NCBI GenBank assembly: GCA_900314215.1
Contig: OMUK01000043.1
Span: forward strand, 1 to 57,769
Direction: 5' to 3'
Origin: an uncultured Prevotellaceae bacterium
GTDB taxonomy: Bacteria > Bacteroidota > Bacteroidia > Bacteroidales > Muribaculaceae
DNA length: 57,769 nt
The translations under genes were made by a program, and so were the position numbers. Position 1 is the first letter of the stretch. Every line of letters starts with the position of its first letter. Under the pieces are notes generated by a model, which ran no database searches, had not been told where the DNA came from, and worked only from the letters and a program-made list of their open reading frames with translations. This document shows positions 1 to 57,769 of this stretch, one piece after another.

Positions 1-186
1 CACCTAAAATGCTGTGATTTAACGTATTAATACCTCAAACTGTCAAAGTCCCAAAATTATTTATAGAAATGAGATTTCAGCTATGAGATTTTAAATTCCA
101 ATTTTCTTTTTAATGCTTTGATGGCTTGTAATTTCAAAAATATTTGTAAATTCGTGGATGAATCTATAAACATATACATTAGCGTT

Positions 187-1068
187 ATGAAGAGAATTCA
201 CTTTATCGTTGCATTGATGCTGGCCGTGCTGTGGAGCATGAGCGGCAGCGCTGCCACGCAGCAGCAGATGCGCTTCCATTGCGAGAAGGACACCAACGAA
301 ATCAACGCCCTGTTGCAAAAGGGGCTCGAGAGCGGCAAGACCGACCCCAACGCGCTGGTGAGCTTCTACGCCCACGAGTTGCTGGGGCGCCCCTATGTGG
401 CCCACACGCTCGAGGCTGCCGATGGCGTAGAGCGGCTGGTGATCAATATCGACGAGATGGACTGCACCACCTTTGTAGAGACGCTCTACGCGCTCACTCG
501 CACCACGATGAACGGCCGCTACTCGTGGCGCGACTATGCCAGCAACCTGGAGAACCTGCGCTACCGCCGGGGCGTGCTCGACGGCTACGCCTCGCGCCTG
601 CACTACATAAGCGACTGGGCGGTCGACAACATAAGCCGGGGCAACATCGAGGAGGTGTCGGGCGACCTGCCTGGCTCTAAGCCAGAGGTCAAGACTATCA
701 ATTTCATGACCCTGCACCGCGACCTCTATCCCCAGCTCAAGGACAGCGCCACCTATGCCCGGCTGCGCAACTACGAGATAGGCTACCGCAACCACAAGTT
801 TGAATACGTGCGCAAGAATCTTGTGGGCACCAAGGACGTGCGTAATGCCCTGCTCGAGGGCGACATCGTGGGCCTGGTGACCAAGGTTGAGGGCCTCGAC
901 GTGTCGCACATGGGCATTATCGTGAAGGACGCCAAGGGCGTGTGCTATCTGCTCGATGCCTCGGCCAGCGCCGGCAAGGTGCAAGTGGAGCCGCTCGACC
1001 TGGCTAAGTACCTCGAAAAAGTGAAAACTTGCGTCGGCTTGCGGGTGTTCCGCATCTTGAAGCAGTAA
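187..1068 (+). CDS. DUF1460 amidase-like secreted protein
   Basis: A 293-aa exported protein of the DUF1460 family (N-acetylmuramoyl-L-alanine amidase-like, NlpC/P60-type papain fold), expected to act on peptidoglycan fragments in the periplasm. Seen: a signal peptide in the first ~20 residues (MKRIHFIVALMLAVLW, then SGSAA). The motif DCTTFVETLYALTR at about residues 95-110 supplies the likely catalytic Cys, and SHMGIIVK near residue 240 supplies the likely His. I chose the ATG at 187 because the frame upstream encodes only a non-signal extension. Length is normal for the family. It stands alone, about 115 bp ahead of the next gene. The substrate is inferred from the family, not from the sequence. 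Confidence 0.82.
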   Translation: MKRIHFIVALMLAVLWSMSGSAATQQQMRFHCEKDTNEINALLQKGLESGKTDPNALVSFYAHELLGRPYVAHTLEAADGVERLVINIDEMDCTTFVETLYALTRTTMNGRYSWRDYASNLENLRYRRGVLDGYASRLHYISDWAVDNISRGNIEEVSGDLPGSKPEVKTINFMTLHRDLYPQLKDSATYARLRNYEIGYRNHKFEYVRKNLVGTKDVRNALLEGDIVGLVTKVEGLDVSHMGIIVKDAKGVCYLLDASASAGKVQVEPLDLAKYLEKVKTCVGLRVFRILKQ

Positions 1069-1184
1069 AATTTTGCATTTTGGTGCCGCAAGTGTGCAAT
1101 AATTGATTATTTTTCTCGTTACACGTTTCTTTTTTTTGAATAATAGTGTATCTTTGCAATAAGTAAAGATTGCTAAGAGTGACG

Positions 1185-1514
1185 ATGAAACGGCTTATTG
1201 CGATATGCGTGATGGCGTTGTGCCTCGGCTGGGGCATGGTGTCGACGGCACAGCTTCAATGGAGAGAGGCAACGCGTCGCATAGTGGGCCGCAGCCTGGT
1301 CAACCCCAATGTGACCGACGGCGTTGAGATCTTTGGCCGTGAGGGGGTGATCACCATCCGCACCACCCGCCGCGTGCAGGTGCGCGTGTTCACCATCCTG
1401 GGGCAGCTGGTGTCGCAAGCCACGCTCAACCCTGGCACCGCCGAGCTCAAGGTGGGAGCTCGAGGCATCTATATCGTTAAGGTCGACAATTTCACCCAGA
1501 AGGTGCCGTTGTGA
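1185..1514 (+). CDS. Tiny secreted protein that is almost only a T9SS-like C-terminal domain
   Basis: A 109-aa protein with a signal peptide (MKRLIAICVMALCLGWG, cleavage probably after STAQ). About 80 residues follow that read like a type IX secretion C-terminal sorting domain: VEIFGREGVITIRT, then VRVFTILGQLV, then GIYIVKV near the end. No room is left for a cargo domain. The ATG at 1185 puts the signal peptide at the N-terminus. A TATCTTTG box at 1149-1156 lies about 29 bp upstream, but no clear TTG element is at the right distance. It may be a cargo-less CTD protein, a decayed remnant of a larger surface protein, or a small structural protein. I do not recognise a specific function. Confidence 0.7.
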   Translation: MKRLIAICVMALCLGWGMVSTAQLQWREATRRIVGRSLVNPNVTDGVEIFGREGVITIRTTRRVQVRVFTILGQLVSQATLNPGTAELKVGARGIYIVKVDNFTQKVPL

Positions 1515-1593
1515 TGCTTCATCCCAGCCCCGCCCCCGAAATGAATGAGATTATACCCTTATAACACTAATTATCAATTTAACTATTTTGAAT

Positions 1594-2625
1594 ATGAGTA
1601 AACAAGAAGACATCGATTGGTCACACCTCCCGTTTGACTATCACAAGACCGACTACAACGTGCGCTGCAGCTTCGACGGCGAGAAGTGGGGCGATATCGT
1701 GGTGACCGACAGTGAGAACATCAATCTGCACATGGCGGCAGCTTGCTTGCACTATGGGCAAGAGATATTTGAGGGGCAGAAGGCCTTCCGCGGCAAGGAT
1801 GGCAAGGTGCGCCTGTTCCGCATCGAGGAGAATTGCAAGCGCATTCAAGACAGCGCTCGCGGCCTGATGATGGAGCCCATTCCCACCGACAAGTTTATCG
1901 AGATGGCCGAGCGGGTGGTGAAGCTCAATGCCCGCTTCATCCCGCCCTACGGCACGGGCAGCAGCCTCTATCTGCGTCCGCTCGAGATAGGCGTGAGCCC
2001 GCGTGTGGGCGTGCGCGCCTCGAGCGAATACCTCATGGTGATTTTCGCCACCCCGGTAGGCAGCTATTTCCCCGAGGGCTTCAACACCACCAAGGTGGTG
2101 ATCTACCGCGAGTATGACCGCGCTGCACCATGCGGCACCGGCCGGTGGAAGGTGGGCGGCAACTATGCCGGCGGCCTGCGTGCCACCGAGCGCGCCAAGA
2201 GCCATGGCTACTCGGCAGCCCTCTTCCTCGACCCCAAGGAGAAGAAATATCTCGACGAGTGCGGCCCGGCCAACTTCTTCATCATCGAGGGCGACCGCTA
2301 CATCACGCCTAAGTCAAACTCGATACTGCCGTCGATCACCAATATAAGCCTGCAGCAAATCGCCCGTGACATGGGCCTGAAGGTGGAGTGCCGCCCTGTT
2401 CCCGTCGAGGAGCTTGCCAAGGCCGACGAGGCTGCCGAGTGCGGCACGGCTGCTGTGGCATCGCCCATCAGCGAGGTCTACGACAGCGACAACGACGTGC
2501 ACTACGTGATTTCCAAGGATGGCAAGCCAGGCCCAGTGGTGACTGAGCTCTATCACCGCCTGCAGGCAATACAGCGCGGCGAGGCTCCCGACCCCTATGG
2601 CTGGCTGCGTGAAATCGACGTGTAA
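1594..2625 (+). CDS. ilvE: Branched-chain amino acid aminotransferase
   Basis: A 343-aa class IV (fold type IV) PLP aminotransferase. It transfers the amino group between glutamate and the branched-chain 2-oxoacids, the last step of leucine, isoleucine and valine synthesis, in the cytoplasm. Seen: HYGQEIFEGQKAFRG near residue 50; LYLRPLEIG near residue 125; KVGGNYAGGL near residue 187, carrying the PLP-binding Lys; and ECGPANFFII and ITNISLQQIARD, typical of the larger (eukaryote-like) BCAT subgroup. The ATG at 1594 is preferred to an in-frame TTG two codons upstream. The HD-domain gene follows after 29 bp, so the two are probably co-transcribed. Confidence 0.93.
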   Translation: MSKQEDIDWSHLPFDYHKTDYNVRCSFDGEKWGDIVVTDSENINLHMAAACLHYGQEIFEGQKAFRGKDGKVRLFRIEENCKRIQDSARGLMMEPIPTDKFIEMAERVVKLNARFIPPYGTGSSLYLRPLEIGVSPRVGVRASSEYLMVIFATPVGSYFPEGFNTTKVVIYREYDRAAPCGTGRWKVGGNYAGGLRATERAKSHGYSAALFLDPKEKKYLDECGPANFFIIEGDRYITPKSNSILPSITNISLQQIARDMGLKVECRPVPVEELAKADEAAECGTAAVASPISEVYDSDNDVHYVISKDGKPGPVVTELYHRLQAIQRGEAPDPYGWLREIDV

Positions 2626-2654
2626 AGAAAAAAGACTACAAGAATTTAGACTAA

Positions 2655-3236
2655 ATGATTGATTACAACAATATAATCGAACGCTACTACACGCCTGGCG
2701 CCGACGACTACAAGCTGCTCGTGAAGCACAGCACACAGGTGGCCTTGCTCAGCAAGCAGCTGTGCGACAGGCTCATTGCCGGCATGCATCCCGTCGACGA
2801 GGACTTCGTGTGGGAGGCTGCCATGCTGCACGACATAGGCATGTTTAAGACCAACGCGCCCAGCATATTTTGCTACGGCACCGAGCCCTACATATGCCAC
2901 GGCGTGATCGGGCGGCAGCTGCTCGAGGGCATGGGGCTGTTTCGCCATGCGCTCGTGTGCGAGCGCCACACCGGCGCCGGTCTCGCGGCTCAGGAGATTA
3001 TCGACCAGGGCTTGCCCTTGCCCCACCGCGACATGATCCCCTTGAGCCTCGAGGAGAAGGTGGTGTGCTATGCCGACAAGTTCTACAGCAAGTCGCACGT
3101 GGCTCCCGCCAAGCCCATCGACGTGGTGCGCAAGCAGTTGAGCAAGTTTGGCCCAGGCACCATGCAGCGCTTCGAGGCCATGGCGCAGTTGCTGGGAGAG
3201 CCCGACTACGACGCTCTCGACAGCGACTTGAAGTGA
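2655..3236 (+). CDS. HD-domain phosphohydrolase
   Basis: A 193-aa cytoplasmic HD-superfamily protein. The metal-binding pattern is visible: LVKHSTQVA (first His, about residue 24), AAMLHDIGMF (His-Asp pair near residue 58), a His in CHGVIGRQLLEGMGL, ERHTGAG, and the distal Asp in VCYADKFYSKS. This matches the uncharacterised HD hydrolases (HDIG type) of Bacteroidetes that act on nucleotides or other phosphoesters. The true substrate cannot be read from the sequence. It sits 29 bp behind ilvE and is followed by a strong hairpin terminator, so it probably closes that operon. Confidence 0.82.
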   Translation: MIDYNNIIERYYTPGADDYKLLVKHSTQVALLSKQLCDRLIAGMHPVDEDFVWEAAMLHDIGMFKTNAPSIFCYGTEPYICHGVIGRQLLEGMGLFRHALVCERHTGAGLAAQEIIDQGLPLPHRDMIPLSLEEKVVCYADKFYSKSHVAPAKPIDVVRKQLSKFGPGTMQRFEAMAQLLGEPDYDALDSDLK

Positions 3237-3272
3237 ATCTTTATTGTGAAAATTTTTCATTCTATAAAGTTA

Positions 3273-3306
3273 AATCGCCCAATCTATCTCAATAAATTGG
3301 GCGATT
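3273..3306 (+). terminator. Rho-independent terminator after the HD gene
   Basis: Perfect 11-bp arms (AATCGCCCAAT at 3273-3283 and its complement at 3296-3306) with a 12-nt loop, followed by a T-rich tail at about 3311-3316. Confidence 0.8.
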
Positions 3307-3307
3307 A

Positions 3308-3340
3308 TTGCTTTTTAATAGGAGGAAATGTGTAATTTTG
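3308..3340 (+). promoter_or_regulatory. Promoter of lptD
   Basis: TTG at 3308-3310, a 22-bp spacer and TAATTTTG at 3333-3340, a slightly long version of the Bacteroidota TTG/TAnnTTTG promoter. It overlaps the first possible ATG (3328), so transcription should begin near 3347, downstream of that ATG. Confidence 0.55.
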
Positions 3341-6117
3341 TACCCAAATTGCATGGGAGTGTACAATTGGATTTAGGTAGAAACCGCATATTATCCTCAT
3401 TATTAACTGTTGCAGTGCTTGCAGTGCTGTGCCTGGGCTGTGCCTGGACACAACCGGTTCATGCCCAAGCGCGGCAGGGCAGGGGAGGCGGCATCGCCGC
3501 CGCAGTCGACTCGATTGCCGGCGTGAAGCCAGGCGACAAGGTGCAAAATCCTGCCGACACTGCCCGCTTCAAGAAGACCAAGGTCGACCTCGACCACACC
3601 GTCGAATTCTCGGCCAAGGACTCGATTGTGATGTATGGGCAGAACAACGCCCACATGTTCGGCTCGAGCACGGTGAATTATGGCGACGTCACACTCACGG
3701 CCCAGTTGCTCAACATGGACATGGACAAGCACGAGATCTATGCCGTGGGCGTGCCCGACACCACAGGCGAGATGATAGGCAACCCCACCTTCAAGGACAA
3801 CAGCGGCCAGTATGAGTCGAAGCAGATGACCTACAACTACAAGACGCAGAAAGGCATCATCAAGGATATCGTGACCGAGCAGGGCGAGGGCTACCTCACC
3901 GGCGGCATCACCAAGAAGATGGACGATGGCGACTACTACATGAAAAACGGCCGCTACACCACTTGCGACAATCACGACCACCCGCACTTCTACTTCCAGC
4001 TCACCAAGGCCAAGGTGCGCCCCAAGAAGGACGTGGTGACCGGCCCGGCCTACATGGTGCTCGAGGACTTGCCGCTGCCCCTTGCCGTGCCATTTGGCTT
4101 CTTCCCCTTCAGCGAGAAGTACCACAGCGGCATCCTGGTGCCCACCTTCGGCGAGGACTACAACCGTGGTTTCTACTTCCGCAACGGCGGCTACTACTTT
4201 GCCATCAACGACTATGTCGACCTGGCCCTCACCGGCGAGATCTACACGCGCGGCTCGTGGGGCCTGACGGCGCAGTCCAACTACTCCAAGCGCTACAAGT
4301 ATCACGGCAGCCTGAGTGCCAGCTACCTGACGACCATCAACGGCGACAAGGGCGACGACGACTACTCCAAGATGCACAACTTCTCGCTCACCTGGTCGCA
4401 CTCGCAAGACGCCAAGGCCAACCCCAACATGACCTTCTCGGCAAGCGTGAACTTCGCCACCAGTGGCTACTCGCGCAACAATCTCGACACCTACTACAAC
4501 AGCTCCTTCACCGAGAACACCAAGAGCAGCACGGTGAACTGGACCTACAAGATACCCGACTCCAAGTGGAGCATCTCGTCGACGGCCAGCATCGCCCAGC
4601 GCTCGGCCGACTCCACCCTGGCCGTCTCATTCCCCAACTTCACCATCACCATGTCGCAGACGGCTCCCTTCAAGCGCAAGCACGCCGTGGGCAATGAGCG
4701 GTGGTATGAGAAAATCAAGCTGTCTTATTCAGGCCGCTTCCAGAATTCGCTCACTGCCAAGGAGAACGAGTTCTTCCACAAGAGCCTGGTCAAGGACTGG
4801 CGCAATGCCTTCTATCACACGGTGCCCGTCTCGGCCACGTTCAATATCTTCAAGTATTTCAATGTGACGCCGTCGATGACGCTCAACGACCGCATGTATA
4901 CCAGCAAGATACGCCAGCAGTGGGACCCCAATGCCAGCGCTGTGGTGCGCGACACGAGCTACAACTTCTACAACGTGTTTGACTTCAACATGTCGGTAGG
5001 CTTCAGCACCAAGATCTACGGCTTCTTCAAGCCCCTGAAATTCCTGGGCGACAAGGTGCAGATGATACGCCACGTGATCACGCCCACCATCACTTTCTCG
5101 GCCTCGCCCGACTTCAGCACCCGCTTCTGGGGCTACTACGGCCGCTACAACTATACCGACGCCAACGGCGTGGAGCGCACTGTGAAGTATCCCTATTTCT
5201 CCAACGGCCTCTATGGCTCTCCAGGCACCGGCCGCACGGGCATGGTGAGCTTCAACTTTGCCAACAACCTGGAGATGAAGGTGAAGAGCGACCAGGACAG
5301 CACCGGCTACAAGAAGGTGTCGCTCATCGAGAACCTCACCCTGAGCCAGAGCTACAACTTTGCCGCCGACTCGCTGCGCTGGAGCAATCTCACCTCATCA
5401 ATCCTGCTGCGCCTCACCAAGGGCTTCAACCTCAACTTGAGCGCCACGTGGGATGTATACAAGTATGCCCTCAACGAGAATGGCACGCCGGTGCGCGTCA
5501 ATAAGCTGCGCCTCTTGCACGGCGGCGGCTGGGGACGCCTGGCAAGCACGGGCACCTCGTTCTCCTACACCCTCAACAACGACACATTTAAGAAGCTCTT
5601 CGGCCGTGGCAAGAAGGACGACGACGACAAGAAGCAGCGGCAGGAAGATGAGCACAACGACTTCTCTCGCGGTTCGGAGGACGACGGCAAGCCCGACAAT
5701 CCGCGCGAGGAGCAAAACAACGATATCGTGTTGCGCCCCGATGGCTACATGCAGTGGAGCTGTCCCTGGAGCCTCACGTTCAACTACTCGCTGAGCTATG
5801 GCTACGGCACCTTCAACTACAAGAAGCTGGAGTATAACGGCCGCTGGACGCAAAACCTGAGTATGAACGGCAACATCAAGCCCACCAAAAACTGGAACTT
5901 CTCGTTCTCGGCAAGCTACAACTTCGACCAGCACAAGATTGCCTACATGAATTGCTCGGTCACCCGCGAGATGCACTGCTTCACCATGAGTGCCAGCTTT
6001 GTGCCCGTGGGCCCCTACAAGAGCTACAGCTTCCACATCGCCGTGAAGTCGTCGATACTGAGCGATGTGAAATACGACAAGCACTCAAGCTACAGCAATG
6101 GCGTGACGTGGTATTAA
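3328..6117 (+). CDS. lptD: LPS-assembly outer-membrane protein LptD (Bacteroidetes type)
   Basis: A protein of up to 929 aa that should insert lipopolysaccharide into the outer leaflet of the outer membrane. Seen: a signal peptide (LLTVAVLAVLCLGCAWTQP) at about residues 24-45; an N-terminal beta-jellyroll (OstA-like) segment around residues 90-215, with repeats such as VKYDQ-like strands and GGITKKMDDGDYYMKNG; a conserved YTTCDNHDHPHFYF; then a long beta-barrel rich in Tyr, Asn and Ser. Odd points: a charged, low-complexity loop (KKDDDDKKQRQEDEHND) near residue 765. The start is uncertain. The ATG at 3328 overlaps the promoter box, so an in-frame TTG at 3349 or 3367 is the better candidate. 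The next gene begins 19 bp later. Confidence 0.85.
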   Translation: MCNFVPKLHGSVQLDLGRNRILSSLLTVAVLAVLCLGCAWTQPVHAQARQGRGGGIAAAVDSIAGVKPGDKVQNPADTARFKKTKVDLDHTVEFSAKDSIVMYGQNNAHMFGSSTVNYGDVTLTAQLLNMDMDKHEIYAVGVPDTTGEMIGNPTFKDNSGQYESKQMTYNYKTQKGIIKDIVTEQGEGYLTGGITKKMDDGDYYMKNGRYTTCDNHDHPHFYFQLTKAKVRPKKDVVTGPAYMVLEDLPLPLAVPFGFFPFSEKYHSGILVPTFGEDYNRGFYFRNGGYYFAINDYVDLALTGEIYTRGSWGLTAQSNYSKRYKYHGSLSASYLTTINGDKGDDDYSKMHNFSLTWSHSQDAKANPNMTFSASVNFATSGYSRNNLDTYYNSSFTENTKSSTVNWTYKIPDSKWSISSTASIAQRSADSTLAVSFPNFTITMSQTAPFKRKHAVGNERWYEKIKLSYSGRFQNSLTAKENEFFHKSLVKDWRNAFYHTVPVSATFNIFKYFNVTPSMTLNDRMYTSKIRQQWDPNASAVVRDTSYNFYNVFDFNMSVGFSTKIYGFFKPLKFLGDKVQMIRHVITPTITFSASPDFSTRFWGYYGRYNYTDANGVERTVKYPYFSNGLYGSPGTGRTGMVSFNFANNLEMKVKSDQDSTGYKKVSLIENLTLSQSYNFAADSLRWSNLTSSILLRLTKGFNLNLSATWDVYKYALNENGTPVRVNKLRLLHGGGWGRLASTGTSFSYTLNNDTFKKLFGRGKKDDDDKKQRQEDEHNDFSRGSEDDGKPDNPREEQNNDIVLRPDGYMQWSCPWSLTFNYSLSYGYGTFNYKKLEYNGRWTQNLSMNGNIKPTKNWNFSFSASYNFDQHKIAYMNCSVTREMHCFTMSASFVPVGPYKSYSFHIAVKSSILSDVKYDKHSSYSNGVTWY

Positions 6118-6136
6118 TCTTCTTCTGGATTTCGCG

Positions 6137-6766
6137 ATGAGACTCATTTCGGTTATCGTTTGTCTATTCCTGGCAATTTCGGCTGTGGCACAGCGTGCCG
6201 TGGCTCTCGATAGCTTGCGCGAGGGCGACTTGCTCTTTGTGGTCACACCACAGGCCAACGCCATCACCCAGGTCACGCGCGGGGTAGAGGAGATGCCCAT
6301 CGACCATGTGGCCATCTTCCACTGGCGCACCACCGACAGCATTGCCACCGTGCTGCAGGCCATAGGCAAGGGCGTGGTCATGGAGCCGCTCGACTCGTTG
6401 CGCAGCGAGGCTGGCAAGGGTGCCATGCTGCTTGTGGGGCGGGTGAATGCCGACCTCGATGCCCACACCTCGCTCACCCGTGCCATGACCCTGCTGGGCA
6501 AGCCCTATGACTACTACTATGGCGCCGACGACAAGGAGATATATTGCAGCGAACTGGTGCAAAAGAGCTACGTCGACCATGCCGGCCGCCCCATCTTCAC
6601 CCCCATCCCCATGACCTTCCGCGACAAGCAGGGGCGCATACCCGATTATTGGACCCGCCTCTATGCCGCCCGAGGCCTGGCGGTGCCCGAGGGCGCACCC
6701 GGCTCCAACCCCGGCGACCTCTCGCGCCGCCCCGTCGTCACGCTCCTGGGTTTTCTCCAGCCTTAA
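6137..6766 (+). CDS. YiiX-like NlpC/P60-family hydrolase, secreted
   Basis: A 209-aa exported protein of the circularly permuted papain-like (YiiX/YebB) amidase group. It has a signal peptide (MRLISVIVCLFLAISAVAQ), LREGDLLFVV at about residue 30, IDHVAIFHW at about residue 56 with the likely catalytic His, and DKEIYCSELVQKSY at about residue 137 with the likely catalytic Cys. Family members cleave amide bonds in peptidoglycan or lipids; the substrate here is unknown. It lies 19 bp after lptD, so it is probably in the lptD operon. A GC hairpin without a T-run (arms 6778-6786 and 6797-6805) follows. Confidence 0.8.
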   Translation: MRLISVIVCLFLAISAVAQRAVALDSLREGDLLFVVTPQANAITQVTRGVEEMPIDHVAIFHWRTTDSIATVLQAIGKGVVMEPLDSLRSEAGKGAMLLVGRVNADLDAHTSLTRAMTLLGKPYDYYYGADDKEIYCSELVQKSYVDHAGRPIFTPIPMTFRDKQGRIPDYWTRLYAARGLAVPEGAPGSNPGDLSRRPVVTLLGFLQP

Positions 6767-7052
6767 TCCCCCCCTCGGCACGCCGCCTTCATCGCAGCGG
6801 CGTGCTAAAGTTGCCGATTGCATTCACCCGCTGGTGGACAAATGGGGGGGTGACGCAACGCCAAAGTCAGGCGAAAGATTCCTGAACCTGCACAGTTGCG
6901 ATTTTTCAAGAAAATGTGGCAAATTTTTTGGAATTGTTATTTTTTTGGAATACCTTTAACAACTTTTACATGAGAGCCTTGTGCAATCGGTCTTCTCATA
7001 ACTGCCGGTTGCATAGCGCTTCTATCACTAGAACCCCTAATTAGTTTGTATT
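6767..7052 (+). other. Intergenic region with hairpin, repeat remnant and promoter
   Basis: No gene is seen. It holds a GCACGCCGC/GCGGCGTGC hairpin (6778-6805). A stretch at about 6813-6870 (GATTGCATTCACCCGCTGG onward) matches the end of the repeat block at 22.5 kb. A promoter-like pair follows: TTG at 6928-6930, 20 bp, TACCTTTA at 6951-6958. This could drive the large surface protein with an ~85-nt leader. Confidence 0.6.
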
Positions 7053-10000
7053 ATGAGAAAAAAATTACTCACTCTGTTGGCCCTGCTGCTTGCGCTTGCT
7101 ACCATAACGGCGCGCGCCCAGCTCACGGCCGACGCCGAGCACCAGCTCATCGCCTCGCGCATCAATGCCGCCATGGCAAGCGATGCGCAGCATGCCTATG
7201 CCACGCCGCCTAGTGTGGCGGCTCTCTCGGCTCTTGTGCCTGGCGAGGGCGAGCTGCAACGGCTGCCACTCGACGCCCCGGCGGCTCCTGCCGCCAAGCA
7301 GGCACCCAACTTGATCAAGAGCAAGGCGCCCGATGTGCGCAAGGCGCTCTTCGACGGCCCGCTTTACCTAAACGAGAAAAGCGTGAACTGGAGCACTGGC
7401 GCAATCAAGCACAACGGACTCGTGCGCATCGAGGCCCGGGGCGACAGTGCCGTCACCATCTACAACCTGGGCACCATTGCCGATACCCTCGAGGCTATCG
7501 TCAACGCCAAGGCGGGCACCGTGAGCATCATGCCTAAAAAGGTGCGCTCCCTGGGCACCACCTATGGCGACGTGTGGCTGGTGTCGGCTCAAGCCGATGC
7601 TTCGGGCCTCGTGACGCTGAGCACCACTCAACCCGTCACGGGCAACGTCGATAGCGAGGGTGTGGTCACCCTGCATGGCTGGGGCTTGCTCGTGCCCACA
7701 GGCACCTATAAGGGATATGGCTATGGCCTCTACTCCTCGAGCACCCTCAATTTCACCAATGCTGTGGTGACCGAGGTGCTCAACCACACGGGCACCGACT
7801 CTACGGTGGTCTATCCCATCTATGCCGAGCAGACGATGGCCAACCAGATGACCATTACCAACTGGGGCAACCTCGATGCCACCATCGACATGACCTTCAA
7901 TAGCGACTCCACCACCTACATCACCCCGCAGCTCATGTTCTCCAGTCCGCTCTATGGCGACTTCTACTGCTACCGCGCCGAGTGGACTGCTACCGGTGGC
8001 CGCGTGCATTACGAGGGCATCACGGGTCAGGGCGATGCAACGTCGGTGAAATTTGGCAATTGGGCCGTCTACACGCGCGGGTCGAGCTACCTCTTGGGCC
8101 GGCGCGTGATGAGCAGCACAATCAATCTCACCAGTGGCAGCTTTGTGTATCCCGCCGCTCCCGTGCTCAATCTCTCGGGCTCGGGCACCGAGGCCGATCC
8201 CTGGGTCATCAACACTGCCCAGCAGCTGCAGGCCCTGGGCGAGAAAGTGTATTTGGGCGAGACCTACCAGGGCAAGCACTTTGCCCTGGGTGCCGACATC
8301 GACCTATCGGCTATCTCGCTCGTGTGGCGACCCATCGGCCGGCTCGAGCACCCCTTTGCCGCCAGCTTCCATGGCAACGGCCACACCATCAAGAACCTGA
8401 ATGTGAAGGTGGGTGAGGAGAAGTACTACGGCATATTTGGCTGTGTCGACACGCTCACGACCATCGACAATGTGAAACTCGACGCCATCACGATGGATTG
8501 CGCTGGCGCGTATAGCGGCCTGCTCGTGGGTCGAACCAAGGGTAATGTGACCGGCATCACCGTCACCAATTCCACGCTCACTCACCGCAACGCGATAGGC
8601 GGCGGCATCGTGGGCTGTTTTGTGGGCCCGCTCATGAGCGATTGCACCTTCTCGGGCGTTGTCGCCGGCCAGGGCGCAACTGGCGGCGTGGTGGGCCAGG
8701 TCGTGACCCACGCCACGCGGCTTGTCAACCATGGCACGGTGGCCATGACCGGTCTCTACAACAATGCCTACAACGGCTGCGGCGGCGTGGTGGGCGAACT
8801 CTTCCTCGACAAGTATCACCACGGTCTGCTCGAGGATAGCTACAACGACGGCACGGTGCAAGGCAACTCTGCCTCGTCGCACATAGGCGGCGTGGTGGGC
8901 GATGTGATGGGCGGCGTCATGAAGCGCTGCTTCAACATGGGCCCGCTCTTCACCTCGATAACCAAGCCCTCGAGCACCAATGTCGTCTCGGGCAGTGCCG
9001 GCGGCCTGTGTGGCAATGTGTTTGGCGGCACCATCACCGATTGCTACAATGCCAATGTGGTGCGCAACAGCGCCACCATCGACCGCGTGGGCGGCCTGGT
9101 GGGCTATGTGATTTCGCCTGTCTACACCTATAGCGGAGGCCGGCTCATCAATGTCACCTATACCTCGCTCATTACCAATAGCATCAACTATGGCCAAGTG
9201 CTGCAATTGGCTTTGGACACCACCCAGGGCCTCTATGGCACGACCTATACCGACACCATCTTTGTGAACTGCTACTACGACCAGCAGCTCACGGGCAACG
9301 CGGCGCCCAAGCGTGCCATGATGGCCACGCGCCAGCTCACTGCCGGCACCCTGCCCGAGGGCTACGATGCCAGCGTGTGGAATTTCACCGCCGGCCTGCT
9401 GCCTCGCCTGAAGTCGACCATGACTGTGCCGGCAGCCATTGTGGGCGCCTCGCCGCTCACGCTGGCCGAGGGCGAGACCACCCGCAAGGTGAAGCACGAC
9501 TTCATCACCAGCAGTGCCAATGCTGTGCAGTGGCGCATCTTCGACGCCACTTCTAGTCGGCTCACGACCGAGTCGACAGGCCTGGTGATGAGCGGCGACA
9601 CCGTGAAGCTGAAAAACACGAGTTCGACCGAGTTGATGCAGGCTTCGCTCGCAGGCACCGACGCCGCCAAGCTCGTCACGGTCGCCACCGTCGACCCCTC
9701 GGGCTTTGTGGGCTCAGGCACCGAGAGCGACCCCTACCTGATCAATGACCTCGAAGACCTCATCCTGCTCAACAAGGGCGTTACCAAGAATTCGCAGACC
9801 TACGAGGGCGACTACTTCAAGCAGACTGCCGACATCGACTGCCAGCGCAGCCCCCTCTTCAAGGGCATCGCTTGCGACAACAAGTCGACGCAATACTTCG
9901 AGGGCACCTACGACGGCCAGGGCTATGCCATCCACAACCTGTGGGTCGACTCGGTGAAGATTGGCTCCAATGGCTCTCCGGCCATGTCGGGCACCGGCAC

Positions 10001-13000
10001 GGTCATGGGCTTCATAGGCGCTGCCGGCGAGCACTCCACGATTAAGAATGTGGTGATTGCCGCCGACTGCCACTTCCGTGCCTACTCCTATGTGGGCGCA
10101 GTGGCTGGCGTGAGCAAGGGCACAATCACGGGTTGCCGCAACTATGCTCCCGTGGAGTGCGTGAGCAACTATGCCGGCGGCATTGCCGGCTCGTCGCAGA
10201 GTGGCTTGATCACCGATTGCTATAATGCCGGCACCGTGAGCACATCGGGCTCCTATGCCGCGGGCATCGTGGGCTCGAGCAGCGGCGTGGTGAGCTATTG
10301 CCAAAACGACGGCATGGTGATAGGCGACTCGATCGCGCCCAACTACCGCCGTCAAGGCCTGCAGACCTATGTGGGCGGCATTGTGGCCTTTGTGCTCACC
10401 AGCGACAAGGCCCGCGTCGAGGGCTGTGTCAACACGGGCACCATCAAGGCTGCCTATGGCGTGGCTGGCATCACGGTGAACGTCAACAACAACCAGTCGC
10501 CCATCACGGGCAACATCAATTATGGCATGATTGTGGCCACCAATCTCGGCAAGACCGAGAATGGCGCCATCGAGGCACGCATGGTGAACGCCTACAACAC
10601 GGGCGCGTTCGCTAGCAACTACTACGACGGGCAGATTGCCACCTGTGGCGCAGTAGAGGGCGCCGAGGTGCCTGGCACCACCGCGCTCACCACCGCAAGC
10701 CTCACCAGCGGCACGCCTCTCGACAGCCTCGAGGCCGACCGCTATAGCTGGAGCAAGGGTTTGTATCCCGTGTTGAAGAGCTTTGCCGCCGAGCCCATGG
10801 CCGACGCTCACCGCCGCATGGTGGTGACCTGCGCCCCGGCCGAGGGCATCCTCGACCTGCGCACTCAGGCCCAGCTCATGACCGACTCCACGCTCTCGTG
10901 GACTCTCGCTGGCGGCAACTTCACCATAGGCAGCGACGGCGTGCTCACCCCACGTGCAGCCGCCAGTGCCTCCACCTCGGTGCGCGATACCCTCACGGCC
11001 ACCATCGGCACCTACACCAAGCAGCTGCCGTTGCGCTCCATCACGCTGCCCTTTGCCGGCGCCGGCACGCAAGCCGACCCGTTCCAAATCAAGACCAAGG
11101 ACGACATGCTCGCACTGGCGCGCATCAGCAACGGCGAGAGCTATCCCTTCAACAACTGCTACTTCAAGATGATGAACGATATCGACTTCGACACCACCGC
11201 CTATGAGCCCATCGCCGTGGGTGGCAACACCATCAACTGCGACTTCGACGGCGCTGGCCACAAGCTCGAGAATATCAACTACGTGAGCGACGAGATCTCT
11301 GAGTCCTATGTGGCACTCTTCGGCACTGTGGGCCGCCAGGGCAGCGTCCACGACCTCATCCTGGGAAGCGGCAACATCAGCATGCGTGAGCGCGTTGCCG
11401 GCTTTGTGGCCAAGCTTTATGGCACGGTCTACAACTGCGAGAACCATGCCACGATACAGTGCACCAAGTATAGTGGCGCTGCCGGCATTGTGCAGTTGAT
11501 GATGGCGGGCTCGGTGGTGCACGATTGCGCCAACTATGGCTCGGTGGCATCGGCCAGCAGCAACACGGCCGGCATCGCCGGCATCGTGCGCGGTGGCGCG
11601 CTTCTCTACAACTGCGTGAACTATGCCGACCTCACGTCGACCCGCAATCAAGTGGCTGGCGTGGCTGGCGATGTATATGGCACGGTTTCGGGCTGTGAGA
11701 ACAAGGGCGCCATCAGCGGCACCGCAAGTGTGGCCGGCATCGCAGCCTACACCTATGGCGGCACGGCTCGCATCGACCACTGCGTGAATCGCGGCAAGGT
11801 CACCGCCACCAGCAATCCCGCTGGCGGCATCCTTGCCATGGTGCAATCCTCGTCGTCTACCTACAAGAATGGCGGTAGCAAGACGCTGCTCACCAATTGC
11901 TACAACACTGCCGACGTCACTTCCAAGGGCACTGCCGGCGGTGTGCTGGGCAACTCCAGCAACGCAATTACCATGATCGACAGCTGCTACAATACTGGCA
12001 CGGTGACCACCACCACGGGCACCTACACGGGTGGCGTGGTAGGCCAAATGGTGGGCAAAACTTCATCCTCCATGGTGTCGCACAGCTACAACACAGGCGA
12101 TGTGATAGGCGTGAAGTATACTGGCGGCATTGTGGGCTACCTCTCCGACGCCCGCCTCGCCCAGTGCCGCAACTATGGCAATGTGCTCTGCTCTTCCTAT
12201 TATGTGGGCGGCCTCGCCGGCTCCAGCTATGGCGACATCGACAGCTGCTACAACGTGGGCAATGCCGAGGCCGACCGGTATGCCGTGGGCGGCATCGCAG
12301 GTCTCAACTATGGCTCGGTGAATGCTTGCTTCAACGCTGGCAAGGTCACTGCCAATGGCGACCCAGCCACCTCGGTGCACAGCAGCGCAGGCGGCATTGC
12401 AGCCTATGCCATCGGCAACACGCTGTATGCCTACAACTTGGGCGAAATCCACTCCAAGGCCTATGCCGCAGGCATCACGGCCAACTTCTTCCGCAACGAC
12501 AGCTTGCGCTTCGGCGACTGCTACGCCGCCGGCCCCATCGTGACTACGAGCTACACCCAGGTGAGCCAGCTTGCTCGCATCTCGAGCGGCACCGTGCGCG
12601 TGCGCAACAACTACTACGACATCGACGTTAACGGCTCAGTCCCGCTCAGCTCAGTCGACTCGATATGCCACGGCGTGACTACCCGCGAGCTGGTCGACGC
12701 CAAGTTCACCGACGGGCACTACACCGAGCGCGCGGGCATGTATCCGGTGCTCACCATCTTTGCCGGCGATCCTGTGGCCCTCTATTGCGCAGCCACTCCT
12801 GTGCTGGCCCAGGGCGACACGCCCAAGAGCGTGAGCCAGAAGTTTGACCTGGGTTGCCCCGAGGGCACCGTGTGGACTTGCGACAACGACAACCTGGTGC
12901 TCGGCGACGGCTACGCCACTCCCGTGAAGACGGGCACCTCGGTGCTCACCAAGACCTATGTCGACGAGGCACTGGGCCTGAACCTGAGCAGGAGCTACAC

Positions 13001-13181
13001 CATCACCATTACCGGCGTGTCGGGTGTCGACGACGTCAACGCCGCTGGCAAGGTGGTGGCAGGTGTGACCTACTACAACACCCTGGGCCAAGCCCAGGCC
13101 GAGCCCTTCACCGGCGTCAATGTCGTGGTCACCCGCTACACCGACGGCACCACCGCCACCGCCAAGCAGGTGTTCAAGTAG
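7053..13181 (+). CDS. Giant GLUG-repeat surface protein with C-terminal sorting domain
   Basis: A 2042-aa secreted, probably cell-surface-anchored beta-solenoid protein. Seen: a signal peptide (MRKKLLTLLALLLALATI); an N-terminal beta-rich region to about residue 370; then three large modules. Each opens with a G-x-GTxxDP header and a DID/F...G.GH segment (starting near residues 374, 887 and 1336) and is followed by runs of GLUG-type units such as GGVVGQV, AGGIAGSS and TGGIVGYL. Ig-like spacers separate the modules. The end (VTYYNTLGQAQ, NVVVTRYTDG) resembles the C-terminus of the gene at the right edge of the window, consistent with a T9SS-like sorting signal. Likely role: adhesion or glycan contact, by analogy with GLUG proteins. 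A strong terminator follows. Confidence 0.8.
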   Translation: MRKKLLTLLALLLALATITARAQLTADAEHQLIASRINAAMASDAQHAYATPPSVAALSALVPGEGELQRLPLDAPAAPAAKQAPNLIKSKAPDVRKALFDGPLYLNEKSVNWSTGAIKHNGLVRIEARGDSAVTIYNLGTIADTLEAIVNAKAGTVSIMPKKVRSLGTTYGDVWLVSAQADASGLVTLSTTQPVTGNVDSEGVVTLHGWGLLVPTGTYKGYGYGLYSSSTLNFTNAVVTEVLNHTGTDSTVVYPIYAEQTMANQMTITNWGNLDATIDMTFNSDSTTYITPQLMFSSPLYGDFYCYRAEWTATGGRVHYEGITGQGDATSVKFGNWAVYTRGSSYLLGRRVMSSTINLTSGSFVYPAAPVLNLSGSGTEADPWVINTAQQLQALGEKVYLGETYQGKHFALGADIDLSAISLVWRPIGRLEHPFAASFHGNGHTIKNLNVKVGEEKYYGIFGCVDTLTTIDNVKLDAITMDCAGAYSGLLVGRTKGNVTGITVTNSTLTHRNAIGGGIVGCFVGPLMSDCTFSGVVAGQGATGGVVGQVVTHATRLVNHGTVAMTGLYNNAYNGCGGVVGELFLDKYHHGLLEDSYNDGTVQGNSASSHIGGVVGDVMGGVMKRCFNMGPLFTSITKPSSTNVVSGSAGGLCGNVFGGTITDCYNANVVRNSATIDRVGGLVGYVISPVYTYSGGRLINVTYTSLITNSINYGQVLQLALDTTQGLYGTTYTDTIFVNCYYDQQLTGNAAPKRAMMATRQLTAGTLPEGYDASVWNFTAGLLPRLKSTMTVPAAIVGASPLTLAEGETTRKVKHDFITSSANAVQWRIFDATSSRLTTESTGLVMSGDTVKLKNTSSTELMQASLAGTDAAKLVTVATVDPSGFVGSGTESDPYLINDLEDLILLNKGVTKNSQTYEGDYFKQTADIDCQRSPLFKGIACDNKSTQYFEGTYDGQGYAIHNLWVDSVKIGSNGSPAMSGTGTVMGFIGAAGEHSTIKNVVIAADCHFRAYSYVGAVAGVSKGTITGCRNYAPVECVSNYAGGIAGSSQSGLITDCYNAGTVSTSGSYAAGIVGSSSGVVSYCQNDGMVIGDSIAPNYRRQGLQTYVGGIVAFVLTSDKARVEGCVNTGTIKAAYGVAGITVNVNNNQSPITGNINYGMIVATNLGKTENGAIEARMVNAYNTGAFASNYYDGQIATCGAVEGAEVPGTTALTTASLTSGTPLDSLEADRYSWSKGLYPVLKSFAAEPMADAHRRMVVTCAPAEGILDLRTQAQLMTDSTLSWTLAGGNFTIGSDGVLTPRAAASASTSVRDTLTATIGTYTKQLPLRSITLPFAGAGTQADPFQIKTKDDMLALARISNGESYPFNNCYFKMMNDIDFDTTAYEPIAVGGNTINCDFDGAGHKLENINYVSDEISESYVALFGTVGRQGSVHDLILGSGNISMRERVAGFVAKLYGTVYNCENHATIQCTKYSGAAGIVQLMMAGSVVHDCANYGSVASASSNTAGIAGIVRGGALLYNCVNYADLTSTRNQVAGVAGDVYGTVSGCENKGAISGTASVAGIAAYTYGGTARIDHCVNRGKVTATSNPAGGILAMVQSSSSTYKNGGSKTLLTNCYNTADVTSKGTAGGVLGNSSNAITMIDSCYNTGTVTTTTGTYTGGVVGQMVGKTSSSMVSHSYNTGDVIGVKYTGGIVGYLSDARLAQCRNYGNVLCSSYYVGGLAGSSYGDIDSCYNVGNAEADRYAVGGIAGLNYGSVNACFNAGKVTANGDPATSVHSSAGGIAAYAIGNTLYAYNLGEIHSKAYAAGITANFFRNDSLRFGDCYAAGPIVTTSYTQVSQLARISSGTVRVRNNYYDIDVNGSVPLSSVDSICHGVTTRELVDAKFTDGHYTERAGMYPVLTIFAGDPVALYCAATPVLAQGDTPKSVSQKFDLGCPEGTVWTCDNDNLVLGDGYATPVKTGTSVLTKTYVDEALGLNLSRSYTITITGVSGVDDVNAAGKVVAGVTYYNTLGQAQAEPFTGVNVVVTRYTDGTTATAKQVFK

Positions 13182-13226
13182 CCGCCCCGCATCCTCACTT
13201 CGTGAGCCCAATCGACTCATTATCCA

Positions 13227-13268
13227 AAATATCCCCGCTGTGTGTCACCCTGCACAGCGGGGATATTT
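13227..13268 (+). terminator. Strong terminator after the GLUG protein
   Basis: Perfect 16-bp inverted repeat (13227-13242 and 13253-13268, core ATCCCCGCTGTG) with a 10-nt loop. It marks the border between the GC-rich genome and the AT-rich island that follows. Confidence 0.85.
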
Positions 13269-13613
13269 ATTGCCGGCATTTTCACCATGATAGTTGATCG
13301 TGAATCACAGTATTATAAGCCCCAGCCTTCAGAAGGTCGAGTTTGCCGATATGTGGCCAATTCACCCCTGCTTCAGGATATAGCCCCAGTTGCCTTTTAA
13401 TCAACTTTGAGGCATAAAACAGAAAACAAAGTTATCACCACCAAATTAGCAGCCAATTATTTACAAGAAAAATTATCTCACACTTCCAAACTTCAGTTCC
13501 CATTTGAAATTTTGCTCATTGTTTGTGGAGTGCTTTGAAAAATGTATTATAAATTTTTGACTTTCAAAAATTTTTTGTAAAATTGCAAAATTAAAATGTG
13601 ACATTAATCTTCT
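13269..13613 (+). other. AT-rich gap at the left edge of the island
   Basis: No coding frame is supported. Base composition falls abruptly to AT-rich here and stays so to about 19.95 kb. A weak promoter-like pair (TTG near 13557, TAAAATTG at 13578-13585) precedes the glycosyltransferase start. I see no direct repeats or att-like site. Confidence 0.5.
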
Positions 13614-15208
13614 ATGCATACCTCATTTAAAACCATAGAGCCTTTCTGCCGCAATTTTGACGTGAGTGTAGTGATCCCTTTTTATAAGAAAATGAGGGAG
13701 TTTAGCAGAGTGTTCCCGAAAAATCGGAAATACTTTGAGCGGAATGGCATTGAGGTTGTACTTGTCCTCGACACGCCCGAAGAATCTCAGGAATTACAGC
13801 ACTTCATCTTGCAATACCCATTTGTGAACTGGCGCATTGTGATGAATGACAAGCCTCATGAATGGCGCAATCCCGCAAAGCCTCTAAATGTGGGCATAAG
13901 GTTCGCGACTAAACTTTTGTAATGGTGTGTTCTCCAGAATCAGAAATGGTAACCGATGTAATAGCTATTTTGCGTAAGTCGTTTGACGACTACTCCGATT
14001 GTCCTCATTATGCTATCGGCAGAGTTTGTTTCGCTGACGAGGAAGAAGTGAATGAAGCCAATTTCAATCAATATCAATCTATCCCTTTTGGTAGCATTAT
14101 GTTTGAAAAACGTCATGCCGAGCAAATTCATGGGTATGACGAAACCCTCTCAAAATGGGGTGGCGATGACAATAATTTTCGTTCTCGCCTTGATATGATT
14201 GGCGTGAAGGAACTTTATTTTAATGAGGCGATGATGGCTCATCGCGATATTGACAACCAGGAGGGCAAGGTGAGAAGGGGCAAGCCTTTTGAAAAAACAC
14301 CAAATGATTTGTTGCGTCATTTCTTTTTCCCCGAGAAGGCCATCGCCAACGATAAGAATTGGGGGACGGATTTTGACAAGTTGGTGTATGATTGGCAAAA
14401 CAAGCCGGCGTCATCAGAAAAACAATTGAAAAAATTTTGCGCAAATAAATTCACCGATTATAGTTTAGTTAACCATTTTGGCGGAAAAACATTTCCTGTG
14501 TTACTGTTGGTCCAGAGCTATAATGAGAGCCACAGAATAGGGCAATTCCTTGAAAAGGCTTCGCACATGTTTGATGGGATTGTACTGCTCGACGATGGTA
14601 GCACCGACAACACCTATGAACTTGCGCAGTGCGATAAACTTCTTTTTAAGTGCAAGAAATGCAGAACTGAATTCAACGATTTGCAGAACAGGAACTTGCT
14701 TCTTGATTTGGCATCGTTTGTGAACCATAAAATTGCCTTTTTCCTTGATGTGGATGAAATGCTAGATGAGCGGTTTTGTGAAGTTTACCATTATTTGGAA
14801 GGCGATGAAGCAGATGCTTATTTGGTTCCCTACATTCACCTTTGGGACACCCCGGGCACTTTCAATTATCAATATCCCAGCTCGATTGATGGCGTATGTT
14901 TTCGGTATAAGATGATTCGCAACATAGGCCATGCACAAATCTTTTCTAACCGGGGTAGGCTTCACTTCCATCAAGCCCCTACACTGGCGAAATCAGCAAT
15001 AGCCGATCGTCTGCTGATTCTGCATTATGGTTTTCTGTCTTCTGAAGATAGAAAAGCGAAATATGAGTTCTATATGGCGGAAGATACAGAAGGGTGCCAG
15101 AGTAGTTATGAGCATTTCTGCGAAAAGGCAACCCCCTTGTTAAATAATGTGGCTGAAATAACTGCACAACAATTACACCAGCTGTCACTAAAACTAATTT
15201 CCAAGTAA
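13614..15208 (+). pseudogene. Two-domain family 2 glycosyltransferase, frameshifted
   Basis: Two frames together encode one ~530-aa protein. Frame 1 (13614-13922) gives the GT2 start FDVSVVIPFYKKM and ends ATKLL-stop. Frame 2 (13922-15208) resumes with VMVCSPESEM. Its upstream codons restore TFV directly after ATK if one A is added to the AAA run at 13911-13913, so a 1-base deletion in an A-run is the simplest cause. The second part has a GT7-like C-terminal motif (GYDETLSKWGGDDNNF). It then starts a second GT2 domain (FPVLLLVQSYNESHRIG, VLLDDGSTDNT, AFFLDVDEML). Family members add sugars to a peptide or glycan. The two frames overlap as TAATG, so re-initiation could still make the larger part. 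A sequencing error is possible. Confidence 0.75.
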
Positions 15209-15210
15209 TT

Positions 15211-16335
15211 ATGAAAATATATTTAACGGCAACCTGCGCTCAAGCAAAGTATAGTATACTTTATGAGAATCTATATCAAATCTTCTCAAAAGAGAATGCT
15301 TTTGAAATAATTGATGTGTGCTATGACGCAGATTGCGTTGTGAGCGTTGGCGACATAACAAATGAGATTATTGACTGTAAGCAAAAGAATAAAATAGCGG
15401 TCATTAGATTCCTTTTTAGGTCTGACATATCCCAGTATTTCTACACCGATGTCACACTGGTCGACTACACATTTTGGGTCTGTGACCTGGACATCAACAT
15501 CCTTTGTCCATATCAGCAAATGTCAGAAAAAATAGCCGTGCCTTTTGACTTCACCCTGGCAGAAAGAGAAAAGAATGATAATGCAAAAGATTTTGACATA
15601 TATGTGAACACAGGTGAGTTTTTGTATGCCGACAGCGCACTGTTTAAGATTTTACGTACCTTGAACAGGCTCACGCAATTGAAAATTGATGTGTGTAGCA
15701 CAAACGAAAGCATCAAGCACCTTGCAAACGCCAATATCTGCATAACAGACAGCAGCAACGACATAGAAAGCCATGTTAGGCAAGCCAAAATGGTGATAGG
15801 TTCGGGCTATGCTGTACTTTTTGCCATAAAGCACCATAAGCCGTTTATTGTTCTTGGCGAGCGTGGCTATGGGGGGATACCAACTCCTAACAACATTGTG
15901 CAGTTTTATAATGAATTTTTCCAAGGAACAATAGGCGGCAGGCTTGACGGACCTTTGCCAGAGAACCTTGTTTATGAAGATATTGTTAATATTCTAAATA
16001 ATATGAACACGATAGACTTTGCAAGCACGCTATCTGGATATATGCTGAAAATAAAGAATAGGATTATTGAGCAGCTTAACTTCTTAATGTTGCAGAGTCA
16101 AATAGCAGATGTATGCAAGCTGAGATTCAATACAGACTATACCATTTTACAAGGGAACGGCAATTGCTGGCTTCTAAACAGATTTACGCATTTTATAGAG
16201 AGGAAATTAAATCCTGATGAATTAGAAGTTTTAAAAGGGTATATCAGTGCTAGAAGAGAGGTCTGTACTTTTACACAAAAGAGAATAGAGAAACTTCAAC
16301 AAGATAGAATCCTAATAACAAATAATATGCTTTAA
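15211..16335 (+). CDS. Unknown protein of the RiPP island, GT-B-like C-terminal half
   Basis: A 374-aa intact AT-rich gene starting 2 bp after the glycosyltransferase stop, so probably co-transcribed. No signal peptide or membrane segment. I do not recognise a named family. An N-terminal segment MKIYLTATCAQAKYSILYEN and VVSVGDI suggest a Rossmann-like start. Around residue 195, QAKMVIGSGYAVLFAIKH followed by PFIVLGERGYGG resembles the sugar-nucleotide half of GT-B glycosyltransferases. The last ~80 residues (NGNCWLLNRFTHFIE onward) look like a helical or winged-helix tail. Position before the precursor peptide suggests a role in peptide modification; glycosylation is the best guess. Confidence 0.55.
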   Translation: MKIYLTATCAQAKYSILYENLYQIFSKENAFEIIDVCYDADCVVSVGDITNEIIDCKQKNKIAVIRFLFRSDISQYFYTDVTLVDYTFWVCDLDINILCPYQQMSEKIAVPFDFTLAEREKNDNAKDFDIYVNTGEFLYADSALFKILRTLNRLTQLKIDVCSTNESIKHLANANICITDSSNDIESHVRQAKMVIGSGYAVLFAIKHHKPFIVLGERGYGGIPTPNNIVQFYNEFFQGTIGGRLDGPLPENLVYEDIVNILNNMNTIDFASTLSGYMLKIKNRIIEQLNFLMLQSQIADVCKLRFNTDYTILQGNGNCWLLNRFTHFIERKLNPDELEVLKGYISARREVCTFTQKRIEKLQQDRILITNNML

Positions 16336-16381
16336 TTAGCATTCTCAATAAACGTTTTATTAACTTCTTAAACAATTTATT

Positions 16382-16792
16382 ATGACCAAACAGAAAGATG
16401 ACCTTAGAGAATTCGTTGAAGGTCTTGAATTAACCGTTTTGAAAGAAGAAGATGCTGTCCTTTTGGAAGGTATGGTTGGTACGAGTGGAACTGGTACAAA
16501 CAACTGCAAATGTGGTTTATTTAGCTCCGACAATTGTCAATGTCACGGGAGTAACAACTGCAAATGTGGCTTCTTTAGTACCTTAAATAATGTCAAGCTG
16601 TTAGCTCGTCATGGAGTGCCTGTTAGATTGAGGATAAACAGTACAAATGAAAATATAAATTCATTAGAATGCATAACGGCAGATTTTTCTGATTTGAATG
16701 AAGATATTTTGAAGCATATATATATATCGACATTCACGTTGTTTGGCAGGAGAGGGACAAACATTTATTGGAAAAGAAAATGCCAGGTGTGA
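16382..16792 (+). CDS. RiPP precursor peptide fused in frame to part of a radical SAM maturase
   Basis: A 136-aa frame with two clearly different halves. Residues 1-40 look like a leader (LREFVEGLELTVLKEEDAVL, then LEGMVG). Residues ~40-67 are a Cys-rich core with a repeated NNCKCG(L/F)FS unit and DNCQCH between, like precursors of the Bacteroidales GG radical-SAM peptide systems. From residue ~68 the text changes to NVKLLARHGVPVRLRIN, the tail of a radical SAM barrel. The maturase's start and its CX3CX2C cluster motif are missing. The simplest reading is a deletion joining precursor and maturase. The frame then runs off at a two-base slip in the (AT)6 tract at 16716-16727 and ends in unrelated residues. 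Confidence 0.65.
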   Translation: MTKQKDDLREFVEGLELTVLKEEDAVLLEGMVGTSGTGTNNCKCGLFSSDNCQCHGSNNCKCGFFSTLNNVKLLARHGVPVRLRINSTNENINSLECITADFSDLNEDILKHIYISTFTLFGRRGTNIYWKRKCQV

Positions 16793-17205
16793 TAAGTGCC
16801 TTTAAGAAAAATCGACTAGAAGCCACGAAAATGACGTTCAGAGAATTTTGTTATGCCGATAGGCGTAATCAGTGCGTGGTGCATTATAACGGTGATATCT
16901 ACAAATGTACAGCAATTGATTTTGAGAATACGAAGCGCGATGGGTTCTTAAACGATGAAGGAGAAATTATATGGGAAAATAACAGTTTGGAAAAGCGAAT
17001 GGAATCAAAGTTTAATTCCAGGAAATGCCTTGATTGTACAATTTTCCCATTATGCCATGGGGGATGCTCAAGTTTTGGACTGAAAAATAAGAATGGTTGC
17101 GTGTATAATGATGATTCTACAGCTATGCAAAAAGCTATTAGAGACCGCATTAGCTATAATTTATCTAAGGGTAGATTACGTTACAAGAAACATATTGCAA
17201 AATGA
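16728..17205 (+). pseudogene. SPASM-domain remnant of the radical SAM peptide maturase
   Basis: Continuation of the maturase in another frame: after the AT tract, bases from about 16728 read DIHVVWQERDKHLLEKKMPG, which fits the family better than the precursor's frame. The SPASM cysteines are all present: QCVVHYNGDIYKC, then CLDCTIFPLCHGGC (exact CX2CX5CX3C), then a final NGC. So the auxiliary iron-sulfur sites survive while the SAM-binding core is deleted. The fragment could be translated alone from a TTG at 16768 or the ATG at 16780. It overlaps the next gene as ATGA (17202-17205), which suggests that maturase and receptor were translationally coupled. Confidence 0.75.
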
Positions 17206-19553
17206 AGCGTGCTATTACAATGTTGTCATTAGTGCTTGTGACCATACAAGCCTTTTCATATAATCTTACTGGTAGAGTTCTTGACGAAAAGGATAAACAG
17301 CCTCTTCCTGGCGCTACTGTAAGGATTTCGGCTGTAGCGTCTGATTCTGTTCTCAATTACACAGTCACAAATCAGGACGGAAGGTTTGAGCTGAAAAACA
17401 TACATTACAAAGGGAATGTTTCTGTTTTGCTATCATGCTTAAGTTACAATCCTGTTACCTTTGAGATGAAGGACGTCAGCAAGTCGATAGATTTGGGAGA
17501 TGTTTTGATGACAGGGATAGTCAACAATCTCGATGAGGTGGTTGTGACTGCAAGTGAGACGATTGAAAAATATGACAGAATTTTAGTGTTCCCAACATCA
17601 GAGGAGCGCAAAATCTCGTCAGACGTGATCGACTTGCTTAGCAATATGAAAATGAAATTGCCAGGAATTGACGTGAATCTGATGACTCGCACTATTAACA
17701 TTAATGGTAAAGAGCCTGTCTTTCAAATTAATGGCAAGGTGGAACCTTTGTCGAAAATTCGAATGATCAACAAAAACAGAATATTGCGTGTTGAGTACAA
17801 AAACCAATCCGATATAAGGTTTTCTAACGATGGGATAAATGGTGGTGTGATAAATTTCATTTTAAAAAATGACACTGATGGCGGTAGTGTGCATACTCGC
17901 GCAGGAGTTACAGTAACCACGCCGAGAACAAGCGGTGAGGTTGGCTTCACTTATAACAACAAGAGTTCGGAATGGTCTCTGAATTATGATAATGTCTGGA
18001 GAAATAGTTCAAAACAATATACTGACAATTATGAAACTTACATTGGAAAAAATTATGAAATTGAACGTCAGCAAATAGGTCTTCCATCTTCGTTCAAGGA
18101 CTTTGACAACAATCTTTCTTTAGGCTATACCTACAAGCATGACCAAAACACGACATTTTCAACTGATTTTGGCCTGCGATATCACAATGTGGATGAAAGC
18201 GACGAATACCTGATGCGCCAGATTAAAGGTGCCTACTCTTTTGACTTTACAAAAATTAACACGCGAAAATCCGAAACCATTGATCCGAAACTGAATTTGT
18301 ATTTCAACAAGCACTTTGGAAGACGTATGTTGGAATTTGATTTAACTGGCGCATATTCATCGGGCGACTATTCCAGGGGAATGAACTACATATATGGCCC
18401 CTCGGAGCAATACATTCAAAACAACAAGACCAACAACAAGAGCTATTTGGCAAGTTCAGAAGTGCTCTTTTCTTGTGTATTTAATAACTTCACTACTAAT
18501 TTTGGTTTGAATTATTCTTATAATTACGTTGACAATGGCTATTCCGAAAGCGAGAAAGAAATAGACAACACTTTGTCGAAGCATAAACTATATGTGTACA
18601 GGAACATCGGAGGAAGCCTTGGCAAATTGAACTATTCAGTCGGTGTTGGTGGAAGATTAGAGGCTGTGTCAAATGATGGCAAGTGCAAGACTGCTATGCG
18701 GCCCAATTTGTCGGCTTTAATCAGTTATCCCGTTATGAAACAAGCCAATTTGAGCTTGAATTACACTTATATGCCCTCGCTGCCGTCATTGTTTAACTTT
18801 TCAGAAGTGATGCAAACTATTGATGACATTTCACTGCAAACAGGAAGTCTTAACATTGGGCCAACTGAATATCATAGCACAAAGATCTCCTTCCGAACTG
18901 TAATATGGAAACTAAGTGCCAACTTTTCGGCCGAGTATTCAAGAAACAACAAACCACTGGTGAATGTATGGGAATATGATTCCGACCCACAGAGCATGTA
19001 TTACGACAAGTTTATTAGCAGGACTTCAAACGGGAAATACCAAGATTGCATGAATTTTCAAATGGATATTGCAACTCAAAGGTTTCTCAACTGTTTTGCT
19101 GTAAATGGACAATTTGGTTGGAACAGGTTTTGCATTTCTGGCTGGAGGGACTACAAATATACACTCAGCAAGTTTTATGCTTCATTAGGGCTGAATGCCG
19201 TAGTTAAGAACATTAGCATAATCTCAGTATATGATATCCTCCCGCGATACGCTGTAAATGGCCTTTCTGTTTCCTGTAATTCGGTTTCTTTTTATATGGG
19301 ACTAAATTGGAGGTATAGGAACATCGTGGCAGGAATTATGGCTGGAAACTTGTTTACGAGAAAGGCTAACCAGGTTAAAACTTCCTACATTTCTTCTGTA
19401 AGACCCATGAGCCAAAAATACTACATCAAAGATTTTTCTAATCTTGTGGAACTGACATTTCAATACAATATCGATTTTGGCAAGCAGTATGGGCGAACAA
19501 GCCGATCGCTGGAGGGAGAAAATATTGACAGAGGTGTAAATAATGCATATTAA
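17202..19553 (+). CDS. TonB-receptor-like outer-membrane protein of the RiPP island
   Basis: An intact 783-aa AT-rich gene. Seen: a signal peptide (MKRAITMLSLVLVTIQAFS); a CarboxypepD_reg-like domain (NLTGRVLDEKDKQPLPGATV) at about residues 20-100; a plug-like region (LDEVVVTASE near residue 112, through ININGKEPVFQINGK, to GGVINFILKND near 220); and a beta-barrel to the end. It has the build of the smaller TonB-dependent/outer-membrane beta-barrel family, not of SusC proteins. The start overlaps the maturase stop (ATGA). Linked to a peptide cluster, it may export, import or be the target of the peptide product. This is inference. Confidence 0.78.
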   Translation: MKRAITMLSLVLVTIQAFSYNLTGRVLDEKDKQPLPGATVRISAVASDSVLNYTVTNQDGRFELKNIHYKGNVSVLLSCLSYNPVTFEMKDVSKSIDLGDVLMTGIVNNLDEVVVTASETIEKYDRILVFPTSEERKISSDVIDLLSNMKMKLPGIDVNLMTRTININGKEPVFQINGKVEPLSKIRMINKNRILRVEYKNQSDIRFSNDGINGGVINFILKNDTDGGSVHTRAGVTVTTPRTSGEVGFTYNNKSSEWSLNYDNVWRNSSKQYTDNYETYIGKNYEIERQQIGLPSSFKDFDNNLSLGYTYKHDQNTTFSTDFGLRYHNVDESDEYLMRQIKGAYSFDFTKINTRKSETIDPKLNLYFNKHFGRRMLEFDLTGAYSSGDYSRGMNYIYGPSEQYIQNNKTNNKSYLASSEVLFSCVFNNFTTNFGLNYSYNYVDNGYSESEKEIDNTLSKHKLYVYRNIGGSLGKLNYSVGVGGRLEAVSNDGKCKTAMRPNLSALISYPVMKQANLSLNYTYMPSLPSLFNFSEVMQTIDDISLQTGSLNIGPTEYHSTKISFRTVIWKLSANFSAEYSRNNKPLVNVWEYDSDPQSMYYDKFISRTSNGKYQDCMNFQMDIATQRFLNCFAVNGQFGWNRFCISGWRDYKYTLSKFYASLGLNAVVKNISIISVYDILPRYAVNGLSVSCNSVSFYMGLNWRYRNIVAGIMAGNLFTRKANQVKTSYISSVRPMSQKYYIKDFSNLVELTFQYNIDFGKQYGRTSRSLEGENIDRGVNNAY

Positions 19554-19758
19554 AAAAACAAGGATTTGAAAGACAATAGAAGCACAAGGCATTTTAAAGT
19601 TTTTTGGCAGGCGGAAAGTACAGACTACGGACCAGCATGTCTGCAAATGGTCTGTGCTTTTTATGGAAAGAGTGCTGCAATCCTCCGATGAATATGCCAA
19701 AACGGTCGGGCTTTTGTTTGGTAAACGATTGATAGATGCAATAAAATCAATATATTAA
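19544..19758 (+). pseudogene. Stump of a C39-peptidase ABC exporter, plus an unassigned tail
   Basis: A short ATG frame at 19544 overlaps the receptor stop (MHIKKTRI-stop). In another frame, 19563-19691 encodes HFKVFWQAESTDYGPACLQM and VCAFYGKSAAILR, then a stop. That is the start of a C39 (bacteriocin-processing) peptidase domain: the oxyanion Gln is kept, but the catalytic Cys of DCG is Tyr (TAC for TGC). No transporter follows. In a third frame, ATG at 19663 opens 31 residues ending at 19758 (KTVGLLFGKRLIDAIKSIY), perhaps the end of another lost gene. Leader removal and export genes for the precursor therefore appear deleted. Confidence 0.65.
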
Positions 19759-19963
19759 ATTTTGACCATCCAGTTTTGACCGTCATCACGGCTGTCTCAT
19801 TTTAAAAAACGCATACCTTGATTTTGACTGGTCAAAACAATCTTAAATGAAAGAGCCGTGAGAATTTTTGAAATTTAGGGGCTAAAGATTTCGTGGTTAA
19901 GCATTTTTTTGCTATCTTTGCACCGCTTTTTAAACAAAACATAATTATTTAATTTTTACAAGA
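19759..19963 (+). other. Gap with imperfect inverted repeat and rpsO promoter
   Basis: No gene. An imperfect inverted repeat pairs about 19787-19805 (CACGGCTGTCTCATTTTAA) with 19843-19860. Three TTTTGAC copies lie in the same stretch, one forming TTTTGAC-TG-GTCAAAA. TATCTTTG at 19913-19920 is a likely -7 box for rpsO. Base composition returns to the GC-rich genome just after, so this is the right edge of the island. Confidence 0.5.
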
Positions 19964-20239
19964 ATGTACTTAGATTCAGAAAAGAAAAAAGAGATCTTCG
20001 GCACTTACGGTAAAAGTAATACTGATACTGGTTCTCCTGAGAGCCAGATTGCATTATTCTCGGTCCGTATCGCCCACTTGACCGAACACTTGAAGGCCAA
20101 CAAACAAGATCATACGACTCAACGTGCTCTGAAGATGCTGGTAGGTAAGCGTCGTCGCTTGCTCGATTACCTCATCCGCAAGGACATCAACCGCTATCGT
20201 GCCATCATCGCTCGCAAGGAGCTCGGCATCCGCAAGTAA
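19964..20239 (+). CDS. rpsO: Ribosomal protein S15
   Basis: The 91-aa small-subunit protein S15, which binds the central domain of 16S rRNA. The sequence is full length with family hallmarks: TGSPESQIALFSVRI, LTEHLKANKQDH, KMLVGKRRRLLDYLIRKD and YRAIIARKELGIRK. Driven by a TATCTTTG box about 45 bp upstream. A hairpin with T-run follows 41 bp after the stop, so it is a single-gene transcript. Confidence 0.98.
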   Translation: MYLDSEKKKEIFGTYGKSNTDTGSPESQIALFSVRIAHLTEHLKANKQDHTTQRALKMLVGKRRRLLDYLIRKDINRYRAIIARKELGIRK

Positions 20240-20280
20240 TGCCTCTCTCACGGCACACTCGATCGTAAAATCGCTAAAAG

Positions 20281-20319
20281 AAACTGCGACAGGCTATGGT
20301 GCTTGCCGCAGTTTCTTTT
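20281..20319 (+). terminator. Terminator of rpsO
   Basis: Near-perfect 14-bp arms (AAACTGCGACAGGC at 20281-20294 and GCTTGCCGCAGTTT at 20301-20314) followed by CTTTTT. Confidence 0.85.
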
Positions 20320-20518
20320 TCACTCCTCTGTGAGGATGTTTCTGCCGCCGCCATGTTGCCCGGCTGCATGGTTTTCTTGCTTTTTAAAGCCTCGTCTTTC
20401 ACATAAATTGGTAGATTATGAGGCTTATTTCAATTTAAAATTGTAATTTTGCACCCACGTCGGTGTTTTCAGCGATCTCATCGGCACGTGTTACGCAATT
20501 ATTACGTTATATCACAAC

Positions 20519-21502
20519 ATGACGAATATTAACATTGGTCCTTTCAAGTTTGCGCCCTACCTCAAAACGGTGTTGTGGGGTGGCGAGAATATTGCTCCGT
20601 TCAAGAGCATATCGACCAATTTGCATAGCATAGGCGAGAGCTGGGAAATCTCGGGCGTTGAGGAACACCTCTCGGTGGTTGCCGAGGGTCCCGAGCAGGG
20701 AAAGACGATCGACGACTTGGTGGCCAAGTATGGCCCCAGGCTGGTGGGCGAGAAGGTATACAAGAAATTTGGCAACAAGTTCCCGCTACTGGTCAAGATT
20801 ATCGATGCCAAGCGCGACTTGAGCGTGCAGGTGCATCCCGACGACGAGCTTGCCCTGCGCCGCCACAATTGCTTGGGCAAGATTGAAATGTGGTATGTCA
20901 TCGATGCCAAGCCTGGCTCGACCATCTATTCTGGCTTGTCGCAGCCGCTCACTCCACAGGAATATGAGCGCCGCATTGCCGAGAAGTCGATCATGGATGT
21001 GGTGGCCCGCCACGATTCGCACCAGGGCGATGTGTTTGTGATTCCTCCCGGCCGCGTCCACTCGATAGGCGCCGGCAACCTGCTGGCCGAGATACAGGAG
21101 GCGAGCGACATCACCTATCGCGTCTACGACTTCGACCGCCGCGACAAGGATGGCAACCCGCGCCAGCTGCACACCGCCCAGGCCAAGGAGGCCATCGACT
21201 ACAACGTCTACGACAATTATAAAATTGCCTACGACCGCCAGGCCCGCGGCCTGACCCAACTCTTCGACTGCCCCTATTTCACGGTGAAGCGCCTCATCGT
21301 TGACAATAGCCACACCATGACGCTGCCCGAGCCTCACTCTTTCGTGATTCTCATGTGCCTCGACGGGCAGGTGCAATTCACCTGCAACCATTGCGGCCCA
21401 GCCGCCACGATGCACCGCGGCGAGACCGTGCTGGTGCCCGCCATTGCCACCAGGATCGACCTTGAGGGCAACGCCACGTTGCTCACCGTCAATATTGATT
21501 GA
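20519..21502 (+). CDS. manA: Mannose-6-phosphate isomerase, class I
   Basis: A 327-aa cytosolic zinc enzyme converting fructose-6-phosphate and mannose-6-phosphate, feeding GDP-mannose and GDP-fucose synthesis. The Zn ligands are visible: LSVQVHPDDELA (Gln, His), KIEMWYVID (Glu) and PPGRVHSIGAG (His). LWGGENIAPFK and SWEISGVEEHLS match the family's N-terminal strand. The C-terminal jelly-roll domain is reduced, as in short Bacteroidetes and Firmicutes forms. A TAATTTTG box at 20444-20451 lies 67 bp upstream. Confidence 0.93.
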   Translation: MTNINIGPFKFAPYLKTVLWGGENIAPFKSISTNLHSIGESWEISGVEEHLSVVAEGPEQGKTIDDLVAKYGPRLVGEKVYKKFGNKFPLLVKIIDAKRDLSVQVHPDDELALRRHNCLGKIEMWYVIDAKPGSTIYSGLSQPLTPQEYERRIAEKSIMDVVARHDSHQGDVFVIPPGRVHSIGAGNLLAEIQEASDITYRVYDFDRRDKDGNPRQLHTAQAKEAIDYNVYDNYKIAYDRQARGLTQLFDCPYFTVKRLIVDNSHTMTLPEPHSFVILMCLDGQVQFTCNHCGPAATMHRGETVLVPAIATRIDLEGNATLLTVNID

Positions 21503-21512
21503 TTATTCCACC

Positions 21513-21674
21513 ATGCTCAAGCCCAATCCATTATTAAGCACTCGAGTAGGGCAGTGGCCCGACAAGGACGCCGCAAGCCCCGAGCAGCGCGCAGCCTCTC
21601 GAGCCCGTGCCGCAGTTGACCGCCAAGCCACCCTAGCCAAGCAATCGAGCAAAGGCACGTCAAAGCCACAATAA
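21513..21674 (+). CDS. Possible small hypothetical protein after manA
   Basis: A 53-aa frame with ATG at 21513, ten bases after manA, rich in Ala, Arg, Ser and Gln (SPEQRAASRARAAVDRQATL). No signal peptide, membrane segment or recognised motif. Such a polar stretch in GC-rich DNA could be chance. It runs to the edge of the repeat block. Kept because spacing would allow co-translation with manA. Confidence 0.3.
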   Translation: MLKPNPLLSTRVGQWPDKDAASPEQRAASRARAAVDRQATLAKQSSKGTSKPQ

Positions 21675-22576
21675 CGCTCACCCCCTTAATAAATGCCGCA
21701 TCACTCCTGTGGCGCGAGCCGACTTGTAGGGGCCGGTCTTGTGCCGGCCCACGACGATGTCGCATCCTATTTCATTGATTGACAATAGGATAGAACCGTG
21801 CTTGTGGGCCGACACAAGATCGGCCCCTACAGGTTTGTATTTGTGCTTTGTCGCGTTGCAGTTGTGATGTTGAAAACCAATTTCCCTAAAACCTGGACGG
21901 CCACTAGGGCCGCACCCTGCCAGTTGCACCCTGCCAATTGCATTCACCCACCAGCGAACAATCTGGGATGACACATTGGGTGAAGTCGCCTCCATCGTAA
22001 AAACCATCATGGTAAAAACCGACCTGTAGGGACCAGTCTTGTGCTGGCCCACGACGATGTCACATCCTATTTCATTGATTATTAATAGGATGGAACCGTG
22101 CTTGTGTGTATTTTTGCGCTTTGTTGCGTTGCAGTTGTAATGTTGAAAACCAATTTCCCAAAAACCGGATGGCCACAAGGGCCGCACCCTGCCAATTGCA
22201 ATCCGCCAGTTGCACCCTGCCAATTGCATTCACCCACCAGCGAACAATCTGGGATGACACATTGGGTGAAGTCGCCTCCATCGTAAAAACCATCATGGTA
22301 AAAACCGACCTGTAGGGACCAGTCTTGTGCTGGCCCACGACGATGTCACATCCTATTTCATTGATTATTAATAGGATGGAACCGTGCTTGTGGGCCGACA
22401 CAAGATCGGCCCCTACAGGTGTGTATTTGTGCTATGTTGCAACTGTAATGTTGAAAACCAATTTCCCTAAAATCTGGACGGCCACTAGGACCGCACCCTG
22501 CCAGTTGCACCCTGCCAATTGCATTCACCCACTGGTGAGCAATTGGGGGTGACGCGACTCCACAGTCAAGAAGTGC
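21675..22576 (+). repeat. Palindromic repeat block with 286-bp direct duplication
   Basis: About 900 bp without a supported gene, built from nearly three ~300-bp units. Each unit starts with a long palindrome: TGTAGGGGCCGGTCTTGTG and on to 21752, pairing with 21804-21831 at 26 of 28 positions; copy 3 is 22311-22338 with 22390-22417. An inner TCCTATT/AATAGGA stem follows, then a spacer with GTTGAAAACCAATTTCCC and CCTGCCAATTGCATTCACCC. The second unit (22025 onward) has lost its right arm after CTTGTG at 22106. Bases 21920-22106 and 22206-22392 are identical over 187 bp, so the last duplication is recent. Related sequence occurs at 6.8 and 28.1 kb. Confidence 0.88.
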
Positions 22577-23029
22577 TTAGGCCTTCAGGTTGAGAATTTG
22601 ATTGGCGGCGTCCTTGGTCTGTACCTTCTTGATGATGTCGGTCACTGTGCCGTTCTCGTCGACGAGGAAAGTGGTGCGCACGGTGCCCATGCTCACGCGG
22701 CCGTAGAGCTTCTTCTCACGCCACACGCCAAATGCCTTGTTCAGCTCCAGGTTCTCGTCGGCAATGAGCGTGAAGGGCAGGTTGTGCTTGGCGGCAAACT
22801 TCTGGTGGCTGGCGGCCGAGTCCTTGCTCACGCCTATCACCTCGTAGCCGGCCTTGCGCAATGCCCCGTAGCCGTCGCTCAGGCTGCAGGCCTCGGCCGT
22901 GCAACCCGGCGTGTTGTCCTTGGGATAAAAGTAAATCACCAGTTTCTTGCCGGCGTAGTCGCTGGCTTTCACCTCGGCGCCATTGGCATCGGTGCCCAGC
23001 ACCTCGGGTATTTTGTCACCTATTTCCAT
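22577..23029 (-). CDS. bcp: Thioredoxin-dependent thiol peroxidase (Bcp/PrxQ)
   Basis: A 150-aa peroxiredoxin that reduces hydrogen peroxide and organic hydroperoxides with thioredoxin. Seen: GDKIPEV start; VIYFYPKDNTPGCTAEACSL with the peroxidatic Cys, and the second Cys five residues later as in the PrxQ group; VIGVSKDSAASHQKFAAKH; and R in VRTTFLVDENG. Full length. It is read leftward from its own consensus promoter (23069-23099), divergent from the LRR surface protein gene. Its stop abuts the repeat block. Confidence 0.95.
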   Translation of the reverse strand: MEIGDKIPEVLGTDANGAEVKASDYAGKKLVIYFYPKDNTPGCTAEACSLSDGYGALRKAGYEVIGVSKDSAASHQKFAAKHNLPFTLIADENLELNKAFGVWREKKLYGRVSMGTVRTTFLVDENGTVTDIIKKVQTKDAANQILNLKA

Positions 23030-23068
23030 ATCAATGTGTGTATTAAAAGAGAAATCAACAGTTTGCTA

Positions 23069-23099
23069 CAAATTTACAACATTTCCTTGCTCCGAGCAA
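23069..23099 (-). promoter_or_regulatory. Promoter of bcp
   Basis: On the minus strand: TTG (23097-23099), 20 bp, TAAATTTG (23069-23076). It fits the Bacteroidota promoter consensus exactly and lies 40 bp upstream of the bcp start. Confidence 0.75.
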
Positions 23100-23139
23100 A
23101 TCGTCCAGGCACCTTAATATTTCAATTTTTCTTCAGCGC

Positions 23140-23169
23140 TTGCTTTTTCTTTTCTTTTTTGTAACTTTG
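23140..23169 (+). promoter_or_regulatory. Promoter of the LRR surface protein
   Basis: TTG (23140-23142), 19 bp, TAACTTTG (23162-23169). It leaves a ~110-nt AT-rich leader before the ATG at 23288. Confidence 0.75.
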
Positions 23170-23287
23170 CCATCGTCAAATCCCGAGAAATAAAAGAATG
23201 CACGTTTTTTCGACAACATTTTATTGTATATTGAGTGAAGAAAACCTGTGTATTGCTACTCTATTATTCATTAAATAAAATCAATCA

Positions 23288-25486
23288 ATGAAAAAAATCC
23301 TTGTTACCGCATTCATGATTTTGACTACATTGGTCATGAGTGCTCAAGTGCAGAAGAGTATCGTGGTTGAAACTCCTGGCACGCTTGCCGACTTGCTCGG
23401 CGACGAGGCCTCGACAGTCACGCAACTCACCGTGAGTGGAAAATTAAACAGTAAGGACTTCAACGTGTTTGCCAAGACCTCGGCACTGCAAGAGCTTGAC
23501 ATGCACGGGGTTTCGATTGTCGACGCCAGCGGGGCCGAAACCGGGGCAATACCCGACTATGCTTTCTACAAGAGCCCCGCACTCAAGCGGGTAGTCATGC
23601 CAGTCACGCTCAAGAGCGTGGGAAATAGCGCTTTCTACAAGTGCACGCTTCTGGAGGAGGTTGTCTTCTCCGATGGCGTGACCCGTATTGGGAAGTCGGC
23701 TTTCATGAGCGACTATGTGCTCAATAAGGTCAACCTGCCGCAGTCGCTCGAGAAAATCCTCGACAGGGCCTTCTATAAGACAGCGCTCTCGGGCACCTTT
23801 GTCACGCCCGACTCGTTGACTACAATAGGCACCACGGCATTCTACGACACGCAGCTCGAACAGGTGAAGCTGGGCGAGAAGGTATCGGCTGTGGGCGAGG
23901 CTGCATTCGGCGGATGCCTCAAGCTGGCACGTTTTGAAGTGGCTGCTGGCAACAAGAGCTACAAGGCTGTCGACGGCGTGCTCTATGATATTGCCGACAC
24001 GCTGCTGGTGGCCTATCCACAGGCCGATGCACGCACGAGCTACTCGCTGCCCAAGACGGTGAGGAGCATCGCCATGTCGGCCTTTGATTGTGCTGCCAAG
24101 CTCGAGGAATTGCACATCAACGAGGGCGTGGCTATCATGCCCGTGAGCATGTGCTATGGCGACACGGTGTTGAAAAAAATCTACATGCCCTCTACCACCA
24201 AGCTGCTCAAGGCCGGCGCTCTCGACAACTGCAAGCAGCTGGCCGAGCTCCACATTCGTGCCGTCGACCCGCCCGAGGTGGAGACCGGTGCCTTCGGCGT
24301 GATGTTCCGCAACTACAAGATGAACCTGTATGTGCCCAAGGGCAGCAAGTCTAAATATGAAAACGCTTCGGGCTGGAGCGACTCGTTCCTTTCTATCAAC
24401 GAGGAAGATGCTCCTGCCGAGCCCGTGTATCGCGTGCTCATGACCACAAGCCATGCCATAGGCGAGTACATAGGCCTGAGCATGCAGACTGGCGGCGAAG
24501 ACGTGGAGGTGACCGGTGCCGAGTATGACTCGCCTGGCTACTTCAAGGTGACTTCTCAACATATTGAAATCAAGGGCAAAATTGCACGGCTCGACTGCTC
24601 GTCCAATCAGCTCACCATGCTCGATGTCACGCAAGAGCCCGCTCTCGTTGAGCTCTATTGCGACGACAATAAGCTCGACACGCTCAAACTGGGCAACTTG
24701 CCGGCACTCACCCGCCTGTATTGTGGCGGCAACCAGCTTGCCAGCCTCGACCTCTCGCAGCTGCCCAGTTTGCAGGACTTCAGCTGCTGGGGTAACAATC
24801 TCACGGCTCTTGAGCTGAATGGCAACCCGGCGATGACGTCGCTCATATGCCGCGATAACAAGCTGCAGGGCACCCTCGACCTGTCGAGCAATCCTAAGAT
24901 CAATCAAGTGAACTGCTACAACAATGCCATCACGTTTATAAAACTGGCACCCAACACCGAGCTCAAGCACATCGAGCTCGAGCGCAACAACATCAACGGC
25001 GACAACATGACTCGCTTCATGACCTCGCTACCGACCTATGTAGCTTTCCCGGCCGATGAGTGGGACGACTACGGCGGCTTGAACCTGCAAGGCCTCTATG
25101 TGACCGAGATCGACCAGACCTATGAGAAGAACCTGGCCTATGACACCGATGTTAATATCGCCAAGGGCAAGGGATGGCCAGTGTATGCAATCAACATCGA
25201 CGACTACGGCATGACCAAGCCCACACCCTACAACGGCGTGCCCACGACTGGCATCACCAGTGTCGACCGCGGCCAGGCCTTGCTGCATGTGGCCATGAGT
25301 GGCTCGCAGGTGAGCGTGACAGGCCTGGCGGCTGGCGACCCCGTGCGTGTCTACGACTTGCAGGGCCGATCGATAGTCGCACTCACTGCCCAAGGCGAGC
25401 ACCTTGCTGTTGACCTCGGCGGTGTGGCTGCTGGCGTGTATGTGCTGAAAACCAAACATGGCTCTTGCAAGATCAACGTGAGGTAA
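23288..25486 (+). CDS. BspA-like leucine-rich-repeat surface protein with T9SS-like CTD
   Basis: A 732-aa secreted protein. Seen: a signal peptide (MKKILVTAFMILTTLVMSAQ). A BspA-type LRR_5 array runs from about residue 75 to 350 (repeats like LKSVGNSAFYKCTLLEEVVF, TRIGKSAF, SAVGEAAFGGC). A second, different array at about residues 430-580 has short internalin-like units (LDCSSNQLTML, LYCDDNKLDTL, LYCGGNQLASLDL). The C-terminal ~70 residues form a typical sorting domain (VRVYDLQGRSIV, AAGVYVLKT, then INVR). BspA proteins bind host or bacterial surfaces; binding is inferred. It has its own promoter and a terminator (25531-25565). Confidence 0.85.
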   Translation: MKKILVTAFMILTTLVMSAQVQKSIVVETPGTLADLLGDEASTVTQLTVSGKLNSKDFNVFAKTSALQELDMHGVSIVDASGAETGAIPDYAFYKSPALKRVVMPVTLKSVGNSAFYKCTLLEEVVFSDGVTRIGKSAFMSDYVLNKVNLPQSLEKILDRAFYKTALSGTFVTPDSLTTIGTTAFYDTQLEQVKLGEKVSAVGEAAFGGCLKLARFEVAAGNKSYKAVDGVLYDIADTLLVAYPQADARTSYSLPKTVRSIAMSAFDCAAKLEELHINEGVAIMPVSMCYGDTVLKKIYMPSTTKLLKAGALDNCKQLAELHIRAVDPPEVETGAFGVMFRNYKMNLYVPKGSKSKYENASGWSDSFLSINEEDAPAEPVYRVLMTTSHAIGEYIGLSMQTGGEDVEVTGAEYDSPGYFKVTSQHIEIKGKIARLDCSSNQLTMLDVTQEPALVELYCDDNKLDTLKLGNLPALTRLYCGGNQLASLDLSQLPSLQDFSCWGNNLTALELNGNPAMTSLICRDNKLQGTLDLSSNPKINQVNCYNNAITFIKLAPNTELKHIELERNNINGDNMTRFMTSLPTYVAFPADEWDDYGGLNLQGLYVTEIDQTYEKNLAYDTDVNIAKGKGWPVYAINIDDYGMTKPTPYNGVPTTGITSVDRGQALLHVAMSGSQVSVTGLAAGDPVRVYDLQGRSIVALTAQGEHLAVDLGGVAAGVYVLKTKHGSCKINVR

Positions 25487-25530
25487 TAGCCTCGCGCACT
25501 TGGCAGCAGTATTGAACAATTTTTTTCTCG

Positions 25531-25569
25531 TCTCGCAGTTGCCCTGTCATGGGGCAGCTGCGAGATTTT
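25531..25569 (+). terminator. Terminator of the LRR surface protein
   Basis: Arms TCTCGCAGTTGCCC (25531-25544) and GGGCAGCTGCGAGA (25552-25565), 13 of 14 paired, followed by TTTT. Confidence 0.75.
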
Positions 25570-25669
25570 GATTTAGACCGGTGGGGTGGCAGAAGTTGAC
25601 AATTGTCAATGATTACCCTGCTTTAGCCCCGTTTTAGGACTTTTGGTGTCAAACTAAAAGTGCATTTTT

Positions 25670-25700
25670 TTGAAGGTGAAAGAATAATTTGTTACATTTG
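25670..25700 (+). promoter_or_regulatory. Promoter of the nfn-type reductase operon
   Basis: TTG (25670-25672), 20 bp, TACATTTG (25693-25700). Transcription should begin near 25707, which excludes a GTG at 25703 as start and supports the ATG at 25733. Confidence 0.75.
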
Positions 25701-25732
25701 CGGTGACTAATGAACTAATTCAAAAATCTGAC

Positions 25733-26509
25733 ATGAACAAAATCATCAGTAAAGAGAAATTCTCTGAAAATGTGACCAAACTCGTGGTTGAGGCTCCTCT
25801 CATTGCCCGCGCTCGACGTGCTGGTCACTTTGTGATTGTGCGCAGTGGAGAGAATGGCGAGCGCATTCCCCTCACTATAGCCGACGCCGATCCCCAAGCT
25901 GGTACCATCACGCTCGTGATTCAGGCGGTGGGTGTCTCCACCCGCAAGCTGTGCGCCCTCGAACCAGGCGACAGCCTCACCGATGTTGTGGGCCCCTTGG
26001 GCCAAGCCACCCACATCGAGAAGTACGGAACTGTGCTGTGCTGTGGCGGCGGCGTGGGCGTGGCCCCGTTGCTCCCCATCCTGCGTGCCATGAAAGCTGC
26101 GGGCAACCGCGTGGTGAGCGTGCTGGCAGGCCGCACCAAGGATCTCATCATCCTTGAGAAGGAGGTGCGCGCCAGCAGCGACGATGTGATTATCATGACC
26201 GACGACGGCAGCTATGGCCAGAAGGGCTTGGTGACCGTGGGCGTGGAGCAGGTGATTAAGCGCGAGCACGTGGACTACTGCGTGACCATAGGGCCCGCCG
26301 TGATGATGAAATTTGTGGCTCTGCTCACCAAGAAATACAATGTGCCCACCGAGGCTTCGCTCAATGCCATCATGGTCGACGGCACGGGCATGTGCGGCGC
26401 TTGCCGCGTGACGGTGGGTGGCAAGACGCGCTTTGTGTGCGTCGAGGGCCCGGAGTTTGACGCCCATCAGGTCGACTTCGACGAGCTCATGATGCGCCTC
26501 AAGGCATGA
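25733..26509 (+). CDS. Ferredoxin-NADP+ reductase alpha subunit (NfnA/SudB-like)
   Basis: A 258-aa flavoprotein of the dihydroorotate-dehydrogenase electron-transfer (PyrK-like) type that pairs with a GltD-like subunit. The pair moves electrons between NAD(P)H and ferredoxin or sulfur compounds (NfnAB or sulfide dehydrogenase). Seen: N-terminal FAD domain (GERIPLTIAD); NAD domain with CCGGGVGVAPLLPI near residue 103; and C-terminal 2Fe-2S Cys residues in DGTGMCGACRVTV and RFVCVEGPEF. The partner starts 56 bp downstream. The exact physiological pair (NADH, NADPH, ferredoxin) cannot be settled from the sequence. Confidence 0.88.
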   Translation: MNKIISKEKFSENVTKLVVEAPLIARARRAGHFVIVRSGENGERIPLTIADADPQAGTITLVIQAVGVSTRKLCALEPGDSLTDVVGPLGQATHIEKYGTVLCCGGGVGVAPLLPILRAMKAAGNRVVSVLAGRTKDLIILEKEVRASSDDVIIMTDDGSYGQKGLVTVGVEQVIKREHVDYCVTIGPAVMMKFVALLTKKYNVPTEASLNAIMVDGTGMCGACRVTVGGKTRFVCVEGPEFDAHQVDFDELMMRLKA

Positions 26510-26565
26510 TGCCACAAGTATTTTACACGATATTATGAACCAATCAAAATCGAAAAAGCATCAAT

Positions 26566-28026
26566 ATGGAAAATAATATAGCAGACTCACGCAATGAGCA
26601 GTGGCGCGTCGACTTGCGCAAAGCCCACACGCCCAAGGAGCGCAGCGCCATCGAGCGCGTGGTGATGCCCCAGCTCGACCCCAAGTATCGCATCACCTGC
26701 AACGAGGAGGTGAACCAGGGCATCGGCGAGGAGCAGGCCATGCGCGAGGCCACCCGTTGCCTCGACTGCGCCAATCCCCAGTGTGTGACGGGATGCCCCG
26801 TGGGCATCAACATCCCCAAGTTTATCAAGAATATCGAGCGCGGCCATTTTGCCGACGCAGCCGCTACCCTCAAGGAGACGAGCTCGCTGCCGGCCGTGTG
26901 CGGCCGCGTGTGCCCGCAAGAGAAGCAGTGCGAGAGCAAGTGCATCCACGTCAAGATGAAGCAGCCTGCCGTGGCCATCGGCTATCTCGAGCGCTTTGCC
27001 GCCGACTGGCAGCGCACCCACGTGGAGCAGGAGGTGCCCAAGATGGCGCCTCGCAACGGCATCAAGGTTGCTGTGGTGGGCAGTGGCCCCTCGGGCCTCT
27101 CGTTTGCCGGCGACATGGCTAAGCTGGGCTACAGTGTCACCGTCTTTGAGGCGCTGCACGAGATAGGCGGCGTGCTCAAGTATGGCATTCCCGAGTTCCG
27201 TCTGCCCAACTCGATTGTGGATTACGAGATCGACGGCCTGCGCAAGATGGGCGTCGACTTTGAGAAGGATATCATCATTGGCAAGACGCTCACCTACGAC
27301 GACCTGCACGCCATGGGCTTCAAGGGCGTGTTTGTGGGCTCGGGCGCTGGTTTCCCGCGCTTCATGAATATTCCCGGCGAGAACCTGAAGGGCGTGATGT
27401 CGAGCAACGAGTACCTTACCCGCATCAATCTCATGGGCGCCGGCCGTGGCGGCGACACGCCTGTGATGCGCGGCGACACGATTGCCGTGGTGGGCGGTGG
27501 CAACACTGCCATGGACTCTACCCGCACAGCCCTGCGCATGGGCGCCAAGCGCGTGATACTGGTGTATCGCCGCAGCGAGGCCGAGATGCCCGCGCGCCGC
27601 GAGGAGGTGGGCCATGCCAAGGAAGAGGGCGTGGAGTTTATGACGCTGCACAACCCCATTGAGTATATAGGCGACGACAAGGGCTTTGTCAAGGCCATGC
27701 GCGTGCAGAAGATGCAGCTGGGCGAGCCCGACGCTTCGGGTCGCCGTCGTCCCGTGCCCATCGAGGGCGCCGTCGAGGAAATCCCTGTCGACATCGTGAT
27801 TGTGGCCGTGGGTGTGTCGCCCAACCAGCTGGTGCCTCGCTCTATCGAGGGCCTGGATGTGAGCAACCGCAACACCATCGTGGTCAACGACGACACCATG
27901 CAGTCAAATATCAAGGACCTCTTTGCCGGCGGCGACATCGTGCGCGGCGGCGCCACCGTGGTCCTGGCCATGGGCGACGGCCGCAAGGCAGCCCAGCACA
28001 TGCACCAGGTGCTCTCGCAAGGGTAG
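26566..28026 (+). CDS. gltA: NADPH-dependent glutamate synthase small-chain-like reductase (NfnB/GltA)
   Basis: A 486-aa FAD/NAD(P)H and iron-sulfur protein of the GltD/NfnB/SudA group. Seen: N-terminal Cys clusters for two 4Fe-4S centres (CLDCANPQCVTGCP near residue 64, CGRVCPQEKQCESKC near 108); FAD-binding GSGPSGLSFAGD at about 172; IGGVLKYGIPEFRLP; second dinucleotide fold VVGGGNTAMDSTRTA at about 308; and C-terminal FAGGDIVRGGATVVLAMGDG. As the neighbour of the NfnA-like gene it is more likely an Nfn/SudAB subunit than an assimilatory glutamate synthase subunit; no large GltB is present. A terminator follows. Confidence 0.88.
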   Translation: MENNIADSRNEQWRVDLRKAHTPKERSAIERVVMPQLDPKYRITCNEEVNQGIGEEQAMREATRCLDCANPQCVTGCPVGINIPKFIKNIERGHFADAAATLKETSSLPAVCGRVCPQEKQCESKCIHVKMKQPAVAIGYLERFAADWQRTHVEQEVPKMAPRNGIKVAVVGSGPSGLSFAGDMAKLGYSVTVFEALHEIGGVLKYGIPEFRLPNSIVDYEIDGLRKMGVDFEKDIIIGKTLTYDDLHAMGFKGVFVGSGAGFPRFMNIPGENLKGVMSSNEYLTRINLMGAGRGGDTPVMRGDTIAVVGGGNTAMDSTRTALRMGAKRVILVYRRSEAEMPARREEVGHAKEEGVEFMTLHNPIEYIGDDKGFVKAMRVQKMQLGEPDASGRRRPVPIEGAVEEIPVDIVIVAVGVSPNQLVPRSIEGLDVSNRNTIVVNDDTMQSNIKDLFAGGDIVRGGATVVLAMGDGRKAAQHMHQVLSQG

Positions 28027-28057
28027 CGCCGGTTTCCTTCCATCCCCAGTGGTATAG

Positions 28058-28090
28058 AGTGCCAGAGCGTGAGTGTTCTGGCACTTTTTT
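28058..28090 (+). terminator. Terminator of the reductase operon
   Basis: Perfect AGTGCCAGA (28058-28066) / TCTGGCACT (28077-28085) stem followed by T5. Confidence 0.85.
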
Positions 28091-28487
28091 ACACTAAGTT
28101 ATAAGGTATAACGGTTGTTTTGGAGTGACGCATTGGCGAAGTCGCCACCATGGTAATACCGACTTGTCGTGGGCCGGTCTTGTGCCGGCCCACGACAATG
28201 TTTTATCCTGTTCCGCTGATTATTAATATGTTGTAACTATGTTTGTTGGCCTACACAAGATCGGCCCCTCCAGGTTTGTATAGTTGTTGTGGAAGCCAAA
28301 GTTGAAGAGCAATCGGTATTATTCCCTGCAATCTTGTTGAGACACAGCCATTAATGGCGGTCCTGCGGCCGGGTCGATATATTTTGCATGGTTTATTATA
28401 CCCCATTTAAAAGTTTTTATTATCTTTGTGCCAAATTAAGGAAAAAATTCTTTAATCAACAACTATACATTTAGAAAACATCAAATT
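28091..28487 (+). other. Intergenic region with degraded repeat copy and fabD promoter
   Basis: No gene. Bases about 28123-28278 are a worn copy of the palindromic repeat found at 21.7-22.6 kb (GGGCCGGTCTTGTGCCGGCC, later ACACAAGATCGGCCCC). Here CGTGGGCCGG and CCGGCCCACG form a compact stem of their own. A TATCTTTG box at 28431-28438 is the probable fabD promoter. Confidence 0.6.
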
Positions 28488-29369
28488 ATGAAAGCATTTG
28501 TTTTTCCTGGCCAGGGTGCTCAATTCGTAGGCATGGGCAAAGACCTCTACGACAACAATGCACAGGCCAAAGAAATGTTTGAGAAGGCCAACGAGGTGCT
28601 GGGTTTCTGCATCACCGACCTTATGTTTAACGGTACTGAAGACGACCTGAAGCAAACCAAGGTTACGCAGCCTGCAGTGTTTCTGCACTCGGTGATCCTG
28701 GCCAAGGCTATGGGCGACGCCTTCAAGCCCGACATGGTGGCCGGCCACTCGCTGGGCGAGTTCTCGGCTCTCGTAGCTGCCGGCGCTCTCTCGTTTGAGG
28801 AGGGCTTGAAGCTGGTCGAGGCTCGTGCCCTCGCTATGCAGAAGGCTTGCGAAAAGCAGCCCTCTACCATGGCAGCCATCATAGGTCTGCCCGACGAGAA
28901 GGTTGAGGAGATATGCGCCCAAGTGCCCGACGTGGTTGCTGCCAACTACAACAACCCCGGCCAAGTGGTGATTTCGGGTTCGGTCGAGGGCGTGAAGAAG
29001 GCTTGCGAGCTCTTCACCGCCGCTGGCGCCAAGCGTGCTCTGCCCCTCAAGGTGGGCGGCGCTTTCCACTCGCCATTTATGGAGCCGGCACGTGCCGAGC
29101 TGGCTGTGGCTATCGAGAAGGCTCAATTCTCTAAGCCCATCTGCCCGGTTTATCAAGATGTCGACGCTCTGCCTCACACCGATCCTCAAGAAATCAAGGC
29201 CAACCTGCTCAAGCAGCTCACTTCGCCAGTGCGCTGGAGCCACATCATCCAAAACATGGTGAAGGATGGCATGACCGAGGCCGTTGAGGTGGGTCCTGGC
29301 CGCGCTCTGCAAGGCATGATACGCCACACCGACCGCAACGTGGCTGTGAGCGGAGTTCAGTCGCTCTGA
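28488..29369 (+). CDS. fabD: Malonyl-CoA:acyl carrier protein transacylase
   Basis: A 293-aa cytosolic enzyme that loads malonyl groups from CoA onto ACP for fatty-acid elongation. Seen: FVFPGQGAQFVGMG at the N-terminus; the catalytic Ser in VAGHSLGEFSALVAAG near residue 90; EARALAMQKAC; the second catalytic His in GGAFHSPFM near 197; and VEVGPGRALQGM near the end. Full length, with its own promoter and terminator, so probably transcribed alone. Confidence 0.96.
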   Translation: MKAFVFPGQGAQFVGMGKDLYDNNAQAKEMFEKANEVLGFCITDLMFNGTEDDLKQTKVTQPAVFLHSVILAKAMGDAFKPDMVAGHSLGEFSALVAAGALSFEEGLKLVEARALAMQKACEKQPSTMAAIIGLPDEKVEEICAQVPDVVAANYNNPGQVVISGSVEGVKKACELFTAAGAKRALPLKVGGAFHSPFMEPARAELAVAIEKAQFSKPICPVYQDVDALPHTDPQEIKANLLKQLTSPVRWSHIIQNMVKDGMTEAVEVGPGRALQGMIRHTDRNVAVSGVQSL

Positions 29370-29402
29370 TCGTTTATCCCAAGCGATACACGTTATCAAT
29401 AT

Positions 29403-29443
29403 AAAATCGCTCCCCTGGAAATTTGTCTCGGGGGAGCGATTTT
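29403..29443 (+). terminator. Terminator of fabD
   Basis: Perfect 13-bp arms AAAATCGCTCCCC (29403-29415) and GGGGAGCGATTTT (29431-29443). It may also stop the convergent vanZ transcript, since its A-rich left arm becomes a T-run on the minus strand. Confidence 0.85.
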
Positions 29444-29475
29444 GCTGTTGTCAATTGTTGGCAAAAGTATCCTTT

Positions 29476-29937
29476 CTAATTCAGAGAGTGGCGGTTGCGG
29501 CGGCGCTCGTGGCGGTAGTGCACGCTAGAGCGGTAAAACGCCTTGCGGAAGTAGTGCAGCAACAAGAAGTGCAGCAGCAGGAATGCCACCACAGTGCCGG
29601 CCACGTCGGCAGCCCAATCCATCGTGTCGAAGTGGCGGTAGCTGGTCCACACCAGTTGGGCCACTTCCATCAAGAGGCCTATCACTGCAGCTGTGGCCGT
29701 GAGCGCTAGCTCGATGTTGAGGCGTGTGTGATGGGGCAACTTCAGTTTGGCATAGTCAAGGAGATAGGCACACTCTAGCGCAAAATACATGATGAAATGG
29801 CACAATTTGTCAAATCCTGGAAATGTGGGCAACTCGTTCACATCAAATGGGTCGCTTGCCAGCGAGAGATACACGACGAGGGCTGTGACGACAAGCGAAA
29901 GTATGCCGGTGGGTATTGATAGTAGAAATCGTTTCAT
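29476..29937 (-). CDS. VanZ-family membrane protein
   Basis: A 153-aa integral membrane protein with about four helices: one at residues 8-28, FIMYFALECAYLLDYAKL at ~48-65, ALTATAAVIGLLMEVAQL at ~80-97, and VAGTVVAFLLLHFLLLHYF at ~112-130. The VanZ signature residues are seen: FDKLCHFIMY and EVAQLVWTSYRHFDTMDW ahead of the last helix. The C-terminus is a basic, Arg/His-rich tail. VanZ-like proteins lack a settled function; the name comes from low-level teicoplanin resistance. Convergent with fabD. Confidence 0.85.
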   Translation of the reverse strand: MKRFLLSIPTGILSLVVTALVVYLSLASDPFDVNELPTFPGFDKLCHFIMYFALECAYLLDYAKLKLPHHTRLNIELALTATAAVIGLLMEVAQLVWTSYRHFDTMDWAADVAGTVVAFLLLHFLLLHYFRKAFYRSSVHYRHERRRNRHSLN

Positions 29938-30207
29938 CTTTGTGCTATGTGTTTATCTAAATAATTGCGTTCTTGTTGATTGTCCAACCTTAACTATATG
30001 GCTAAAAACGTGCAAAGTTAACAAAATAAATCGGAAATTTTGCTATCGGGCCTGCAAATTGCATGAAATTGCGTCTTGAAATTTTCAAATGAATGGACAA
30101 AAACAGAGTATATTCAGCACAATTTGCTAACTTTGCATAAAATTTGCTTCTGGAGGCATCATTTTGCACAAGAAGCGCTACATTACGCTTTTTATTTGAT
30201 ATAGGCA
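29938..30207 (+). other. Divergent intergenic region between vanZ and the Lys-rich protein gene
   Basis: No gene. CAAAGTTA at 30013-30020 (minus-strand TAACTTTG) and TAACTTTG at 30128-30135 are possible -7 boxes for the divergent genes. Neither has a TTG at the expected distance. Confidence 0.4.
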
Positions 30208-30570
30208 ATGGGCAAGTTGGGTGATTTCTTCTCTATGTCGCGGCGAGAGCGAGTGGGCTCGCTGCTCTTGCTGGCGGCGATAGCGGCAATCGTGGTCGTT
30301 GTGGCCTGCAACCGCAGTTGCGGCCGCACGAGCGACAACCAGGGTGCTCCGGCCATGGAGCGATACGACCAGTTGACCGATACCACACAAGTGGTCGAGC
30401 AGCAGAAGAAGAAGAAGAAGGCCAAGAAGAAGGGCTCCCGCAAGCGCGGGCACTCCAAGGCCGCCAAGAAATCATCGGGCAGCAAGCGGGGCCGTGGCGC
30501 TGGCAGCAAGAAGCCGGCGGGAGCTGGCGCTCCGGCAAGCAGGCCGCTGGAGCCCGTGCCCAGTTATTAA
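30208..30570 (+). CDS. Small membrane-anchored protein with Lys/Arg-rich tail
   Basis: A 120-aa protein: a short cytoplasmic start (MGKLGDFFSMSRRERVG), one transmembrane helix (SLLLLAAIAAIVVVVA, residues ~18-33), a Cys pair (CNRSC), then a low-complexity tail with KKKKKAKKKGSRKRGH and Ser/Gly/Lys repeats. The start resembles the membrane segment of Bacteroidetes ComEA-like helix-hairpin-helix proteins, but no HhH domain follows. It could be a decayed or specialised form; this is inference. It lies 19 bp ahead of the first symporter gene, so the two are likely co-transcribed. Function unknown. Confidence 0.6.
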   Translation: MGKLGDFFSMSRRERVGSLLLLAAIAAIVVVVACNRSCGRTSDNQGAPAMERYDQLTDTTQVVEQQKKKKKAKKKGSRKRGHSKAAKKSSGSKRGRGAGSKKPAGAGAPASRPLEPVPSY

Positions 30571-30589
30571 AACCGAAAGGATGAATGAA

Positions 30590-31945
30590 ATGAGTGAAAG
30601 AGCACAATTTGTGACCCGCCTGGGCGCTATCGCGGCCACGGTGGGTTCGGCAGTGGGGTTGGGCAACATTTGGCGCTTCCCCTATGAGGCAGGCGAGCAC
30701 GGCGGCGGCGCGTTTCTGCTCATCTATATAGTCTGCGTTTTCCTGGTGGGCATTCCCGTGATTGTATCGGAGTTTGTGATAGGCCGCGGCACCCACAAGA
30801 ATGTGTCGGGCGCCCTCAAGCAGGTTGCTCCGGGCACCCCACTGCACTGGTTTTCCTATGTGGGCATCGTGGCATCGCTCATGATATTGAGTTTCTACAG
30901 CGTGGTGTGCGGCTGGATTGTGGAGTATCTCATCCAGTCGATCGCGGGCCACATGAGCGGCCACTCGGCTGCCGAGTACAGCGCGATATTCAACAATTTC
31001 GTGTCGAGCCCGTGGCGCTCCATGCTGTGGACGCTGCTCTTCCTGCTGTTGAATTTCTTGATCTTGCGCCGCGGCATCGAGAAAGGCATCGAGCGGGTGT
31101 CGAGTGTGATGATGCCGCTCCTGTTCTTGATTTTGGCCATCTTCTGCATCTATGCGCTCACGCTGCCTGGGGCTCGCAAGGGCGTTGAATTCCTCTTTGT
31201 GCCCGATTTCTCGCAGTTGACGCCCAAGGTGGCGATTGGCGCCATGGGGCAGGCGTTCTTCTCGCTCAGCCTGGGCTTGTCGTGCCTGCTCACCTATGCC
31301 TCCTATTTCCAGGACCGCGACTCGCTGGTGAAGAATGCCACCATCATCGCCTCGCTCGACACGCTGGTGGCCATCTTGGCGGGCATCATGATATTTCCCG
31401 TGGTGTTCTCTTTTGGCGCCCAGCCCGAGGCTGGACCCAAACTGGTCTTTGAGGTCTTGCCCAATATCTTCCAGCAGTTGCCAGGCGGCTACCTGTGGTC
31501 GGTGCTGTTCTTCCTGCTGCTGTTCTTCGCCTCGATCACGAGCACCATCTCGATGAGCGAGATCAGCATCACCTTTTTCACCGAGGAGCACCACATGAGC
31601 CGCACCCGCGCCACCGGGCTCAACACGGTCATCGCCATGGCATTTGGCACGCTGTGCGCCCTGTCGTTCAATGTGCTGGGCGACTTCAAGATACTAGGCA
31701 AGACGCTCTTCGACCTGTTCGACTACGTCTCGTCCAACGTTCTCTTGCCTGTGGGAGGCATCTTCTTCTCGGTGATGGTGGGGTGGTATATCAACCGCAC
31801 CTTTGTGCGCGATCAGCTCACCAACCATGGCACCCTGCACTCGTGGGTCATCAAGCCGCTGGTGTTCTGCATACGCTTTGTGGCGCCCATCGGCATCGTC
31901 CTGGTATTCCTCTATGGCTTGGGTCTCTTCGACGGGCTGCTGTGA
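30590..31945 (+). CDS. Sodium:neurotransmitter symporter family transporter, copy 1
   Basis: A 451-aa inner-membrane transporter of the NSS (SLC6/LeuT) family, which takes up amino acids or related compounds with sodium. Seen: RLGAIAATVGSAVGLGNIWRF at the N-terminus, the unwound helix-1 motif that binds substrate and sodium; EAGEHGGGAFLLIY; EFVIGRGTHKN; and about 11 hydrophobic helices, a count usual for bacterial members. I chose the ATG at 30590, nine bases after another in-frame ATG, because GAAAGG then sits at a good distance and the paralogue starts the same way. Substrate not predictable. A close paralogue follows at 32314. Confidence 0.9.
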   Translation: MSERAQFVTRLGAIAATVGSAVGLGNIWRFPYEAGEHGGGAFLLIYIVCVFLVGIPVIVSEFVIGRGTHKNVSGALKQVAPGTPLHWFSYVGIVASLMILSFYSVVCGWIVEYLIQSIAGHMSGHSAAEYSAIFNNFVSSPWRSMLWTLLFLLLNFLILRRGIEKGIERVSSVMMPLLFLILAIFCIYALTLPGARKGVEFLFVPDFSQLTPKVAIGAMGQAFFSLSLGLSCLLTYASYFQDRDSLVKNATIIASLDTLVAILAGIMIFPVVFSFGAQPEAGPKLVFEVLPNIFQQLPGGYLWSVLFFLLLFFASITSTISMSEISITFFTEEHHMSRTRATGLNTVIAMAFGTLCALSFNVLGDFKILGKTLFDLFDYVSSNVLLPVGGIFFSVMVGWYINRTFVRDQLTNHGTLHSWVIKPLVFCIRFVAPIGIVLVFLYGLGLFDGLL

Positions 31946-32003
31946 GCCAGCTGGCATGAAGTTATAAAAACTTATAAAAAATGTTTATGACTCAAAACGA
32001 AAA

Positions 32004-32034
32004 TTGACGATATCACATTATTTTTATAATTTTG
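32004..32034 (+). promoter_or_regulatory. Promoter of a candidate small RNA
   Basis: TTG (32004-32006), 20 bp, TAATTTTG (32027-32034), an exact fit to the Bacteroidota consensus. The next gene starts 280 bp away, beyond a terminator. Confidence 0.65.
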
Positions 32035-32040
32035 TGATGT

Positions 32041-32117
32041 TAATCTTCTAAGACCTCATTTTATTCATACTATTTTTTCCTAGGGCATCGCGAAGTGATT
32101 TCGAGGTGCTTTTTTTA
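32041..32117 (+). ncRNA. Candidate ~77-nt small RNA or attenuated leader
   Basis: Predicted transcript from the promoter at 32004-32034 to a Rho-independent terminator: GCATCGCGAA (32085-32094) pairs with TTCGAGGTGC (32100-32109) with one G-A mismatch, followed by T7. The 5' part (TTCTAAGACCTCATTTTATTC) is unstructured and pyrimidine-rich, as in trans-acting small RNAs. It encodes no evident peptide. It may instead be an attenuated leader of the second symporter. Confidence 0.45.
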
Positions 32118-32195
32118 TGCCCGATTTCCACCATGGTGATGCCCGTAATTTTCCCCCGCAACCGCCTGGTGCTTTGCAAAAATCATGCAAATCTC

Positions 32196-32226
32196 TTGCT
32201 TAGGTTATAAATTGTTATTAATTTTG
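32196..32226 (+). promoter_or_regulatory. Promoter of the second symporter
   Basis: TTG (32196-32198), 20 bp, TAATTTTG (32219-32226). It gives an ~80-nt leader that contains the palindrome at 32270-32285, a possible operator or 5'-UTR hairpin. Confidence 0.7.
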
Positions 32227-32313
32227 CGGTATTATTTAATGAATTTTTGAAATTTAGGCTGAACTGATTACGAATTGGAATTCGTTATAGTTTGGGTTAC
32301 TGAAATTTAAGAT

Positions 32314-33660
32314 ATGAGTGAACGTGCAAGTTTTGCCACACGACTGGGTGCCATTGCTGCAGCAGTAGGATCGGCAGTTGGTCTGGGCAATATATGGAGA
32401 TTTCCCTATGAGGCTGGCCAGAACGGCGGCGGAGCATTTATTTTGGTGTATATATTGTGTGTTTTGCTGTTGGGTTTCCCGATTATCCTGGCCGAGTTTG
32501 TGATAGGCCGCAGCACCCACAAGAACATGAAGGGCGCGCTCAAGCAACTGTCGCCCGGCAGCCACGTCTACCGTTTTGCCTATGTGTGCGTGCTTGGCGC
32601 CATGCTCATCCTGAGCTTCTATAGCGTGGTGTGCGGCTGGGTCATCGAGTACCTGTTTCAGGCGTTGTGCGGCCAGCTCAGCGGCCACTCGCCGCAGCAG
32701 TACAGCACGATATTCTCGGCCTTTGTGGGCAACCCGTGGAAGTGCGTGGGCTGGACGGTGCTGTTTCTCTTCATCAACTTTGCCGTGATGCTGGGAGGGG
32801 TGCGCAAGGGCGTGGAGCGCACCTCATCAATCATGATGCCTCTGCTCTTTGTTATCCTGATTGTTTTCTGCGTCAACTCGCTGTTTCTGCCCAAGGCCGG
32901 CCAGGGCTTGGATTTCCTATTTAATCCCGACTTCAGCCATCTCACGTGGCATGGCGTGGTCGATGCCTTCGGGCAGGCCTTCATGTCGCTCACGCTGGGC
33001 ATCTCGGGCATGGTCACCTATTCGTCCTATTTCAAGGACGACGCTCACCTCTCGCGCGACGCCTTCACCATTGCAAGCCTCGACACCCTGGTGGCCATAC
33101 TCGCTGGCGTGATGATATTTCCGGCGGTGTTCTCCTTTGGCATGCAGGCCGAGGCAGGTCCCAAACTGATATTTGAGATTCTGCCCAACATCTTCCAGCA
33201 GATGCCGGGCGGCTACGTATGGGCCGTGTTGTTTTTCGTCTTCATCGCCTTTGCCTCGATCACGAGCACGATTTCGCTCAGCGAGATACCCATCACGTTC
33301 TTAACCGACGAGTTGAAGTGCACGCGCCGTCGCGCCACGGCCTATGTGGCCGCATTCACCTTTGTCTTTGCCGTGCTCAGCGCGCTCTCCTTCAATGTGC
33401 TGGCCGATTTCAAACTCTTCGGCATGAACATCTTCGACCTGCTCAACTATGCCGGCAGCAATGTGTTCATGCTGCTGGGCGGCCTCTTCACCGCCATCTA
33501 TGTGGGCTGGTTCCTCGACCGCAAGGTGATCAAGGCGCAGCTCACCAATGGCGGCACCCTGCACACCCATGTGCTGCACTACACCGTGTTCTGCCTGCGC
33601 TATATCGCTCCCGTTGCGGTGGTGTTTATCTTCCTGCTGTGCATTGGTGTGCTTGACTGA
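32314..33660 (+). CDS. Sodium:neurotransmitter symporter family transporter, copy 2
   Basis: A 448-aa NSS-family transporter, clearly paralogous to the upstream gene: long shared stretches include SAVGLGNIWRFPYEAG, LSFYSVVCGW, FASITSTIS and LSFNVL. It keeps the helix-1 motif, EFVIGRSTHKN and the same number of helices. Differences cluster in helices 3-4 and the C-terminus, so the pair may differ in substrate. It has its own promoter and a terminator (33691-33720), so the two copies are separately controlled. Confidence 0.9.
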   Translation: MSERASFATRLGAIAAAVGSAVGLGNIWRFPYEAGQNGGGAFILVYILCVLLLGFPIILAEFVIGRSTHKNMKGALKQLSPGSHVYRFAYVCVLGAMLILSFYSVVCGWVIEYLFQALCGQLSGHSPQQYSTIFSAFVGNPWKCVGWTVLFLFINFAVMLGGVRKGVERTSSIMMPLLFVILIVFCVNSLFLPKAGQGLDFLFNPDFSHLTWHGVVDAFGQAFMSLTLGISGMVTYSSYFKDDAHLSRDAFTIASLDTLVAILAGVMIFPAVFSFGMQAEAGPKLIFEILPNIFQQMPGGYVWAVLFFVFIAFASITSTISLSEIPITFLTDELKCTRRRATAYVAAFTFVFAVLSALSFNVLADFKLFGMNIFDLLNYAGSNVFMLLGGLFTAIYVGWFLDRKVIKAQLTNGGTLHTHVLHYTVFCLRYIAPVAVVFIFLLCIGVLD

Positions 33661-33690
33661 GACGCGCGTCGCGTGGAGCTGCTGCTACAG

Positions 33691-33720
33691 GGCGGAATCT
33701 TTTTGCATTCCGCCTTTTTT
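33691..33720 (+). terminator. Terminator of the second symporter
   Basis: Perfect GGCGGAAT (33691-33698) / ATTCCGCC (33707-33714) stem followed by T6. Confidence 0.85.
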
Positions 33721-33818
33721 ATTAGGGCTTTATGCTACGTAATTGCCCAAAGTGTAGTAATTTTGCTCAAGCTGTGCAGGCCGTGTTGCTACCTGCCTGG
33801 CCTTTAATATTACATCGC

Positions 33819-34487
33819 ATGGAACTGAAACCTATAGCTCACTTTCACTCGCCATTCACCTCCAAGTTTGGCATACCCAAGCAGAGCGGCCTGGTGGCCC
33901 AGCTGCGCGGCGAGATTGTGCTCGAGCGCGATTATCGCGACAAGGATGCCCTGCGCGGCATCGAGGAATTCGACTACCTGTGGCTCATCTGGGGCTTCTC
34001 GGCCAACCGGCATGCCGCCACGAGCCCCACGGTGCGCCCGCCGCTGCTTGGCGGCAACGAGAGGGTGGGGGTGTTTGCCACGCGCTCGCCGTTCCGCCCC
34101 AATGCCATCGGGCTGTCGTCGGTGCGGCTCGACCACGTGGAGTGGGACACGCCCCGTGGCCCCGTGATACACGTGCTGGGGGCCGACTTGATGCAGGGCA
34201 CGCCCATCTACGACATCAAGCCCTACGTCGTCTATGCCGACTGCCACCCCGAGGCCCGCAGCGGCTTTGTCGACAAGCACCCCATTCACCGCCTGCAGGT
34301 GGTGATTGCCCAAGAGGTGGCCGCCCAGCTCAGCGCCACGCAGCTCGAGGCCCTGCGAGGGGCGCTCGCCCTCGACCCACGGCCTCACTACCAGCACGAC
34401 GCCAGCAAGGTCTACGGCATGCCCTTTGCCGGCCTCGACGTCCATTTCAAGGTCGACGGCGACACGCTCACCGTGCTGCCCGACTAA
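33819..34487 (+). CDS. trmO: tRNA (N6-threonylcarbamoyladenosine37-N6)-methyltransferase TrmO
   Basis: A 222-aa TsaA/TrmO (YaeB/VirR-type) enzyme that methylates t6A37 of certain tRNAs using SAM. Seen: PIAHFHSPFTSKFGIPKQSG at the start; EFDYLWLIWGFS; GVFATRSPFRPNAIGLSSV with the SAM-binding signature; and DIKPYVVYAD, plus the C-terminal KVYGMPFAGLDVHF segment of the longer bacterial form. I chose the ATG at 33819. The upstream extension contains a TAATTTTG box (33758-33765) and reads unlike protein. Confidence 0.9.
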   Translation: MELKPIAHFHSPFTSKFGIPKQSGLVAQLRGEIVLERDYRDKDALRGIEEFDYLWLIWGFSANRHAATSPTVRPPLLGGNERVGVFATRSPFRPNAIGLSSVRLDHVEWDTPRGPVIHVLGADLMQGTPIYDIKPYVVYADCHPEARSGFVDKHPIHRLQVVIAQEVAAQLSATQLEALRGALALDPRPHYQHDASKVYGMPFAGLDVHFKVDGDTLTVLPD

Positions 34488-34572
34488 ATCGCCCAGTTTA
34501 GTGGCACGGGCAAGCGGCGCAATGCTGGAAAATGACTACCTTTGCACTCTGTAAAAAAAACAATTTCATATT

Positions 34573-35715
34573 TTGAACGACAAGCATTACATCATAGGCT
34601 ACGACGCCAAGCGGCTGGTGCGTAACGGCACGGGGCTTGGCAACTACGGCCGCAACCTCATCAATGCGCTCACCGAGATCGCCCCTCACACCCAGTTTCG
34701 CCTCTATGTCCCCGACGAGGGCCGCGCCCACTTGCGAGAGCAGGTGGTGATGCGCGACAATGTGCGCTGGGTCTACCCGCAAGGCATCAACTACCCCTTC
34801 AAGAAGGACCTGTGGCGGTCGCGCCTCATGGTCGCCGACTTGCTGCGCGACCATGTGCAACTCTATCACGGGCTGAGCGGCAAGCTCCCTGCCGGACTCA
34901 AGCACGCGGGCCTGCCGAGCGTGGTCACCATTCACGACCTCATCTTCCTGCGCCATCCCGAGTATTATCACTGGTTCGACGCAAAGATTTACAAGCACCA
35001 GTTCTACAACACATTGCGCGAGGCTACTTGCATCATTGCTATAAGTGAGTGCACCAAGCGCGACATTCTGTACTACAGCGATTATCCCGCCGATAAAATC
35101 AAGGTGATATACCAGAGCGCCAGCACCCGCTTCAAGACGCGCAGCACGCCCCAGCAGCTGCAAGCCGCACGCGAGCGCTACCACTTGCCCGAGTGCTATG
35201 TGCTCAACGTGGGCACCATCGAGGAGCGCAAAAATGTGTTGCTGGCCGTGCAGGCGCTCGAGCAACTGCCTGCCCACGTGCACCTGGTGATTGTGGGCCG
35301 TGCCACGCCCTATGCCACGCGGGTGAGCCGGTGGGCCGCCGAGCATGGGGTGGAGAGCCGTGTGCACTTCTTGAGCAATGTGCCCAACGACGCCTTGCAC
35401 GCCATCTACCAGCAGGCTGCCTGCTTTGTGTATCCCTCGCGCTACGAGGGCTTCGGCATTCCCATCATCGAGGCTATCCAGAGCGGCCTTGCCGTGGTGG
35501 GCGCCACGGGCAGCTGCCTGGAGGAGGCCGGCGGCCCCGATTGCGCCTATGTGGACCCCGACGACGTGCCCGGCATGGCGGCTGCCATAAGCGACATTTT
35601 GCAAAATCCCGACACGACCGCCCAGCGTGTCGCCCGCTCACAGCAGTGGGTGAAGCGCTTTGAGAATGCCGATGTGGCCCAGCAGGTGATAGCCGTGTAC
35701 CAGGAGCTTATTTAG
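34573..35715 (+). CDS. Family 4 glycosyltransferase, TTG start
   Basis: A 380-aa GT-B glycosyltransferase of the GT4 (mannosyltransferase-like) group. Seen: YIIGYDAKRLVRNGTGLGNYG with the G-rich acceptor-side loop; HGLSGKLPAG; VVTIHDLIFLRHPEYY; LNVGTIEERKN, the start of the C-terminal Rossmann domain; and YPSRYEGFGIPIIEA with the E-x7-E nucleotide-sugar motif near residue 295. No ATG exists near the start; TTG at 34573 fits the protein alignment and the TACCTTTG promoter box (34537-34544). Likely in capsule, LPS or glycoprotein synthesis; donor and acceptor unknown. Confidence 0.85.
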   Translation: MNDKHYIIGYDAKRLVRNGTGLGNYGRNLINALTEIAPHTQFRLYVPDEGRAHLREQVVMRDNVRWVYPQGINYPFKKDLWRSRLMVADLLRDHVQLYHGLSGKLPAGLKHAGLPSVVTIHDLIFLRHPEYYHWFDAKIYKHQFYNTLREATCIIAISECTKRDILYYSDYPADKIKVIYQSASTRFKTRSTPQQLQAARERYHLPECYVLNVGTIEERKNVLLAVQALEQLPAHVHLVIVGRATPYATRVSRWAAEHGVESRVHFLSNVPNDALHAIYQQAACFVYPSRYEGFGIPIIEAIQSGLAVVGATGSCLEEAGGPDCAYVDPDDVPGMAAAISDILQNPDTTAQRVARSQQWVKRFENADVAQQVIAVYQELI

Positions 35716-35756
35716 CCATTTTCCCATCCTTTTCATCACTCAGGCCAGCGGGACTC

Positions 35757-35787
35757 TTGCATGAGCCGGAATAATTTAGTAAATTTG
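35757..35787 (+). promoter_or_regulatory. Promoter of the XRE-methyltransferase operon
   Basis: TTG (35757-35759), 20 bp, TAAATTTG (35780-35787), an exact fit to the Bacteroidota consensus. It leaves a ~23-nt leader before the ATG at 35817. Confidence 0.8.
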
Positions 35788-35802
35788 TCGACGTCCGACA
35801 AA
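35784..35802 (+). promoter_or_regulatory. Candidate operator: palindrome overlapping the -7 box
   Basis: TTTGTCG-ACGTC-CGACAAA, perfect 7-bp arms. Its left arm is the end of the -7 element and its right arm spans the likely transcription start. A dimeric XRE protein bound here would block the promoter. The gene directly downstream encodes an XRE domain, so autorepression is the obvious hypothesis, as with controller proteins of restriction-modification systems. Confidence 0.6.
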
Positions 35803-35816
35803 ATGCGTCATCTATT

Positions 35817-37238
35817 ATGCTATTTCCAGAGAAACTGAGAGAGCTGCGCAAGAGCAGCGGCATGCGCCAGCGCGAGATTGCCTCGCGGCTGGGCGTGGAT
35901 ATTCCCATGTATAGCCGTTACGAGCACGGCGAGCGGCGACCCAAGCGCGAGCAGGTGGTGAAACTTGCCCGCATCTTCAAGACCGACCCTAGCGAACTGG
36001 TGGCCATGTGGCTGGCCAGCGGAGCCATGAGCGAGATGGGCGGCGGCCCGCTTGCCGAGAAGGCCCTGGGCTACCTGCGCGAGCAGCTGGGCGTCGAGGC
36101 CCCTGCCGCCGCTCCCGAGCCCCAGGTGGTGGAGCGCGTGGTCGAGGTGCCTGCCGCCGAGCCCGAGCCGCAGTACAAGGTCGACATCCCCGTGGTCGAC
36201 CCCAGCCAGCGGGTGATTGTGCGAGAGCTTGGCAACAGCCCCTTTCCGGTGTATTACGAGGGCGATGCCCTGCAGGTGCTGAGCCGCATCGAGGACGAGA
36301 GCATCGATTGCGTGATGACCGCGCCGCCCTACTGGCGCTTGCGCAATTTCACCACCGACCACATCACCGCCGACAATGCCGAGCAATACATTGCCCAAAT
36401 CGTGGCTGTGATGAGCCAGGTGAAGCGCGTGCTCAAGCCCACCGGCTCGCTCTGGCTCAACATCGACGATGCCTACAACAACAAGTCGCTGCTGGGCCTG
36501 CCCTGGCGCGTGGCCCTTAAGCTCATCGACGAGCAAGGCTGGATCTTGCGCAACGATGTGGTGTGGAACAAGCAGAGCAGCAGCTTTGACAGCGCTACCG
36601 ACCACCTGCGCAATTTTCACGAGATGATTTTCCACCTGGTGAAGAGCGACGACTTCTACTACGACGACGAGGAGTTTCGCACTTATTTCAACAACTTGGC
36701 CCAGAAGAAGACCGCGGCAGGCAAGACCTCGACGGGTGTGACCGGAGCTCGCTACCGCGCCAATGTGTTGAGTTCGACCGCCCTGAGCGACGACGAGAAG
36801 AAACGTGCCATCGCCGAACTCGATCGCGTGGTGGCCATGGTCAACAACGGCGAGATTCCCGACTTCAGGATGTTTCTGCGCTCCCGCGAGGGCGAGGTCA
36901 TCGATTCCAAGTCGGAGAAGGCCAAGTCGATCAATGAGAAGGGCTACTACTTCTTGCTCTACAACAAGAATGGCGTGATGCCTGGCGACGTGTGGGACAT
37001 TTTGCCAGAAAAGAGCAATATTGAGCGCTACAACGTGTTTCCCGAGGCATTGTGCCGCCTCGTGATTTCGGCCACTTGTCCCGACTTTGGCATCGTGCTC
37101 GACCCCTATTGCGGCCTGGGCACAACGTGCAAGGTCGCCTACGACATGCACCGCCGCGCCATTGGCATCGACGTGGATGGCAGTTATATCAAGCAGGCCC
37201 GCAAGCGCGTGCAAAGCCAGCCCTTGAGTATGTTTTAG
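35817..37238 (+). CDS. XRE HTH-DNA methyltransferase fusion
   Basis: A 473-aa protein. Residues ~5-62 form an XRE/Cro helix-turn-helix (LRELRKSSGMRQREIASRLG, SRYEHGERRPKREQ). A Pro/Ala/Glu-rich linker spans ~90-125. The rest is a beta-class amino-methyltransferase with motif IV DCVMTAPPYWRLRNF near residue 167 placed before motif I (VLDPYCGLGTTCKVA near 427). It should methylate cytosine-N4 or adenine-N6 in DNA. Odd: motif IV is TAPPYW where N4-cytosine enzymes have (S/T)PPY preceded by Ser. No restriction enzyme is nearby, so it looks like a solitary regulator-methyltransferase. It leads a probable operon with folP (32 bp), cdaA and the DUF3109 gene. Confidence 0.85.
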   Translation: MLFPEKLRELRKSSGMRQREIASRLGVDIPMYSRYEHGERRPKREQVVKLARIFKTDPSELVAMWLASGAMSEMGGGPLAEKALGYLREQLGVEAPAAAPEPQVVERVVEVPAAEPEPQYKVDIPVVDPSQRVIVRELGNSPFPVYYEGDALQVLSRIEDESIDCVMTAPPYWRLRNFTTDHITADNAEQYIAQIVAVMSQVKRVLKPTGSLWLNIDDAYNNKSLLGLPWRVALKLIDEQGWILRNDVVWNKQSSSFDSATDHLRNFHEMIFHLVKSDDFYYDDEEFRTYFNNLAQKKTAAGKTSTGVTGARYRANVLSSTALSDDEKKRAIAELDRVVAMVNNGEIPDFRMFLRSREGEVIDSKSEKAKSINEKGYYFLLYNKNGVMPGDVWDILPEKSNIERYNVFPEALCRLVISATCPDFGIVLDPYCGLGTTCKVAYDMHRRAIGIDVDGSYIKQARKRVQSQPLSMF

Positions 37239-37270
37239 CACACACACAAATAAAATAGATAATCTGAAAA

Positions 37271-38149
37271 ATGAAATTGCAAGCATTCAAGAAATATAGC
37301 ATTGCCCTGCGCGATGGCCGCCAGTTGGCCATCGATCACCCGCTGGTGATGGGCATTCTCAACGTCACCCCCGATTCTTTCTATGCAGGCAGCCGCTGCG
37401 ACGACCCCGCCAAGATTGAGAACCGCGTGAAGCAACTCGTGGCCGAGGGCGCCGACATCATCGACATTGGCGCCTATTCCACACGGCCCGGCGCTGCTGT
37501 GGTCACTCCCCAAGAGGAGATGGCGCGGCTCGACAGGGGCATGGAAGCTGTGCACCGCCTGGCGCCCGGCGTGGTGACCTCGGTCGACACCTTCCGTGCC
37601 GATGTGGCGCGCCACAGTGTGGAGCAGCTGGGCGTCGACATCGTCAACGATGTGGCAGGCGGCACGCTCGACGAGCACATGTATGCCACCGTGGCCCAGC
37701 TACATGTGCCCTACATCGTGATGCACATGCGTGGCACGCCGGCCACCATGCAGCAGCTCACCCACTACGACGAGCCTGTGACCACCGCCGTGGCCCGCTA
37801 TCTTGCCGATAAAATCGACCAGCTGCACAGCATGGGCGTGGAGAGCGTGATTGCCGACCCGGGCTTCGGCTTCAGCAAGACCGTGGAGCAAAACTATGAG
37901 ATGATGGCGCATCTCGACGAGTTTATCGCACTCGGCGAGCCACTGCTGGTGGGTATATCCCGCAAGTCGATGATTTTCAAGTTGCTGGGTTGCACTCCGG
38001 CCGAGTCGCTGGGCGGCACCACGGTGCTCAACACCATGGCCCTCATGCAGGGCGCCCACATCTTGCGCGTGCACGACGTGAAAGCCGCTGTCGAGGCCCG
38101 CGCCATTGTCGAGGCTACTTTCAAGAGCCAGCCTTCGGCCGATAACTGA
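37271..38149 (+). CDS. folP: Dihydropteroate synthase
   Basis: A 292-aa cytosolic TIM-barrel enzyme that joins p-aminobenzoate to dihydropterin pyrophosphate in folate synthesis; target of sulfonamides. Seen: VMGILNVTPDSFYAGSR near residue 26; GADIIDIGAYSTRPGA near 60; SVDTFRADVA; DIVNDVAGG; ADPGFGFSKT near 198; GISRKSMI; and the final RVHDVKA. Full length. It lies 32 bp after the methyltransferase and 20 bp before cdaA, so it is likely in one operon with both. Confidence 0.96.
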   Translation: MKLQAFKKYSIALRDGRQLAIDHPLVMGILNVTPDSFYAGSRCDDPAKIENRVKQLVAEGADIIDIGAYSTRPGAAVVTPQEEMARLDRGMEAVHRLAPGVVTSVDTFRADVARHSVEQLGVDIVNDVAGGTLDEHMYATVAQLHVPYIVMHMRGTPATMQQLTHYDEPVTTAVARYLADKIDQLHSMGVESVIADPGFGFSKTVEQNYEMMAHLDEFIALGEPLLVGISRKSMIFKLLGCTPAESLGGTTVLNTMALMQGAHILRVHDVKAAVEARAIVEATFKSQPSADN

Positions 38150-38169
38150 ATTTTTTTTGAATTGAGAAT

Positions 38170-38943
38170 ATGGATTTTTTTGGCATCATAGGTTTTAAGG
38201 ACATTGTCGACATTTTGCTCACGGCAGGCCTGATGTTCTACATCTACAAGTTGATGAGGGACTCGGGCACCATCAACATCTTCATCGGCTTCATGACGTT
38301 TATCGTGGTGTGGTTCCTGCTGGCCAAGGTCTTCGACATGCAGCTCATAGGCGCTATCATGGACAAGTTTACCGACGCCGCCCTCTTTGTAATCGTGGTG
38401 TTGTTTCAGGACCAAATCAAGCGCTTCTTCAATGAGGTGGGCAGCCACAACCGGTGGAAATTCCTGCGCAAGCTCTTCCACAAGGCCGAGGTCAAGGACA
38501 AGCAGAAGTGGGTGATGCCCATCGTGTATGCCTGCATGAGCATGTCGAAGTCTAAGACCGGCGCCTTGATTGTGATACAGCAGCAAATGTCGCTCGACGA
38601 CTATGCCCGCACGGGCGATGTGATCGACGCCACCATCAACAACCGTCTGCTCGAGAACATCTTTTTCAAAAACAGCCCACTGCACGACGGCGCCGTGATT
38701 GTGGCGCGCGAGAAGATAGAGGCTGCCGGCTGCATCCTGCCTGTGTCGCACGACACGGGCCTGCCGCGCTACTTGGGCCTGCGCCACCGCTCGGCCCTGG
38801 GCATCTCGCAAGCCACCGATGCCATAGCTGTGGTCGTGAGCGAGGAGACGGGCAACATCAGCTATGCCTATCGAGGCGAGATGCACCTCAAGCTCTCCAG
38901 CACCGAGCTTGAGCACAGCCTCTCGGCCCTCACGCAAGAGTAA
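38170..38943 (+). CDS. cdaA: Diadenylate cyclase CdaA
   Basis: A 257-aa membrane-bound enzyme making cyclic di-AMP from two ATP. Seen: about three N-terminal transmembrane helices (IVDILLTAGLMFYIYKLM, FIGFMTFIVVWFLLA, ALFVIVVLFQDQIKRFF); then a DAC/DisA_N domain with NSPLHDGAVIV (DGA motif, ~residue 178) and GLRHRSALGIS (RHR motif, ~residue 204). Both catalytic motifs are intact. The folP-cdaA neighbourhood is common in Bacteroidetes. Probably in the XRE-methyltransferase operon. Confidence 0.93.
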   Translation: MDFFGIIGFKDIVDILLTAGLMFYIYKLMRDSGTINIFIGFMTFIVVWFLLAKVFDMQLIGAIMDKFTDAALFVIVVLFQDQIKRFFNEVGSHNRWKFLRKLFHKAEVKDKQKWVMPIVYACMSMSKSKTGALIVIQQQMSLDDYARTGDVIDATINNRLLENIFFKNSPLHDGAVIVAREKIEAAGCILPVSHDTGLPRYLGLRHRSALGISQATDAIAVVVSEETGNISYAYRGEMHLKLSSTELEHSLSALTQE

Positions 38944-38970
38944 AAGAGCTAAACACTGAATTTTGAGCAC

Positions 38971-39591
38971 ATGAGTAACAACAACAACAACGATAAGCCA
39001 GAGGGAATGTTTGAGATTGGCAACACGCTTGTGAGCCTCGACCTGGCCGAGCGCTTCTTCTGTTGCAATATCGACGCCTGCCTGGGTGCATGCTGCATCG
39101 AGGGCGACGCCGGCGCCCCCATCACCAGGGAGGAGTATGACAAACTGAAAGAGGTGCTTCCCGCCGTGTGGGACATGCTGCTGCCGCGCTCTCAAGCGGT
39201 CATCAAGGAGAGCGGGGTGGGCTACGTCGACGAGACGGGCGAACTGGTGACCCAGATTATCGACGGCAAGAATTGCGTGTTCTCCACCTATCTGCCTGGC
39301 GGCGTGTGCATCTGCGCCCTCGAGAAGGCCTACCGCGAGGGCCGCATCAACTTCCGCAAGCCCATATCTTGCTATCTCTATCCCGTGAGGGTGAAGAGCT
39401 ACAGCACCTTCACCGCCGTCAACTACCACCGCTGGAAGATATGCAAGAGCGCCGAGGTGATGGGCCGCATGCGCAAGTTGCGCCTCTACCAGTTTCTCAA
39501 GGACCCCCTCGTCGAGCGCTTTGGCCAGCAGTGGTACGACGAGCTCAAAGCCAATTGCGACCTCTATGTGAAAACCTACCTCGAGGATTAG
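38971..39591 (+). CDS. DUF3109 family Cys-rich protein
   Basis: A 206-aa cytosolic protein of DUF3109, widespread in Bacteroidetes. Seen: VSLDLAERFFCCNIDACLGACCIEGDAGAP near residues 20-47 (CC...C...CC, a probable metal or iron-sulfur site like YkgJ-type proteins), further Cys in GKNCVF, GGVCICALE, ISCYLYPVR and KICKSAEV. Function unknown. It follows cdaA by 27 bp and probably ends that operon. Confidence 0.85.
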   Translation: MSNNNNNDKPEGMFEIGNTLVSLDLAERFFCCNIDACLGACCIEGDAGAPITREEYDKLKEVLPAVWDMLLPRSQAVIKESGVGYVDETGELVTQIIDGKNCVFSTYLPGGVCICALEKAYREGRINFRKPISCYLYPVRVKSYSTFTAVNYHRWKICKSAEVMGRMRKLRLYQFLKDPLVERFGQQWYDELKANCDLYVKTYLED

Positions 39592-39683
39592 CCACGCGTC
39601 GCAATCAGCTAGTAGCCAAATCGCTACATGCGGCCAAAATGGCCTGCATGATTGGGAAAAAACAAGAAAATCGAGCGATTTTT

Positions 39684-39713
39684 TTGCCAGGTTGCGTGAT
39701 TTTTGTATCTTTG
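39684..39713 (+). promoter_or_regulatory. Promoter of rplS
   Basis: TTG (39684-39686), 19 bp, TATCTTTG (39706-39713), 88 bp upstream of rplS. Confidence 0.75.
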
Positions 39714-39801
39714 CACCACTTTTTGTAACCTCTGTCGAGAAGTTTGTGTGGCTCGGGTATGTTGCAAAGAGACTTTATAGTACTATAAATCAATTAATAA
39801 A

Positions 39802-40164
39802 ATGGACTTAATTAAAGTTGCTGAGCAAGCATTTGCTACAAAGCATGATTTTCCCGATTTCATCCCTGGCGACACCATCACCGTGGCTTATCGCATCAAG
39901 GAGGGTAACAAGGAGCGTATTCAGCAGTATCGTGGTGTCGTGATCAAGATTGTGGGCGAGGGTGACAAGAAGCGTTTCACCGTGCGCAAGATCAGTGATG
40001 GCATTGGCGTGGAGCGTATCTTCCCAATGGATTCACCTTTTATCGACAACATCGTTATCAACAAGCATGGCCGCGTGCGTCGTGCCAAGCTGTATTATCT
40101 GCGCAAACTCACTGGCAAGAAGGCTCGTATCAAGGAGCGCCGCATTGTCAAGAAGGAGGCCTAA
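39802..40164 (+). CDS. rplS: Ribosomal protein L19
   Basis: The 120-aa large-subunit protein L19, located at the 30S-50S interface. Family hallmarks: [40 protein letters not shown] and the C-terminal [20 protein letters not shown]. Own promoter and terminator, so a single-gene transcript. Confidence 0.98.
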
Positions 40165-40196
40165 GCAACCGCTTGCACAGGAAAATATCCAAATGG

Positions 40197-40232
40197 GCTG
40201 CCACTCAATCTACACGAGCGGCAGCTTTTTTT
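40197..40232 (+). terminator. Terminator of rplS
   Basis: GCTGCCACTC (40197-40206) pairs with GAGCGGCAGC (40216-40225), one mismatch, followed by T7. Confidence 0.85.
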
Positions 40233-40388
40233 ATGTGCCCATTCCCGCCGCTTTTTGCTATCGCCGGGCACGCTTGATGGGGGAGTGGAAAGTTTTTCTT
40301 TTTATATGATAGAATTTTTTTCTACCTTTGTACTACGATTGGGAAAATATTGGAATTTTTTCCTTCTAAAGTCAAAAAATAGAGAACA

Positions 40389-40859
40389 ATGGTAGATAAA
40401 CTTGACGCAATCGACATCAAAATCCTGAAGGTGCTGCAGCAAAACAGCAAGCTCACCACCAAGGAGCTGGCCGAGGCTGTGCACCTCTCGGCTTCGCCCA
40501 CCTTTGAGCGCCAGAAGCGCCTCGAGCGCGAGGGATACATCCAGAAATATGTGGCTGTGGTCGACCCCGACATGGTGGGCAACGGCATGATCGTGCTGTG
40601 CAACATCCGCCTCAAGCAGCATGGCAAGGAGTATGCCCAAGAGTTTGTCGACGCCATGAAGGGCATGGAGGAGGTGACCGAGTGCTACAACACCAGCGGC
40701 GACTTCGACTTCATCATCAAGGTCTATGTGCGCGACATGCACCACTATCAGGACTTCGTGCTCAACCGCCTGGGCGAGATGCAGAGCATAGGCTCGGTGC
40801 ACAGCGTCTTTGTCATCGGCACTGTCAAGGATACCCACTCGGTGCCTGTGGCGCAGTAA
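40389..40859 (+). CDS. Lrp/AsnC family transcriptional regulator
   Basis: A 156-aa feast/famine regulator. Seen: an N-terminal AsnC-type winged HTH (LDAIDIKILKVLQQNSKLTT, KELAEAVHLSASPTFERQKR); and a C-terminal RAM/ligand-binding domain (VTECYNTSGDFDFIIKVYV). It probably senses an amino acid and binds DNA as an oligomer. A TACCTTTG box lies at 40323-40330. The T9SS plug gene begins 43 bp after, so possible co-transcription; a functional link is not implied. Confidence 0.93.
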   Translation: MVDKLDAIDIKILKVLQQNSKLTTKELAEAVHLSASPTFERQKRLEREGYIQKYVAVVDPDMVGNGMIVLCNIRLKQHGKEYAQEFVDAMKGMEEVTECYNTSGDFDFIIKVYVRDMHHYQDFVLNRLGEMQSIGSVHSVFVIGTVKDTHSVPVAQ

Positions 40860-40902
40860 TCATCTCACACACACACTCTCTCTCAAATTAATTGCAAGCC
40901 TC

Positions 40903-42165
40903 ATGAGAACTCGTCTCTTCACCGCAATGTGTTGCCTGGTTTTGGCAATTTCGGCCTTTTCACAGCAAGTGTCGACCATGCCGCGCATCATCGACCCTAA
41001 GGTGAAATCGCTGCAAGTGGCGCCTGTCAACAACTTGTACTTGCCGCCCATCTACGTGATGGGCAGCGACAATGTGCTCAACGTCAACTTCGACTACCTC
41101 GATTACGACGTGCACTACCTGCGCTACAGCGTGACCCACTGCAATGCCAACTGGCAGCCGTCGACCCTGGTGCAGAGTGAATATGTGAGCGGCTTCAACG
41201 AGGCCGACATCACCGATTATGCCCAGAGCAACAGCACCTTTGTGCACTACTACAACTACAACTTCACCCTGCCCAATGCCGACATGCAGCTGCTCAAGAG
41301 CGGCAACTACTTGCTCAGCGTCTATGAGCAGGACGACCCCGAGAAGGTGCTGTTCATCACGCGCTTCTCGGTGTGTGAGAATGTGGTGGGCGTGCACGTC
41401 GAGGCCACATCGCGCACCGATGTCGACTACAACGGCTCGCACCAGCAGGTGAGCATCGTGGTCGAGGGCAAGCAGGGCCAGATTGCCGACCCCTACAACG
41501 AACTCACGGCCGTGGTGACGCAGAATTCCCGCACCGACAACGAGGTGTATCTCACGCGGCCCCTCATGGTGTCGTCGGGACAAATCACCTACGACCACAA
41601 CCCCGCGCTCATCTTCCCCGCCGGCAACGAGTACCGCCGCATCGAGACGGTCAACCTGCACTCGCTCAACATGGGCGTGGAGCGCATCCAGTACTTTGAG
41701 CCCTACTATCATGCCACGCTCAGGATCGACCAGCCGCGTGCCCAGAGCCCTTATCTCTACGACCAGACGCAGCACGGCCACTTCACGATACGCAATGCCG
41801 AGAGCGACTACAGCGCCACCGAGAGCGACTATGTGGTGACCCACTTCAGCCTCGCCAGCGATCAGCTCACGGGCGGCCACCTCTATCTGCAAGGCGCTTT
41901 CACCCAGGGCCTGCCTGCCTCGAGCTGCCTCATGCACTACGACGCGCAGAGCAGCACCTACACTTGCGACATGCTGCTCAAGCAAGGCGCCTACAACTAC
42001 CAGTACCTGTGGGTGCCCGACGGCACAAGCGTGGGCCAGACCGCCCTCGTCGAGGGCGACAAATACCAGACTTCAAATGAATATCTTGTGAAAATCTACG
42101 ACCGGCCCAGCGGCGAGCGCTACGACCGATTGATAGGCTACGGCATCAACTTCGGCGGCAAGTAA
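40903..42165 (+). CDS. Type IX secretion system plug protein (DUF5103)
   Basis: A 420-aa periplasmic or outer-membrane-associated protein of DUF5103, the family described as the plug of the type IX translocon. Seen: a signal peptide (MRTRLFTAMCCLVLAISAFS); PVNNLYLPPIYVMGSDNVLNV; FDYLDYDVHYLRYSVTHCNA; and C-terminal YDRLIGYGINFGGK. The ATG at 40903 is chosen because it starts a good signal peptide. It would serve the T9SS-like cargo proteins seen elsewhere in this window. It converges with the antiporter gene, 29 bp between stops. Confidence 0.85.
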   Translation: MRTRLFTAMCCLVLAISAFSQQVSTMPRIIDPKVKSLQVAPVNNLYLPPIYVMGSDNVLNVNFDYLDYDVHYLRYSVTHCNANWQPSTLVQSEYVSGFNEADITDYAQSNSTFVHYYNYNFTLPNADMQLLKSGNYLLSVYEQDDPEKVLFITRFSVCENVVGVHVEATSRTDVDYNGSHQQVSIVVEGKQGQIADPYNELTAVVTQNSRTDNEVYLTRPLMVSSGQITYDHNPALIFPAGNEYRRIETVNLHSLNMGVERIQYFEPYYHATLRIDQPRAQSPYLYDQTQHGHFTIRNAESDYSATESDYVVTHFSLASDQLTGGHLYLQGAFTQGLPASSCLMHYDAQSSTYTCDMLLKQGAYNYQYLWVPDGTSVGQTALVEGDKYQTSNEYLVKIYDRPSGERYDRLIGYGINFGGK

Positions 42166-42194
42166 GGCCGCGAGTATCAAAAAGAAAAACTTTC

Positions 42195-43166
42195 TTATCG
42201 CATGAGCAGATAGGCCGTGTAGGCGACATACACTGCCAGGAATATCGCGCCCTCGATGCGGTCGAAGCGCTTCTTTCCGAAGGTGTAGGTCACCAGGTAG
42301 GTCATCACGGCGGCCAGCAGCATCACCAGGAAGTCGACGATGTTGATGTCGTTGATCACCATGGGGCTTATCGTGGCCGAGATGCCCAGTATCGCAAGCA
42401 GATTGAAGACGCAGCTGCCTATGATGTTGCCCAGCGCCAGCTGGGTGTTGTGCTTGGTGGCTGCCACAATCGAGGTGATGAGCTCGGGCAGCGAGGTGCC
42501 CACAGCCACGATGGTGATCGATATCACGGCCTCGCTCATGCCCCAGGCGCGTGCCAGGTTGCGGGCCGCGTCGAGAAAGAGGTTGCCGCCAAAGAGCAGG
42601 GCTGCCAGCGAGGCGGCCGCCACCACCCACAGCAGCAGCGGCGCCTTGCCCTCAAGCCGGCTCGTGGCCTCCTCGTCGGCCTCTTGCATCGAGGCTTGCG
42701 GATTCTTGGCCTTGCCAAAAATCACATAGACCATGTAGGCGATGAAAAACAGCAGGAATACGATGCCGTCGAGCCGCGAGATGGTGTTTTGCAGTATGCC
42801 CATCCACTTGTCGTTGACGCAGAGCATCACCAGCAGCGAGGCAAAGATGCAAAACGGGATGTCGCGCTTGTGATTGGTGTCGGCGATGTTGAAGGGAAAT
42901 ATCAGGGCTGTGAGGCCCAGAATGAGCAAGATGTTGCATATGTTGCTGCCCACCACATTGCCCAGGGCGATGTCGCCGTGCCCCGTGATGGCCGAGCTTA
43001 TCGACACAAATAGCTCGGGCGCGCTCGTGCCCATGCCCACGATGGTGAGGCCTATGATGAAGTTTGATATCTTGGCGCGCTTGGCAATCGCCACCGATGA
43101 GTCGACCAGAAACTCGGCGCCCGCCAGCAGCAGTGCCAGTCCCACGATGAGGTATAAGTAGTCCAT
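42195..43166 (-). CDS. Calcium/sodium antiporter (YrbG family)
   Basis: A 323-aa inner-membrane exchanger of the CaCA family with about ten helices. Both alpha repeats are seen: GMGTSAPELFVSISSA and ALGNVVGSNICNILL in the first half, AVGTSLPELITSIVAA and ALGNIIGSCVFNLLA in the second. The Glu residues of the PEL motifs coordinate cation. A charged loop (GKAKNPQASMQEADEEATS) separates the halves. Likely exports calcium using the sodium gradient; the direction is inferred. A consensus minus-strand promoter lies 43 bp upstream. Confidence 0.93.
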   Translation of the reverse strand: MDYLYLIVGLALLLAGAEFLVDSSVAIAKRAKISNFIIGLTIVGMGTSAPELFVSISSAITGHGDIALGNVVGSNICNILLILGLTALIFPFNIADTNHKRDIPFCIFASLLVMLCVNDKWMGILQNTISRLDGIVFLLFFIAYMVYVIFGKAKNPQASMQEADEEATSRLEGKAPLLLWVVAAASLAALLFGGNLFLDAARNLARAWGMSEAVISITIVAVGTSLPELITSIVAATKHNTQLALGNIIGSCVFNLLAILGISATISPMVINDINIVDFLVMLLAAVMTYLVTYTFGKKRFDRIEGAIFLAVYVAYTAYLLMR

Positions 43167-43208
43167 GCTTTTTCTATCCTTGTTTAATGTGTGTGAAAAT
43201 TACGGGGA

Positions 43209-43239
43209 CAAAGGTAGTGATTTCTCCCTAAAGCGGCAA
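43209..43239 (-). promoter_or_regulatory. Promoter of the Ca/Na antiporter
   Basis: On the minus strand: TTG (43237-43239), 20 bp, TACCTTTG (43209-43216). Confidence 0.75.
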
Positions 43240-43240
43240 T

Positions 43241-43277
43241 AAAAAAGGCATCACCCTAAATGAATTGGATGATGCCT
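43241..43277 (-). terminator. Minus-strand terminator of the unexplained locus
   Basis: AGGCATCA (minus, 43277-43270) pairs with TGATGCCT (43253-43246), followed by T6 on the minus strand. It ends a transcript coming from the right, just ahead of the antiporter promoter. Confidence 0.75.
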
Positions 43278-43572
43278 GTGGTTTAACTAGCGTTTTATTG
43301 TAGAAGCTCTCCCTGAAATCGAGACCTGGGTGCGCTTACGGGGACACCCTTGGCCGCCGATGGAGTTGCTTTTGTTGTCGATTTAATCGCTCGCAATGCC
43401 CTGAGTGGCATCCCGAGGGATTCATCTTCTGGTGTGTGCGTCTGGAGGCTTACAAATGCCCCCTGCTGCCGCGTTTTCTCCAACCCGATGTTGGAAGAAA
43501 ACTTTTCTTAAGGATATGCGTCTTAACTTTCGGTGGGGATATATACTTCTCCTTTCTTGAAAGCCCCAGTAG

Positions 43573-43731
43573 TTAAGCGTTGTTGATATCCTTCTTGGTC
43601 GACTTAGCGTGTGCTGGCCAGGCTACGTAGCCGTGGCGCATCTCGTGCCTCAGTGAGGCGTTTGGGTGGTATGCGTGTGATGGCAAAGTGTAATACTTGT
43701 TGGCATACCTTGTAAACTCTAATTTCTCCAT
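43573..43731 (-). CDS. Possible 52-aa protein within the unexplained unit
   Basis: An ATG frame with AAAAGG about 10 bases upstream, encoding MEKLEFTRYANKYYTLPSHA, then RHEMRHGYVAWPAHAKSTK and DINNA-stop. It reads more like protein than chance (mixed residues, His-rich). I recognise no family. In a second frame further left, residues such as HTPEDESLGMPLRALRAIKS (to 43295) also look coding, so a small gene pair or a frameshifted gene is possible. Confidence 0.3.
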   Translation of the reverse strand: MEKLEFTRYANKYYTLPSHAYHPNASLRHEMRHGYVAWPAHAKSTKKDINNA

Positions 43732-43851
43732 TTACAAATCCTTTTAAAATTAATAAATACTCTAAAAAGGTACCCTCTGGTACACTGATTAAAAATAAAT
43801 TTCTCGCTTGGTTTACGCCGCAAAGGTCAATATAATTTTTGTAATTACCAA

Positions 43852-44060
43852 ATTTTGCGGCATTATTTTGCACGCTTCTTAATGCCCAGTTCTCACTATC
43901 GCACTGTGAATGAGCAAAATACCCGTTTATGCTTTCTTGCAAAATTCATGCTAAACCCATTTTTTTTGCCATTTTGTCACATTTCTTGACCCGAAATTTT
44001 CCAAAATCGATAAATTTTTGCTTAATTTGTACTCGAGAAAGTGTGTAAATTTTTCTCCTG
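43852..44060 (+). other. AT-rich upstream region of the glycosidase lipoprotein gene
   Basis: No gene is supported. A TTAATTTG box at 44022-44029 is the best -7 candidate for the gene at 44061, without a matching TTG. Confidence 0.4.
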
Positions 44061-46646
44061 ATGAAGTATAGTTGCATTGCCCTTATAATATTGATTCTTC
44101 AGGTTTTGGCTTTTGCTTCGTGTGATCGCAACACGATGAGCGGCGACGTGATATCGCAAAACGACGCCTACGTCGTGACGGGCGACAGCGTGGTCGAGGG
44201 CCAGTATAGCGCCGTGGTGGTATCGCCCACGTGCATCAAGAGCAACTATGCCCCTGCCGACACCGCCCAGCCCAGCGGCATCGTGAAGTTTCGCCTGGCT
44301 TTCAACGGCCACGACAACGAGATGAGCTCGTGCTACTACCACTATGCTCGGGTGAGCGACGACACCACCACGGTGGCGGTGGGTGTGCCCGACAGTGTGC
44401 CGGCTCCCGCTCGCGTGCGCCCCTTGCTGCAAGACCACGACTGGGTGTTGCGCGTCGACCTGCGGCGGGTGCAGCAGGCCCTCAATGACCATGGGCACTA
44501 TGTGACTGCCACGGGCGACACCATCTACGCCGACGAGTTCAAGGGCGTGTGGGTGGCCGGCAATGTGGCCCCCATGACGTGGAATTTCATCACGCTCGCC
44601 CAGCAGCGGCAACTGCGCCTGCACGAGACAAGCACGCCGGGCATCTACGAAGTCAAGCTGCACTTGCAGCCCCAGAGCCAGCCTGTGACCTACAATGCGG
44701 TGTGGAAAATAGACCGCCCCAATCCCGATTTTGCCGTCATCAACACGGGTGTGAACCTGGTCGACGCCCTCTACAACATGTCGATACAAGATATTGTCAA
44801 TTATCGGCAAAAGAGCGGTGCCCAAGGCTACCAAGTCAACCAGGACTATGGCGCCAATCCTTGCTACGCCATCATTCTCTCGCTCGCCTATCTCGACCCT
44901 CAGGTCTCGATGCAGGCCTTGCGCGCAATGGTGGGCGGCGACGGGGCCATCGACCATGCAAGCGAGATGTATCCCATCATTGCCAACGACCTGTCGTGGG
45001 CGGTGGCTGCCTGGGAGGTGTATACCGTCACGGGCAGCAAGGCCTGGCTCAACTATGCCTTCAATGTAATTAAGAAGACCATCGATGCCGACATGGCTAT
45101 GAATGCCGACCAGTATAGCGGCCTCCTGCATGGCGGCCTGCGTTTTGCCTACTCCCAGTCGCAGTTCTATCCCAGCTGGATGCAGCCCAAGGATATCTAT
45201 GAGACGCAGTCGCTCACGGTCAACCTGCTCTATGAGCGCGCCCTCGAGATACTGAGCGACATGGGCGATGAGCTGGGCAACGAGAACGACTACGGCGAGA
45301 AGGCGCTGGCGCTGAAGGAGGGCATCAACGAGACCTTGTGGAGCGAGCGCCACGGCTACTACAGCCAGTACATCGCTGTGGAAGCCTATCCCGTGCAGTC
45401 GCCGGGCATCGACAACCTGGGCCAGTCGCTGAGCGTGCTGTGGAAAGTGGCCGACGACGACCGCGCTGTCAACCTGGTGAAAAAGACCCCGATCACCAAC
45501 TATGGCGTGCCCACCGCCAGCCCCCGCTACGAGGGGCTCGACGAGCTGAACTTGAGCCAGACGGTGACGCCTGTGATACAAGCCTTCTGGAATCTGGCTG
45601 CCGCCAAGACCGGCAATGAGCACATGCTGCGCCGTGGCCTGGGGGCCCTGTATCGCGCAGCTGCCCTCTTTGGCGCCAACCGCCTGGCTTGGAATGCCTA
45701 CACCGGCCAGGCCCTCAACAGCGTCGATGGCGACCTGGGAGCTGCCACGGCCAATGCCGCCATGGTATTCCGCATCTATGCCGGCATGACTTTCTTGCCC
45801 GGCGGCATTGAGTTCAACCCGGTGATACCCACATTCATGCCCGGCACCAAGCACTTCTACGGCTTCAAGTATCGCAAAGCCTCGCTCGACATCACCATCG
45901 AGGGCACTGGCGACGACATCGAGAGCATCAGCATCGATGGCAAGGTGGGCCACGACAATTTCTTCGACGGCCAGCTCACCGGCCACCACACCATTCTCAT
46001 CAAGATGCGCACCAGCAGCAAGGCCGACCAAGAAGTGACCTTGGGCGACCAGAATTTCTCGTTGCCGCCCACGCCGGTGGTGCGCTGGAATGCCGACTCG
46101 CTGCGCATTTTGAATTATGACCCCGACATCGACTACCGCATGGTGGTCAACGGGCAGCTGCAATATTCGGTGGGCGACTCGGTGGCGTTGCGCCGCGACA
46201 CGGCCAGCGTCTTCACCGTGAGTTCTATCGTGGGCGCGGGCCGCTATGCGCTCAGCTATATCTCCCGGCCCACCTACAGGTTGCCGCAATGCCAAATTGT
46301 GGGCTTGGGCGACGCCAATAAGGGCTACATCACAGTGGGTGGCGGCAGCAATACCGCAATCGAGCTGCATGCCACGGTGCCTGCCGGCGGCGACTATTGC
46401 ATCGACCTGCGCTATGCCAATGGCGGCCAGCCACAGAGCTGCCCGACCTATGTGCTCAGTGCCAATGGCCACCCGCAAGGCACCATCGTGATGCCTGCCC
46501 TGGGAGTGGGAGAGTGGTTGCGCAAGGGCTGGTCGTGCATGATTACTGCCGAGTTGCTGAAAGGCGACAACAAGATCGAGCTCAAGCGGGTCGACGGCAG
46601 CGGCGACATGGCCTTGCTATTTTTTGTGAGAATTATTAAGAAATAA
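44061..46646 (+). CDS. Lipoprotein glycosidase of the six-hairpin (MGH1/GH63-like) type
   Basis: An 861-aa lipoprotein: ILQVLAFASC gives the lipobox with Cys near residue 21. Residues ~20-215 form a beta-sandwich (TWNFITLAQQR, GIYEVKLHLQPQ). Residues ~225-600 read as an (alpha/alpha)6 barrel: YNMSIQDIVNYRQKSGAQGY, NDLSWAVAAWEVYTVTGSKA, SGLLHGGLRFAYSQSQFYPS, DIYETQSLTVNLLY and GAATANAAMVFRIYAGM. The end has two beta domains, the last like a carbohydrate-binding module. This architecture suits a surface or periplasmic glycan hydrolase; the bond cleaved is not predictable. The tricorn-like protease follows 70 bp later. Confidence 0.65.
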   Translation: MKYSCIALIILILQVLAFASCDRNTMSGDVISQNDAYVVTGDSVVEGQYSAVVVSPTCIKSNYAPADTAQPSGIVKFRLAFNGHDNEMSSCYYHYARVSDDTTTVAVGVPDSVPAPARVRPLLQDHDWVLRVDLRRVQQALNDHGHYVTATGDTIYADEFKGVWVAGNVAPMTWNFITLAQQRQLRLHETSTPGIYEVKLHLQPQSQPVTYNAVWKIDRPNPDFAVINTGVNLVDALYNMSIQDIVNYRQKSGAQGYQVNQDYGANPCYAIILSLAYLDPQVSMQALRAMVGGDGAIDHASEMYPIIANDLSWAVAAWEVYTVTGSKAWLNYAFNVIKKTIDADMAMNADQYSGLLHGGLRFAYSQSQFYPSWMQPKDIYETQSLTVNLLYERALEILSDMGDELGNENDYGEKALALKEGINETLWSERHGYYSQYIAVEAYPVQSPGIDNLGQSLSVLWKVADDDRAVNLVKKTPITNYGVPTASPRYEGLDELNLSQTVTPVIQAFWNLAAAKTGNEHMLRRGLGALYRAAALFGANRLAWNAYTGQALNSVDGDLGAATANAAMVFRIYAGMTFLPGGIEFNPVIPTFMPGTKHFYGFKYRKASLDITIEGTGDDIESISIDGKVGHDNFFDGQLTGHHTILIKMRTSSKADQEVTLGDQNFSLPPTPVVRWNADSLRILNYDPDIDYRMVVNGQLQYSVGDSVALRRDTASVFTVSSIVGAGRYALSYISRPTYRLPQCQIVGLGDANKGYITVGGGSNTAIELHATVPAGGDYCIDLRYANGGQPQSCPTYVLSANGHPQGTIVMPALGVGEWLRKGWSCMITAELLKGDNKIELKRVDGSGDMALLFFVRIIKK

Positions 46647-46716
46647 AATAGAAATACACAATGTCATTCAGGCCCCGGGCCGCTGCTGGCTGGGTGCCCT
46701 GAGTTAAATGTAAATC

Positions 46717-49700
46717 ATGATGAAGAAATTTTTAGTTTTGGCTTTTGCCATTGCCATCACGTCGTCGGTGCTGCCAGCCAGGGCAGGCGAGGGGCGCTTG
46801 CTGCGCTTCCCGGCCACCAATGGGCAGCAGGTGGCATTCTCCTATGCCGGCGACCTCTACACCGTGCCCATCACGGGCGGCACGGCAGTGAAGTTGACCT
46901 CACACAAGGGTTATGAGATATTCCCGCGCTACTCGCCCGACGGCTCGCAGCTGGCCTTTACCGGCCAGTACGACGGCAACACCGAGGTCTATGTGATGCC
47001 CAGCCAGGGCGGTGAGCCCCGCCGCATCACCTACACCGCCACCAATCCCCGCGACGACTTGAGCGACCGCATGGGTCCCAACAACATCGCCATGGGCTGG
47101 ACCACCGACGGCAAGCAGGTGATTTACCGCAACCGCACGGGCGACGGCTTTGTGGGCTCGCTGTGGCTGGCACCGCTCGATGGCGGCATGCCCACCCAGC
47201 TGCCTCTGCCCGAGGGCGGCTTCTGCTGCTACTCGCCCGATGGCACCAAGCTGGCCTACAACCGCGTGTTTCGCGAGTTCCGCACCTGGAAGTACTACAA
47301 GGGCGGCATGGCCGACGACATCTGGATCTACGACACCCAGAGCAAGCAGGTGACCAATGTCACCCGCAATGTGTCGCAAGACATTTTCCCCATGTGGATT
47401 GGCAATGAGATTTACTTCATAAGCGACCGCGACAAGCGCATGAACCTGTACTGCTACAACACCATGACCAAGTCGACCACCCGGGTGACCAACTTCACCG
47501 ACTACGACGTGAAGTTCCCCAGCTGCGGCGGCGGCAAGATTGTGTTTGAGAACGGCGGCTACCTCTATCAGCTCGACCCTGCCACCAAGCAATACAGCAA
47601 GATCGACGTCACCCTCAACAGCGAGGACAACTACGCCCGCGAGGAGCAGCGCAACGTGAAGGACTTCATGACCTCGGGCAGCCTCTCGCCCGACGGCAAC
47701 CGCCTGGCTGTGACGGCGCGCGGAGAGGTGTTTGACGTGCCAGCCGCCAGCGGCGTCACGCGCAACCTCACCCACACGCCCGGCGTGCACGAGCGCAACG
47801 CCCAGTGGAGCCCCGACGGCAAGCACATCGCCTACATCAGCGACCAGACCGGCGAGACCGAGCTGTGGATGCGCGCCCCCGAGGGCGGCGACCCCGTTCA
47901 GCTCACCCGTGGCGCCACCACCCGCATCAACGACTTCCAGTGGAGCCCCGACTCCAAGAGCATCGTCTATACCAACCGCGACAACGAGATACGCCTGCTC
48001 GATGTGGCCAGCAAGGCCTCGACCCTGCTGCGACAGGATTCTATCGGCACCTATCCCACACCGCAATTCTCGCCCGACAGCCGATGGATCACCTACTCGC
48101 AAACGGCCAAAAACCAGCACTCCATCGTGTATCTCTACAACCTGGCCAGCCACAAGGAGTACCCCGTGACCGATGCCTGGTACGACAGCAACTCGCCCGT
48201 GTTCTCGGCCGACGGCAAGTATCTGATTTTCGCCTCGAGCCGCGACTTCAACCCCATCTATAGCGAGGTCGAGTGGAACTTTGCCTATCGCAACATGGAG
48301 GGCATCTACCTCGTGATGCTCAGCGGCGACACGCCCTCGCCATTCCTGCCCGTCGACGACAAGGTGGGCTCAGCCACCGATGACGCTGCCGCTGCCCAGC
48401 CCGCTGCCGCCAAGGGTGGCAAGAAGGCTGCCAAAAAGGATGCCGCCCCTGCTGCGCCCGAGGTCAAAATCGACCTCGACGGTCTCGCCCAGCGCATCGT
48501 GAAGGTGCCCGTGAGCGCCAGCCACTACGGCAACTTCTACAGCGACGGAAAGTCGATATGGTACTACGGCAACGGCGGCACCCACGTCTACAACCTCAAG
48601 GACCAGAAAGACGAGGTCGTGGCACAGGGTGCCATGATGGAGGTCACTGCCGACGGCAAGAAGGCGGCCATCTACAAGGGCGGCAACATCTATGTGACGG
48701 CTTTGCCCCAGGGCAAGGCCGACCTCTCCAAGGCTGTGAACCTCAACGACCTGGTGGCCACGGTCAATTACCCGCAGGAGTGGCGCAACATCTACAACGA
48801 GGCTTGGCGCAACTATCGCGACGGCTTCTACTTGAAAAATATGCATGGCGTGGACTGGAACATGGTGCACGACAAGTATGCAGCCCTGCTGCCCTGGGTG
48901 AAAAACCGCGTCGACCTCACCTATGTGATAGGCGGCATGATTAGCGAGCTGGCTTGCGGCCATGCCTACGTCGACGGCGGCGACCACATCCAGGCCGACC
49001 GTCACAACATAGGCATGCTCGGTGCCACCCTTGCTCGCGAGGGCAACGCCTTCCGCATCACCAAGATCTACCAGGGTGCCCCCGACCGCGCCTCGCTGCG
49101 CAGCCCGCTCACCGAGCCTGGTATGAATGTGAAGGTGGGCGACTACATCACCGCAGTCGATGGTGTGCCCACCGACACGGTGCTCAACATCTACACCCTG
49201 CTGCGCGGCAAGGCTGGCGTGCTCACCGAGCTCACCGTTGCCGCCTCGGCAAGCGGTGCCGGCGCCCGCAAGGTGGTGGTGAAGCCCATCCAGGATGAGT
49301 ATCCACTGCAGCACTACGAGTGGGTGCAGCGCAACATCAAGCATGTGGCCGACAAGACCGGCGGCCGCGTGGGCTACGTCTATATCCCCGACATGGGCCC
49401 CGACGGCCTCAATGAGTTTGCCCGCTACTTCTTTGCCCAGGTCGACAAGGAGGCTCTCATCGTCGACGACCGCTACAATGGCGGCGGCAACATCTCGCCC
49501 ATGATTATCGAGCGCCTGCTGCGTCAGCCCTATCGCATGACCATGTATCGCGGCTCTAACTTCAACGGCACCATCCCCGACATGACGCAGTATGGCCCCA
49601 AGGTGCTGCTCGTCAATAAGTACTCGGCCAGCGACGGCGATCTCTTCCCCTGGAGTTTCAAGGCCACCAAGATTGGCAAGGTGATAGGCACCCGCACGTG

Positions 49701-49989
49701 GGGCGGCATCATCGGCATCAACGGCAGCCTGCCCTACATCGACGGCACCAATATCACCACGCCATTCTTCACCAATTACGACGCCAAGACCGGCAGCTGG
49801 ATTGTGGAGAACCATGGCGTTGACCCCGATATCTTGATCGACAACGACCCGGTGCGTGAGTTCAACGGCGAGGACCAGCAGCTCGACAAGGCCATCGAGG
49901 TCGTGCTCGACCAACTCAAGGATTACAAACCACTGCCCAAGACCCCAGCACCCCGCACACTGCCCGACCTGGGTGTCCCGGCCAACTAA
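46717..49989 (+). CDS. Tricorn-type S41 protease
   Basis: A 1090-aa exported peptidase. Seen: a signal peptide ([20 protein letters not shown]); a WD40/TolB-like beta-propeller from ~25 to 540, with repeats such as [12 protein letters not shown] and [17 protein letters not shown]; and a low-complexity Ala/Lys linker ([18 protein letters not shown]) near residue 565. Then come a tricorn C1 helical segment ([20 protein letters not shown]), a PDZ domain (~800-870, [14 protein letters not shown]), and an S41 core with DRYNGGGN and the catalytic Ser in [13 protein letters not shown] near residue 970. Such proteins degrade peptides in the periplasm. Start is either ATG of the MMKK pair. A 51-aa gene follows after 15 bp. 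Confidence 0.92.
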
Positions 49990-50004
49990 AAAAGCATTGC
50001 AACC

Positions 50005-50160
50005 ATGACCTATGTAATCGTACTATCGCTCGTGGTGCTTCTCGCCGTGGGAGCCCTCATCTTCGCCCACAAAATGGCCAAGCGCTCCCGCGAGAACGAC
50101 CGCAAGCGCGAGCAGCTCGAGCAAGAAATCGAGCTGCTCAAGCTCAAGAGCAAAAAGTGA
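50005..50160 (+). CDS. Small membrane protein with coiled-coil tail
   Basis: A 51-aa protein: one transmembrane helix (VIVLSLVVLLAVGALIFAH, residues ~4-22), then a charged coiled-coil-like tail (RENDRKREQLEQEIELLKLK). It begins 15 bp after the protease stop and ends just before a terminator, which supports a real co-transcribed gene. Function unknown. It might tether or regulate the protease, which is inference from position only. Confidence 0.65.
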   Translation: MTYVIVLSLVVLLAVGALIFAHKMAKRSRENDRKREQLEQEIELLKLKSKK

Positions 50161-50200
50161 GCAGGAGAGGGCAAAAGAGGCACCTCTCTATATATCGCAA

Positions 50201-50250
50201 AATTGGGACAATCGATTGCACACCAGGCAATGGGTTGTCCCAATTGTTTT
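50201..50250 (+). terminator. Terminator of the protease operon
   Basis: Perfect AATTGGGACAA (50201-50211) / TTGTCCCAATT (50235-50245) arms with a 23-nt loop, followed by GTTTTTG. Confidence 0.75.
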
Positions 50251-50257
50251 TGCCGTA

Positions 50258-50301
50258 AAGAAAACAAAAAACCGCTGTAACCCAATCGGTTACAGCGGTT
50301 T
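50258..50301 (-). terminator. Terminator of tRNA-Arg
   Basis: Perfect 14-bp arms (AAACCGCTGTAACC at 50269-50282, complement at 50288-50301). On the minus strand it is followed by TTTTTGTTTTC. Confidence 0.85.
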
Positions 50302-50314
50302 CGCTTCTCAGCCG

Positions 50315-50389
50315 TGGTGAACCCATGGGGAGTCGAACCCCAATCAAAGGAACCGGAATCCTTCATTCTATCCATTAAACTATGGGTCC
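50315..50389 (-). tRNA. tRNA-Arg (anticodon CCG)
   Basis: A 75-nt tRNA read on the minus strand, CCA encoded. Acceptor GGACCCA pairs with TGGGTTC (one G-U). Anticodon stem AAGGA/TCCTT encloses loop TTCCGGT, giving anticodon CCG for codon CGG. T-arm GGGGTTCGACTCCCC is canonical. Flanked by its own minus-strand promoter (50412-50442) and terminator. Confidence 0.97.
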
Positions 50390-50411
50390 GAATTTTTTCG
50401 CTTTGATGGCA

Positions 50412-50442
50412 CAAAATTACGCAATATCTCTTAACTTTGCAA
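50412..50442 (-). promoter_or_regulatory. Promoter of tRNA-Arg
   Basis: On the minus strand: TTG (50440-50442), 20 bp, TAATTTTG (50412-50419). It overlaps the divergent TAACTTTG box (50432-50439) of ung, so the two may compete. Confidence 0.75.
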
Positions 50443-50467
50443 AAGTGAAGAATAAAATCATTGCAAG

Positions 50468-51130
50468 ATGAATGTGAAAATCGACCCTACGTGGAACCAG
50501 GAGTTGGGCCAGGAGTGGGAAAAGCCCTATTTTGTGCAGCTCACCCACTTTGTGCGCCAGCAGTATCACACCTCGCAGGTGTTCCCGCCCGGCCGGCAGA
50601 TATTTGCCGCCTTCGACGCCACGCCTTTCCCCGATGTGAAAGTTGTCATTCTGGGGCAAGATCCCTATCACGAGTTGGGGCAGGCCAACGGGCTGAGCTT
50701 CTCGGTCAACGACGGGGTGCCCTTCCCGCCCTCGCTGCAAAACATCTTCAAGGAGGTGCACGACGACACGGGTGCTCCCATTCCCAAGAGCGGCGACCTC
50801 ACCCGCTGGGCCCGCCAGGGTGTGCTCATGCTCAACGCCACACTCACGGTGCAAGCCCACCGTGCCGGTTCGCACCAGGGCAAGGGCTGGGAGGAGTTTA
50901 CCGACGCCGTGATCACCCACCTGAGCGAGCACCGCGAGCACTTGGTGTTCATTTTGTGGGGCTCCTACGCCATCAAGAAGGGCGCCCGCATCAACCGCAT
51001 GAAGCACCTGGTGCTCACCTCGCCGCACCCGTCGCCCCTCTCGGCCTATCGCGGCTTCTTTGGCAACCACCACTTCTCGCGCGCCAATGCCTACCTCGCC
51101 CAGCACGGCATCGAGCCCATCGTGTGGTAG
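50468..51130 (+). CDS. ung: Uracil-DNA glycosylase
   Basis: A 220-aa family 1 enzyme that removes uracil from DNA to start base-excision repair. Seen: VVILGQDPYHELGQANGLSF with the catalytic Asp and water-activating motif (residues ~60-80), LLMLNATLTV-like segment VLMLNATLTVQ, and the C-terminal LTSPHPSPLSAYRGFFG with the catalytic His near residue 180. Full length. A TAACTTTG box (50432-50439) lies just upstream. Confidence 0.97.
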   Translation: MNVKIDPTWNQELGQEWEKPYFVQLTHFVRQQYHTSQVFPPGRQIFAAFDATPFPDVKVVILGQDPYHELGQANGLSFSVNDGVPFPPSLQNIFKEVHDDTGAPIPKSGDLTRWARQGVLMLNATLTVQAHRAGSHQGKGWEEFTDAVITHLSEHREHLVFILWGSYAIKKGARINRMKHLVLTSPHPSPLSAYRGFFGNHHFSRANAYLAQHGIEPIVW

Positions 51131-51182
51131 CAATCTATTGTGTTCTCATTTTTTATTATATAACGTAAAAACATATATTTTC

Positions 51183-52172
51183 ATGATGAAGAAATTAGCA
51201 ACAATATTCAGTGCCTCGCTCGTGGCGATTGCCGCCGCAGCAGGCAACTATACCATCACCGTGAACTTTGCCGACGCCTCGCTCGACGGGCACAAGGCCT
51301 ATCTCACCAACTACGACACCGGCGTCGACCTCGACTCGGTCGTGGTAAAAGGCAAAACGGCCACTTTCACCGGCAGCGTCGACAACTCCTATTTCGCACG
51401 CATCTCGGCCGGCGGCCGCAAGTGCGGATTGATAATTGAGGAGGGCAAAATTGTTGTGAATTGGCAAAACGGAGAGGCCACTGGCACGCCGCTCAACGCC
51501 CGGCTCAATGCCTTCGACGCGTCGACCGCCAGCATGGAGACCGAGGAGCAATACATCGCCGCCTGCCTCAAGCTCTACCAGGAGAACAAGGACAACGGCA
51601 TAGGCCCTTGGGCCTACTACAACTACGTCATGGAGATGGGCTACCCGCTTGCCCAGCTCGACTCGGCTCTCGCCACCGTGCCTGCAAGCTACAAGAGCAT
51701 GAAGAGCTTCCAGAAGGCCATCAAGAATGCCCAGGCTGCCGAAGCCACCGCCGAGGGCAAGATGTATACCGACTTCACCGTGATGGGCGACGACGGCAAG
51801 GAGCACAAGCTGAGCGACTATGTGGGCCGCGGCTCCTACACCCTGGTCGACTTCTGGGCCAGCTGGTGCGGACCGTGCCGCCGCGAGATACCCAAAATCA
51901 AGAAATACTATGAGCAATACAACGGCCGCGGCATGAACTTCCTGGGTGTGGCCGTGTGGGACAATCCTGCCGACACCCACAAGGCCATCAACGCCATGGC
52001 GATACCCTGGCCGGTGATCATCGGCACCCACAGGCTCACCGAGCCCACCGACCTCTACGGCATCAACGGCATACCGCACATCATCATCTTCGACCCACAG
52101 GGCAAGGTGGTGTCGCGCGGCCTGCAAGGCGACGCCCTCAAGGCCAAGGTGGAGTCGCTCATGGCCAAGTAG
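51183..52172 (+). CDS. TlpA-like thiol-disulfide oxidoreductase with DUF4369 domain
   Basis: A 329-aa exported thioredoxin-fold protein. Seen: signal peptide (MKKLATIFSASLVAIAAAAG); an N-terminal DUF4369 beta domain (~20-120, AYLTNYDTGVDLDSVVV); a helical linker; and a C-terminal TlpA/ResA domain with LVDFWASWCGPCRREIPKIK (active-site CGPC near residue 228), IPWPVIIG and cis-Pro in GINGIPHIIIFD. Likely reduces or exchanges disulfides in periplasmic proteins. DUF4369-TlpA pairs are typical of Bacteroidetes. Follows ung by ~50 bp; terminator after. Confidence 0.9.
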   Translation: MMKKLATIFSASLVAIAAAAGNYTITVNFADASLDGHKAYLTNYDTGVDLDSVVVKGKTATFTGSVDNSYFARISAGGRKCGLIIEEGKIVVNWQNGEATGTPLNARLNAFDASTASMETEEQYIAACLKLYQENKDNGIGPWAYYNYVMEMGYPLAQLDSALATVPASYKSMKSFQKAIKNAQAAEATAEGKMYTDFTVMGDDGKEHKLSDYVGRGSYTLVDFWASWCGPCRREIPKIKKYYEQYNGRGMNFLGVAVWDNPADTHKAINAMAIPWPVIIGTHRLTEPTDLYGINGIPHIIIFDPQGKVVSRGLQGDALKAKVESLMAK

Positions 52173-52218
52173 CCTCGACGACAGTGCAGCCAAGCTGCAC
52201 CGCACATGTACAAGCAAC

Positions 52219-52269
52219 AAACCCATAATGCTCTCTCTGCGTGGAGTGCGAGCATTATGGGTTTTTCTC
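52219..52269 (+). terminator. Terminator of the TlpA-like gene
   Basis: Perfect 15-bp arms AAACCCATAATGCTC (52219-52233) and complement (52250-52264), then TT and a short T-run. It lies between convergent genes and may act on both strands. Confidence 0.85.
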
Positions 52270-52410
52270 TAGGTCTTGCTCGAGACTGCGGGTCCAGGGG
52301 GTGGTGCCGATGGTGTCGGCCATCTGGTTGAGGGCGAGGCACTGCTGGCGGGTGATGGGCCGGCGCAGCCTAATTGCAACGCACGTGGAGACCTCGAGCC
52401 CTCCTCGCCG

Positions 52411-55400
52411 CTACTTCACGATAGAGCGGTAGAGGATCGACTGGATGCCAGTGCGGGCATTCATGTGGGAGAATACCGAGTTGTTGCGGGTGGGGTTCAC
52501 GCGGTTGCTCAGGAAGATGTAGATCATGTCGTTTTTAGGATCTACCCAGAAGCAGGTGCCGGTGAAGCCGGTGTGCCCATACACCTCGGCTGGTGCCTCG
52601 GCGCAGGTGCTCGACGCGCGCTGGTTGCCTGGCTGCGGCTTGTCGAAGCCCAGGCCACGGTGCGACTTGGTGCTCTTCTCGGTGGTGAAGGTCTCAACGG
52701 TAGAGGCCTTCAGGAAGCGCTGGCCGCCATAGGTGCCGCCGTTGAGCCACATCTGGAAGAGCTTGCACAGGTCGTTGGCGTTGGAGAAGAGGCCGGCGTT
52801 GCCTTGCACACCGCCCGAGAAGGCGGCGAGCTCGTCGTGCACATAGCCGTGTATGTGCTGGTGGCGCAGGAAGGGGTCGACCTCGGTGTAGGCAATCTGC
52901 GAGTCGGGCCACTTGCTCAGCGGGCGATACATGGTGTGGTAGGCGCCCAGCGGAGCAAAGATGTTGTTGTTGACAAAGTAGTTGAGCGGCATCCCCGACA
53001 TGTTTTGCACGGCGTTGGCCAGCAGGCAGAAGTTCAGGTCGCTATACACATAGCGCTTCTCGCCCACGTGCTGGTGGTAGATGCGTGCCATGATCGAGTC
53101 GTAGGTTGCCTGGCAGCCCCACAGGTCGCGGGCGATGGGCCAGTTAAACTTGTCGGTCTTCTTGGTCGAGAGTATGTCGGTGCGCAGTTTGGCCCAGCGG
53201 TTGCCATAGGCGTTGTTCATAAACTTGATGGTGTTGTTCTCGTTGGGCGTGGTGGTGTAGAGCGGGCCGGTGTAGGTCTTGGGGTCAAACATCATGTTCC
53301 AGATGTTGAGCATGGGCGGCAGACCCGACTCGTGGTAGAGCAGTTGGCGGAAGGTGAGGTTCTCTTCCTCGGTGCCCTTCATGCCGGGCACGTAGTCGCT
53401 CACCTTGTCGTCGAGCTGGAACTTGCCCTCGTCGTAGCACTTCATCACCGAGCTCAGCGTGCCGGTGGTTTTGGATACCGAGGCCAGGCCGAAGAGGGTG
53501 TTCTCGGTCACGGGTATGCCGCTGTTGTAGTCAATCTCGCCGTAGGCGCGGTTAAACACCACCTTGCCGTGGCGTGCCACCACCACCTCGCAGCCCGAGA
53601 AGGCATGGTGCAGCACGCCGTAGCGGCACACCGAGTCGACGAGCGCCGTGAGGCTGGGCTTGAAGCCCACCTCGGCGGGTATGGTGTAGCCCAGTCGGCA
53701 GGCGTCGTATTTCACTCCGGTGCCGGCCTTGAGCTCATCGCCCTGCTTGCCGGTCTTCACATTCACGGGCAGCACGCCCTTGGCAGCATTGCCGCCAAAG
53801 ATGGTCTGTGCCAGGTAGTCCTCGCTCACGGTGGTGTTGTCGTAGGCCAGCAGCGAGGCGCTCACGTAGCTGTCGGCCAGCAGCGGGCCCACGGCGTCGA
53901 GTTGCTGCGGGTCGCACATCACTGCCACCACCACCTTGTGCAGGCGGTCGGCAAAGTGGCTGGCCAGGTAGCGGGCGGCCTCAACGTGGCTCGAGCTGCC
54001 CACGCCCACGATGAGCACGTCGGCGCCCGAGTTGCGCACCTTGGTCGAGAGCTCCTGCACGTTGCCGTCGGTGCCCAGGTTGAAGGGGGTGCACTCGGCA
54101 TAGTTGGCGCAGCGGCGCTGGAAGAGCGACTGCAAGCCGTTCTCCACGCCCATGGTCACCACAGCGATGTGGCGGTTTTGCAGGCCCTTGATGGGCAGCA
54201 GGCCTTGCGCGTCGCGCACCACGGTGATACTGGCTGCAGCGAGCTGGCGCTTCAACACAGCGGCACACGGGTCGTTAACGTCGGCCACAATATTGTCGAT
54301 GTCGACCTTAGGCTGGTTGTACAAGCCCAGGGCATACTTGAAGCGCAACATTTTCTTGCAACGCTCGTCGATGAGCTTCTGCTTGAGCTTGCCGCTTGCT
54401 ATCGCAGCCTTGATGGCTGCAAGCTGGCCAGGCACCTCGTCGGGCATGAGCAGCACGTCGTTGCCGGCAAGCAGAGCGCCCACACACACGCTGCCACCAA
54501 CGGCTTTGGCCCCCTCCATGCCGAGAGCATCGGTGAAAATGAGGCCGTCGAAGCCCATTTTCTTCTGCAGCAAGTCGGTCACATAACGAGGCGACATGGT
54601 GCCAGGCTTGCGCTCGCGGCTTATTGCAGGAATATAGAGATGAGCGGTGAGCATGCCACCCAAGCCGGCATCGATATAGCGCTTGAATGGGACAAAATCA
54701 AAGAGTTCGAGTTCCTTGAGCGATTTGTCAACTGTTGGCAAAGTCTTGTGTGAATCGGCCGTTGTTGAGCCGTGGCCAGGGAAATGCTTGCCCACCGAGA
54801 GGATGCCGCCATCTTCAAGGCCGCGGGCAAAGGCAATGCCATGGCGCGACACCAACTCGGGGTCGGAGCCATAGGAACGCGCACCCACCACGGTGCCCGG
54901 CCGGTCGATAACGTCAAGCACCGGGGCAAAGTCAACATTCACCCCCAGTCGCTTGAGCTCGCGTGCAACCTCCCGGCCATAGTTGTAGAACATGGCATCG
55001 TCGCTTATTGCACCCAAATAAAGATTGCGGGGAAACTTGGGCGCATCCTCCAGGCGCATCGAGGGGCCCCACTCGGCGTCGAGGGTGATGAGCAACGGCA
55101 CCTTGGCCAGCGACTGGGCATAGTTGGTGATCTTGGCCTGCGACACGATGTCGCTCTCGTTGAAAATGAGGCCTCCCACACGGAACTCACTCACCAGTTT
55201 CTTCACAGTCTCGCTGGCAACGGTGTTGCGAGGGTCGACCGCCATGACAAAGAGCTGCGTAATGCGCTCGTCGGGGGTCATGGCGTTGAATTGCTTGTCG
55301 ACCCATGCGTTCATTGCACGCTTGTCGACCTTGTTGAAAATCGCCGGTTGGCGCTTGGCGCTGGCTGCAGTCGTGACTGCGAGCAGCGCCACAAGAATCA

Positions 55401-55425
55401 AGAGAAATTTCTTTGAAATTGTCAT
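52411..55425 (-). CDS. GH3 beta-N-acetylhexosaminidase fused to a serine beta-lactamase-like domain
   Basis: A 1004-aa exported protein. After the signal peptide (MTISKKFLLILVALLAVTTA) comes a NagZ-type GH3 domain (~40-380): GGLIFNESDI; VPLLITLDAEWG; the His-Asp dyad motif GKHFPGHGSTTADSH near 240; and the nucleophile Asp in FTDALGMEG near 300. A GH3 C-terminal-like domain spans ~385-580. A class C beta-lactamase/esterase fold fills ~600-1000, with SxxK in LASVSKTTGTL and YxN-type YSDLN. It probably trims peptidoglycan fragments. The ATG at 55425 is preferred to an upstream TTG. The nucleotidase gene lies 23 bp upstream in the same operon. Confidence 0.9.
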   Translation of the reverse strand: MTISKKFLLILVALLAVTTAASAKRQPAIFNKVDKRAMNAWVDKQFNAMTPDERITQLFVMAVDPRNTVASETVKKLVSEFRVGGLIFNESDIVSQAKITNYAQSLAKVPLLITLDAEWGPSMRLEDAPKFPRNLYLGAISDDAMFYNYGREVARELKRLGVNVDFAPVLDVIDRPGTVVGARSYGSDPELVSRHGIAFARGLEDGGILSVGKHFPGHGSTTADSHKTLPTVDKSLKELELFDFVPFKRYIDAGLGGMLTAHLYIPAISRERKPGTMSPRYVTDLLQKKMGFDGLIFTDALGMEGAKAVGGSVCVGALLAGNDVLLMPDEVPGQLAAIKAAIASGKLKQKLIDERCKKMLRFKYALGLYNQPKVDIDNIVADVNDPCAAVLKRQLAAASITVVRDAQGLLPIKGLQNRHIAVVTMGVENGLQSLFQRRCANYAECTPFNLGTDGNVQELSTKVRNSGADVLIVGVGSSSHVEAARYLASHFADRLHKVVVAVMCDPQQLDAVGPLLADSYVSASLLAYDNTTVSEDYLAQTIFGGNAAKGVLPVNVKTGKQGDELKAGTGVKYDACRLGYTIPAEVGFKPSLTALVDSVCRYGVLHHAFSGCEVVVARHGKVVFNRAYGEIDYNSGIPVTENTLFGLASVSKTTGTLSSVMKCYDEGKFQLDDKVSDYVPGMKGTEEENLTFRQLLYHESGLPPMLNIWNMMFDPKTYTGPLYTTTPNENNTIKFMNNAYGNRWAKLRTDILSTKKTDKFNWPIARDLWGCQATYDSIMARIYHQHVGEKRYVYSDLNFCLLANAVQNMSGMPLNYFVNNNIFAPLGAYHTMYRPLSKWPDSQIAYTEVDPFLRHQHIHGYVHDELAAFSGGVQGNAGLFSNANDLCKLFQMWLNGGTYGGQRFLKASTVETFTTEKSTKSHRGLGFDKPQPGNQRASSTCAEAPAEVYGHTGFTGTCFWVDPKNDMIYIFLSNRVNPTRNNSVFSHMNARTGIQSILYRSIVK

Positions 55426-55448
55426 TATCAATAGTTATTATTGTTTAG

Positions 55449-56966
55449 TTATCTCTGCCGAAAGCGCGGCTCGTCGCTTGCATCGATGGTCTTGCCCTGC
55501 TGGCTCAGGCTTTTCACATAGTCGAGCATGTGGCGGCCATAGCGCTGGTCATCCTTGTAAAGGACCTTGCCGTTTTTCAACGACGTCATGTAGTCGCCGC
55601 CATTGTAAAGGAAATCGATGGTGGCCAGCAAGTAGCGGGCTGCAGGTTTCACAGCCTTGCCATTGATGCGAGCCGAGACGATGTTGCAATTCTTGTCGTA
55701 GACCACCTTCACGTTGCGGCTCACCACATCGCCGCCACGATAGGCCATCGTCTTGAACGCGTCGAGCAAGTCCTGACCCGAGACCTCAAGCACCATGAAG
55801 CGGTTGTCGAACGGGAACATCGATTGAAGCAGACCCTCGGTGACAGTGCCCTTAGGCATGTCGAGACGTATGCCGCCCTTGTTCATGATACACAAGTCCA
55901 CTTTCTTGCCGCCCTTGTAGAGTTTTGCAATGATGGCATCGACGGCATCGGCAAGCCAGTTTTGCGCTGCCCAGCTGCTATTGGGCATGTAGCGGGCCGA
56001 CGTGGCCACAGGATTGTTCTCGAGCGAGTCGACACCAGCCTTGTAGCGGGCGAGCCAGGACTGGAATGCCGGGTAAGCCTGGGCTGCGCGGTCCCAAGTG
56101 TTGTCGACAGTGATGTGGCTGTAGGTCACCTTGCCGGTTTCAAGGTCGAGATCGTACTTGCCCACCAGCTTACCCGACTTGCCATTTTGCCCGATTACGA
56201 CAATTTTGCCGTCGGCATTGTGCACAAGCGACTGCTTAGAGCCTGGAGTAATGACGGAGTGGGAGTGGCCGCCAATGATAAAATCGATATAATGACTCGT
56301 TGCAGCCACGATTGAGTCGTTGGGCTCGGAGGGCTCCATCGAGTCGTAACCGATGTGTGAAATCATGACCACATAGTCTACCTTCTGCACCTGCTTGAGA
56401 TATCGAGCCGTGGCATCGGCAACCTGCATGGGTTCAAGAAAGCGCAGGCCATTGTAGTGGCCCTGTGAAACCATGCCTGCGGGGTTGACATTGATGCCGA
56501 AGAAAGCTACACGCTTGTTGCCATAGGCCCTCACGCTGTAGGGCACAAACCCCTTGAGCGGCGATGCGCTCAAGTCGTAGTTGGCACTGAGCTTGACAGC
56601 CTTCACGTGGTTGTAGTAGTGAGCCAGCGAGTCGATGCCGTTGTCGAGCTCGTGATTGCCCATGATGATCATGTCGTAGCCCAGACTGTCGATGGCCGCA
56701 TACTCTACTGCACCGCCATAGAGCGAGAAATAGTTGGTACCCTGCACGGCATCGCCGGCATGCACCACGAGCACGTTTTTATGAGCACGGCGCTCATTGT
56801 CGTATATAGCACGACGGCGCAAGATACCCCCCTTGCCGTCGGCTGCAGGGTCTATCTGGCTGTGTGTGTCGTTGACTGCAAGCACCACAAGGTGCTCGGC
56901 TTGCATGAGCGGCAGCGTGGCTACCAGCATGAGGCATGCACCGATGATTTTCTTGAGACTCTTCAT
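55449..56966 (-). CDS. 5'-nucleotidase/metallophosphatase (UshA type)
   Basis: A 505-aa exported bifunctional phosphoesterase. Seen: a signal peptide (KIIGACLMLVATLPLMQAEH); an N-terminal metallophosphatase domain with VLAVNDTHSQID, VVHAGDAVQGT, MGNHELDNG, ISHIGYDS and GGHSHSV (all metal ligands present); and a C-terminal 5'-nucleotidase domain with NWLADAVDAI, MNKGGIR, FPFDNRFMVLEVSG and IDFLYNGGD. It hydrolyses periplasmic nucleotides. Many Bacteroidetes encode the two halves as separate genes; here they are one chain. Probably co-transcribed with the GH3 gene. Confidence 0.93.
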   Translation of the reverse strand: MKSLKKIIGACLMLVATLPLMQAEHLVVLAVNDTHSQIDPAADGKGGILRRRAIYDNERRAHKNVLVVHAGDAVQGTNYFSLYGGAVEYAAIDSLGYDMIIMGNHELDNGIDSLAHYYNHVKAVKLSANYDLSASPLKGFVPYSVRAYGNKRVAFFGINVNPAGMVSQGHYNGLRFLEPMQVADATARYLKQVQKVDYVVMISHIGYDSMEPSEPNDSIVAATSHYIDFIIGGHSHSVITPGSKQSLVHNADGKIVVIGQNGKSGKLVGKYDLDLETGKVTYSHITVDNTWDRAAQAYPAFQSWLARYKAGVDSLENNPVATSARYMPNSSWAAQNWLADAVDAIIAKLYKGGKKVDLCIMNKGGIRLDMPKGTVTEGLLQSMFPFDNRFMVLEVSGQDLLDAFKTMAYRGGDVVSRNVKVVYDKNCNIVSARINGKAVKPAARYLLATIDFLYNGGDYMTSLKNGKVLYKDDQRYGRHMLDYVKSLSQQGKTIDASDEPRFRQR

Positions 56967-57115
56967 AAAATGTCGAGATTATAGTTTTTAAAAATACGTA
57001 AAACTTTACGAAAGTAATAATTAATTGATGAATAGCACAAAAAACAACATTTAAAAATTGTAAAAGAAACAAAACATGCAGCACGAAGAGACACACAGCC
57101 TACAGGAAGAAAAAA

Positions 57116-57153
57116 AACGGCTCCATCGGGTGAGGTAGCCCGGTGAAGCCGTT
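57116..57153 (-). terminator. Terminator of the edge gene
   Basis: AACGGCTCCATCGGG (57116-57130) pairs with 57139-57153 with two mismatches. On the minus strand it is followed by a T-run. Confidence 0.75.
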
Positions 57154-57173
57154 GTGGTGACACGAGAAGAGAA

Positions 57174-57769
57174 TCACTTCATCATCTTGGTGGTGAGGCG
57201 GCTGCCGTCGCTCAGGGTGGTAACCACCACATTCATGCCCGGGTGCGGCCGGGTCGAGGCTACGCCCATCACGTTGTAGTATACCTCGCTCACGGGGGTG
57301 GCTTGTGCGGTGGTTATGCCGTCGATGCCTGTTGCCACAGCAGAACTGCTATAGTCCACATCGATGCGCTTCTCGGTGATGTAGTAGTGCCCGGCGGCAG
57401 TGCCACTTGCCGAAGCCGCCTTGCGCGGTACCGCGGGGTGAGATTGGGCTTGGTCGGTGCTGTAGAGGCGGGCAATGTAAGTCACTATCCTTGACTCGTC
57501 AGCGTTGGGCATGTTGGCAACATACACGTCCTTTACCTGGATTTCGGTATTGCCTGGATAGAACGGCTTGATGTCTTCGTAATCGTTTTTCCAGCCTGTG
57601 TTGCTGCTGCTCGGCAGGCTGTTGAGCTGAGTCTCGCCGTCGTCGGCCAAGCGCCACACGCGGTAGTAATAGGCATAGGGGGCTGTGGTCTCTGGCAGTA
57701 TGGGAGTGAGGTGAATTGTGGCGCCGTAGCCGCTGCGCAAGTTGCCGTAGCCGTCACGCCACTTGTTGG
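57174..57769 (-). CDS. C-terminal part of a secreted protein with T9SS-like CTD (cut by window end)
   Basis: The frame is open from the window edge to a stop at 57174, so at least 197 C-terminal residues are present; the start lies outside. The visible part has a beta-rich domain (YYRVWRLADDGETQLN), a segment GHYYITEKRIDVDY, and an end (VSEVYYNVMGVASTRP, then NVVVTTLSDG) very like the end of the 2042-aa GLUG protein (VTYYNTLGQAQ, NVVVTRYTDG). This shared tail supports a common sorting domain. The cargo function cannot be judged. Confidence 0.75.
   Translation of the reverse strand, partial: NKWRDGYGNLRSGYGATIHLTPILPETTAPYAYYYRVWRLADDGETQLNSLPSSSNTGWKNDYEDIKPFYPGNTEIQVKDVYVANMPNADESRIVTYIARLYSTDQAQSHPAVPRKAASASGTAAGHYYITEKRIDVDYSSSAVATGIDGITTAQATPVSEVYYNVMGVASTRPHPGMNVVVTTLSDGSRLTTKMMK

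Follow-up and report, generated by a model that had tools for sequence, protein, structure and literature searches.

The 136-aa frame at 16382-16792 (+) of the window, the whole 57,769-nucleotide stretch of DNA analysed, joins most of a RiPP precursor to part of a radical SAM/SPASM maturase and is very probably the relic of a deletion in a decayed RiPP gene cluster. A dying gene cluster is preferred to a new kind of protein because a relative carries the whole gene set. This relative, G061, belongs to the same genus as the window genome and is in one contig. It gave a strong two-piece match when DNA of 16340-17205 was searched against 150 related genomes, with 88% to window 16357-16581 and 82% to 16589-17205.

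The fused frame and the whole cluster of G061

The G061 cluster lies on one strand with all genes open and consists of a 533-aa glycosyltransferase, a 372-aa protein, a 72-aa Cys-rich precursor, a 428-aa radical SAM/SPASM maturase, a 793-aa barrel-type protein, a 737-aa C39 ABC exporter (domains Peptidase_C39, ABC_membrane and ABC_tran) and a 316-aa glycosyltransferase. Precursor and maturase are separate genes there, and the maturase has CX3CX2C together with the SPASM set. The spacer between the two genes, which is gone from the window, holds a 15-pair hairpin (-23.5 kcal/mol) with T after it. The features of the window cluster are as follows.

13614..15208 (+), glycosyltransferase remnant in frames of 102 aa and 428 aa, frameshifted near 13914-13921; a single gene of 533 aa in G061
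15211..16335 (+), 374-aa protein, open; 77% identity with its 372-aa counterpart in G061; without a Pfam match
16382..16581 (+), most of the RiPP precursor, namely the leader and a Cys-rich core that holds two NNCKCG units; 88-89% identity to the G061 72-aa precursor; end residues and stop lost
16582..16588 (+), deletion junction; 7 bases here, 730 in G061, between the matching ends
16589..17205 (+), radical SAM/SPASM maturase C-terminal remnant, from G061 residue 227; AT-repeat frameshift at about 16714-16728; SPASM cysteines within 16768-17202
17202..19553 (+), barrel-type outer-membrane protein, 783 aa, open; CarboxypepD_reg-like N-domain matched
19566..19673 (+), C39-peptidase ABC exporter, first ~36 residues (full length in G061 737 aa); truncated by a deletion of ~3 kb
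19669..19752 (+), family-2 glycosyltransferase, last ~28 residues; 316 aa in G061

The protein at 17202..19553 is presumably a barrel from the look of such proteins, its sole matched domain being the N-domain. The first glycosyltransferase of the window matches Pfam Glyco_transf_7C and Glycos_transf_2; against TIGR04195 (SunS, peptide S-glycosyltransferase; cut-off 350) the window part scored 26.9 bits and the G061 protein 21.7 bits.

Leader, NNCKCG-type core and NVKLLARHGVPVRLRIN are all present in the fused frame. By pairwise tblastn its N part corresponds to residues 1-69 of the 72 of the separate G061 precursor (88%) and its C part to the G061 maturase from residue ~225-227 of 428, with the crossover from precursor residue ~67 to maturase residue 227; the final 20-25 residues lie outside the maturase frame. 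The next frame, of 145 aa at 16768-17205 (+), carries the SPASM cysteines CX13GX4C and CX2CX5CX3C and one further Cys, and thus the full set (CX9-15GX4C, CX2CX5CX3C, C). It scored 45.8 bits against NCBIfam TIGR04085 (SPASM; cut-off 27) and 17.6 against the Pfam SPASM model, under the cut-off of 21.5. The fused frame itself reached no family cut-off in NCBIfam or Pfam. No CX3CX2C, the SAM-binding cluster, was found on the + strand of 13000-20000; two matches on the minus strand (15763, 18435) were set aside as unrelated Cys runs.

The sequence-only reading had described a precursor leader and Cys-rich core joined to the tail of a radical SAM barrel, with a complete SPASM set in the next frame and CX3CX2C absent, and all of this is borne out by the alignments to the separate G061 genes and by the motif and family searches. 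The pairwise matches to G061 have E = 5e-42 for the precursor part and E = 8e-86 for the SPASM part, values that exclude chance as the source of either likeness. The window has no continuous maturase frame, the remnant being split over two frames, and no short separate precursor gene with leader and two Cys-rich repeat units, the leader and most of the core being retained. Nor does it have a complete peptidase-ABC exporter, of which ~36 residues remain.

The same reading had pointed to the GG-type radical SAM peptide families of Bacteroidales. The maturase clearly belongs with the RiPP radical SAM/SPASM enzymes. For the precursor this placing is not supported, because in NCBIfam the intact G061 sequence has no match up to E = 10, the GG-type family TIGR04149 included; it likewise matches no Pfam family, and the GG-type precursor family was ruled out.

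Lesions, selection and direction of change

At 16582-16588 the window has lost a net 723 bases relative to G061, comprising the precursor end and stop, the spacer hairpin and the first 226 maturase residues. A junction near 16585 and further damage nearby had been proposed from the letters of the window; alignment of the all-open G061 cluster places the junction at 16582-16588, and three more lesions are found within the cluster. These are the frameshift in the first glycosyltransferase, a length change in the AT repeat that shifts the SPASM part of the maturase into another frame, and a ~3-kb deletion at 19650-19671 that took most of the exporter and of the last glycosyltransferase. The frameshifts are known from one fragmented assembly (140 contigs). 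Four of the seven cluster genes are broken (first glycosyltransferase, maturase, exporter, last glycosyltransferase), two are whole (374-aa and barrel proteins), and the precursor runs on into the maturase. The proposal of a dying cluster in which a deletion joined the precursor to the maturase is thereby supported, by the all-open G061 cluster and by the three further lesions.

The two parts of the glycosyltransferase gave a pairwise dN/dS between the window and G061 (Nei-Gojobori, own script) of 0.05 and 0.12, and the 374-aa protein gave 0.20. The precursor came to 0.07, the maturase pieces to 0.11 and 0.10, and the barrel protein to 0.11. Low values in every measured part (0.05-0.20) fit selection until recently. 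Since dS is 0.6-1.3, most of the divergence would be older than the decay, and the decay recent. Two observations count against decay: the 374-aa and barrel genes remain open, and dN/dS is low in the broken pieces too, which fits recent decay and could also fit continued use. These figures neither show nor exclude that the genes stayed in use once fused.

Both cysteine motifs are in one frame, of 429-467 aa, at all 22 maturase loci tested (21 distinct genes, L005 being the same as L034). The loci were drawn from G061, G049, a Mucilaginibacter MAG and order-level relatives, the Desulfobacterales MAG locus L013 being left out; a contig scan with the SPASM part gave two relatives, the Mucilaginibacter and Desulfobacterales MAGs. 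The order-level sample, 16 of 393 genomes (own genome included) that passed E 1e-40 with at most 4 scored candidates per genome, favours whole maturases. Small Cys-rich candidate precursors are seen by eye as separate genes in 8 of 11 relative loci (L012, L015, L039, L041-L044, L046) and none is seen in the other three (L038, L040, L045). Five candidates from four loci align with the window leader and have 22-30% identity to the G061 precursor. On this comparison separate genes are most likely the original state and the fusion a later change, because the maturases of relatives are in one frame and the candidate precursors are in separate genes. The precursor is present in 2 of 101 genomes of the genus, own genome included.

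Some further peptide genes were observed. In L044 (G182), at 7831-8616, four short Cys-containing peptides with GG-type leaders are encoded one after another ahead of a radical SAM maturase relative. In L016 (G063:C25), 8906-8967 is 85% like the precursor upstream region over 40 bases and is followed by a start codon at the contig end; it is maybe another precursor gene.

Genomic place and other explanations

The rpsO region of G061 is collinear with the window on both sides of a 13.2-kb block, window 6734-19901, which is absent there; 115 bases part the matching ends at that site. The G061 cluster lies at about 427 kb and its rpsO at 2.96 Mb. The cluster has thus either changed place or been gained separately in the lineages of the window and of G061, because the block is missing at the collinear place and the G061 cluster is elsewhere. 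Beside rpsO, the block carries the decayed cluster together with a surface-type frame of 2042 aa that is rich in repeats. A short element at 19786-19861 has inverted ends (TCACGGCT/AGCCGTGA, by eye) and is possibly a MITE or the end of an insertion sequence. Its part 19815-19862 repeats at 90-94% at no fewer than five further sites in the genome (of 72 candidates, 6 were scored); four of these five other copies lie no more than about 250 bases from one end of a contig. A further repeated stretch is found at 21678-22552, where several frames have near-identical blocks in common. A DNA search with the upstream flank did not help with synteny: the matches listed were short and scattered, at most about 165 bases long in other genomes, with three more in the window genome itself.

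It is very unlikely that the lesions are artefacts of assembly or sequencing and that the organism has a whole cluster of which the assembly dropped or damaged pieces. The 140 contigs speak for such a fault, as does the nature of two of the four lesions, which are short indels, one at an AT repeat. However, each of the eight genes hand-picked from around rpsO in G061 can be aligned with the window in a single frame (a count that leaves out one 148-aa gene, presumably thiol-peroxidase-like), which disfavours a general sequencing fault. The 2042-aa frame just upstream is open, the lost maturase half is not found elsewhere in the assembly, and homology to G061 reaches both sides of both deletion junctions. 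The chance is smaller again that the cell still makes a shortened precursor and relies for its maturation and export on proteins from genes at other loci. Its start, leader and two core units are kept at 89% identity to G061. Against this, no near copy of the lost maturase half was found in the ~90%-complete genome, the best match in the whole genome being 26% identical and looking, by eye, like a sulfatase maturase. No full C39 exporter was found there either, the only two C39 pieces covering about 29 and 34 model positions. The second, truncated piece is the sole other C39 match and lies in L079 (G000:C5 end, 1616-1804, minus) as a 34-position match in a 69-residue frame near the contig end. 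At ~90% completeness a maturase or an exporter at another locus may have escaped detection, and so these absences are no proof.

Least probable of all is a precursor of a new type, containing part of a radical SAM barrel and, via frameshifting, an auxiliary Fe-S domain of its own, although the fused frame is open, its join is in frame and dN/dS is low in both halves. The sequence-only reading had put forward a precursor with its own Fe-S domain as its alternative, for which the genomes searched gave no second example (150 relatives, 101 genus genomes and 393 order genomes, in overlapping sets). Further, the SPASM part is out of frame after the AT-repeat length change, the 21 relatives tested have a whole maturase as a gene of its own, and the full C39 exporter is missing from the genome as assembled. 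A new precursor class was ruled out on the lack of a second example and on the whole separate maturases of relatives. The fusion is thus best read as a deletion relic in a decayed cluster.

Proposed pathway and relation to known systems

The chemistry, the role of the peptide and its glycosylation are set out here as we infer them. By family membership, the G061 precursor leader would be bound by the radical SAM/SPASM maturase, which would cross-link or otherwise modify the Cys-rich core; the C39 domain of the exporter would remove the leader, and the product would then be exported. The glycosyltransferases of the cluster may attach a sugar. In the window, a single deletion would have removed the end of the precursor gene, the hairpin spacer and the SAM-binding half of the maturase, the rest staying in frame by chance. 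A second deletion would have removed most of the exporter and of one glycosyltransferase. The two frameshifts may be earlier or later than the deletions, and function has presumably been lost.

A C39 ABC exporter gives a long match somewhere in the stretch in 9 of 11 relative maturase loci and the barrel protein a match in 3 of 11; neither of the glycosyltransferases nor the 372-aa protein is matched at any of the 11 other maturase loci compared, and the sugar step may therefore lie outside the maturase system. Relatives of the 533-aa glycosyltransferase (41-42%) adjoin relatives of the 372-aa protein in L081 (G338, another family of the order; 7745-10106) and in L082 (G264; 9972-12389). A C39 ABC exporter match is present in L081 and lacking in L082, and no radical SAM maturase match was found in either over the 20 kb read. 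The sugar step is the least secure part of the pathway, since its proteins are unmatched at the 11 maturase loci and are paired without a maturase in G338 and G264. The nearness of the large glycosyltransferase and 372-aa relatives to a C39 ABC exporter in G338 favours a glycosylated RiPP. It is a possibility, on the unlikely side, that the G061 cluster is an undescribed kind of RiPP system, in which a two-repeat Cys-rich peptide would be modified by the radical SAM/SPASM enzyme, glycosylated by the cluster's own transferases, and cut and exported by the C39 protein.

The G061 maturase resembles NCBIfam NF038107 (CefB), TIGR04463, TIGR04334 (Clo7bot) and NF047865 (PapB) over much of its length (E 3e-45 to 3e-36), but its 125-155 bits are far under their cut-offs of 340-600. 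Among the 25 families listed of 74 matched in NCBIfam, no cut-off was reached, which suggests a radical SAM/SPASM maturase type under the cut-off of every named family among those 25; the Pfam SPASM model gave no match at E 0.01. Like the radical SAM/SPASM RiPP maturases it has CX3CX2C and the SPASM set, and like their systems it has a small Cys-rich peptide encoded next to it and a C39 ABC exporter beyond the barrel gene. The window copy, unlike functional maturases of this kind, is without the SAM core. A search for viral relatives of the maturase gave 4 stretches that matched the pattern, with 0 confirmed. Bacteroidales radical SAM RiPP clusters comprise radical SAM proteins with SPASM, precursor peptides and, in some, glycosyltransferases (PMC10352776), and no cluster with a G061-type precursor was recognised in the available part of that paper. 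A literature search with general terms gave no description of this precursor.

The striking fusion of precursor and maturase is most likely the product of a deletion, and this reading guards against recording it as a new precursor class. The relic also gives a lead to a relative's complete radical SAM cluster, which includes glycosyltransferases and whose precursor matches no named family in the databases searched (Pfam, NCBIfam).
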